Below are positions 1 through 32,881 of a stretch of 32,881 nucleotides of DNA, one piece after another (position 1 is the stretch's first letter; each line of letters starts with the position of its first letter). Source of the DNA: Bacteroidota bacterium (GTDB lineage: Bacteria > Bacteroidota > Bacteroidia > JABEUT01); assembly GCA_013288345.1 (NCBI GenBank), contig JABDCA010000030.1, forward strand, positions 1,721 to 34,601, given 5' to 3'. Below the pieces are notes generated by a model. That model was not told where the DNA came from. It ran no database searches and worked only from the letters and a program-made list of their open reading frames with translations. Position numbers and translations under genes: made by a program.

Positions 1-77
1 AAACCTTGACGTGTCCATGTTCCGTAATAACCACACTATACCCGAAATAGAATCTCAAGAAGAATGGCATCAAGCAG
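1..77. repeat. Exact 77-base inverted copy of 3555-3631
   Basis: Bases 1-77 equal the reverse complement of 3555-3631 without a mismatch (position p pairs with 3632-p). Identity breaks at 78; 79-90 still match at most positions, apart from 82 and 88. The source segment lies inside the coding sequence of the secreted protein at 2329-3756 (residues about 42-67). Nothing at the junction looks like a transposon end. An exact match that begins at the first base of the window and has a length used as a de Bruijn k-mer suggests a contig edge or amplification chimera rather than a biological repeat; that reading is inference. Confidence 0.9.
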
Positions 78-383
78 CTTTACCTCGGCCCTGTCGGTTT
101 CAATTGCTTCAGCTTGTTTAATTATTTCCATTATCTCGTCATGTTCAAATTGTGCCAGCGGCCAGTTCTCCTCTCGTCCTGCAAACCACAATTTATTGTG
201 GTGTACTTGTATGCCTAGCATCAATTCGCCTAATCCCGGCTTCGAAATGGCTACTAATTTTTTCAGGCTATCGTTCTGGGTATTCAGCTTATTGATTTCT
301 GATTGCAGGTCTTTTAGTTTGCCACTGTTTTCAGTGCAACCAAATAAGAATAACAGGCTTATGAAGAGAAATGATTTCCGCAT
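36..383 (-). CDS. Small lipoprotein, C-terminal end probably chimeric
   Basis: The 115-residue reading frame starts with a lipoprotein signal peptide (lipobox LLFLFGC, Cys16), then a short coiled-coil-like stretch (about residues 22-42). A body follows containing the motif GIQVHHNKLWFAG and an acidic helix. I recognise this body as a small uncharacterised Bacteroidota lipoprotein type but cannot give a function. It starts 7 bases after the stop of the PAP2 gene and is probably the last gene of that operon. The final 14 codons or so (below base 78) lie in the inverted copy of 3555-3631, so the encoded C-terminus (AILLEILFRV) is probably not native; related proteins, as I remember them, continue past this point. 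The signal peptide and core are credible; the stop is not. Confidence 0.6.
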   Translation of the reverse strand: MRKSFLFISLLFLFGCTENSGKLKDLQSEINKLNTQNDSLKKLVAISKPGLGELMLGIQVHHNKLWFAGREENWPLAQFEHDEIMEIIKQAEAIETDRAEVKLLDAILLEILFRV

Positions 384-390
384 AAATAAT

Positions 391-1047
391 TTATTTGCCG
401 CTAAGATTTATCAAAGGTTTATCAATGCCTGCAAATGTATTAATAGCTTTCCAATTTGTAAAGATTGTATAGGTAAAAATTGCACAAGCCACACCAATTA
501 CCGATGCAGCCATTACATCAGTTATAAAATGTTCGGCCAGGTAAATGCGTGAGTAGCCTACCAGAAAAGCGAAAAGGAAGAAGAAAAATTTCACAGAAGA
601 TTTTTTTGAAAGCAGAGCAAGCAGGCAGAACATGCCAAAGGCTATAGCGGTATGGCCCGATGGGAAACTATCCCATTCATAAACATCTACCCCCGGTACG
701 TGGTAAAAGCTTTGATGCAAATCGCCTAAAACAATAGATGGGCGTGGGGTATGCAGGGCAAACTTTATACTATCGTTAACACCAAAGGTCACTAAAAAAC
801 ATATGATAGCCATAAGCATATACCGGAACCTGATAAAGGCAAGTATAAGTGCAACAGGTATTACAAGCCAGCCCAGGCCTACATCTGTCCAGTAGGCAAA
901 AAAGAAATCGGTAACAGCGTTGTGGTGCCCGTTAATAAACATTGAAACATCAATCCTGTTCCAGAGCATTAAAAACGATGTTCCTGCAAGGAGAGCTAAT
1001 AAGTACGGAAAAAAGAATGCTGAATTTTTTTTCAGTATATCATACAT
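391..1047 (-). CDS. PAP2-family membrane phosphatase
   Basis: This 218-residue integral membrane protein carries all three motifs of the PAP2 (type 2 phosphatidic acid phosphatase) family. KX6RP runs from Lys95 to Pro103, PSGH spans residues 129-132 (acid/base His132), and SRX5HX3D spans Ser166-Asp177 (nucleophile His173). About six hydrophobic segments fit the family topology, with the active site at the outer membrane-face of the cytoplasmic membrane. Family members dephosphorylate lipid phosphates such as undecaprenyl pyrophosphate, phosphatidylglycerol phosphate or lipid A; the substrate cannot be chosen from sequence. Its ATG overlaps the TGA of the upstream START-domain gene by one base (TGATG), so the two are probably translationally coupled. 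Confidence 0.9.
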   Translation of the reverse strand: MYDILKKNSAFFFPYLLALLAGTSFLMLWNRIDVSMFINGHHNAVTDFFFAYWTDVGLGWLVIPVALILAFIRFRYMLMAIICFLVTFGVNDSIKFALHTPRPSIVLGDLHQSFYHVPGVDVYEWDSFPSGHTAIAFGMFCLLALLSKKSSVKFFFFLFAFLVGYSRIYLAEHFITDVMAASVIGVACAIFTYTIFTNWKAINTFAGIDKPLINLSGK

Positions 1048-1865
1048 CAGGAAGAGCCTAAAGCATGTAACAGATCATGTATTTGAGCGTTCCATAGCAA
1101 ACGTGCGCTTTCAACTTCCTCTTTGGTATCAGCAAAATCGCTTACTATCAAGGCAATTTCGTTGGTAAGGTCGTCTATTTGCAAACGGAACTCGAAATAT
1201 CTTTTATCACTTTGCTCCTGCCAGCGGAAACGTACAAATTCCCTTTCACGCAATGCGAGTAAGGTAGCTTGTTTTATTTCGTCATTTCCCCAACTGAAAA
1301 CAAATGTATTGTCTTTAATGTATACCCTTGGGGCAAACCATTTTTCAAGTCCGCCTGCGGTCGATAAAAATTCAAAAAGTACATCAGGTGAAGAACTAAC
1401 AATATATTCCAGTTTATATAAGCCTTTGGTGTTCTTTCCATCATCTTTAATTTCTGATGGAACCAATGGCCTTGGAGGAAGTACTACAAAACGTTTTCTG
1501 GGTGCTGGGGCAGCTCTTTTCGGTTTAACAAGGGGCATATCTTTGGGCGCTGCTGCCTTTGGAGAGGCTTTAACAGCTATTTTAGGGTCTGGTTTCTTAG
1601 GGGTAGCCTTTGGTTCAGGTTTTTTAGGCGCAGGCTTAGCTTTAGGCAACGGTTTTTTAGCTACCGGTTTCTGTGGCTTGGCTTTAACTATCGGTTTTTT
1701 AACCTCTTTCTTCTGCGGTTTTACCTTAACCTTGGCTTTTTTAGGTACAATTTTCTTTACCGGTTTTTTAGGCGCGGGCTTTTTAGCAGCTGCTTTTTTA
1801 GGCGCAGGCTTCTTCGCAACAGCTTTTTTAGGCTTCTTTGGACTGCTTTTTGCTTTTTTCTTCAT
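1047..1865 (-). CDS. START-like domain protein with long Lys/Pro/Ala-rich tail
   Basis: The 272-residue protein has two parts. Residues 2-125 are an extremely basic low-complexity tail built from short units such as AKKPAPKK, like the tails of histone H1-type bacterial proteins and presumably disordered. Residues about 148-272 resemble the Bacteroidota START-like (SRPBCC, Aha1-type) domain: LEYIVSSSPDVLFEFLST, then the GGLEKWFA segment, the FVRFRW strand and the C-terminal helix containing LLWNAQIHDL. The free-standing domain is usually about 125-130 residues, so the tail doubles the size. START folds bind hydrophobic ligands; the tail could bind nucleic acid or other polyanions (inference). 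The ATG at 1863-1865 opens the tail directly and there is no signal peptide, so it is probably cytoplasmic. First gene of the operon with the PAP2 phosphatase. Confidence 0.85.
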   Translation of the reverse strand: MKKKAKSSPKKPKKAVAKKPAPKKAAAKKPAPKKPVKKIVPKKAKVKVKPQKKEVKKPIVKAKPQKPVAKKPLPKAKPAPKKPEPKATPKKPDPKIAVKASPKAAAPKDMPLVKPKRAAPAPRKRFVVLPPRPLVPSEIKDDGKNTKGLYKLEYIVSSSPDVLFEFLSTAGGLEKWFAPRVYIKDNTFVFSWGNDEIKQATLLALREREFVRFRWQEQSDKRYFEFRLQIDDLTNEIALIVSDFADTKEEVESARLLWNAQIHDLLHALGSS

Positions 1866-1952
1866 TTCGTTGACCGGAATAGAATGGCAATAATAAAAAA
1901 ATTATGATAGCAAACTAGGTTTTGTTGATAATAGCTTAAAAATTCAGTCTTT

Positions 1953-2039
1953 TTCTAAAATCATCACTTTTGCACCTCGATTTGGAAAATTGGCATAGAA
2001 ATAGTGAGAAAGCTCTTTGGTAAGAGCGTCGGATTCATA
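1953..2039 (+). pseudogene. Decayed tRNA-Met copy (promoter to anticodon loop)
   Basis: This stretch aligns with the promoter-to-anticodon part of the intact tRNA-Met gene downstream. Bases 2011-2039 match tRNA bases 2137-2166 with one gap and a few substitutions, keeping the D-stem (AGCTC/GAGCG), the GGTAA D-loop and GGATTCATA around the anticodon. Upstream, AAAATCAT, a TTTGC-like box (degenerate -7 element CACTTTTG) and C-rich residues also align with bases 2083-2130. After the anticodon loop the similarity stops: no anticodon 3' strand, T-arm or 3' acceptor strand is present, so it cannot fold as a tRNA. Offset to the intact gene is about 126 bases, which suggests an old tandem duplication. 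Confidence 0.75.
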
Positions 2040-2090
2040 GGTATTATTGAAAAAGCATGAGATGTAATAGATGTAGGTTTTGAAAATCAT

Positions 2091-2098
2091 TATATTTG
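2091..2098 (+). promoter_or_regulatory. -7 promoter element of tRNA-Met
   Basis: TATATTTG fits the Bacteroidota -7 consensus TAnnTTTG exactly and lies 30 bases before the tRNA 5' end. No TTTG is seen at the expected -33 spacing. The decayed upstream copy has CACTTTTG at the equivalent place, supporting this as the promoter. Confidence 0.6.
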
Positions 2099-2128
2099 CG
2101 CCCCGTTTAAAAAAAACGGCTCAGTAAT

Positions 2129-2202
2129 GGCGAGGTAGCTCAGTTGGTAAGAGCGCCGGATTCATAACCCGGAGGTCGAGAGTTCAACTCTCTCCCTCGC
2201 TA
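2129..2202 (+). tRNA. tRNA-Met (CAT anticodon)
   Basis: The 74-base cloverleaf folds as follows: acceptor strand GGCGAGG (2129-2135) with CCTCGCT (2195-2201, G1-U72 wobble), D-stem GCTC/GAGC, anticodon loop TTCATAA (anticodon CAT at 2163-2165), T-stem GAGAG/CTCTC around TTCAACT, and discriminator A2202. The anticodon stem has an A-C mismatch next to the loop. CCA is not encoded. Whether it is elongator Met, initiator or a lysidine-modified Ile tRNA is not certain. The first acceptor pair is G-U and the anticodon stem lacks the three G-C pairs next to the loop that mark initiators, so elongator-type is more likely. Confidence 0.93.
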
Positions 2203-2328
2203 CAATCTAACCCTCCGAGGTCAGGAGGAGCAAAATAGTAACAGCTTCATGAGGTCGCCGCAGTGGTGGCGCAGGTTTCGGCTCTACGATTTCAATTCTT
2301 TTTTGTCAGTTTAATTCGGGGCTATTTG

Positions 2329-3756
2329 TTACTTTATCTGGTATTTAGCCCTGTCGTCTGCTTTAAAATCGTTTTTGTTATAGGGTGATAAAATATCCTG
2401 ATCATAGTGCATTATTCTCATGGGTGTTTCCAAATTAATTGATAGGCCAAATATTTGTTTGCCTCCACCCAGTATTATATTATAGGTCGTATCATGTGGG
2501 TGCATAACGCTATCTGTCCATATTGCATAATCATTATTCTTGCTAAGCATAATGCTGTCTATAGTTGATTTTGATGCGAGCACAGCCTGGCTTTCTTTAA
2601 TATCAAGTACGTAGCAGATAAGTTTCTTGCTGAATTCATCTGCCAGTCCATCCCAAAGGAGTAATTTTTTTGTTTTTATAGCTTTTTCAGCATCGCCGTA
2701 CGAATAATAATTTGTTACGTATTTTGTTGTGGTCTTATCATACGCTATGTTGCATTTACGGGTATGCAATTCAGGAATTTTTTCTTCGTGATACTCATGT
2801 ATATACTCCACGTCGCTTTCAAGATCTTTTACATATTCCACCAAATTATTAATAGCGCCTTGTTCTTCATTCCATATGCTTGTATTTAAGGTGCTGTCAT
2901 TAATAGGTTTTTCTAATTCTTCACCACTCATGGCCCAGTTAGCTATTGTTAATGAAAAGTCTAATCTGGGCGGTCCATGACCAGTATATTCCCAGCAATA
3001 ATCTACAGCTTTAAGTTTATTTATTAATTCATCTTCATTATAATAGCTTACTCCTTTTATATCGGAAAGCATAATAGCGAATCGGAAATCAAGATAGTTT
3101 TTGTTTTGGGGTACATAATAGGGCATGTAATGATAGGATGACCATTTAACAGCTGCGCCTCTTCCATTACCGGGTCCGGTTGGCATGCCGCCACGGCCCA
3201 GCCCATTACCTGAATTGGCTTCTGCCTGACCACTTCTATTAAGGCGATACTCCTGCGATATAAACATAAATAACGAATATCCGGGTTTGGCCGCATATCC
3301 TATCACTTCAGAAGACTTGATGAATTTATAAGGCGTGAATTTCCAATAGGTATCGAAAGCTTTTTTGTATTCCTTGCCCATTGCAGATGTTTCACTATCA
3401 ATTACAACAAGTAATGTTGTGCTCTTTAGTGTCTCAACACGCTTAACCCGGTCTTCGGCATTGCCATACATGTTAAATTTAGTATCCATCACCTTTTCAT
3501 CGCTGGTTCGTATGCATCCACCTATTTCACCGGAGGTCTTTGGTCGAGGCAAATCTGCTTGATGCCATTCTTCTTGAGATTCTATTTCGGGTATAGTGTG
3601 GTTATTACGGAACATGGACACGTCAAGGTTTTTTGTCGTCCATATCTCACTATCGATATTTACATATCCTTTTTTAGCTATGTCTTCAGGGGTAGTAAAA
3701 CCTACCGGTAGTATCAGAAGTGTGGCGAGTATTAAGGTAAGCGTGGTTCTTTTCAT
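2329..3756 (-). CDS. Secreted protein: FISUMP-like N-terminal segment plus uncharacterised domain
   Basis: The 475-residue product has a signal peptide (residues 1-21). Residues about 32-75 resemble the start of the FISUMP (Fibrobacter succinogenes major paralogous) domain: IDSEIWTTKNLDVSMFRN, IPE and QEEWHQA. The rest of FISUMP is missing. Residues about 105-170 and 360-445 resemble the 325-residue protein at 8206-9183: a LVVI/IVIV strand after LK, a YWKF/FWTF segment, and the C-terminal pattern LLL...DYAI matching LLL...AYAI. A Gly-rich loop lies at 185-201. The function is unknown; it is probably exported to the periplasm or surface. It follows the transglutaminase-like pair by 63 bases and has its own promoter element. 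It contains the 77-base segment that appears inverted at the window start. Confidence 0.75.
   Translation of the reverse strand: MKRTTLTLILATLLILPVGFTTPEDIAKKGYVNIDSEIWTTKNLDVSMFRNNHTIPEIESQEEWHQADLPRPKTSGEIGGCIRTSDEKVMDTKFNMYGNAEDRVKRVETLKSTTLLVVIDSETSAMGKEYKKAFDTYWKFTPYKFIKSSEVIGYAAKPGYSLFMFISQEYRLNRSGQAEANSGNGLGRGGMPTGPGNGRGAAVKWSSYHYMPYYVPQNKNYLDFRFAIMLSDIKGVSYYNEDELINKLKAVDYCWEYTGHGPPRLDFSLTIANWAMSGEELEKPINDSTLNTSIWNEEQGAINNLVEYVKDLESDVEYIHEYHEEKIPELHTRKCNIAYDKTTTKYVTNYYSYGDAEKAIKTKKLLLWDGLADEFSKKLICYVLDIKESQAVLASKSTIDSIMLSKNNDYAIWTDSVMHPHDTTYNIILGGGKQIFGLSINLETPMRIMHYDQDILSPYNKNDFKADDRAKYQIK
3555..3631. repeat. Source copy of the 77-base inverted repeat
   Basis: This segment lies in frame inside the secreted-protein gene, where it encodes the FISUMP-like residues 42-67. 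It therefore looks like the native copy, and bases 1-77 of the window the displaced one. Confidence 0.85.
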
Positions 3757-3773
3757 GGTTGAAAATTCATAAA

Positions 3774-3781
3774 CAAAGATA
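3774..3781 (-). promoter_or_regulatory. -7 promoter element before the FISUMP-like gene
   Basis: On the minus strand the sequence reads TATCTTTG, an exact TAnnTTTG match, 17 bases before the ATG at 3756. No convincing -33 TTTG is present at 19-base spacing. It would allow transcription independent of the upstream transglutaminase-like pair. Confidence 0.5.
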
Positions 3782-3819
3782 AATCATATTCATACACTAG
3801 CAGTTCCTAAATGATCCAT

Positions 3820-6147
3820 TTATGCCTTCTTCAGCAATATCTTAGCTTGTGTAAAATCGTAAGCGGCCTCTAAAAACTTTACCATATCGGGCCAGTTTTC
3901 TTTAGGTTCAAAATTGTGTAAATAGAATTTACGGGTTTTAATGGTCAGGATGTTTCCGCTCAATGTTGCAGTGCTCACAAAGCCTCCTGTTTTTGTAGTC
4001 ACGTTTTTATTCAGCGCGTCAACACCCTGCACAGTATAACCTTGTGGTATTGTAATGCTGACTTCGTTATCATATTCGCCTGCATAGCCAAGGTAAATAT
4101 CAAAGGTGCGTGTACGTTGTTCTTCTTTCAGCTCATATTGGTTGCCAATAAATTTACCGGCATCTACAATATAATTGGGGCCAACTTTATGCACCACGTC
4201 TTTCAGTTTAAATTTATCGTTAAACATCAGCTTGGCCGAATCTACCTGCCTGCCATCGCATTGTAGTTGGAAGTCATCATAGGAGCTTACATCAAAATCG
4301 ACGCTGAAAAAGGTTTTCATGGTTTCCATTCTTTCCTTTTGTTCATCAGCCATTGCCAGGGTTATTTTCCTTTCTTCTTCTTTCTTCTTTTCGTTATTGT
4401 GTATTTTTTTAAGGTATTCTTCCATAGTTTCCTCTTTGTATCGCTTAAGCTCCTGGTTCAGCATAATGCCCTCGGCAATAATATTGGGGTAGTAGTGTTC
4501 CTTTAGCAGGCCCGATATTACAGAGTTTCTGTTTACGCTGGCTTCGCCCTGCATATCGGCATTAAGGTTTATACTTGTTTTGTAAACAGCGGTATTGGCC
4601 ATATCGTCACTTATTGGTATGTTAGTTTTGCTCAGTATCACTTTTTCAATTTTCTTATCGGGTACCAGCTTATACATGTCAATTCCTTCCATATCCCAAT
4701 CGGCCTCTCCCGGTACTTTATACAGATCGAAAGGGAATAGGTATATGCCGGCTGAGCCTTTAATATAAAGTACCCATTTTAACTCTGAGGGGTAAATTAA
4801 ATTATCGAGTGTACCTAAATTTCTTGGTACGCCGAGTAATAGATCGTAGTCAATTTTTTTCTCCTTGCACACCTCGCCAAGAACTTTTACAAAAACCTGG
4901 CTTTCAATTGTAGTCTTATTCTCCAGGTTCTTATCCATATCCTGCGATAGACCGCTTTCATTATTTTCATCACCGACCTCGCCAACCAATAAAACATACC
5001 TGAAATAGGTATAGGCATACTTCATATATAATACCGGATCTTTTATATCGCTGTGGTTCTTTCGCATGTATTTGGTTATCGCAGAAGAGTAGTTGTCAAC
5101 TCCAGGAGTTTCCTCCATTGCTATTTCATTGACAACTCTTTTTAATTGATCCTGCGTAACAGAAGTTGTCAGTGCAGTTGAACTTCCTAAAAAGTAAGGC
5201 ACATTATTTTTTTCTTTATCTGATGAATATACTACCTGGAATTTTATGGTAGGCTCGCAGCGGAAAGCATCTTCCCATTTTTCATTTTTACGCTTGCTGC
5301 GGTTGCTATCGGCCAGTATATAAACGTTGGCATTTTTAGCCGTGTCGCTCACTTTAACAAGAGGAGATGCACCGTTATATGCGGCAAAGTTTATAAAGAA
5401 ACCATTCTCTGCCTTTAGCCTTATTTTTTGAGCAACTACAGGGTATTCGCCTGTTAAGGTTAAGGCAACCGTGGGGAAAGGCACTGCAGGAACTTCTTCT
5501 TTAAAAGCTGAATAAGCATAGGTATAATAATAATCAATAATATCTCCGGGTTCAAGCCCGCTTATGGCAAGCTTTTTGTACGATTTGCTGTACAGATAAT
5601 CTATACTTCCTTCTACCATGTAAGATGTGGGTACAGGCAGATATTCATCAACCGGAACAGCATCATCGAGTTTTACCCGCGTAGTGGTGCCATCTTTTTT
5701 AATAAGTGTAAAGCCCACATCTTTGGTGGGAATAAAATAGAAAGTGGACAGGTCATCTACTGCTGATTTGTCGAGCACTTTTATTCTTTTTCGTTCTATC
5801 CTGTCGTAATAAGCCGATGGGCCTTTGGTGTAATAATGGTAGGTGGTTTTTGCCGCAAGCACAACTGCCGATTCATCTTTCCATTTATCAGGTACTGCAG
5901 TAGTTTTAAATATAGGGTCTTCGTCTCCAAAAACAGCCTCATTATTTTTGTTTGTGTTTCTTTGCCTGCGCAGGGCTGCAGCGGCATCCTGCCTTTGTTT
6001 CATGGCATTCAGTGAATCTGAAAGCATTTTTCCTCTTGCTTTTCTTCTTTCGTCAGCGGTTTGGCTATGAGCCTGGAACGATAATAGAAGAGTAAGAAGT
6101 AAAGCGAAATAGCGGAAAGGGTTTTGTTTAGTATATGTGGCTGGCAT
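3820..6147 (-). CDS. DUF3857/transglutaminase-fold protein, apparently inactive
   Basis: The 775-residue protein has a signal peptide (to about residue 29, AHS-Q). Residues about 105-305 are DUF3857-like, with KRIKVLDKSAV, IKKDG and the LEPGDIIDYYYTY motif. A transglutaminase-like region (about 365-475) follows, then a charged coiled-coil stretch (about 565-612) and a C-terminal beta-rich domain. The transglutaminase core looks catalytically dead. The position that is Cys in the GDC motif of active members reads I-E-S (Ser416), and no His is found where the NH(V/A) motif should lie (SELKWVLYI). In contrast its upstream neighbour keeps the triad. Gap to that neighbour is only 9 bases, so the two are one operon and may act together at the envelope; the pairing is inference. 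Confidence 0.85.
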   Translation of the reverse strand: MPATYTKQNPFRYFALLLTLLLSFQAHSQTADERRKARGKMLSDSLNAMKQRQDAAAALRRQRNTNKNNEAVFGDEDPIFKTTAVPDKWKDESAVVLAAKTTYHYYTKGPSAYYDRIERKRIKVLDKSAVDDLSTFYFIPTKDVGFTLIKKDGTTTRVKLDDAVPVDEYLPVPTSYMVEGSIDYLYSKSYKKLAISGLEPGDIIDYYYTYAYSAFKEEVPAVPFPTVALTLTGEYPVVAQKIRLKAENGFFINFAAYNGASPLVKVSDTAKNANVYILADSNRSKRKNEKWEDAFRCEPTIKFQVVYSSDKEKNNVPYFLGSSTALTTSVTQDQLKRVVNEIAMEETPGVDNYSSAITKYMRKNHSDIKDPVLYMKYAYTYFRYVLLVGEVGDENNESGLSQDMDKNLENKTTIESQVFVKVLGEVCKEKKIDYDLLLGVPRNLGTLDNLIYPSELKWVLYIKGSAGIYLFPFDLYKVPGEADWDMEGIDMYKLVPDKKIEKVILSKTNIPISDDMANTAVYKTSINLNADMQGEASVNRNSVISGLLKEHYYPNIIAEGIMLNQELKRYKEETMEEYLKKIHNNEKKKEEERKITLAMADEQKERMETMKTFFSVDFDVSSYDDFQLQCDGRQVDSAKLMFNDKFKLKDVVHKVGPNYIVDAGKFIGNQYELKEEQRTRTFDIYLGYAGEYDNEVSITIPQGYTVQGVDALNKNVTTKTGGFVSTATLSGNILTIKTRKFYLHNFEPKENWPDMVKFLEAAYDFTQAKILLKKA

Positions 6148-6156
6148 GAATTGAAT

Positions 6157-8073
6157 TTATGATTTAGTAAGTATTACCTGATCTTCGTAAATATTTTTTA
6201 GTTGCTTAATTGCAGCATTCCACTGCACAAAATCTTTTTTTCTGATTATTTCATTCATTACCTTAATTTCTTTGTGATAAATTATTTTATCAGCTGTATG
6301 GGTTATTTTTACTGTGAAAGAGTAGTCAGGATTGCTTACTGCCATATCATCGGGTACGTGCTTGATGGTGTAACCCGCAGGAACGACCAGTGTATCGTTA
6401 ATATTGTAGTTCAGCCTGAAATCAAACTCATAATCGCAATGGCGGTTGCTGTCGAACTGCATATTTTGCAATGCTTTATCATAATCAATACCAACATAAA
6501 TATCGTTATCGAACTTGGTAACCTGGTTCTTAACAGTGAAGGTATAGTTTAACGAAACAGGCACATCCCAGTTTTGCAGGTCAGATGTTTTACTGCTGAG
6601 CAAACTCATATTCGGATAGTAGTACTCTATAAAACGTTTTATGTTCTTGTCTTTATCGGCTCCCAATGCATGGTTGAATTCATAAAGCAGGAGAGTTTTT
6701 GAATCGCCGTTATAATTATAATGTGCATTTCCTGAAACCAGATCGCCATCAATAGTAAGTACTTTATTTATTTCAGTGCGGTTATTTTCAATAGGTGCAA
6801 CAGGTATTTTTTCAGCTGTATAAGTATCGCCGTTTTCAAATATAATATCACGCCCCTGTATCATATCATTATCATATCCAAGGCTGCCATACTCGGCAGT
6901 TGCATCAAGGTAATAGTGTTTGCCGTTTAAGATCAATACACAAATAGCATGGTTATGTATGGCCAGCGATGGAGTTGACAGGTCGTAAGCAATGCCTTTT
7001 GTGCCCAGCCATGCACGCCTGGCATCGAGGCCTGCCAGCTTAAGCATTTCGGTAAGCAGGTTGCCCATGCACTTGCAATCGCCATACTTGTTATTTACAA
7101 CTGTTTGGCAGGCAGCAGGCTTGTATCCTACAATGCCATTTTCAAAAGCAAGGTAACGTATGTTATTCTCTACCCAATAATATATTGCCTTGGCTTTATC
7201 TTTATCGGTAGTTTTCCCTGCAATAATTGTATTCACAAGTGGTTTCAGTGCATTAATATCATTGCCGGTTTCTTTTATCAGTTTTTCATACCATTGATAC
7301 ATATCATCAATCGAACTCAGAATATTTACATTCTGCCCATTGGCTTTAGTATAGCTTTTGCACATAACAAGCACATGAGGAAACATATAACTGTTGCCTG
7401 GTACATTGGGCTCGTTAAAATAAACAGCAGGCGTGTTCTTTATAATGTAGGTATATATAGTCAGGCTGTTCTTTGCATCCTGCGTTACGTTCTTTTGTAT
7501 ATCATAATCATCAAAGTTCATTTCCTTTATATCTATCTTCAACCATGTCGGAACTTTGAACACTATTGAATCGTTTACAATAGGGTAGGAGTTAACGAAG
7601 TACTGCTCTGATATATATTTTAAATCAGTTACAATAGTTTGCTCGTCAGCGCTTCGCTTACTGCCAACAGATTCAAAATATATCTGGTAAATACGAATGC
7701 GTTCATCTGAATAAAAGCTTTCTCCATTTTCATTCGACTGATCTATAATGGTTGTATAAAGTGGTTTGTCGTTAAATTCATACACTTTTATGTCTGAAAC
7801 ATTAACATATTCATCACACCCTGTAAAATTGGTAAAGGTGTAATTATCTTTTAACGAAATGAACCGCTCATTTTTGTTTATTGATGCCCTTGGTGAAGAA
7901 CCTAACGTATCAAAAGTTACTACTGTCTTTGCTTTCAGGCATACTACAGGCGATTTATCGCCATACTGGCTTTTAAGATTATTCGCAAGCGGCAAGTCCT
8001 TCTCTTTCTTTTGAGAATGAAGCAGGCAGAAAGGAAAACTTACCAGTAGGAATATTAAAAAGTGCCGTTGCAT
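6157..8073 (-). CDS. DUF3857/transglutaminase-like secreted protein, active triad
   Basis: The 638-residue product begins with a clear signal peptide (MQRHFLIFLL...LLHSQ). A longer frame reaches a TTG at 8115, but that codon lies inside the -7 promoter box at 8113-8120, so ATG 8071-8073 is chosen. The N-terminal half is DUF3857-like. The transglutaminase core follows with all catalytic residues: Cys333 in KYGDCKCM, His375 in IHNHAI and Asp390 in YYLDAT. Such proteins act in the periplasm as Cys-dependent peptidases or amidases, or perhaps as ligand-binding relatives; the substrate is unknown. A beta-rich C-terminal part (about 430-630) is shared in outline with the downstream 775-residue partner. 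First gene of the two-gene operon. Confidence 0.88.
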   Translation of the reverse strand: MQRHFLIFLLVSFPFCLLHSQKKEKDLPLANNLKSQYGDKSPVVCLKAKTVVTFDTLGSSPRASINKNERFISLKDNYTFTNFTGCDEYVNVSDIKVYEFNDKPLYTTIIDQSNENGESFYSDERIRIYQIYFESVGSKRSADEQTIVTDLKYISEQYFVNSYPIVNDSIVFKVPTWLKIDIKEMNFDDYDIQKNVTQDAKNSLTIYTYIIKNTPAVYFNEPNVPGNSYMFPHVLVMCKSYTKANGQNVNILSSIDDMYQWYEKLIKETGNDINALKPLVNTIIAGKTTDKDKAKAIYYWVENNIRYLAFENGIVGYKPAACQTVVNNKYGDCKCMGNLLTEMLKLAGLDARRAWLGTKGIAYDLSTPSLAIHNHAICVLILNGKHYYLDATAEYGSLGYDNDMIQGRDIIFENGDTYTAEKIPVAPIENNRTEINKVLTIDGDLVSGNAHYNYNGDSKTLLLYEFNHALGADKDKNIKRFIEYYYPNMSLLSSKTSDLQNWDVPVSLNYTFTVKNQVTKFDNDIYVGIDYDKALQNMQFDSNRHCDYEFDFRLNYNINDTLVVPAGYTIKHVPDDMAVSNPDYSFTVKITHTADKIIYHKEIKVMNEIIRKKDFVQWNAAIKQLKNIYEDQVILTKS

Positions 8074-8112
8074 AAGTGAGTGAAGGGTTTTTGCAAAAGA
8101 ATAACTATGAAA

Positions 8113-8120
8113 CAAATTTA
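8113..8120 (-). promoter_or_regulatory. -7 promoter element for the transglutaminase-like operon
   Basis: The minus strand reads TAAATTTG, an exact TAnnTTTG match, 39 bases before the chosen ATG at 8073. It overlaps an upstream in-frame TTG, which argues against that TTG as the start. No -33 TTTG at 19-base spacing. Confidence 0.55.
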
Positions 8121-8171
8121 AGGATTTTTTGTCGTATTTGCCTTTTAAGAGGGTGTGTATCAGTTTTTATA

Positions 8172-8179
8172 TATTTTTG
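8172..8179 (+). promoter_or_regulatory. -7 promoter element for the 325-residue secreted protein
   Basis: TATTTTTG matches TAnnTTTG exactly and lies 26 bases before the ATG at 8206, back to back with the minus-strand element at 8113-8120. The region 8074-8205 is thus a short divergent promoter region. Confidence 0.55.
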
Positions 8180-8205
8180 TAAGCATAACTAAACCGCTTT
8201 ATCCC

Positions 8206-9183
8206 ATGAAAAAATCATTACTACTATTAGCAGGACTTGCTTTGTTTGGATTTACCCATAACGCAAAAGCTCAATTTGGTTACGGAAAACCAGAGGACAT
8301 TGAAAAGCTGAAAAAACGCAAGCTTATTGTTATTGTGGAGAGCCCTGATGAGGACCTGATGAAAAAGCTGACCAAGAAGAAGAAGACAGAGGATATTAAA
8401 TCATACCAGACAGCGCTTGATATGTATAATAGCCAGATGAAAGAAGTAATTGAGAAGTTCTGGACCTTTTCATCAACCGATATTGAGTACAAAACCCAAA
8501 AAGAAGTAGATAAACTTCCTAAGGGCCAATATGCTCTTATATATTGCAGTTCAGGTTCTAATGGGCCTGGCACAAAGCACGAAGGACTTGCATGGACCCC
8601 CGCAGGCGACAAAGTGGAAGGCGATATGATTACTGTTATGGCAGTGGCATTACAAGAGAACAACAAGCCAATTTATTTTCTGGGTATGCCTGATGGGTTC
8701 CCTACCAAAGCTGATTTGGTATACGGAATTACCCAACTTGAGTGGTATTTTAATTACAGGGTAAGCCACCAAAAAGCTACTATGAAAGAAGGTAAAGAAC
8801 TTATTGCTGAAAATCAACCAAGGTTGAAGAGAAGGACTTTACTGCTTAGGCAAGATCAATTAGATACTAAACTTAAACCTGAAGAGATTAAAACAGCATA
8901 CCCGTTCAATTATCGCACAGTAACGGCTGATGAAATGGACCAGTATGTTGTTAATGCCGATTCGAATTTTGCATATGCTATTATTGCTCCTTCATATGGA
9001 GGCAGCCAGGTGATTTATGTGCAGTATGTTATGGATTGTAAAGATGGTGCACAGTTAGGTATGTCAATGCCAAGTATGGGTGGTATGATGCTCGGAGGCT
9101 ACACAGGTGGTTCGGGGCATAGTATTATTACCAAGAAGACATTGGCGGATTATTGCGAATATATAAGCGGTAAAAAGAAATAA
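8206..9183 (+). CDS. Secreted protein, paralogue of the 2329-3756 product
   Basis: The 325-residue product starts with a clean signal peptide (MKKSLLLLAGLALFGFTHNAKAQ). An in-frame extension to 8155 would begin upstream of the -7 element and is rejected. The mature part has an N-terminal alpha/beta-looking segment (KLIVIVESPDED, then a Lys-rich helix), the FWTFSSTDIEY segment, a second homologous block near residues 200-265, and a Met/Gly-rich stretch near the C-terminus (about 285-305) containing MSMPSMGGMM. The same order of blocks occurs in the protein at 2329-3756, so the two are distant paralogues. I do not recognise the family. It is transcribed divergently from the transglutaminase-like pair and ends in a strong terminator. 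Confidence 0.8.
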   Translation: MKKSLLLLAGLALFGFTHNAKAQFGYGKPEDIEKLKKRKLIVIVESPDEDLMKKLTKKKKTEDIKSYQTALDMYNSQMKEVIEKFWTFSSTDIEYKTQKEVDKLPKGQYALIYCSSGSNGPGTKHEGLAWTPAGDKVEGDMITVMAVALQENNKPIYFLGMPDGFPTKADLVYGITQLEWYFNYRVSHQKATMKEGKELIAENQPRLKRRTLLLRQDQLDTKLKPEEIKTAYPFNYRTVTADEMDQYVVNADSNFAYAIIAPSYGGSQVIYVQYVMDCKDGAQLGMSMPSMGGMMLGGYTGGSGHSIITKKTLADYCEYISGKKK

Positions 9184-9200
9184 TATTCATAAAGTATTAC

Positions 9201-9233
9201 AAAAAAAGCCCTGCAGTATTGCGGGGCTTTTTT
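9201..9233. terminator. Intrinsic terminator after the 325-residue gene
   Basis: The stem AAAAAAGCCC(T)GC / GC(G)GGGCTTTTTT with a short loop ends in a T-run. The A-run on the other side makes it a possible bidirectional terminator. It begins 17 bases after the stop codon. Confidence 0.85.
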
Positions 9234-9284
9234 GTTTGTATGGTTTAGTACTTCACCATATTCGGGTATTTAGTTCAAAATGAG

Positions 9285-9313
9285 AAAAGCTTTCCAAAAT
9301 GGAAGGCTTTTTT
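9285..9313. terminator. Second hairpin terminator
   Basis: AAAAGCTTTCC pairs with GGAAGGCTTTT (11 base pairs, one G-U) around AAAAT, followed by more T. It lies about 50 bases after the first terminator with no gene between; it may be a back-up terminator or the end of a very short RNA. Confidence 0.75.
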
Positions 9314-9445
9314 AGTTACATCAAAAGTAGTTAAATGCTGGTGTATTGGCGTAACCTGCTGATTATAAAATATTTCACGTATTCATTCAATTTTCTTAAT
9401 AGACTCTGGCACGAGGTTTGTATAGTTGTATGTAAAACAGAGATT

Positions 9446-9814
9446 ATGGAAACTATCAGTGCAATTATTTCAAGTACCGATGTAAGGGGAATACTTGAAG
9501 CGAATGTTCCGGATTTAAAAATTGAACAATGTATGGAGGGTAATCTGAATAGGGTTATAGATGGTTTTGCAGGCTACACAATCGATCTGATTAAGAAAGG
9601 AAATCTTTCTGCTATTAAGAAATGTTTTAGCACAGCTGAACAAATGCTTGATGAAGGTAGTAGCGAAGTAAAGAGTGCTATTCAGAATGTGTATGTGTTT
9701 TCAATAAGTATTTTTTTTGATATGGCACACGCTGTATCAAAGCAGGTTAAAGAACTTCTGCCCACACACCTTATGGAAGAGTATTATAAACAAGTTTACT
9801 GCAGCCATCCATAA
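9446..9814 (+). CDS. Small soluble uncharacterised protein (122 residues)
   Basis: The frame extends upstream to 9335, but the ATG at 9446 is the plausible start: the upstream 37 codons are odd in composition and the core begins METISAIISS. The predicted protein is mostly helical, with no signal peptide or membrane span. Conserved-looking segments are FAGYTIDLIKKGN, FSTAEQMLDEGSSEVK and IQNVYVFSISIFFDMAH. The pattern resembles small cytosolic proteins grouped as DUF7674 (weak memory match, not verified). It stands between two terminators and a small membrane-protein frame, so it is probably transcribed alone or with that frame. Function unknown. Confidence 0.6.
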   Translation: METISAIISSTDVRGILEANVPDLKIEQCMEGNLNRVIDGFAGYTIDLIKKGNLSAIKKCFSTAEQMLDEGSSEVKSAIQNVYVFSISIFFDMAHAVSKQVKELLPTHLMEEYYKQVYCSHP

Positions 9815-9855
9815 ACTCGAACCAACCTAAAGTGTCGAGATAGTCATTTTAATAC

Positions 9856-9975
9856 ATGGTAAACGACGGAAGAAATACAGAAAGAAGAAAAACAATATTG
9901 CTGATTGTTGCATGGCTAACGGCATTATCGTTAGTGTATACAGTTTATCTGAAACTTAAAATACTATTTCAATAA
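9856..9975 (+). CDS. 39-residue single-span membrane protein (candidate)
   Basis: An ATG at 9856 opens a 39-codon frame ending in TAA at 9973-9975. The first 13 residues are charged (VNDGRNTERRK) and are followed by one hydrophobic helix (about residues 14-34: TILLIVAWLTALSLVYTVYL) and a short basic tail. This positive-inside layout suggests an inner-membrane microprotein. It lies 41 bases after the 122-residue gene in the same direction. There is no homology I can name, so it could still be a chance frame. Confidence 0.45.
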   Translation: MVNDGRNTERRKTILLIVAWLTALSLVYTVYLKLKILFQ

Positions 9976-10008
9976 TCTGTTACCTGATAGATGCATCTGT
10001 CAAGTTTC

Positions 10009-11808
10009 TTACTCGATAGACGAAACAGCTACAGTTTTAACAGGCATAAACCACATTTCTACTCTTCTGTTCACACCTTCTTCAGTATCAGTACAGGTTA
10101 CTCCATCGGAACATCCATTAAGAAACTTTGTTTTGCCATAACCTTTTGGTGTTAATCTTTTTCTGGCAATACCTTTAGACACCATATAAGTAACTGTGGC
10201 TTTAGACCGTTGCTCCGATAAAACCTGGTTGTAAGGATATGTTCCGCGGGAATCGCAGTAGCCATTTACATTCATCCTTAATCCGGGGTTGGCATGCATA
10301 ACTGCTATTATACTATCAAGAATTATAGCTGCATCAGGCCTGATATTCGATTTATTAAAATCGAAAGGTATGCGCATTATTGTTTTTTCAACACGTGCAT
10401 TGTAAATTGGTTGCGCTGGTTTAGCAGCCATATAAGTATGGGTAGTATCCTTAATAATGGTATCTACTATTGCTAATTTTTGTTGTTTAGGTGGGCATCT
10501 ATAACTCATAACATCTGTAGATGTAACTATAGGGCAAGGGAGACTGTCTTTATCCATATTAAAATAATAAATGTCTTCATCGCCTTTACCGCCGTTTCTG
10601 TTAGACGAAAAATATCCGATCTTCCCTTCTTTAACAAAGGTGATTCCGTAATCGTCGCCGGCTGAATTGTAGGGCGCTTTTAAAACAGACGCCTTTCCAT
10701 AGCTTCCGCCATTGTTTACCGAAACGCATATATCCATTCCACCATAACCCTGGTACCCATCAGATGAGAAATAAAAATCGCCAACAGAATCTATGCTTGG
10801 GAATTTTTCGTTTCCGAATGTATTAATATTGGGGCCCATATTTACAGGCTTACCCCATGAGGTACCTTGCTTATCGCAATAATAAATATCTGCACCTCCG
10901 TATCCACCGGGCATGTCTGAAGAAAAATAAAGCCTCGATCCATTTTTAGTTAAATAGGGTGTAGCAACAGAAAAGGTATCGTTGTTATATTGAAAAGGCT
11001 TCATATCAACCCATTCGCCATTTTTACTTACAGCCCAATAAATTTTATTACGCTCAATGTTCAGCGTCTTTTTCTGGTTTCCTTTAAGGTCTTTGTTTAC
11101 ACTATTAAAATAAATGGTGTCGAAATTTTTAGAAAAACAAACAGGTCCGTTATGATATTTTTTGTTTATCAGATCGCCTGCCATCGGTGTTACATTTTTA
11201 AAATTGGTATCACCGTTTCCTTTCTTTGCATAAAATACGTGGAGATAATGTTCGCCATCCCATCCATATATTTTTGAGCCATGACCATCTGCCTCACGCG
11301 ATGAAATGTACACCAATCCATCTTTATAAAGTATAGGGCACAGATCAGACGAACTTGAATTAAGAGATGATACGGCAGAAATTGTAATAGGTATAGCAAA
11401 CTGACGGTCATTCATAACTGTATCGCAAGAGTTCATGTAAAATGCACCTCTTGGGTCAGATGGTGTCATATCGGTATACATTTTAAAAGCAGCTTTGGCA
11501 TCCGGGTATCTTTCACCGGTCTTTAGCATCAACCCATAATTAAGGTAAAAGGCAGCATTTGTATAATGCCCTATTGCAGCAACTTTATCATAAGCTGTTA
11601 GTGCATTTTTATAGTTATGCATTTTCTGGTAACACTCTCCCAGTTTGTAATATACATCCTGTGTAGGATTTTTTGCCGCTGCTTTTTCATAACGTTCGCT
11701 TGCCTTGTAATAATTCCAATGGGCATAAAGCGTATCGGCTCTTCTTGTTTGTGCCGGTGCGTATAATGATGCCATTGATGCAATGGCCAGTACTAGTATC
11801 TTTTTCAT
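10009..11808 (-). CDS. PorE-like TPR/beta-propeller/OmpA protein
   Basis: The 599-residue product has a signal peptide (to about residue 19), TPR-like helices (about 24-115, including YKLGECYQKMHNYKNALTAY), and a PD40/WD40-type propeller (about 150-420) with repeated YFSSD/YFSSN blades and GG.DIY motifs. An OmpA C-terminal domain (about 475-590) follows, with VNGYCDSRG and NRRVE supplying the usual Asp and Arg for peptidoglycan binding. This is the layout of PorE and related T9SS accessory proteins, which bind peptidoglycan under the outer membrane. The carboxypeptidase-like domain of classical PorE is not evident. It follows the PorP/SprF gene by 18 bases in one operon, suggesting it anchors that outer-membrane complex. 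Confidence 0.88.
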   Translation of the reverse strand: MKKILVLAIASMASLYAPAQTRRADTLYAHWNYYKASERYEKAAAKNPTQDVYYKLGECYQKMHNYKNALTAYDKVAAIGHYTNAAFYLNYGLMLKTGERYPDAKAAFKMYTDMTPSDPRGAFYMNSCDTVMNDRQFAIPITISAVSSLNSSSSDLCPILYKDGLVYISSREADGHGSKIYGWDGEHYLHVFYAKKGNGDTNFKNVTPMAGDLINKKYHNGPVCFSKNFDTIYFNSVNKDLKGNQKKTLNIERNKIYWAVSKNGEWVDMKPFQYNNDTFSVATPYLTKNGSRLYFSSDMPGGYGGADIYYCDKQGTSWGKPVNMGPNINTFGNEKFPSIDSVGDFYFSSDGYQGYGGMDICVSVNNGGSYGKASVLKAPYNSAGDDYGITFVKEGKIGYFSSNRNGGKGDEDIYYFNMDKDSLPCPIVTSTDVMSYRCPPKQQKLAIVDTIIKDTTHTYMAAKPAQPIYNARVEKTIMRIPFDFNKSNIRPDAAIILDSIIAVMHANPGLRMNVNGYCDSRGTYPYNQVLSEQRSKATVTYMVSKGIARKRLTPKGYGKTKFLNGCSDGVTCTDTEEGVNRRVEMWFMPVKTVAVSSIE

Positions 11809-11826
11809 ATCGATTATTATTTTCTA

Positions 11827-12777
11827 TTAGAAATATTTAGGGCTTGTCATTTTTGTTTTGTTACTGAATAAATCCCATCCAAGCATTATTTCGTGGGTTC
11901 CATTGTTATAGCTTCCGCCACGGCTCAGGTAAAAATCGTAAGAGTAGCCAAAGCGTATCCGGTTTGCAACGTCATATTCAAGACTAAGTATAAGTGCATT
12001 ATCCATACCACCTATATCAGTTCTCTTATCAGTTCTTAAGCCGGCTCCTATATAAAACTTATCGTAAAATATTAATGATGCATCCAGATCAATTATTACC
12101 GGAGCACCTTGTACATATTTTGCCAGGATAGATGGCCTTATTCCTACATTGTCGCTTAAGGGAGTAACGAACCCTGTAGTAAGATAATAGGTTCTGAAAA
12201 AATCATTGTTCTCAGCTATATTTTCATTTTGCAGGCCAAAATCAGGTTGCATAATATGCTTTACAGAGAAACCTGCGAAGAATTTCTCTTTATACAGATA
12301 TAAACCTGCATTAGCATCGGGTGCCCATGAAGAGGAAGAGTTGTTTGAGAACGATGGATCTGAAACATTCTCAACAGCTATTTTATTAAATGAAACGTTT
12401 ACGTTATCCATGCATCCTTCAATACCGAATGCAAGACGGGTATCTTCTCCCAAGTGCAGGTGATATGCGAAAATGGCAGATATAGCTGTGTTGTTCAGCG
12501 GTCCTATATTATCGTTGTAAAATTGCAAGCCAAGCCCAACATTGCTGCCTGGTATCATGCCGTGCATGCCTACTGATTCAGTACTGGGTGCACCATCCAT
12601 ACCTACCCATTGAGTACGGTAAACCATGGTGCCCGAAAATATACCACGGCTACCTGCATAAGCGGGATTGATATAAAGCGGGTTGAAGAAATATTGCGAG
12701 AAGGATGCATCTTGCTGAGCGAAGGCCCCTATTGCCAGCAATATTGCACTTACTGTTGTTATAATTTTGTTTTTCAT
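11827..12777 (-). CDS. PorP/SprF family type IX secretion membrane protein
   Basis: The 316-residue product has a signal peptide (cleavage near AFA-QQD) and the diagnostic N-terminus of the family: QDASFSQYFFNPLYINPAYAG followed by YRTQWVG. The rest is an outer-membrane beta-barrel with alternating aromatic strands (for example IRFGYSYDFYLS) and the C-terminal GTHEIMLGW segment typical of the family. Members are needed for secretion or surface attachment of partner proteins with type B C-terminal domains, as SprF is for SprB. The partner here is very likely the Ig-repeat protein encoded 40 bases upstream, which has such a domain. Confidence 0.95.
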   Translation of the reverse strand: MKNKIITTVSAILLAIGAFAQQDASFSQYFFNPLYINPAYAGSRGIFSGTMVYRTQWVGMDGAPSTESVGMHGMIPGSNVGLGLQFYNDNIGPLNNTAISAIFAYHLHLGEDTRLAFGIEGCMDNVNVSFNKIAVENVSDPSFSNNSSSSWAPDANAGLYLYKEKFFAGFSVKHIMQPDFGLQNENIAENNDFFRTYYLTTGFVTPLSDNVGIRPSILAKYVQGAPVIIDLDASLIFYDKFYIGAGLRTDKRTDIGGMDNALILSLEYDVANRIRFGYSYDFYLSRGGSYNNGTHEIMLGWDLFSNKTKMTSPKYF

Positions 12778-12817
12778 TAGTTGCTTTTTAAATTTTGTTT
12801 AAATTTTATTTGATCAG

Positions 12818-15800
12818 TTATCTTTTGATATATACCCAACCACGTTTTTCAGTATTGTTATATTTAATTATGTAATAATATGTTCCATCAGCCAGGTCGG
12901 TTCCATTCATATCCTGTCCGGCCCATTTCACAGTATTATTATCATAGTCAGATCCTCTCCATACTTCGCTGCCCCAACGGTTTATGATCAATACCGTATT
13001 TGATGTATAACAATTAAGCATTGGTATGTTCCACCAGTCATTTACACCATCTCCATTAGGTGATATTCCGGTATAAAAATCGCTTGAGCCAATGGTTACA
13101 GTTACCTCATTTGAATTAAAACAACCTGTGGTGGTATCGGTTTCATTCACGGTATATAAGGTGGTTTGGCTTGGGTTTGCTGTTGGCTGAGATATTGAAC
13201 TTGAATTTAATCCCATTGCCGGAGTCCATAGATAGGTATCTCCTGCAACCGGTGGTCCGCCTAGTTGTACACTTCCTGCATCACAGAGTGATTGATTGCT
13301 ACCGGCATTAGCCATTGGTAAAGGATTTACGTGAATTATAACAGAATCGGAACCGGAACAACTGCCATTGGTTGTTATTAATGTATATGTTGTTGTTGAA
13401 CCAGGATCAGCGGCAGGTTGAGATGCAGTAGCGGAATTTAATCCCGTAGATGGTGACCAGTTGTAAGTATTCCCAGCTATAGCCGGTGTTCCTATTGTTA
13501 CAGTTGTTCCTTTACAAATAGTTTGATCAGGCCCTGCATTGGCAGTTATCGCAGTATTTACTGTTACCACTACTGTGCCTGTTACTATAGAGCTGCAGAT
13601 ACCACCCACTACTGTAAGTGTATATGTGGTGGTGTTTGCAGGGCTTGCATTAGGTTGCGATGAAGTTGCAGAACTTAATCCGTTAACAGGTAACCAGGCA
13701 TAAGTTACACCATTAACAGCGGGGGCGCCAATACTCACACTGTCTCCTTTGCAAATACTTTTATCGGGTCCGGTATTCGCTATAGGCTGCTGAGATACAT
13801 TAACTATTACTGTATCTGTATTAGTACAGCTAAAAGCGGCATTTGTTACCGTTAAAGTGTAAGTTGTAGTTATGAGCGGGCTTGCATCAGGTTGAGCCAA
13901 CACAGTTGAATTCAGGCCTGCTGCAGGTGACCAGATATAAGTGTTTCCTGATATAGCAGGTGTTCCAATACTTGTACTATCGCTTTTGCAAATATTTTTA
14001 TCGGCTCCGGCGTTAGCAGTAGGTAATGGGTTTACTTTTACACTAACAGTGTCAGTATTGCTGCATGGGCCGTTAGTAGCTGTAAGTGTATATGTAGTAG
14101 TAATTGCCGGGCTTGCATTAGGATGTGATGAAGTTGCAGAACTTAATCCGTTAACCGGTAACCAGGCATAAGTTACGCCGTTTACACCAGGTGCGCCAAT
14201 ACTTGTGCTGTCACCTTTACAAATGACTTTGTAAGTACCTGCATTTGCTATTGGTTGTGGCAATACATTAACCATAACAGTATCTGTATTAGTACAGCTA
14301 AATGCAGTATTTGTTACCGTTAACGTATAAGTTGTAGGTATCAGCGGACTTGCATCAGGTTGAGCCAATACAGTTGAATTCAGGCCTGCTGCCGGCGACC
14401 AGCTATAGGTATTTCCTAACAGCGCAGGTGTTCCTATTTTTGTGGTGTCGCCCATGCAAATGGTTTTATCAAGTCCTGCATCGGCAACCGGTAATGGATT
14501 TACTTTTACACTAACTGTGTCGGTATTACTGCAAGTACCATTAGTAGCTGTAAGTGTATAAGTAGTAGTTGTAACAGGGCTTGCATTAGGCTGTGATGAA
14601 GTTGCTGAATTTAACCCTGCAACAGGTAACCAGCTATAGCTTACTCCTAAAACAGCCGGAGCGCCTATACTTGTGGTATCTCCTTTGCAAATGACTTTGT
14701 AAGTACCTGTATTTGCTACAGGTTGCGGCAATACATTAACCAGAACAGTATCTGTATTAGTACAGCTAAATGCAGTATTTGTTACTGTTAAGGTATAAGT
14801 TGTAGGTATCAGCGGACTTGCATTAGGTTGAGCCAATACAGTAGAATTCAGGCCTGCAGCCGGTGACCAGCTATAAGTGTTTCCTAACAGTGCCGGTGTT
14901 CCTATTTTTGTGGTGTCGCCCAAGCAAATGGTTTTATCGGGCCCTGCGTTAGCAGTTGGCAATGGATTTACTTTTACAGATACAGTATCAGTACTGCTGC
15001 AAAAGCTTGTAGAAGTTGTAAGTGTATATGTAGTTGTAGCTGCAGGGCTTGCCTTAGGCTGCGATGAAGTTGCTGAATTTAACCCTGCAACAGGTAACCA
15101 GCTATAGGTTACTCCTAAAACGGGCGGAGCACCTATACTTGTTGTGTCTCCTTTACAAATGACTGCATAAGTACCAGCATTAGCTGTAGGCTTAGGATAT
15201 ACACTTACCGTTACTGTATCGGTATTTTTGCATCCTTTAATAGTATCTGTTACGGTTAAAGTATAGGTAGTAGTTAGAGATGGGCTTGCTTTGGGTTGGG
15301 CCGCTGTATCAGAACTTAAGCCTGTAGCCGGTAGCCAGCTATAAGTTGTTCTTGCAGTTTTAGGAGTTCCTATTATAGTGCTGTCGCCTTTGCAAATACC
15401 TTTAGTTGGCCCTGCATCGGCAGACGGCAAGGGATTAACAAAAACTGTAGACGGTCCTGTATAATCTGAACAACCATCTAAATAGGTAATGCCAACTGAA
15501 TAAGCTACGCCAGCAACAACGGGAATGCTTTTGTTTGTACTTCCTGTAGACCAAAGAAAACTCGCTCCGTTTGAAGCAGTAAGTATTAAAGGTTCACCTG
15601 CACAAAAATTAGATGTATCGCCATTATTTGCTGTAATGTAAGCAGATGGTACAGGTTTTACAACAATTAATAATGTATCGGAATTTGCACAACCTGTAAC
15701 CGTATCAGTTACAGTTAATGTATATGTAGTAGTATCATCAGGGCTTGCATTTGGATTTGAAACGGTATAAGAGCTAAGCCCTTTGTTAGGAGTCCAGTTA

Positions 15801-16240
15801 TATTTATCAGCAGGCACCGGAGGGCCGCCTATTGAAATAGTATCACCGTAACATATAGTATCAGATTTGCCTGTTACAACAACAGGTAAAGGATTTACGG
15901 TGAGCGATACAAATATTGAGGTATCGTTGAGCTGTAATGGTACGGTTACTATAACATTATAATGCAATGAAGAATCAGGTACTCTTGTAGGATTAATGGT
16001 TAGCGTTGCGGTATTGGAACCCGAAATACTTCCTGTGTCAATTAAATTCACTGATCCTCTTCTCCACTGATAGGTTGCGCCTGCAGCTGTTACGGTAAAA
16101 CTCGCAGGGTTACCAGCACAAACTGTTTGATTGGATGGTTGTGTAATAATGGTGGGAATATGATTACCGCCAAAACTGATTGTTGAAAAAGAGAATAAAG
16201 CAATAACTGAAATTATAATGGGTAGGAATTTACTTTTCAT
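12818..16240 (-). CDS. Large Ig-repeat surface protein with gliding-motility C-terminal domain
   Basis: The 1140-residue product has a signal peptide (to about residue 24), one Ig-like domain (about 28-119), and then a chain of 78-residue modules. Most modules start with ANAG...ICKGD, have Y(S/T)W(S/L)P and end in NTDTV.V.V. One divergent module (199-272) interrupts the chain. The last 86 residues (1055-1140: ISPNGDGVND, INRWG, DGTYYYIIKY) are the gliding-motility-associated C-terminal domain, the type B T9SS signal. The protein is therefore exported by T9SS and probably displayed as an extended adhesin-like fibre. Each module has two Cys that could pair. Residues 352-819 form a higher-order dimeric repeat. 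It heads the operon with PorP/SprF and the PorE-like gene. Confidence 0.93.
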   Translation of the reverse strand: MKSKFLPIIISVIALFSFSTISFGGNHIPTIITQPSNQTVCAGNPASFTVTAAGATYQWRRGSVNLIDTGSISGSNTATLTINPTRVPDSSLHYNVIVTVPLQLNDTSIFVSLTVNPLPVVVTGKSDTICYGDTISIGGPPVPADKYNWTPNKGLSSYTVSNPNASPDDTTTYTLTVTDTVTGCANSDTLLIVVKPVPSAYITANNGDTSNFCAGEPLILTASNGASFLWSTGSTNKSIPVVAGVAYSVGITYLDGCSDYTGPSTVFVNPLPSADAGPTKGICKGDSTIIGTPKTARTTYSWLPATGLSSDTAAQPKASPSLTTTYTLTVTDTIKGCKNTDTVTVSVYPKPTANAGTYAVICKGDTTSIGAPPVLGVTYSWLPVAGLNSATSSQPKASPAATTTYTLTTSTSFCSSTDTVSVKVNPLPTANAGPDKTICLGDTTKIGTPALLGNTYSWSPAAGLNSTVLAQPNASPLIPTTYTLTVTNTAFSCTNTDTVLVNVLPQPVANTGTYKVICKGDTTSIGAPAVLGVSYSWLPVAGLNSATSSQPNASPVTTTTYTLTATNGTCSNTDTVSVKVNPLPVADAGLDKTICMGDTTKIGTPALLGNTYSWSPAAGLNSTVLAQPDASPLIPTTYTLTVTNTAFSCTNTDTVMVNVLPQPIANAGTYKVICKGDSTSIGAPGVNGVTYAWLPVNGLSSATSSHPNASPAITTTYTLTATNGPCSNTDTVSVKVNPLPTANAGADKNICKSDSTSIGTPAISGNTYIWSPAAGLNSTVLAQPDASPLITTTYTLTVTNAAFSCTNTDTVIVNVSQQPIANTGPDKSICKGDSVSIGAPAVNGVTYAWLPVNGLSSATSSQPNASPANTTTYTLTVVGGICSSIVTGTVVVTVNTAITANAGPDQTICKGTTVTIGTPAIAGNTYNWSPSTGLNSATASQPAADPGSTTTYTLITTNGSCSGSDSVIIHVNPLPMANAGSNQSLCDAGSVQLGGPPVAGDTYLWTPAMGLNSSSISQPTANPSQTTLYTVNETDTTTGCFNSNEVTVTIGSSDFYTGISPNGDGVNDWWNIPMLNCYTSNTVLIINRWGSEVWRGSDYDNNTVKWAGQDMNGTDLADGTYYYIIKYNNTEKRGWVYIKR
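13784..15187. repeat. Three tandem 468-base units (dimeric module repeat)
   Basis: Within the Ig-repeat gene, modules alternate between a 77-residue type (SWLPVAGLNSATSSQP) and a 79-residue type (SWSPAAGLNSTVLAQP). The 156-residue pair recurs three times: 14720-15187, 14252-14719 and 13784-14251. Marker strings in the DNA recur at 13813, 14281 and 14749, exactly 468 bases apart. The 79-residue modules of the two upstream-most units differ at only about 6 positions, so amplification is recent compared with the outer modules. Confidence 0.9.
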
Positions 16241-16464
16241 TTTATGTATGTGTAATTCGTGAATTAATTTTCACGTTGCGAAAGTGTCACTCCTGCTTAT
16301 AATGAGTATTACACAATTACATTAGAATATTGCATCATTCATACATTACATATAATAATTTATTCAATGGGAAATAAGTGGAATGCCTGACCTTTATGGC
16401 ATTGATGCGCCTTCGTTTAGGAATTATCTAGATACTATTATATAGATAAACTAAATAATATTTA

Positions 16465-18204
16465 TCAGTTAGCAAACATCATTCGCTTGCTTTCTATGCT
16501 TTGTCCATCTATAACTAAGGTATAAATGTAAGTACCGGTTGGATGATACCCATGATCAAAAAGTACTTCATCAATTCCTGTTTTTAACTTAATGGGTAAT
16601 CGTTGTATCTCAACTCCCTTCATATCTTTTATAGAGATATAAGCAGTGTGATACTCAATGTTTTTGGTTACGTTGACCGATATGCAGGTTGCAAGGTCAA
16701 ATGGATTGGGCTTGTTTTGCAATAACTCTACTGTTTTAGCGGGTGCTGTAAGTTCTCCGATACCGGTAACTTTAGCAGTGTATTCGGTAGATGGTAAGCT
16801 TTCTATATTATTTGTGTCATCCGACATTACACTTACATCATAGGTTCCTGATGGGAGGTTAGTAATAGTATCTACAAGAGTGCCAGTCATAGTATAAACC
16901 GAATCCCAGTCGTTGGTTAACGAACGCAAGCCAATACGGTATTGATGGTATTGTGTTTGTTTTGTTATTTGTATCCTTAGTGATCCCGGTGCAGGAGAAG
17001 TAAGGTTTATGTCAGGTTGCATAGGGCCAATTGCCAGCATGCCTGCTGCATTTCCATTTATAATGGCATTGCGGGAGAGATAGGGGAAGTTCACAAACAG
17101 ACTATCCAAAGAACTGCTGCTGCTATTCTTTTTAAACGTTCCCAGTGAATCACGACTTGTATGCTGTCTGTCTTTATAAGCTGTATCGGTTACATTAGCA
17201 TCACCATCTTCGTTGGCTGCAGTAAAGCGTATGGCAGTATAGCCATTGGTATTAAAAGGTTCGTGGTCGCCACCCCTGCCTGTGCGGTCCTGTGGTGTCA
17301 TAATGCTTATTAGCATAGGTACAGTGGCAGTTACCATCAGGTTTTCTTTATATTCTAATTTTGTAAACCTTGCCAGGCCCTTATGTGCTGAATTAAAGGA
17401 ACCCAGAGAAAAAATCCGTACCTGTGTACTGTCTATATTGCCATAGCCCGGGCAGCTTGGGGCTGATGAAGTATAACCGCAAATAACACCACCTATAACA
17501 TCATTATTCAGCACTGCTTTTATTTTAATGCCTTTTTGCTTTGCATAATTCGAAAAAGCGTAAGCTCCATACAAGCCTTGCTCCTCGCCGGTAGTGGCAA
17601 TAAATACTATAGTGTTATTGTAACTGTATTTGCACATTACCCTTGCCAGTTCCATTACAAGTGCGGCACCGCTCGCGTTATCTTCTACGCCTTCGGCTTT
17701 TGATGAGGTATCGCAATTATTTGTGCAACGGCTGTCAATATGGCCTTCTATAATAACAATGGATTTATCGGTAGTATCTAAACCGGGCAGTACCGCAATA
17801 ACATCTCTATGCTGAGTAACCCCACAAACATTTAATGTAAACTGCAGGTATGCCGGTATTAACCGGTTTTGGCAAGTAGCGCTGTATTGCTGAAATTTAG
17901 AATATACCCACCTGCGTGCGGCACCTATACCGCGGGTTTGAGAAACTGTATCGGATGCTGTATTGCGATTATAGAATGTGGCAAACTTAAATACATAGCT
18001 TTTTAATGAGTCAGGATTCACCCGTGCATTAATGCCTTTAAAAATGGTGTCAGGGCGATTGAGGATTACGCTTGCGTTATAGTTAAGCGGATTATAGTTA
18101 CCTAGTAATACCTGGTTAGCTATAGAATCGGTACATAAAATATTCGTCTGCGAAAAAACATTGGCAGATAGAATAACGAATGCTATGACTAAAAGTTTTT
18201 TCAT
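16465..18204 (-). CDS. Secreted M28 family metallopeptidase with T9SS type A tail
   Basis: The 579-residue product starts at ATG 18204 (signal peptide MKKLLVIAFVILSANVFSQ); a TTG six codons upstream lies next to the promoter and is rejected. The M28 zinc aminopeptidase domain keeps the expected residues: His155 (EGHIDS), Asp175 (EDNASG), catalytic Glu207 and ligand Glu208 (TTGEEQG), Asp235 (NNDVIGG) and His314 (GDHEPF). A fibronectin-like linker (about 405-480) follows. The last 85 residues (QNKPNPF, IKDMKG, PTGTYIYTLVIDG, KRMMF) are a type A T9SS sorting domain. It is therefore probably a secreted or LPS-anchored aminopeptidase for peptide scavenging. It has its own promoter and lies downstream of the 1686-residue repeat protein. 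Confidence 0.93.
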   Translation of the reverse strand: MKKLLVIAFVILSANVFSQTNILCTDSIANQVLLGNYNPLNYNASVILNRPDTIFKGINARVNPDSLKSYVFKFATFYNRNTASDTVSQTRGIGAARRWVYSKFQQYSATCQNRLIPAYLQFTLNVCGVTQHRDVIAVLPGLDTTDKSIVIIEGHIDSRCTNNCDTSSKAEGVEDNASGAALVMELARVMCKYSYNNTIVFIATTGEEQGLYGAYAFSNYAKQKGIKIKAVLNNDVIGGVICGYTSSAPSCPGYGNIDSTQVRIFSLGSFNSAHKGLARFTKLEYKENLMVTATVPMLISIMTPQDRTGRGGDHEPFNTNGYTAIRFTAANEDGDANVTDTAYKDRQHTSRDSLGTFKKNSSSSSLDSLFVNFPYLSRNAIINGNAAGMLAIGPMQPDINLTSPAPGSLRIQITKQTQYHQYRIGLRSLTNDWDSVYTMTGTLVDTITNLPSGTYDVSVMSDDTNNIESLPSTEYTAKVTGIGELTAPAKTVELLQNKPNPFDLATCISVNVTKNIEYHTAYISIKDMKGVEIQRLPIKLKTGIDEVLFDHGYHPTGTYIYTLVIDGQSIESKRMMFAN

Positions 18205-18223
18205 GCCGACAGCTTTACTCAAA

Positions 18224-18254
18224 CAAAGTTATTGTTATTCTTCATCTTTTCCAA
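18224..18254 (-). promoter_or_regulatory. Promoter of the M28 peptidase gene
   Basis: On the minus strand TTGG (18251-18254) and TAACTTTG (18224-18231) are separated by exactly 19 bases, close to the Bacteroidota pattern TTTG-N19-TAnnTTTG. The -7 box ends 19 bases before the ATG, which also rules out the TTG at 18222. Confidence 0.65.
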
Positions 18255-18284
18255 TCAATAAATAAAGTGGTGAAATGAAGGGAC

Positions 18285-21200
18285 TTACCTGATAAGTTGA
18301 AGGTATCCGTTCAGGTTGTAATTCTTGCTGCTATAATCAGTAGCCTTAATAATATAGTAATAGGTACCATCTGATTCTTCTACACCCGACATGCTTCTTC
18401 CATCCCAATCAACATTTGGCGAATCGGCCATAAATACCCGTTGGCCCCAACGGTTAAATATCTCGATGTTATATGTTTTTAAGCTGCTTGCTGTTACATG
18501 GAACACATCATTTGTTCCATCGTTATTTGGCGTAAATACATTAGGTACATATATTAATTCGATAACGTGAATAGTATCGATTGCTGAATCGCGGCAACCA
18601 CTTTTGTTGGTTACCCAAAGGGTTGTAATGTAGTTTCCGGCAACGTTGTACTGGTAGTATGGGAAAGGAGCGGTAGATGTACCGCCATCGCCAAATGTCC
18701 AGTACCAGGCTGTTGCCAATGTGCTGCTATCTACAAAGGCTACATATTCTCCTGCTAATACGGGGTTTGGTGCAGCAGTAAATATTGCAACAGGCGTAGG
18801 ATATATTGCTACTTGTGTAGTTGATGTAGCTGTGTTGTTACATCCATCTGTTACAGTACACGAATATGTTGTAGGGCTTATTGGGTTTACTACATAAGGC
18901 CCGGAACCGGTTCCTAAAGCAGGTGTCCATACATAAGTATAACCGTGTAGCGGATCACCGCCACTTACAGTTGCATCGATAATTACCGCCTGGCCACTGC
19001 AAACAGAATCGAGTGTCGCCATGTTTAAAACTAGTGGAGGGAATAAATATATTGGTTGTGATTTGGTGTCAGTACATGCTCCGTTTGCACTGTAGGCAGT
19101 AACGGTATATGTGGTAGGGCTTGTAACAGGACTAACATTTACTGCAGCCGACGTGGAACCACCGGGACTCCATGAATAGGTAACGCCACCACTTGCAGTT
19201 AATGTAACCGATGTTCCAGGGCATATCGTATCATTCCCTCCGGTAATACTAATAGATACGGTTGGGCTTGCATTGACAGTAATGATGATAGTTGCAGTAT
19301 CAACACAACCTGCCGCATTTGCTCCTATTACACTATATGTTGTTGTTCCAGCCGGGCTGGCTGTAACCGGCGATCCACTTGTAGGGCTAAGGCCTGCAGT
19401 AGGTGTCCATGTATAGCTGGTTGCTCCAATAGCAGTAATAACAGTGCTCTGTCCTGTACATATTGCAGTATCCGAAGCGCTCACATTTACTAATGGCTTA
19501 GTACTAACTATAACAGTAACAGTATTACTGTCCTTGCATTTTCCGGTTGTGGTACCAATTACCTGGTAAGTAGAATCGGTTGCAGGGCCAACTTTAATAG
19601 CTGAACTGGTTGAACCATTACTCCACATATAATTTGTAGCACCAGTTGCTGTAAGTGTTGTAGAATCGCCTGAGCAAATAGTTGGTGGTGCAGCAAATGC
19701 AGTTACCACAATATTTTTAGTGGTGATAGTAACACTTGCAGTATCAGATATACAATGGCTTGCATCAGATATGGCTACCGTATAAGTTCCTGCTCCTAAG
19801 CCCATAGCAGTATCTGTAGTTTGTGCAGGAGTAGTGCTCCAGTTGTAGGTATAAGGCGGATTTCCTGCACCGGTAACAGTTACATAAGCCTGTGTAGTAT
19901 CACCCGGGCATACTGTTCCGGGCGACACCGAAGAAGCAGTTATGGTGGCAGGCTTACTTACGAGGATAGAGACTTTTGCACTATCGGAACATCCGCTGCC
20001 GGAAGTGCCTTTTACAGAAAAGCTAGTATCATTTGTTGCGGTAATTACAAAGCTGCTGTTGGTAGAACCATTGTTCCATATATAGCTAGCAGCACCAGAT
20101 GCTTTAATAGTGTCTAGTTGTCCCGCACAGATAGCCGGAGAAGATGCAGATGCAGTTACCTTTATTACACCTACTGTAACCGTAACTGTTTTCTGGTCAG
20201 TACATGTGCCATTAGTTCCTGTTACGGTATAAGTTGTTGTAGAACCGGGGTGTGCCATTATGGTATCTGTAGTTTGCCCGCCGCTCCATAAATAAGTTGT
20301 TGCACCACTGGCGGTAATTTTGGCTGTATCTCCCGGACACAGGCCCGGCGATGCAGGATTTACAACTACAGTTGGTGTAGTGGTAACAGTAATTACAATT
20401 GTTTTGGTAGCATTACCGTTGCTGCAACCTGCTGCATTGGTTCCGGTAACGGTATAGGTAGTTGTAGTAATTGGGCTTACACTTATAATTGATGTAGTTG
20501 CACCTGAGTTCCATAAATATGTTGTTGCACCACTGGCAGTTAAAATAACTGTAGTACCCGAACATATTGCTGTAGATGGTAATGCGCCAATGCTAACTGT
20601 TGGCGATGCGTTTACAGTTACCACCACTGTTGCAGGTGTGGTATTGCTGCATCCTGCTGCGGTTGTAGCTTTTACAGTATAGGTAGTTGTAACAGTAGGG
20701 CTGGCAGTTGTAGTATCGTAAGTAGTTGTGGTTAATGTAGCTGCCGGTGTCCATGTGTAGGATGCTAAACCTGTCGGGCTGGCATTTAACTTAACCGATG
20801 AACCCGAACAGATAGTAGCAGAAGGTGTTGCAGAAGCAGTAACAGTTGGTGTAGGGTTAACAGTTATAGTTATAGTTTGGGCTGCACCAGCACACGCTCC
20901 ATTACTGGCAACAACAGTATAAGTAGTAGTACTGCCAGGTGTAGCAAAAACAGTTGCACCGGTAGTTGGGAATGTTCCGCCTGTCCATGCGTAAGTAGTG
21001 CCACCAGATCCTCCATTAGCATTTAATGTAACAGTATTACCCGAACAAATGGTTGTACCCGGTGTGGCTGAAACAGTTATGGTAGGTGTAGTATTTACGG
21101 TTACTATTATTGTTTTAGGGCCTGTACTACATGTGCCATTGGTAGATGTTACAGTATACGTTGTTGTTGTTCCCGGGCTAACCGTTATACTTGAAGTAGT

Positions 21201-23345
21201 AGCGCCGGTACTCCATACATAAGTAGTACCTCCTGTCCCTCCATTGGCTGTTACGGTAGTTGAACCACCCGAACAAATGGTAGGTGGCGCTGCTGTAACA
21301 TTTATGGTTGGTGTTGGGTTTACCGTTATCACTATTGTTTGCGGAGTGCCGCCACAAGCACCGTTGGTAGGTGTTACCGTATAGGTTGTTGTCGTACCCG
21401 GACTAACAGTAATGCTTGTTGTAGTTGCTCCAGTACTCCATATATAAGTAGTTGCACCTGTTCCTCCTGAAGTATTTAATGTAACAGAACTACCCGAACA
21501 TATTGTTGATGAAGGTGTAGCTGAAACAGTAATAGTAGGTGTAGTATTTACTGTTACCACTATTGTTTTGGTGCCCGAACAAACAAAAGGAGAAGTAGAT
21601 GCAGTTACTGTATAGGTTGTGGTAACAAGCGGATTGACACTAATGCTTGAAGCGGTTACACCTGTGCTCCAGGTGTAAGTACCTCCGGCTCCCGCACCTG
21701 TTGCAGAAAGTGTAGTTCCGCTTCCACCGGTGCAAATAGAAGCAGATGGGGAAGCAGTAATAGTTGGAGTCGGATTAGATGTTACCGTAATAGCAGTATC
21801 GATTGTAAAGTTACAACCGGCAGTACCTGTTAAGTTAATGGTACAAGAATAAGTCCCCGAGCAAGTAACTTTCACGGTTTGGTTGGTCGAACTGCCCGAT
21901 ATACAAGGGCCCGTCCATTTGTAAGTAGCACCACCCGACGGCGCGGTAATAGTAGTGGATCCACAAACCGGACTAACAACCGGCAATTGCACTTTACCGC
22001 AACTCAAATCGATATAGCAATATGCAAAATGCCCACCTTGCCAGCAACCACAGGCTATGGCCTGAAAAGTTACAGTTGTTCCAACATAGGCAGACATATC
22101 AAATGCTATAGATGACCACGGTTTATAGTAACATGCAGTTTGGTATTCGCCGCCACCGTTACCAGCTGTATTTTGTATCCAGTTTATTGACTTGCCAGCT
22201 AAAAATCCTGTTGGAAAAGTTCCTGCAACTGCTTCCTGGTAATATTGCAGGCACGAAATGGGGTTACCGCTTTGATCATATACAGCAAAAAATACAAATG
22301 GTTGTTCGCCCGAAGGATGGCCACCGTCATTTAATACCGCTGCAAAATTTATGGTAAGAAGATCATTGCCCGATGTAATAGGAATAGCTTGTTCCATTTC
22401 TTCGCCCTGTGCTGCAAACTGGTGATGGCCTCCTGTAGCTGCGCCTCCAACAAGTGCACTTGTACCTGAACTTGTATCTAATCCTGTGCCGGCGTCAAGA
22501 GCATAACTGCCACGCTCTCCGCATCCTGCAAATCCGCCGCCAATACCCGGATCGAGGTTTACAAAATCTCCACCTAAACGGCAACTTGCTGTAAAGCCCG
22601 GACAAACCATAGGGAAGTTTCCGCAAGAATCTGTGCCCTTGGTACATATTGTTAACCATGAACAGGAATTTAAGTTTGCATCTTTGCCCAATGTAATAGG
22701 TGTACCCGAAGGGGGTGGAGTAGTGTTTTGAGTATTTAAAGTAGCTGTGTTATACTGCCAGTTTCCCCACGAAGTAAAAACAGAACCTGCTCCGGCCCAA
22801 TTGTTTACACCAATTGCACCACTCCAGTTTGTATAGGGTGCCGGGTCCGAAAAGTCGATATTATTACAGCCTGCGCCAAATGCCTGATGGCTTTGATGCT
22901 TCCCTGTATTATCAAGCCAAATGTCTTTAATTGTTTTTATACCTCTTGCCTGATCGTCTTCGCTTGGTTCAACACTTTCTCCGTTTCGGCTAACGCTTCG
23001 CATAGCATCAGCATGATGTGGATTCCTTAAAGCAATACGGTATTTTGCGTATAAAAACACCTGCTCAGCCTGCATCATATAATTGTGCAATTCATTCGAT
23101 GAGCAGTTCATGGCTTTAGCTTTCTCAAAATTGCCTTTCAGGTCGAAACCGGTTAAACTATCTCCATGATAAAATATATAATCTTCAGCTTTAACCCTGC
23201 TGTAAAATCCATTGGGTTTAGTAATAGTATGTTGCCCTAATGATAAGAGCGGGAAAAGAAGAGTGAAGGCCAAAAGAACTACTGCCCCTTTAATAAAAGG
23301 AGGTATGATAAAGAAATTGCCGGAGCGAGTAAAGTTTCTTTTCAT
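18285..23345 (-). CDS. Giant Ig/PKD-repeat surface protein with gliding-motility C-terminal domain
   Basis: The 1686-residue product has a signal-anchor-like N-terminus (hydrophobic residues about 18-37). A non-repetitive Cys-rich domain follows (about 40-450; includes GEQPFVFFAVYDQSG and ACGCWQGGHFAYCYIDLSCG), which may be a beta-sandwich recognition head. Then come 14 Ig-like modules of 70-82 residues, each with ICSG-type Cys near the start, TTTYTVT in the middle and a second Cys. One PKD domain (WYWTFGDGGTST) and a C-terminal gliding-motility-associated domain (VFTPNNDGTNDVF, FNRWGQRVF, DGTYYYIIKA) finish it. This is the architecture of T9SS-exported SprB-like adhesins. No PorP gene is adjacent; the one at 11827 may serve both. 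It has an excellent promoter at 23394-23424. Confidence 0.92.
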   Translation of the reverse strand: MKRNFTRSGNFFIIPPFIKGAVVLLAFTLLFPLLSLGQHTITKPNGFYSRVKAEDYIFYHGDSLTGFDLKGNFEKAKAMNCSSNELHNYMMQAEQVFLYAKYRIALRNPHHADAMRSVSRNGESVEPSEDDQARGIKTIKDIWLDNTGKHQSHQAFGAGCNNIDFSDPAPYTNWSGAIGVNNWAGAGSVFTSWGNWQYNTATLNTQNTTPPPSGTPITLGKDANLNSCSWLTICTKGTDSCGNFPMVCPGFTASCRLGGDFVNLDPGIGGGFAGCGERGSYALDAGTGLDTSSGTSALVGGAATGGHHQFAAQGEEMEQAIPITSGNDLLTINFAAVLNDGGHPSGEQPFVFFAVYDQSGNPISCLQYYQEAVAGTFPTGFLAGKSINWIQNTAGNGGGEYQTACYYKPWSSIAFDMSAYVGTTVTFQAIACGCWQGGHFAYCYIDLSCGKVQLPVVSPVCGSTTITAPSGGATYKWTGPCISGSSTNQTVKVTCSGTYSCTINLTGTAGCNFTIDTAITVTSNPTPTITASPSASICTGGSGTTLSATGAGAGGTYTWSTGVTASSISVNPLVTTTYTVTASTSPFVCSGTKTIVVTVNTTPTITVSATPSSTICSGSSVTLNTSGGTGATTYIWSTGATTTSITVSPGTTTTYTVTPTNGACGGTPQTIVITVNPTPTINVTAAPPTICSGGSTTVTANGGTGGTTYVWSTGATTSSITVSPGTTTTYTVTSTNGTCSTGPKTIIVTVNTTPTITVSATPGTTICSGNTVTLNANGGSGGTTYAWTGGTFPTTGATVFATPGSTTTYTVVASNGACAGAAQTITITVNPTPTVTASATPSATICSGSSVKLNASPTGLASYTWTPAATLTTTTYDTTTASPTVTTTYTVKATTAAGCSNTTPATVVVTVNASPTVSIGALPSTAICSGTTVILTASGATTYLWNSGATTSIISVSPITTTTYTVTGTNAAGCSNGNATKTIVITVTTTPTVVVNPASPGLCPGDTAKITASGATTYLWSGGQTTDTIMAHPGSTTTYTVTGTNGTCTDQKTVTVTVGVIKVTASASSPAICAGQLDTIKASGAASYIWNNGSTNSSFVITATNDTSFSVKGTSGSGCSDSAKVSILVSKPATITASSVSPGTVCPGDTTQAYVTVTGAGNPPYTYNWSTTPAQTTDTAMGLGAGTYTVAISDASHCISDTASVTITTKNIVVTAFAAPPTICSGDSTTLTATGATNYMWSNGSTSSAIKVGPATDSTYQVIGTTTGKCKDSNTVTVIVSTKPLVNVSASDTAICTGQSTVITAIGATSYTWTPTAGLSPTSGSPVTASPAGTTTYSVIGANAAGCVDTATIIITVNASPTVSISITGGNDTICPGTSVTLTASGGVTYSWSPGGSTSAAVNVSPVTSPTTYTVTAYSANGACTDTKSQPIYLFPPLVLNMATLDSVCSGQAVIIDATVSGGDPLHGYTYVWTPALGTGSGPYVVNPISPTTYSCTVTDGCNNTATSTTQVAIYPTPVAIFTAAPNPVLAGEYVAFVDSSTLATAWYWTFGDGGTSTAPFPYYQYNVAGNYITTLWVTNKSGCRDSAIDTIHVIELIYVPNVFTPNNDGTNDVFHVTASSLKTYNIEIFNRWGQRVFMADSPNVDWDGRSMSGVEESDGTYYYIIKATDYSSKNYNLNGYLQLIR

Positions 23346-23393
23346 TAATATCTTTTAGTACCTTTATATACTATATGATGTATATAATGCACC

Positions 23394-23424
23394 CAAAGCT
23401 ACTAATTTCAACCGTCATCTCAAA
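23394..23424 (-). promoter_or_regulatory. Consensus Bacteroidota promoter of the giant repeat gene
   Basis: Read on the minus strand, TTTG (23421-23424) is followed after exactly 19 bases by TAGCTTTG (23394-23401), a full match to TTTG-N19-TAnnTTTG. The predicted start lies near 23388, giving a leader of about 40 bases before the ATG at 23345. It is the best promoter match in the window. Confidence 0.8.
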
Positions 23425-23631
23425 ACCTAAATACCTGTTTAGAACAATATATGCAGGTGAAATATAATAATATTGATAACCAATTATTTGAAGGATAATA
23501 AAAGAATGAGAATTGGAACCCTTTACCACTCCTGTTCCTTAATCCATTTAGGTAAAAATGGGGTAGCAGGCAGTAAATTGGATTATTAACCCGAATAGCA
23601 AAATAGGTAAAATTTCATAAAAAAATAACCC

Positions 23632-23639
23632 TATCTTTG
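23632..23639 (+). promoter_or_regulatory. -7 promoter element of the PCMD-like gene
   Basis: TATCTTTG matches TAnnTTTG and lies 67 bases before the ATG at 23707. No TTTG is seen at the -33 position. The implied leader is about 60 bases. Confidence 0.55.
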
Positions 23640-23706
23640 TTGTTAGTCGGCTTCTACCAAAAAAATAACCTGGCGTAGCTGGTAACAATAACTAAACACA
23701 ACGCTC

Positions 23707-24648
23707 ATGAAAAAAATCTTTACTTTAATTTCCGTATTATCAATTTCTACAGCCAGCCTTATGGCGCAGGCTGATACAGCTTCATCTGCTGCAAACTGGA
23801 AAGCAACCCCAAACCCTGGTTTTGAAAACTGGACTCACGTTACGGGGATTAATGCGTATGATGATGCTAACGGATGGAACGATGCAAATTCTCAATCTGC
23901 CATTACCGGTACTTTTGGTTGCCAGAAAGCTTCTACACCAAATATAAAAACGGGTACGTATGCAGTTAAGTTGTCTACTGCATCAATACTTGGCATTATA
24001 GCTCCTGGTATTGTAACCACAGGCACAGTGCCAACATCTTCCAGCGGTTCAATAACCGGTGGTATTGCATATACTCTGCGTCCTGATAGTATTGTAGGAT
24101 GGTATAAAGGTACCCCGCAAGGCAGTGATTATGCATTTGCCGCCTTTTTCGTTTTTGGTTCAGCTGCTAATAATGCCGATACTGTTGGTACAGCTTCTTT
24201 TAATGCACCTAAATCTGCAGTTACTACCTTCACAAGGTTTTCTGCACCTATCGTATACCGTAACGCAGACCCAATTGTTAATTCTATCTGGTTATTATCA
24301 TCCAGCGGAAATACTACTGTAGCAACTGCCGGAAGTAATGCTTTTTTTGATGATATAGCAATTGTAATAAATTCTACTGTAGGTATTGCAACACAAACTA
24401 ATACGTCATACCCTATAGGTGTAAGCCCTAATCCTGCTTCTAATCATGTATTGGTTACGAATGTTGCCAACGCAAATAACAACTGGTCATTGTTTGATAT
24501 AACAGGACGTAAAGTTGCAGAACAAAAACTGGCTTCCGGATTTAATTCTTTAGATATTGCTGCTTTTACAAATGGACTTTATATTTATACCATAACTGAC
24601 GAAAACAGCGCTACAGTTAAGACCGGCAAGCTTATCATTCAAAAATAA
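23707..24648 (+). CDS. Secreted PCMD-like protein with T9SS type A sorting tail
   Basis: The 313-residue product has a signal peptide (MKKIFTLISVLSISTASLMAQ). Its central domain (about 33-215) follows the pattern of the putative carbohydrate metabolism domain PCMD: PNPGFENWTHV, GTYAVKLST, GGIAYTLRPDSIVGWYKG, SDYAFAAFFVF and a closing AFFDDIAIVI strand. The assignment rests on this pattern only. The last 75 residues (IGVSPNPASNHVLV, WSLFDITGRKV, LASGFNSLDIAAF, GLYIYTI and GKLIIQK) are a textbook type A T9SS sorting domain, so the protein is secreted or bound at the surface. It is followed by a terminator-like hairpin and then the TonB-dependent receptor gene in the same direction. Confidence 0.85.
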   Translation: MKKIFTLISVLSISTASLMAQADTASSAANWKATPNPGFENWTHVTGINAYDDANGWNDANSQSAITGTFGCQKASTPNIKTGTYAVKLSTASILGIIAPGIVTTGTVPTSSSGSITGGIAYTLRPDSIVGWYKGTPQGSDYAFAAFFVFGSAANNADTVGTASFNAPKSAVTTFTRFSAPIVYRNADPIVNSIWLLSSSGNTTVATAGSNAFFDDIAIVINSTVGIATQTNTSYPIGVSPNPASNHVLVTNVANANNNWSLFDITGRKVAEQKLASGFNSLDIAAFTNGLYIYTITDENSATVKTGKLIIQK

Positions 24649-24665
24649 ATTTAGTATAATCATAT

Positions 24666-24701
24666 AACTCATCTGGCATTTACCGGGTGAGTTATTTTTT
24701 T
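24666..24701 (+). terminator. Terminator-like hairpin 18 bases before the TonB receptor start
   Basis: AACTCATCTGG pairs with CCGGGTGAGTT (11 pairs, two G-U) around CATTTA and is followed by A and seven T. It ends the upstream gene but lies only 18 bases before the ATG of the next, with no separate promoter in between, so it may act as an attenuator for the receptor. Confidence 0.8.
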
Positions 24702-24719
24702 AATTGTTGTATCATACGT

Positions 24720-27170
24720 ATGATTCGATTGAAAAAGACCCCCTACCTGTTTCTTCCTTTAGCATTTACACTAATCTCGGCTTCACTTTCTGCGCAAAGC
24801 ACAGGAACGCTTAAAGGAGTTGTAACCGATGCTGCAACAAAAGAGACTATGATTGGCGCCGTAGTTTATAACATAAGCGATAAAACGCGAGGTGTTGTAA
24901 GTGATGTTGATGGAAATTATCAGTTGCCATTAAACCCGGGTGTAGATACTATTGTATGTACTATTATAAGCATGCAACCCGATACATTTATTGTTACGGA
25001 TCCTTCAAAAGATGTGGTGCATAATTTTCATTTAAGATCAGGCTCACAGCAGTTAGAAACATATGTTGTTTCTGCCGGAAAGTACGAACGTAAGCTGGAA
25101 GAAATTACTGTATCGATGGAAGTTTTGAAACCATCTCTCATCGAAAATAAAAACTCATCGAATATTAAAGATGTATTGGAACAGGTTCCGGGCTTGAATA
25201 TTTTAGATGGTGAACCACAGATACGCGGTGGTAGTGGTTTCGATTTTGGTGTGGGTACAAGGGTTGCTATTTTAATTGATGGCTTGCCTGCCCTTTCGGG
25301 CGATGGCAGTGCCTTGGCATGGAGTTTCATTCCGCTGGAAAATGTGGAGCAGGTTGAAGTTATTAAGGGTGCCTCTTCGGTAACTTATGGTTCTTCTGCA
25401 CTAAGCGGAAGTATTAATGTGCGTACCGCGTATGCTAAAGATAAGCCAGTAACAATGGTGTCAATGTCAGAAGGTATGTATGATTCGCCTTCTGTGCCAG
25501 GTGCAAAATGGGCAGAAAGAACTACAGGCCTGAATGGTTTACCTACCTTTAGTAATGTAAGTTTTATGCATGCCGAAAAATTAGGGCAACTTGATTTAGT
25601 TTTTGGTGGTATGATGAAATATGACTATGGCTATATAGGCCCACCAGCATATAATAAAAATTTACCGGCTGCATTTAATGATACAACAACTAAGAACAAT
25701 CAGGTAGGCGAAAGAACCGGCAGGTTTAATTTTAATTTACGGTACAGACCAAAGAATGCTCCTAAGCTTAATTTCGGGCTCAATGGAAACTTTATGCAAT
25801 CGAGCAGCAACAGAACACTGTTATGGCAAAATGATACCGCAGGGCTTTACAGGGCTTTCCCGCATACCCTTACCAAGCTTGGCCAAAAAATGTTTTACAT
25901 AGATCCGTTTATTAATTATAATTCGAGCAATGGATTGATACAAAGTTTCAGAACACGTTGGTCCTATAATGATAATACAGCTACAAATGAGGATTTGACT
26001 ACTAATACTGCGGCGCCAAATATCAGAACACTTACCAATGTAGTTTATAGTGAATACCAATTGGTGAAACAGATAAATGAGGGATTGAACTTTACGGGTG
26101 GGCTTATTATGAACCAAACCTATTCATACAACAACTTACCTTATCCGGGAGTTTTGCAGATCAATCATCTTCAGAATTATGCAGGCTTTATACAACTTGA
26201 CAAAAAATTATGGAAGGTACTTAATCTTTCTGCAGGTTTTAGAGAAGAGTCATTTAAAATGAATAGTGAGACTACAACCTACAAGCCTATATTACGTGCC
26301 GGTGCAAATCTGAAACTTGCAAAGGGTACTTTTTTACGCGCTTCTTATGGACAGGGCTATCGATTCCCTTCTATTACTGAAAAGTACATTTATTCTGATG
26401 TGGGCGGATTACCTATTTTCCCTAACCCGGGACTTATTGCTGAAACAAGTACCAATATTGAAATTGGTATAAAACAGGGTTTTAAAATAAATAACTTTAT
26501 GGGTGCTTTAGATGTTGCCGTTTTCCAGCAGCTATATTCAAATACAATTGAAATAACATATGGTTTGTGGGAAAAACATTTGGACAGGTTTGGGAACGAT
26601 TCGAACAAAGCAGGGTTTAAATATCTGAATACAGGAGATACACGCATTCGCGGTATTGAAATATCATTACCGGGTGAGGGAAGAATAACCAAGGATTTGA
26701 AGATTGATGTTTTGGCTGATATTACGTATATAATTCCACAAGCGCTTCAGCCCAATAAGGTTTATGCAACCGACAGTAATTATACCGGCATGACCTATAC
26801 TAATTCGAGCACCAATACCAATAATAATATTTTAAAATATCGCTTTCAAACAATAGGTAAAGTTGACTTGCAAATAACCTATAAGCAGTTTTCCATTGGA
26901 GGTGACTGGAGGTATTACAGCGTTATGCAAAACATTGATACGATTTTTTATGAATTTGCTTCGCAAGGTGGTTATGGTATTGCACAATATATAAATAACC
27001 ATTACAGGCCTATTGATGTGTTTGATGCACGTATTGGAATGCAGGCCACCAAGCAGCTTAAAGTAGCTTTTGTTGTAGATAATTTAACTAACCTGAGTTA
27101 CTCTCTCAGGCCACTTAAAATTGAATCGCCGCGTACCTATGCTATCAGGCTTACGTACAGGATAGATTAA
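24720..27170 (+). CDS. TonB-dependent outer-membrane receptor
   Basis: The start is ATG 24720; an earlier GTG frame start at 24687 lies in the terminator stem and is rejected. The 816-residue product has a signal peptide (to about residue 26), a carboxypeptidase-like regulatory domain (about 29-105: GTLKGVVTDAATKETMIGA, GVVSDVDGNYQL), and a plug domain (about 120-240: VLEQVPGLNIL, IRGGSGF, VAILIDGLPAL, VEQVEVIKGASSVTYGSSALSG). A 22-strand-type barrel ends in YAIRLTYRID. It transports a substrate across the outer membrane with energy from TonB/ExbBD; the ligand cannot be named. It is of the short (TonB receptor, about 800 residues) rather than SusC type, and no SusD follows. The b-type cytochrome gene begins 78 bases downstream. 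Confidence 0.95.
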   Translation: MIRLKKTPYLFLPLAFTLISASLSAQSTGTLKGVVTDAATKETMIGAVVYNISDKTRGVVSDVDGNYQLPLNPGVDTIVCTIISMQPDTFIVTDPSKDVVHNFHLRSGSQQLETYVVSAGKYERKLEEITVSMEVLKPSLIENKNSSNIKDVLEQVPGLNILDGEPQIRGGSGFDFGVGTRVAILIDGLPALSGDGSALAWSFIPLENVEQVEVIKGASSVTYGSSALSGSINVRTAYAKDKPVTMVSMSEGMYDSPSVPGAKWAERTTGLNGLPTFSNVSFMHAEKLGQLDLVFGGMMKYDYGYIGPPAYNKNLPAAFNDTTTKNNQVGERTGRFNFNLRYRPKNAPKLNFGLNGNFMQSSSNRTLLWQNDTAGLYRAFPHTLTKLGQKMFYIDPFINYNSSNGLIQSFRTRWSYNDNTATNEDLTTNTAAPNIRTLTNVVYSEYQLVKQINEGLNFTGGLIMNQTYSYNNLPYPGVLQINHLQNYAGFIQLDKKLWKVLNLSAGFREESFKMNSETTTYKPILRAGANLKLAKGTFLRASYGQGYRFPSITEKYIYSDVGGLPIFPNPGLIAETSTNIEIGIKQGFKINNFMGALDVAVFQQLYSNTIEITYGLWEKHLDRFGNDSNKAGFKYLNTGDTRIRGIEISLPGEGRITKDLKIDVLADITYIIPQALQPNKVYATDSNYTGMTYTNSSTNTNNNILKYRFQTIGKVDLQITYKQFSIGGDWRYYSVMQNIDTIFYEFASQGGYGIAQYINNHYRPIDVFDARIGMQATKQLKVAFVVDNLTNLSYSLRPLKIESPRTYAIRLTYRID

Positions 27171-27199
27171 ATAAAAACTGCTGCATTTTACGTTGTTAT

Positions 27200-27231
27200 G
27201 TTGTAAGTGCAAATTCCTGTACTTTTACAAC
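27200..27231. repeat. Inverted repeat GTTGTAA...TTACAAC before the cytochrome gene
   Basis: GTTGTAA (27200-27206) and TTACAAC (27225-27231) are perfect inverted arms 18 bases apart, lying 18 bases before the ATG at 27249. They could be an operator or a weak leader hairpin; there is no T-run, so it is not a terminator. Confidence 0.4.
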
Positions 27232-27248
27232 ATATATACTATTGTAAA

Positions 27249-27917
27249 ATGACAGACCAGCCAGGCAACACTGAACCATCTTTCAGAGAGAAACACTCAA
27301 GGTCAATACGTATTTGGCATTGGAGCACATTTGTAATTATAATGGGTTCTTTAATTACTGTGCTACTGGCAAAAACCATGCTGAACACCCGAAGCAACAT
27401 ACCTCTTGTTCAGCAATCGTTGCAACAAAGCAACGTTACTGTTACCGCTGACCAGGCCAAATCAGTTGCACATGCATTTAACGATAAAGTCTGGAATTGG
27501 CACATTTATTTGGGCTATGTATTGGCAGGCTTATTTCTATTCCGTATAGTCTTTGAATTCTTTCAGCCGAAAAAAGAAAAAGTTATTCCGATAATTAGAA
27601 ATGCCTTAAAATATTTGAAACAACCCACTGCCGATAAAATGCATGGCAGGCATTATTTACTTGTTAGGTTTGCGTACGTTTCGTTTTACTGCGCACTTTT
27701 TGTGCAAGTATGCACAGGTTTATTCATGGTCTATTCTGATGACATGGAGAATCTGAAAGATATAAGGCATACAGCAAGCGATATACATTCTGTTTTTATG
27801 TGGTTAATAATTGCATATATAGTAATACACATAACCGGAGCAACTGTTGCCGAGTTTAATAAAAAAGGTAAGGGAATGATTTCGGATATGATAAATGGGG
27901 GAGAGGAAAACGAGTAA
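27249..27917 (+). CDS. Four-helix cytochrome b561-type membrane protein
   Basis: The 222-residue product (ATG 27249 chosen over an upstream GTG at 27207) has four membrane spans near residues 24-42, 82-104, 136-160 and 180-200. His24 (RIWHW), His85 (WNWH), His180 (DIHS) and His194 (IVIHITGA) lie at span ends where b-type cytochromes of the Ni/Fe-hydrogenase/b561 family bind two hemes. The loop between spans 1 and 2 (about 45-78) is long and polar. Such proteins pass electrons between quinones and a partner. The TonB receptor upstream suggests, but does not prove, a link to metal or heme reduction. Its TAA directly abuts the TAG of the convergent hydrolase gene, leaving no spacer. Confidence 0.85.
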   Translation: MTDQPGNTEPSFREKHSRSIRIWHWSTFVIIMGSLITVLLAKTMLNTRSNIPLVQQSLQQSNVTVTADQAKSVAHAFNDKVWNWHIYLGYVLAGLFLFRIVFEFFQPKKEKVIPIIRNALKYLKQPTADKMHGRHYLLVRFAYVSFYCALFVQVCTGLFMVYSDDMENLKDIRHTASDIHSVFMWLIIAYIVIHITGATVAEFNKKGKGMISDMINGGEENE

Positions 27918-28811
27918 CTACCTCTTTATGAAGGCATACAGATCACTACTGTATTTTACAAAACCATCTTTTGCAGGTATCTCGCCATGGTCGGCACCGG
28001 GTATTAAGTGCTTCTCTTTATAGGTTCCCTGGTAGTTGTTATACACGGCAAGCCCATTGGTTTGCCAGTTTAAAAAATTATCACTCAGGCCATGCATCCA
28101 CATAAAAGGCTGGTTAACCAATTTAATTTCGTCGGCATTATCAATTTTAAAAGTTGTAACATATCCGGCAGGTAATGCCAGTTGTGTAGCATCGTCGGCC
28201 ATGGTGGTAGATGAAGCAAAGGGCGCCTCCAATATTAATTTCGTTGGTGTCATGCTTCTTGGGTTCGCTGTGAGCATAGTAGCAGGCGCAGTACCCAAAC
28301 TAAATCCATACATCATTAAGCGGCTATTAGTGAGTCCTTCATTCTTCAACCATTTCAATGCTGCATCTACATCGGCATACATGCCATCTTCGGTTGGTGT
28401 ACCCGACGACATACCATAACCTCTATAATCTATCATTAATAAACCATATTGATTTTTGCTGCCTGTATTAGCTAATAGCTTGGCACGCTGCCAGTAAAAA
28501 TCCATGTTCCACTTATTACCATGGCAATACATAATAACAGTATCAGTAGCTATTTTGCTAATGTCGCCAATGTATATGGCATAAACTTGTGTGGCATTGC
28601 TTTCGCTTGGCTCCTGCGATGAGAGCGTGAATATATGTATAAGGCTATCAGGTATAGTATAGCTGTTATCTAAAATAAAATCTTGTGTACCGGTATATTT
28701 ATCGAGTAGGTATTGAGTACACTTTAAATTATTGAACAAGTTGCTATCGAGTTTAAAGCATGATGCAAAAAACAGCAAAAGAATAGCAAGTGTCAAATAG
28801 ATTCTTTTCAT
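27918..28811 (-). CDS. Alpha/beta-hydrolase lipoprotein
   Basis: The 297-residue product has a lipoprotein signal (LLLFFASC, Cys18) and an alpha/beta-hydrolase fold. IMYCHGNKWNMD forms the oxyanion-side loop, IDYRGYGMSSG is typical of BEM46/serine-aminopeptidase-type hydrolases, and the nucleophile is Ser171 in YGFSLGTAP. Asp244 (GLSDN) and His275 (GADHGE) complete the triad. It would act as a periplasmic or outer-membrane-anchored esterase or thioesterase; the substrate is not known. It is the last gene of the five-gene operon, starting 1 base after the preceding stop. If that operon makes a surface sugar, an acyl- or ester-removing role on the product is possible but speculative. Confidence 0.88.
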   Translation of the reverse strand: MKRIYLTLAILLLFFASCFKLDSNLFNNLKCTQYLLDKYTGTQDFILDNSYTIPDSLIHIFTLSSQEPSESNATQVYAIYIGDISKIATDTVIMYCHGNKWNMDFYWQRAKLLANTGSKNQYGLLMIDYRGYGMSSGTPTEDGMYADVDAALKWLKNEGLTNSRLMMYGFSLGTAPATMLTANPRSMTPTKLILEAPFASSTTMADDATQLALPAGYVTTFKIDNADEIKLVNQPFMWMHGLSDNFLNWQTNGLAVYNNYQGTYKEKHLIPGADHGEIPAKDGFVKYSSDLYAFIKR

Positions 28812-28812
28812 G

Positions 28813-29496
28813 TCAGAATTTTCTGGTTACTGTAAAGTAAAGTCCCAATGCACCTTTGCCGCCAATGCCAAAATAATCGACTACGTTGGGTAAGTTATTT
28901 AAGTTAGGTGCAATGTATTTCATCTCAATATTATAATTCCATTTGAGCCTGCAATAGGTATAACCTACCTGCGGACAATATAACCAGTGGGTAGTTTGCG
29001 GTTGTCCATCTGCCCGTTGGCTTGCAAGTTCAAACCAGTTTTCAATACCTGCATACACAAAGCTTTTTTTAGGATGTATTTCCCAATAGGCATTCAGATC
29101 AAGTTGAGGCCAGCATTTAAAGCCTCCGCTAAACTGTGGCCAAAATTCCTGTGCAATATTCAGTGCAGGATTTACACTTACGCCTAAATGTAAACTGTCG
29201 GAGTAATATATTTTTTGGCATACACCAATATCGGTTTGCGCAACACCAAACAATAGCGAAGTAGTATGTATGGAACCAAATACTGAAGTATTATCGGTTA
29301 TTCCCTGTGCATACATAATTGATGTAAGTGGAACGGGAATGGTAAGATTATGGTAGTCGAATAGAGGGCCACCTAAATTGGCACTGATTGTTTTTTGCCC
29401 TTTATCAAGTGGACGTATTAAACGCGATGGTGCACAGGAGTTAAAAAAGATTAATGCTAAAAGGAAACAGAGAATGAAAATTCTTTTCAAGGACAT
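28813..29496 (-). CDS. Lipoprotein-signal protein, likely beta-rich outer-membrane protein
   Basis: The 227-residue product (start ATG 29496; an in-frame TTG at 29514 overlaps the upstream gene and is less likely) has a lipobox (LIFFNSC, Cys21). The remainder is beta-rich with alternating aromatic strands: SANLGGPLFDY, TSVFGSIHTTSLLFG, WEIHPKKSFVYAGIENWFEL, and a C-terminal GLYFTVTRKF ending in Phe. This looks like a small outer-membrane barrel or barrel-like lipoprotein. I cannot name a family. It lies 1 base from the genes on both sides, so it is co-transcribed and probably translationally coupled within the operon. Confidence 0.75.
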   Translation of the reverse strand: MSLKRIFILCFLLALIFFNSCAPSRLIRPLDKGQKTISANLGGPLFDYHNLTIPVPLTSIMYAQGITDNTSVFGSIHTTSLLFGVAQTDIGVCQKIYYSDSLHLGVSVNPALNIAQEFWPQFSGGFKCWPQLDLNAYWEIHPKKSFVYAGIENWFELASQRADGQPQTTHWLYCPQVGYTYCRLKWNYNIEMKYIAPNLNNLPNVVDYFGIGGKGALGLYFTVTRKF

Positions 29497-29497
29497 G

Positions 29498-30178
29498 TTA
29501 TAGATAATTATCAATCATCTCTCTTACGCAGGCATCTCCGCCATTGCGTGTAAGAATAATAGATGCATTTTGTTTTATTTTATCTATAGCATCGGCAGGG
29601 CAGGCAGAAAATGCTGCTTTGCTTATTACTTTTAAATCATTTATATCGTCACCTACATAGGCTACGTTCTTGTAGGTTATTTTCAATTCTTTCACCCACT
29701 TGTCAAGTATCTTTTCTTTTTCTTCGAAACCTACGTAGGTTTTTTGCACGCCCAAAAGTTTTGCACGACTTTGTATAAGCGCACTGTTTTTGCCATTACT
29801 TAAAAATGCAACCTGCATACCATTCTTCACTAATCGTTTTATGGCAAGCCCGTCTTTAGTATTGAATTTTTTTAGCTCGTCACCATTCTCGGTGTAGTAC
29901 ATGCCGCCATCGGTAAGCACTCCATCAATATCAATAACCAATAGCTTAATATTTTTTGCGGCTGTGTTTTTTATGGCCAGGTCAACATTCACCAATGTAT
30001 CTATTGAAAGCCCAAATGCTGTTGAGAAAGAAATAAGTTGAGGCAGCGTAACATTATTGCTGTTCTTTTCAGCCAGCTTAATATGTTTCTCTTTAACTGA
30101 CGATAACTGTGCGCGGCCCGCAACACTTTGTTTGCGCTGCTGCTTCAGAAATTTAATATTTGAAGAAAGGTAGTTCAT
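29498..30178 (-). CDS. KdsC-like HAD phosphatase with N-terminal XRE-type helix-turn-helix
   Basis: The 226-residue protein (start ATG 30178, not the TTG before it) fuses two domains. Residues about 4-66 follow the XRE/Cro fold pattern: SSNIKFLKQQRK, LPQLISFSTAFGLSIDTLVN. The segment between, where the DNA-recognition helix should be, is degenerate. Residues 77-226 are a C0-type HAD phosphatase like KdsC: nucleophile pair Asp83 and Asp85 in DIDGVLTDGG, Ser127 in LSNGK (usually Thr), Lys154, GDDIND (176-181) and a C-terminal GGDACVRE like the GGxGAVRE of KdsC. KdsC removes phosphate from Kdo-8-P. Here it follows a DAHP-synthase-like gene by 3 bases, so it probably dephosphorylates that product. 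Confidence 0.88.
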   Translation of the reverse strand: MNYLSSNIKFLKQQRKQSVAGRAQLSSVKEKHIKLAEKNSNNVTLPQLISFSTAFGLSIDTLVNVDLAIKNTAAKNIKLLVIDIDGVLTDGGMYYTENGDELKKFNTKDGLAIKRLVKNGMQVAFLSNGKNSALIQSRAKLLGVQKTYVGFEEKEKILDKWVKELKITYKNVAYVGDDINDLKVISKAAFSACPADAIDKIKQNASIILTRNGGDACVREMIDNYL

Positions 30179-30181
30179 CAA

Positions 30182-31183
30182 TTAAACGATCTTTCTGCTC
30201 ACCGCTTGCGCAATAGGTTGCAGGGTTTTATAAAGATTGCTGAACTGTTCGAAATTTAATTGCTGTGACGCATCCGATAAAGCTACTGCCGGATTAGGAT
30301 GTGTTTCAATAAGCAATCCATCAACACCCATAGCCACACATGCCCTTGCCAAATCAGGTACGCCATAAGCATAACCAATAGCATGGCTCGGGTCGAGCAC
30401 TACAGGCAAGTTGGTATATTCTTTAAGATAAGCTACGCCGCATAAATCTAAAGTAAAACGTGTTTTAGTTTCGAAGGTGCGTATGCCACGTTCGCATAAT
30501 ATTACGTTAGGGTTACCGGCCGATAAAATAAATTCTGCTGCCTGTACAAATTCCTGCAAGGTGCTGCCAAAGCCACGCTTAAGCAAAACTGGTTTTGATG
30601 ATTTACCGCAGGTCCTTAAAATACCCTGGTCGTACATAGCTTTTGCGCCTATCTGTAAAATGTCGGCATATTCTATTACGTCATTCACATGGGTTGAGTC
30701 GCGTATTTCAGTAATAATTTTTAAGCCATACTTGGTACGCATTTTGGCCAAAAGCTTTAACCCGTCAATGCCCATGCCTTGAAAGGTATAAGGCGAAGTG
30801 CGTGGCTTATAAGCGCCTGCGCGTAATACACCAACTCCCAGTTTCACGCATAATTGCGCCGCTTGTTCTATCTGCTCTTCCGATTCTACTGAACATGGCC
30901 CGGCAATCATAACAGTGTTACCAGTCTTTCCGCCGATACTTATTTTATCTGATAATTCTACAGTGCGTACTTCGCTTTTGTATTTGCGGCTGGCTAACTG
31001 AATATCATCATCGAATGCTACGCTGCTATCGGCAAACTGTGCAAATTTTTCTTCCAGCTTTTTTAATTTATTGGGAGTAATAAGGGTAAAGCTGCCGTTA
31101 TCTTTAATTACAAAGGCTTGCAATTCTTTGCCCAGTTCATTTGCTTTGGTGTTGTCAACACCGGGTTTCAACTTAATTATCAT
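30182..31183 (-). CDS. Type I-beta DAHP-synthase-like 3-deoxy-ulosonate-phosphate synthase
   Basis: The 333-residue protein matches the type I-beta DAHP synthase/KdsA family: a ferredoxin-like N-terminal domain (MIIKLKPG, residues 1-60) and a TIM barrel. Metal ligands Cys97 (AGPCSVE), His267 (DPSHAIG), Glu293 (IETHP) and Asp304 (LSDASQQ) are present, as are KPRTS (126-130) and LLKRG (200-204). It would condense phosphoenolpyruvate with an aldose phosphate. Acceptor-side segments differ from those I know in shikimate enzymes: QIGARNMQNF is QIGAKAMYDQ (177-186), TRNTLD is TRFTLD, and the Arg-rich stretch after DPSH is IGYAYGV. The acceptor may therefore not be erythrose-4-phosphate. It overlaps the epimerase-CBS stop by one base (TAATG). 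Confidence 0.9.
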   Translation of the reverse strand: MIIKLKPGVDNTKANELGKELQAFVIKDNGSFTLITPNKLKKLEEKFAQFADSSVAFDDDIQLASRKYKSEVRTVELSDKISIGGKTGNTVMIAGPCSVESEEQIEQAAQLCVKLGVGVLRAGAYKPRTSPYTFQGMGIDGLKLLAKMRTKYGLKIITEIRDSTHVNDVIEYADILQIGAKAMYDQGILRTCGKSSKPVLLKRGFGSTLQEFVQAAEFILSAGNPNVILCERGIRTFETKTRFTLDLCGVAYLKEYTNLPVVLDPSHAIGYAYGVPDLARACVAMGVDGLLIETHPNPAVALSDASQQLNFEQFSNLYKTLQPIAQAVSRKIV

Positions 31184-32187
31184 TATTCGCCTTTAATTAG
31201 ATTATTGAATGTAACAATGCCCTGCAGCACATTATTATCGTCTACCACGGGCAGGAATAAAATAGGGAACTTAATGCTCTTGATAAAAGAAAGCATTTCG
31301 GAAACGGTAGAAGAATCCTTTATTTTAAATGGATTGGTATTGATAAGGTCATTTACGCTGATGGCTTCCAGTTTTTTAATATTCTTTATGAGCCCTTTGC
31401 GCACATCGGCATTACTTACTATTCCCAGTAGTTTTCCTGTTGCGTCGGTTACATTGGTAAAACCAAGTTTATAATCTTCGATGCTTTGCAGGGTTTCTAA
31501 AAAAGTAGCATTGGTGCTGATAGCAGGAGATTCTTCGCGGGTGATCATAAAATCACTTATGCGAGTATGCGATGTAATATTATCGCTGCGCAATTGGTGT
31601 AATACCCTGCCAATAGCATTCTCGGTATTTACCAGGAACGAACCTGATACAACAGAATCAACACCCATGTTGCGCAGAACAAATGCCACTTCGTCGGTAA
31701 CGCCACCATCTACATGTATTTTTTTGCCGGGGAATTCGTTTTTGAAATCACGTATTTTTCTAAAGTTCTCTTTATTAAATACACCACCGCTTTTACCGGG
31801 TGTAGTAGTCATAAAGAGGATAAAATCAAACTTATCTTTATAAGGTTCAAATACTTCTATAGCTGTTTGGGAAATAATGGCCATACCCAGTTTACAGGTA
31901 ATATCGGCAGGTAGCTTAAGCGGAGCTTTAAGATTCTCAAATTGAAAAGTAACCAGTTCGGTTGCAGTTTCTTTTATTCCGGCATAAAACTTTTCAGGCT
32001 CCGCTGAAATAATGTGCAGGTCGATTGGGGTTTTGCTGATGGTCCGGATGTGCTTAATATCATCGAACACCTTCAGGTCGTCGTTACAATCTACATGTAT
32101 GTAATCAACATTTACCGAATCGAGTTCCTTAACCAGCTCATCGAGCGGCTTGGTTTTATTGGAATATATGGAAGCTGATATTTTCAA
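31183..32187 (-). CDS. Ribulose-phosphate-3-epimerase-like TIM barrel fused to a CBS pair
   Basis: The 334-residue form starts at TTG 32187 (MKISASIY, matching the M-K-I-x-x-S-I start of epimerases). Another TTG at 32199 overlaps the promoter box. Residues 1-200 resemble ribulose-phosphate 3-epimerase with the metal-site residues His31 and Asp33 (IHVD), His58 (IDLHII) and Asp160 (HVDGG). The usual MDGxFVPN after HVD is replaced by CNDDLKVFDD, and NPGFGGQ by TPGKSGG. Residues about 210-334 are two CBS motifs, the first with GIVSNADVRK, like the CBS pair of KdsD (arabinose-5-phosphate isomerase). CBS pairs bind nucleotides and would allow feedback control. It is the first gene of the operon, before the DAHP-synthase-like gene. 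Confidence 0.87.
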   Translation of the reverse strand: MKISASIYSNKTKPLDELVKELDSVNVDYIHVDCNDDLKVFDDIKHIRTISKTPIDLHIISAEPEKFYAGIKETATELVTFQFENLKAPLKLPADITCKLGMAIISQTAIEVFEPYKDKFDFILFMTTTPGKSGGVFNKENFRKIRDFKNEFPGKKIHVDGGVTDEVAFVLRNMGVDSVVSGSFLVNTENAIGRVLHQLRSDNITSHTRISDFMITREESPAISTNATFLETLQSIEDYKLGFTNVTDATGKLLGIVSNADVRKGLIKNIKKLEAISVNDLINTNPFKIKDSSTVSEMLSFIKSIKFPILFLPVVDDNNVLQGIVTFNNLIKGE

Positions 32188-32196
32188 AATAGGGCA

Positions 32197-32204
32197 CAAA
32201 AATA
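32197..32204 (-). promoter_or_regulatory. -7 promoter element of the sugar-acid operon
   Basis: The minus strand reads TATTTTTG, an exact TAnnTTTG, whose downstream edge is 9 bases before the TTG at 32187. Transcription would begin at or next to that codon, implying a very short or absent leader. No -33 TTTG is visible, and the upstream space is taken by a terminator. Confidence 0.55.
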
Positions 32205-32205
32205 C

Positions 32206-32235
32206 AAAAAAGACGGGCTTCCTCCGCTAAAGCCC
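32206..32235 (-). terminator. Intrinsic terminator of the outer-membrane protein gene
   Basis: On the minus strand GGGCTT (32230-32235) pairs with AAGCCC (32215-32220) around a 9-base loop and is followed by GTC and six T (32206-32211). It ends one base before the promoter box of the next operon. Confidence 0.8.
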
Positions 32236-32244
32236 ATAAAATGA

Positions 32245-32275
32245 GAATACCCTGCAAATGCAGGGTATTCTTTTT
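32245..32275. terminator. Perfect 12-bp hairpin, possible bidirectional terminator
   Basis: GAATACCCTGCA (32245-32256) pairs fully with TGCAGGGTATTC (32259-32270), with five T on the plus strand side and a weaker T-rich stretch on the minus side. It lies just after the outer-membrane protein gene and before the second terminator. Confidence 0.7.
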
Positions 32276-32291
32276 AGGGTTTTTATGTGTT

Positions 32292-32881
32292 TTATCTTAT
32301 TGAGTATGCAAGGCCTATATAGGTATTTACTACTGAGGTGGGTGAATTTCCACTTACATTGGAGTAATGGTATGCACCGCTTGGGTCGGTATATTGTTCT
32401 TGAGTACGTATCATCGGGTCGGTGGATAAGAAGTCAACACCAATCATTATTGATGTCCTTCTTAGTTTGTACCTAAGGTCTGCACCTACACCAAAGGCAA
32501 ACGCGGTACTGCTACTCGAAGCAATATCCCAGGAATAGTTATCAGTCTGGTTATTAACGACAGGATCTGGCCCTTCAGCGCTGTATGCAATTTCGGGCAA
32601 ATAGCAAAGAGCCACGCCACCCATTAGCTTAAAATCGAGAGAAAGGCGTTGAATAGGATAGGTTGCAAACAATCCTGCCAAAATAAAACTTGTGCTATAT
32701 ACATCACTAACATCGCCGGCATCATATCCTTTACCCGGGTCAGATGCGGCTACATTATTTGTATAGGCATTAATGTCGTAAGGGTTGGTGCATGAGCCAT
32801 ACATTACAGCAATACCCAAATTAGAATTATTGACAGGTATACCCAGTGAAACATTAAAATTTAAACCCGATTGCGCATAGC
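32292..32881 (-). CDS. Outer-membrane beta-barrel protein, start beyond the window
   Basis: The frame is open from the right edge to the TAA at 32292-32294, giving about 196 residues; the start lies outside the window (a TTG at 32819 is only an internal codon). The sequence shows alternating hydrophobic strands (SGLNFNVSLGIPV, NLGIAVMYGS, STSFILAGLFATYPI, LSLDFKLMGGVALCYLPEIAYS, SSTAFAFGVGADLRYKL, SIMIGVDFLSTDP) and a C-terminal VVNTYIGLAYSIR typical of a last barrel strand. This fits the broad outer-membrane beta-barrel class of Bacteroidota; function unknown. It is followed by two hairpin terminators, so it is not part of the downstream sugar-acid operon. Confidence 0.8.
   Translation of the reverse strand, partial: YAQSGLNFNVSLGIPVNNSNLGIAVMYGSCTNPYDINAYTNNVAASDPGKGYDAGDVSDVYSTSFILAGLFATYPIQRLSLDFKLMGGVALCYLPEIAYSAEGPDPVVNNQTDNYSWDIASSSSTAFAFGVGADLRYKLRRTSIMIGVDFLSTDPMIRTQEQYTDPSGAYHYSNVSGNSPTSVVNTYIGLAYSIR

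Follow-up and report, generated by a model that had tools for sequence, protein, structure and literature searches.

A conserved three-gene operon of Bacteroidota as a probable replacement for KdsD, KdsA, and KdsC

Synthesis of Kdo is taught as near-universal in LPS-bearing bacteria, and KdsA and KdsD are discussed as drug targets. The window, i.e., the whole 32,881-nucleotide stretch of a Bacteroidota MAG that was analyzed, contains three touching genes on the minus strand (positions 29498 to 32187) that raise the question of whether the roles of KdsD, KdsA, and KdsC are filled here by proteins of other descent, and which sugar these would make. The gene termed EPI (31183 to 32187) encodes a ribulose-phosphate-epimerase-like (β/α)8 barrel with a CBS pair (31192 to 31563), followed by a gene for a relative of type Iβ DAHP synthases (30182 to 31183) and one for a HAD phosphatase of the KdsC/YrbI type with an N-terminal extension (29498 to 30178). 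An earlier note had described this arrangement, and both positions and domains were confirmed. The EPI stop and the synthase start have one base in common (TAATG); the start codon of EPI is TTG, and in a homologue alignment relatives start with MKISAS at the same point. No description of the operon was found in the accessible portions of the open-access literature. With a probability of about 75%, we consider the operon to be a non-orthologous replacement of KdsD-KdsA-KdsC that feeds KdsB and WaaA, both encoded elsewhere, with an acidic sugar, Kdo or a shorter relative, by which lipid A is connected to the remaining LPS; linkage, gene content, domains, and residue patterns were computed, whereas every reaction, substrate, and product is one that we infer.

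Linkage was analyzed in 80 loci from Bacteroidota, many of them Crocinitomicaceae, which were fetched out of 209 relatives found; no relative was found on viral contigs. The synthase gene directly follows EPI in 75 of the 80 loci, overlapping it by 4 bases in 57 of these 75, and a KdsC-type gene comes next in 71 of the 80, so that the linkage is not a matter of chance; separation of the genes in relatives, which would have spoken against the earlier note, was not borne out. The five loci without a full adjacent synthase comprise one in which a 70-residue piece of the synthase is all that is present, 111 bases from the end of the contig (L082), two whose contigs stop just after EPI (L100 and L109), one with no synthase within 1.6 kb after EPI (L110), and one in which synthase and phosphatase lie together 11 to 12 kb from EPI (L111). 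EPI and synthase are present with no adjoining KdsC-type gene in L036, L044, and L055, the gap measures 321 bases in L103, and EPI of L049 reads as two open reading frames.

Gene content was determined for 77 genomes with EPI, five of the 80 fetched loci being left out. Scores exceeded the cut-off for kdsB in 74 and for waaA in 73 of these genomes, whereas kdsA and kdsD each exceeded it once, both in G363, leaving 76 genomes with neither gene above the cut-off. As the kdsA of G363 is nearest to E. coli KdsA (425 bits) and adjoins secretion-like genes, its contig is probably foreign. No waaA (PF04413) was found in G041 (rated 100% complete), G306, G301, and G302, and kdsB did not exceed the cut-off in G296, G302, and G354. 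In a class sample of 73 genomes, kdsB is present in all 73 and kdsA in 71, the two kdsA-negative genomes being exactly the two with full-length EPI; the same-genus genomes G303, G304, and G305 lack EPI and possess kdsA, which in G305 consists of two halves at contig ends. Outside the class, the coupling of kdsB and kdsA is imperfect: among 296 genomes of the phylum, G066, G114, and G123 carry kdsB with neither kdsA nor EPI, and, with the thresholds applied, G024, G059, G067, and G260 have kdsA but no kdsB. The analogy with KdsD-KdsA-KdsC drawn in the earlier note holds for the three roles, namely, a CBS-tailed supplier of an aldose phosphate, a PEP-condensing synthase, and a YrbI-type phosphatase, with KdsB and WaaA as the common downstream enzymes in most genomes. 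The operon differs in that its supplier is an epimerase barrel rather than a SIS protein, its synthase groups with DAHP synthases, and the genes form one operon. Its supposed parallel operation was not upheld, since the absence of kdsA and kdsD above the cut-off in 76 of 77 genomes with retention of kdsB and waaA argues for substitution.

A second departure from KdsD was observed in the same class. Four of the 71 kdsA-positive genomes lack KdsD, and exactly these four, which fall in three families, carry a transaldolase/FSA-CBS protein; a random pick would give this match once in 971,635 cases, a figure uncorrected for kinship. The FSA-CBS gene adjoins kdsA in three of the four genomes, with KdsA, FSA-CBS, and a HAD-like protein encoded in a row; in G091, KdsB is encoded two genes on. 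Like EPI, this protein is a CBS-tailed enzyme in the place of KdsD, but its system retains KdsA, and its aldolase chemistry would give arabinose-5-phosphate; formation of this compound by FSA from glycolaldehyde and glyceraldehyde-3-phosphate is described in the accessible part of PMC9947464. From their distribution, KdsD, FSA-CBS, and the EPI operon appear to be three mutually exclusive ways of filling one slot.

EPI reached 91.2 bits for PF00834, above the gathering score, and 43 bits for CBS. It stayed below the cut-offs of the ribulose-phosphate 3-epimerase family TIGR01163 (80.4 versus 212.6 bits) and of the KdsD/KpsF family TIGR00393 (KpsF/GutQ; 44.5 versus 203.7 bits, from the CBS part only). 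In an alignment with human RPE, read with the residue roles of the human enzyme, H35, D37, H62, and D164 are kept in 81 of 81 EPI sequences. In all 81, however, N, I, Q, and G take the place of M39, M72, H94, and Q150, respectively, and 80 have H instead of E173; M141 of the methionine-lined pocket is kept, unlike M39 and M72. Ribulose-phosphate 3-epimerases thus have the barrel, the metal and acid-base positions, and the phosphate-binding glycines in common with EPI, which differs by these replacements, by the added CBS pair, and by the absence of the PNITFG loop in the EPI rows listed; EPI retains the metal-binding and acid-base residues of its superfamily, but its pocket is altered. The AlphaFold model of EPI has a mean pLDDT of 86.0, with values below 50 for residues 183 to 203, and Foldseek returned RPE as the best matches of the barrel and the KdsD CBS pair 4o9k as the best match of the tail. 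By fold, the tail resembles, among solved CBS pairs, those of the arabinose-5-phosphate isomerases 4o9k, 3k2v, and 3fna, whereas by sequence alone other CBS proteins, e.g., MJ0100, outscore them. A separate ordinary rpe was found in 71 of the 77 EPI genomes, and the candidate role of EPI as sole ribulose-5-phosphate epimerase was therefore rejected for most genomes; no ordinary rpe was found in the MAG of the window (86.69% complete).

The synthase exceeded the cut-offs of PRK08673 (377 bits) and TIGR01361 (330 bits; cut-off, 267.75) and fell short of that of the KdsA family TIGR01362 (126 bits; cut-off, 314). Loop length matters in KdsA, and the alignment shows a KPRT motif (residues 126 to 129; 30797 to 30808, minus strand), present in 75 of 75 operon synthases, together with a short β7-α7 loop, not the KANRS-type motif and long loop of KdsA. 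Fold, metal ligands, KPRT, loop lengths, and the N-terminal domain are shared with type Iβ DAHP synthases (T. maritima 1RZM and P. furiosus 1ZCO); the model (pLDDT, 91.8) has 4GRS, 1VR6, and 1RZM as its nearest structures. The operon synthases differ from type Iβ DAHP synthases in two places. The GARNxQN motif is replaced by GAK[AS]MYD in all 75 (GAKAMYD in the window; residues 179 to 185; 30629 to 30649, minus strand), with K181, Y184, and D185 where five of five Iβ references have R, Q, and N, and the GRRxLV sequence of the β7-α7 loop is altered, reading G[YF]AYG in 55 of 75. The arginine replaced by lysine in all 75 is, according to the accessible part of PMC6362186, a completely conserved PEP-binding site. 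In a tree that took 38 of the 75 operon synthases, these formed a group of their own apart from KdsA and from DAHP synthase-chorismate mutase fusions (support, 90/100); long branches meet in this tree, so that any sister group of the operon synthases is tentative. Scores, loops, and tree led us to reject a diverged KdsA.

The phosphatase reached 144.8 bits for TIGR01670 (cut-off, 106.95), placing it in the KdsC/YrbI family, and 139.1 bits for the KDN-9-phosphatase family NF058599, below the cut-off of 180. The long form with the N-terminal extension occurs in 65 of 71 relatives. This extension is probably a degenerate helix-turn-helix (HTH) domain; HTH_3 exceeded the cut-off in one of six phosphatases tested (L035) and was not detected in that of the window.

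As a replacement, the operon would work as follows. EPI, the proposed aldose-phosphate 2-epimerase, would use metal-dependent, two-aspartate epimerase chemistry to remove and return the proton at C2, converting a (2R) aldose phosphate drawn from the pentose-phosphate pathway, the source of erythrose-4-phosphate and ribose-5-phosphate, to the (2S) form required by Kdo-type ring stereochemistry; candidate reactions are ribose-5-phosphate to arabinose-5-phosphate and erythrose-4-phosphate to threose-4-phosphate. We know of no epimerase-family member that epimerizes an aldose phosphate at C2. The DAHP synthase-like enzyme, a putative 3-deoxy-ald-2-ulosonate-phosphate synthase, would condense the (2S) aldose phosphate with PEP, and the KdsC-type enzyme would remove the phosphate, after which KdsB would perform CMP activation and WaaA the transfer to lipid A. 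CMP-Kdo is the ligand of KdsD CBS pairs, and the CBS pair of EPI, a probable feedback sensor, may respond to the final product, as has been suggested for KdsD. Given replacement, we put a C7 analogue of Kdo at even odds, Kdo itself at distinctly lower odds, and any other product at low odds. Tentatively, then, and at somewhat less than even odds overall, this Bacteroidota group may anchor its LPS with 3-deoxy-D-lyxo-hept-2-ulosonic acid, made from threose-4-phosphate and PEP after 2-epimerization of erythrose-4-phosphate by EPI; this acid shares its ring stereochemistry with Kdo but lacks C8.

A less probable alternative, though the strongest, is that the same slot yields Kdo itself, EPI making arabinose-5-phosphate by 2-epimerization of ribose-5-phosphate or from ribulose-5-phosphate, and the synthase being a Kdo8P synthase derived from DAHP synthase. 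Archaeal DAHP synthases have broad substrate use, and the archaeal Iβ enzymes accept five-carbon substrates. The near-constant presence of KdsB fits this alternative, as do its main motifs, kept in the 19 operon genomes aligned (of 74 with KdsB), the fold of the EPI tail, and the FSA-CBS proteins, which very probably make arabinose-5-phosphate for a retained KdsA. However, EPI with KdsA, or the operon with KdsD, was not seen in the 77 genomes except G363, which would be odd if the intermediate were the usual arabinose-5-phosphate, and the KPRT and β7-α7 loops have the length of DAHP synthases rather than the longer one of KdsA.

It is improbable that the product is an unrelated sugar of the surface or of an exopolysaccharide, served by KdsB in bacteria that have no Kdo. 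Such a role would suit the four genomes without detected waaA and the loss of a KdsB arginine in 8 of the 19 operon genomes aligned, a count that omits the second copy of G319, compared with its retention in 19 of 19 others; the accessible part of PMC3149649 names no Kdo-binding residues of KdsB. Against it stand waaA in the other 73 genomes and the exact complementarity of EPI and kdsA in the class sample. Of the neighbors hoped for in the earlier note (cytidylyltransferase and glycosyltransferase), KdsB and WaaA were screened for and did not appear, which also speaks against such a sugar: neither gave a homologue at an E value of 1e-15 in the 80 loci (flanks of up to 10 kb, shorter at contig ends), but in G320, outside this set, the displaced pair of synthase and phosphatase genes has waaA at a distance of 3.2 kb.

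Another DAHP synthase, whose absence together with normal erythrose-4-phosphate activity would have counted against the earlier note, was found in part of the genomes: a second DAHP synthase-family gene occurs in 22 of 27 operon genomes examined, the long ones being chorismate mutase fusions in 10 of 10 tested, and none was found in the MAG of the window or in 4 of the 26 others, so that the genome of the window itself does not cleanly agree. An aromatic-pathway operon, in which a regulated epimerase aids erythrose-4-phosphate supply and the phosphatase is incidental, would account for these five genomes, for the DAHP synthase-level scores, and for the intact metal and erythrose-4-phosphate motifs with which ordinary DAHP synthesis could still proceed, but is very improbable given the second genes and fusions, the PEP arginine missing from every operon synthase, an EPI that is no ordinary RPE, and a kdsA/kdsD absence and KdsC-type phosphatase that it leaves unexplained.

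Many genomes of these bacteria thus keep Kdo-using enzymes without KdsA or KdsD and have a conserved operon of other folds in their place. EPI and FSA-CBS suggest that the enzyme feeding the pathway was swapped at least twice with the CBS tail kept, a pattern that would make the tail the essential regulator. If replacement is true, a gap in how these bacteria build their LPS is closed, the epimerase fold gains a reaction, and a new sugar of the inner core may come to light.

Domain searches bore out each of the identities that the earlier note had assigned to a block of three touching genes on the minus strand: EPI (31183-32187), with a ribulose-phosphate-epimerase-like barrel and a CBS pair; a DAHP-synthase-like gene (30182-31183); and a KdsC-type phosphatase (29498-30178). 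The EPI start was placed at a TTG (position 32187), matching where its relatives begin. The synthase passed the thresholds set for type I-beta DAHP synthases and fell far short of the one for KdsA, and the phosphatase exceeded the YrbI/KdsC cut-off in a profile search. Scanning GTDB contigs gave 355 matching stretches, of which 209 encode relatives; the best 80 of these 209, at 47-91% identity, were kept. Their record titles place them in Bacteroidota, in many cases in Crocinitomicaceae, Fluviicola, Brumimicrobium, or Lishizhenia. Among these best 80, the genes stay together, EPI being followed by the synthase in 75 and then by the phosphatase in 71, with a four-base overlap at 57 of the 75 EPI-synthase junctions. 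The operon is real and conserved, and no description of it was found in the open-access papers searched. Within the phylum, few genomes encode full-length EPI (2 of the 296 sampled, the next match reaching 70.7 bits with partial coverage); in the window's own order, 4 of 11 do.

Less constant neighbors are a family with an AlaDH/PNT_N domain (53 of 80 loci) and one with an ATG22-type transporter (43 of 80), each assigned from one member tested. The phosphatase of the window and of most relatives has an N-terminal extension, which 6 of 71 lack; it is an HTH_3 domain in locus L035, and no domain was recognized in it in the other five of six tested. In the genome G320 (L111), synthase and phosphatase are separated from EPI by 11 to 12 kb of one contig, and waaA is located 3.2 kb from the phosphatase of this displaced pair (L246:2505-8647, G320:C46). 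No KdsB or WaaA homolog was found in the 80 fetched loci at E 1e-15. Elsewhere in the window, two very long repeat-rich secreted proteins (12818-16240 and 18285-23345) both end, by eye, in a gliding/T9SS-like C-terminal stretch.

Kdo genes were surveyed in 80 genomes, i.e., 77 with EPI and three of the same genus without it (G303, G304, and G305). Of the 80, 77 have KdsB above its cut-off, among them 74 that carry EPI (the exceptions being G296, G302, and G354). WaaA was detected in 76 of 80 (73 of 77) and not found in G301, G302, G306, or the nominally 100% complete G041. These gaps in KdsB and WaaA count against a replacement of KdsA and KdsD by the operon. KdsA exceeded its cut-off in three genomes, namely, the EPI-less G303 and G304 as well as G363; in the EPI-less G305 it is present as two halves at contig ends. 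KdsD did so in G363 only, where KdsA and KdsD (KpsF) share a 12-kb contig with genes that appear secretion-like by eye (L242, G363:C293). This KdsA is nearest to that of E. coli (425 bits), and its contig is probably contaminating foreign DNA in a Crocinitomicaceae bin, although the G+C content (0.42) is similar to that of the EPI contig (0.41). The IPxxR arginine of KdsB is missing in 8 of 19 aligned operon genomes (L198, L201, L203, L205, and L211-L214); all 19 comparison genomes retain it.

As a control, the window's own class was examined within the phylum sample (73 of 296 genomes). KdsB is present in all 73 and KdsA in 71; the two KdsA-less genomes, G000 and G041, are the sole two with full-length EPI. 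KdsD was matched at E 1e-30 or better in 67 of the 71, two of which (G230 and G238) have a SIS-domain match only, below the KdsD cut-off. The remaining four (G091, G146, G190, and G292) come from three families and are exactly those of the 71 with full-length FSA-CBS, a transaldolase/FSA domain with a CBS pair. FSA-CBS adjoins KdsA and a HAD-like protein in G091, G146, and G292, followed by KdsB in G091 (L247); no KdsA, HAD-like protein, or KdsB lies within the 9 kb fetched around it in G190. The same kind of protein adjoins KdsA in G303 and lies about 7 kb or less from it in G304 and G305. The FSA-CBS loci (L247:3424-7386, L248:3552-6252, L249:3227-5842, L250:4340-5395, L178:823-2570, L179:782-2487, and L145:17-1944) are mostly beside or near KdsA and a HAD-like protein. 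The HAD-like protein carries, by eye, an FDWDGVF motif and had no Pfam match at 1e-3. FSA-CBS is thus a putative second replacement of KdsD in KdsD-less Bacteroidota. FSA makes arabinose-5-phosphate according to PMC9947464. The synthase-feeding slot is therefore occupied by one of three folds, namely SIS, FSA, or epimerase; most carry a CBS tail, and they are mutually exclusive in the class sample.

Across the whole phylum sample, gene pairing is a looser fit than in the class sample. KdsB occurs without a KdsA match in G066, G114, and G123, none of which has FSA-CBS or EPI, and G066 and G123 also have no KdsD match; KdsA occurs without KdsB in G024, G059, G067, and G260 at the thresholds used. 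G066 (L232, L245), rated 100% complete, may represent a further solution.

As to whether the operon synthase is the shikimate-pathway enzyme, another DAHPS-family gene was found in 22 of the 27 operon genomes examined with PF00793, and none in the window's own MAG, G301, G302, G308, and G310. All 10 long additional copies read contain a chorismate mutase domain (Pfam); that of L159 is shorter and outside these ten. In Brumimicrobium, an ordinary type I-beta DAHP synthase (L149, L162) occurs as a third enzyme alongside the operon synthase and the DAHPS-CM fusion. In the near-complete G303, G304, and G305 (rated 96-99%), KdsA is the sole PF00793 match and no type I DAHP synthase was found, so its absence may characterize part of the window's genus, possibly with loss of the shikimate entry step; G296, of the same genus, has the DAHPS-CM fusion.

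All 75 operon synthases have intact KPRT and metal-ligand motifs, but carry Lys 181, Tyr 184, and Asp 185 at positions occupied by Arg, Gln, and Asn in five I-beta references; this Arg is described in PMC6362186 as a completely conserved PEP-binding site. The KPRT and beta7-alpha7 loops have DAHPS length and are shorter than those of KdsA. In a tree of 57 rows, the 38 operon synthases form one group with 90/100 support, separate from both KdsA and the DAHPS-CM fusions, with a long-branch warning. The structural model (pLDDT 91.8) is in agreement, being nearest to DAHP synthases, then to KdsA.

In EPI, residues H35, D37, H62, and D164, at the metal and acid-base sites of RPE, are invariant in 81 proteins. 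In an alignment with 13 RPE sequences, all 81 EPI proteins have N, I, Q, and G in place of human RPE M39, M72, H94, and Q150, 80 of the 81 have H in place of E173, and the PNITFG loop is absent in the alignment rows shown. Because the catalytic positions are invariant while pocket residues and this loop are changed, EPI appears to be a functional epimerase, though a different one. An ordinary rpe accompanies it in 71 of 77 genomes and was not found in the window's own MAG. The EPI model (pLDDT 86.0) has a barrel nearest to RPE and a tail whose fold comes closest to an arabinose-5-phosphate isomerase CBS pair, although other CBS proteins are better matches at the sequence level.

For a ring with Kdo-type stereochemistry, the aldose phosphate must have the S configuration at C2 (arabinose-5-phosphate, threose-4-phosphate); those supplied by the pentose-phosphate pathway are R at this carbon (ribose-5-phosphate, erythrose-4-phosphate). 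KdsD reaches the (2S) form by ketose-aldose isomerization and FSA by aldol addition. EPI would remove the C2 proton of an aldose phosphate and return it on the opposite face, which would be the reaction type of the epimerase family shifted by one carbon. EPI pairs almost always with its own synthase, whereas FSA-CBS keeps KdsA; since EPI is almost never paired with another synthase, this suggests an intermediate other than arabinose-5-phosphate. Together with the DAHPS-like loop lengths, the pairing tilts toward a four-carbon intermediate and a seven-carbon product over Kdo itself, although the retained KdsB and WaaA are compatible with either product, as ring and carboxylate would be identical. 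We infer that the Kdo-slot pathway missing from these bacteria is most likely encoded by this operon.
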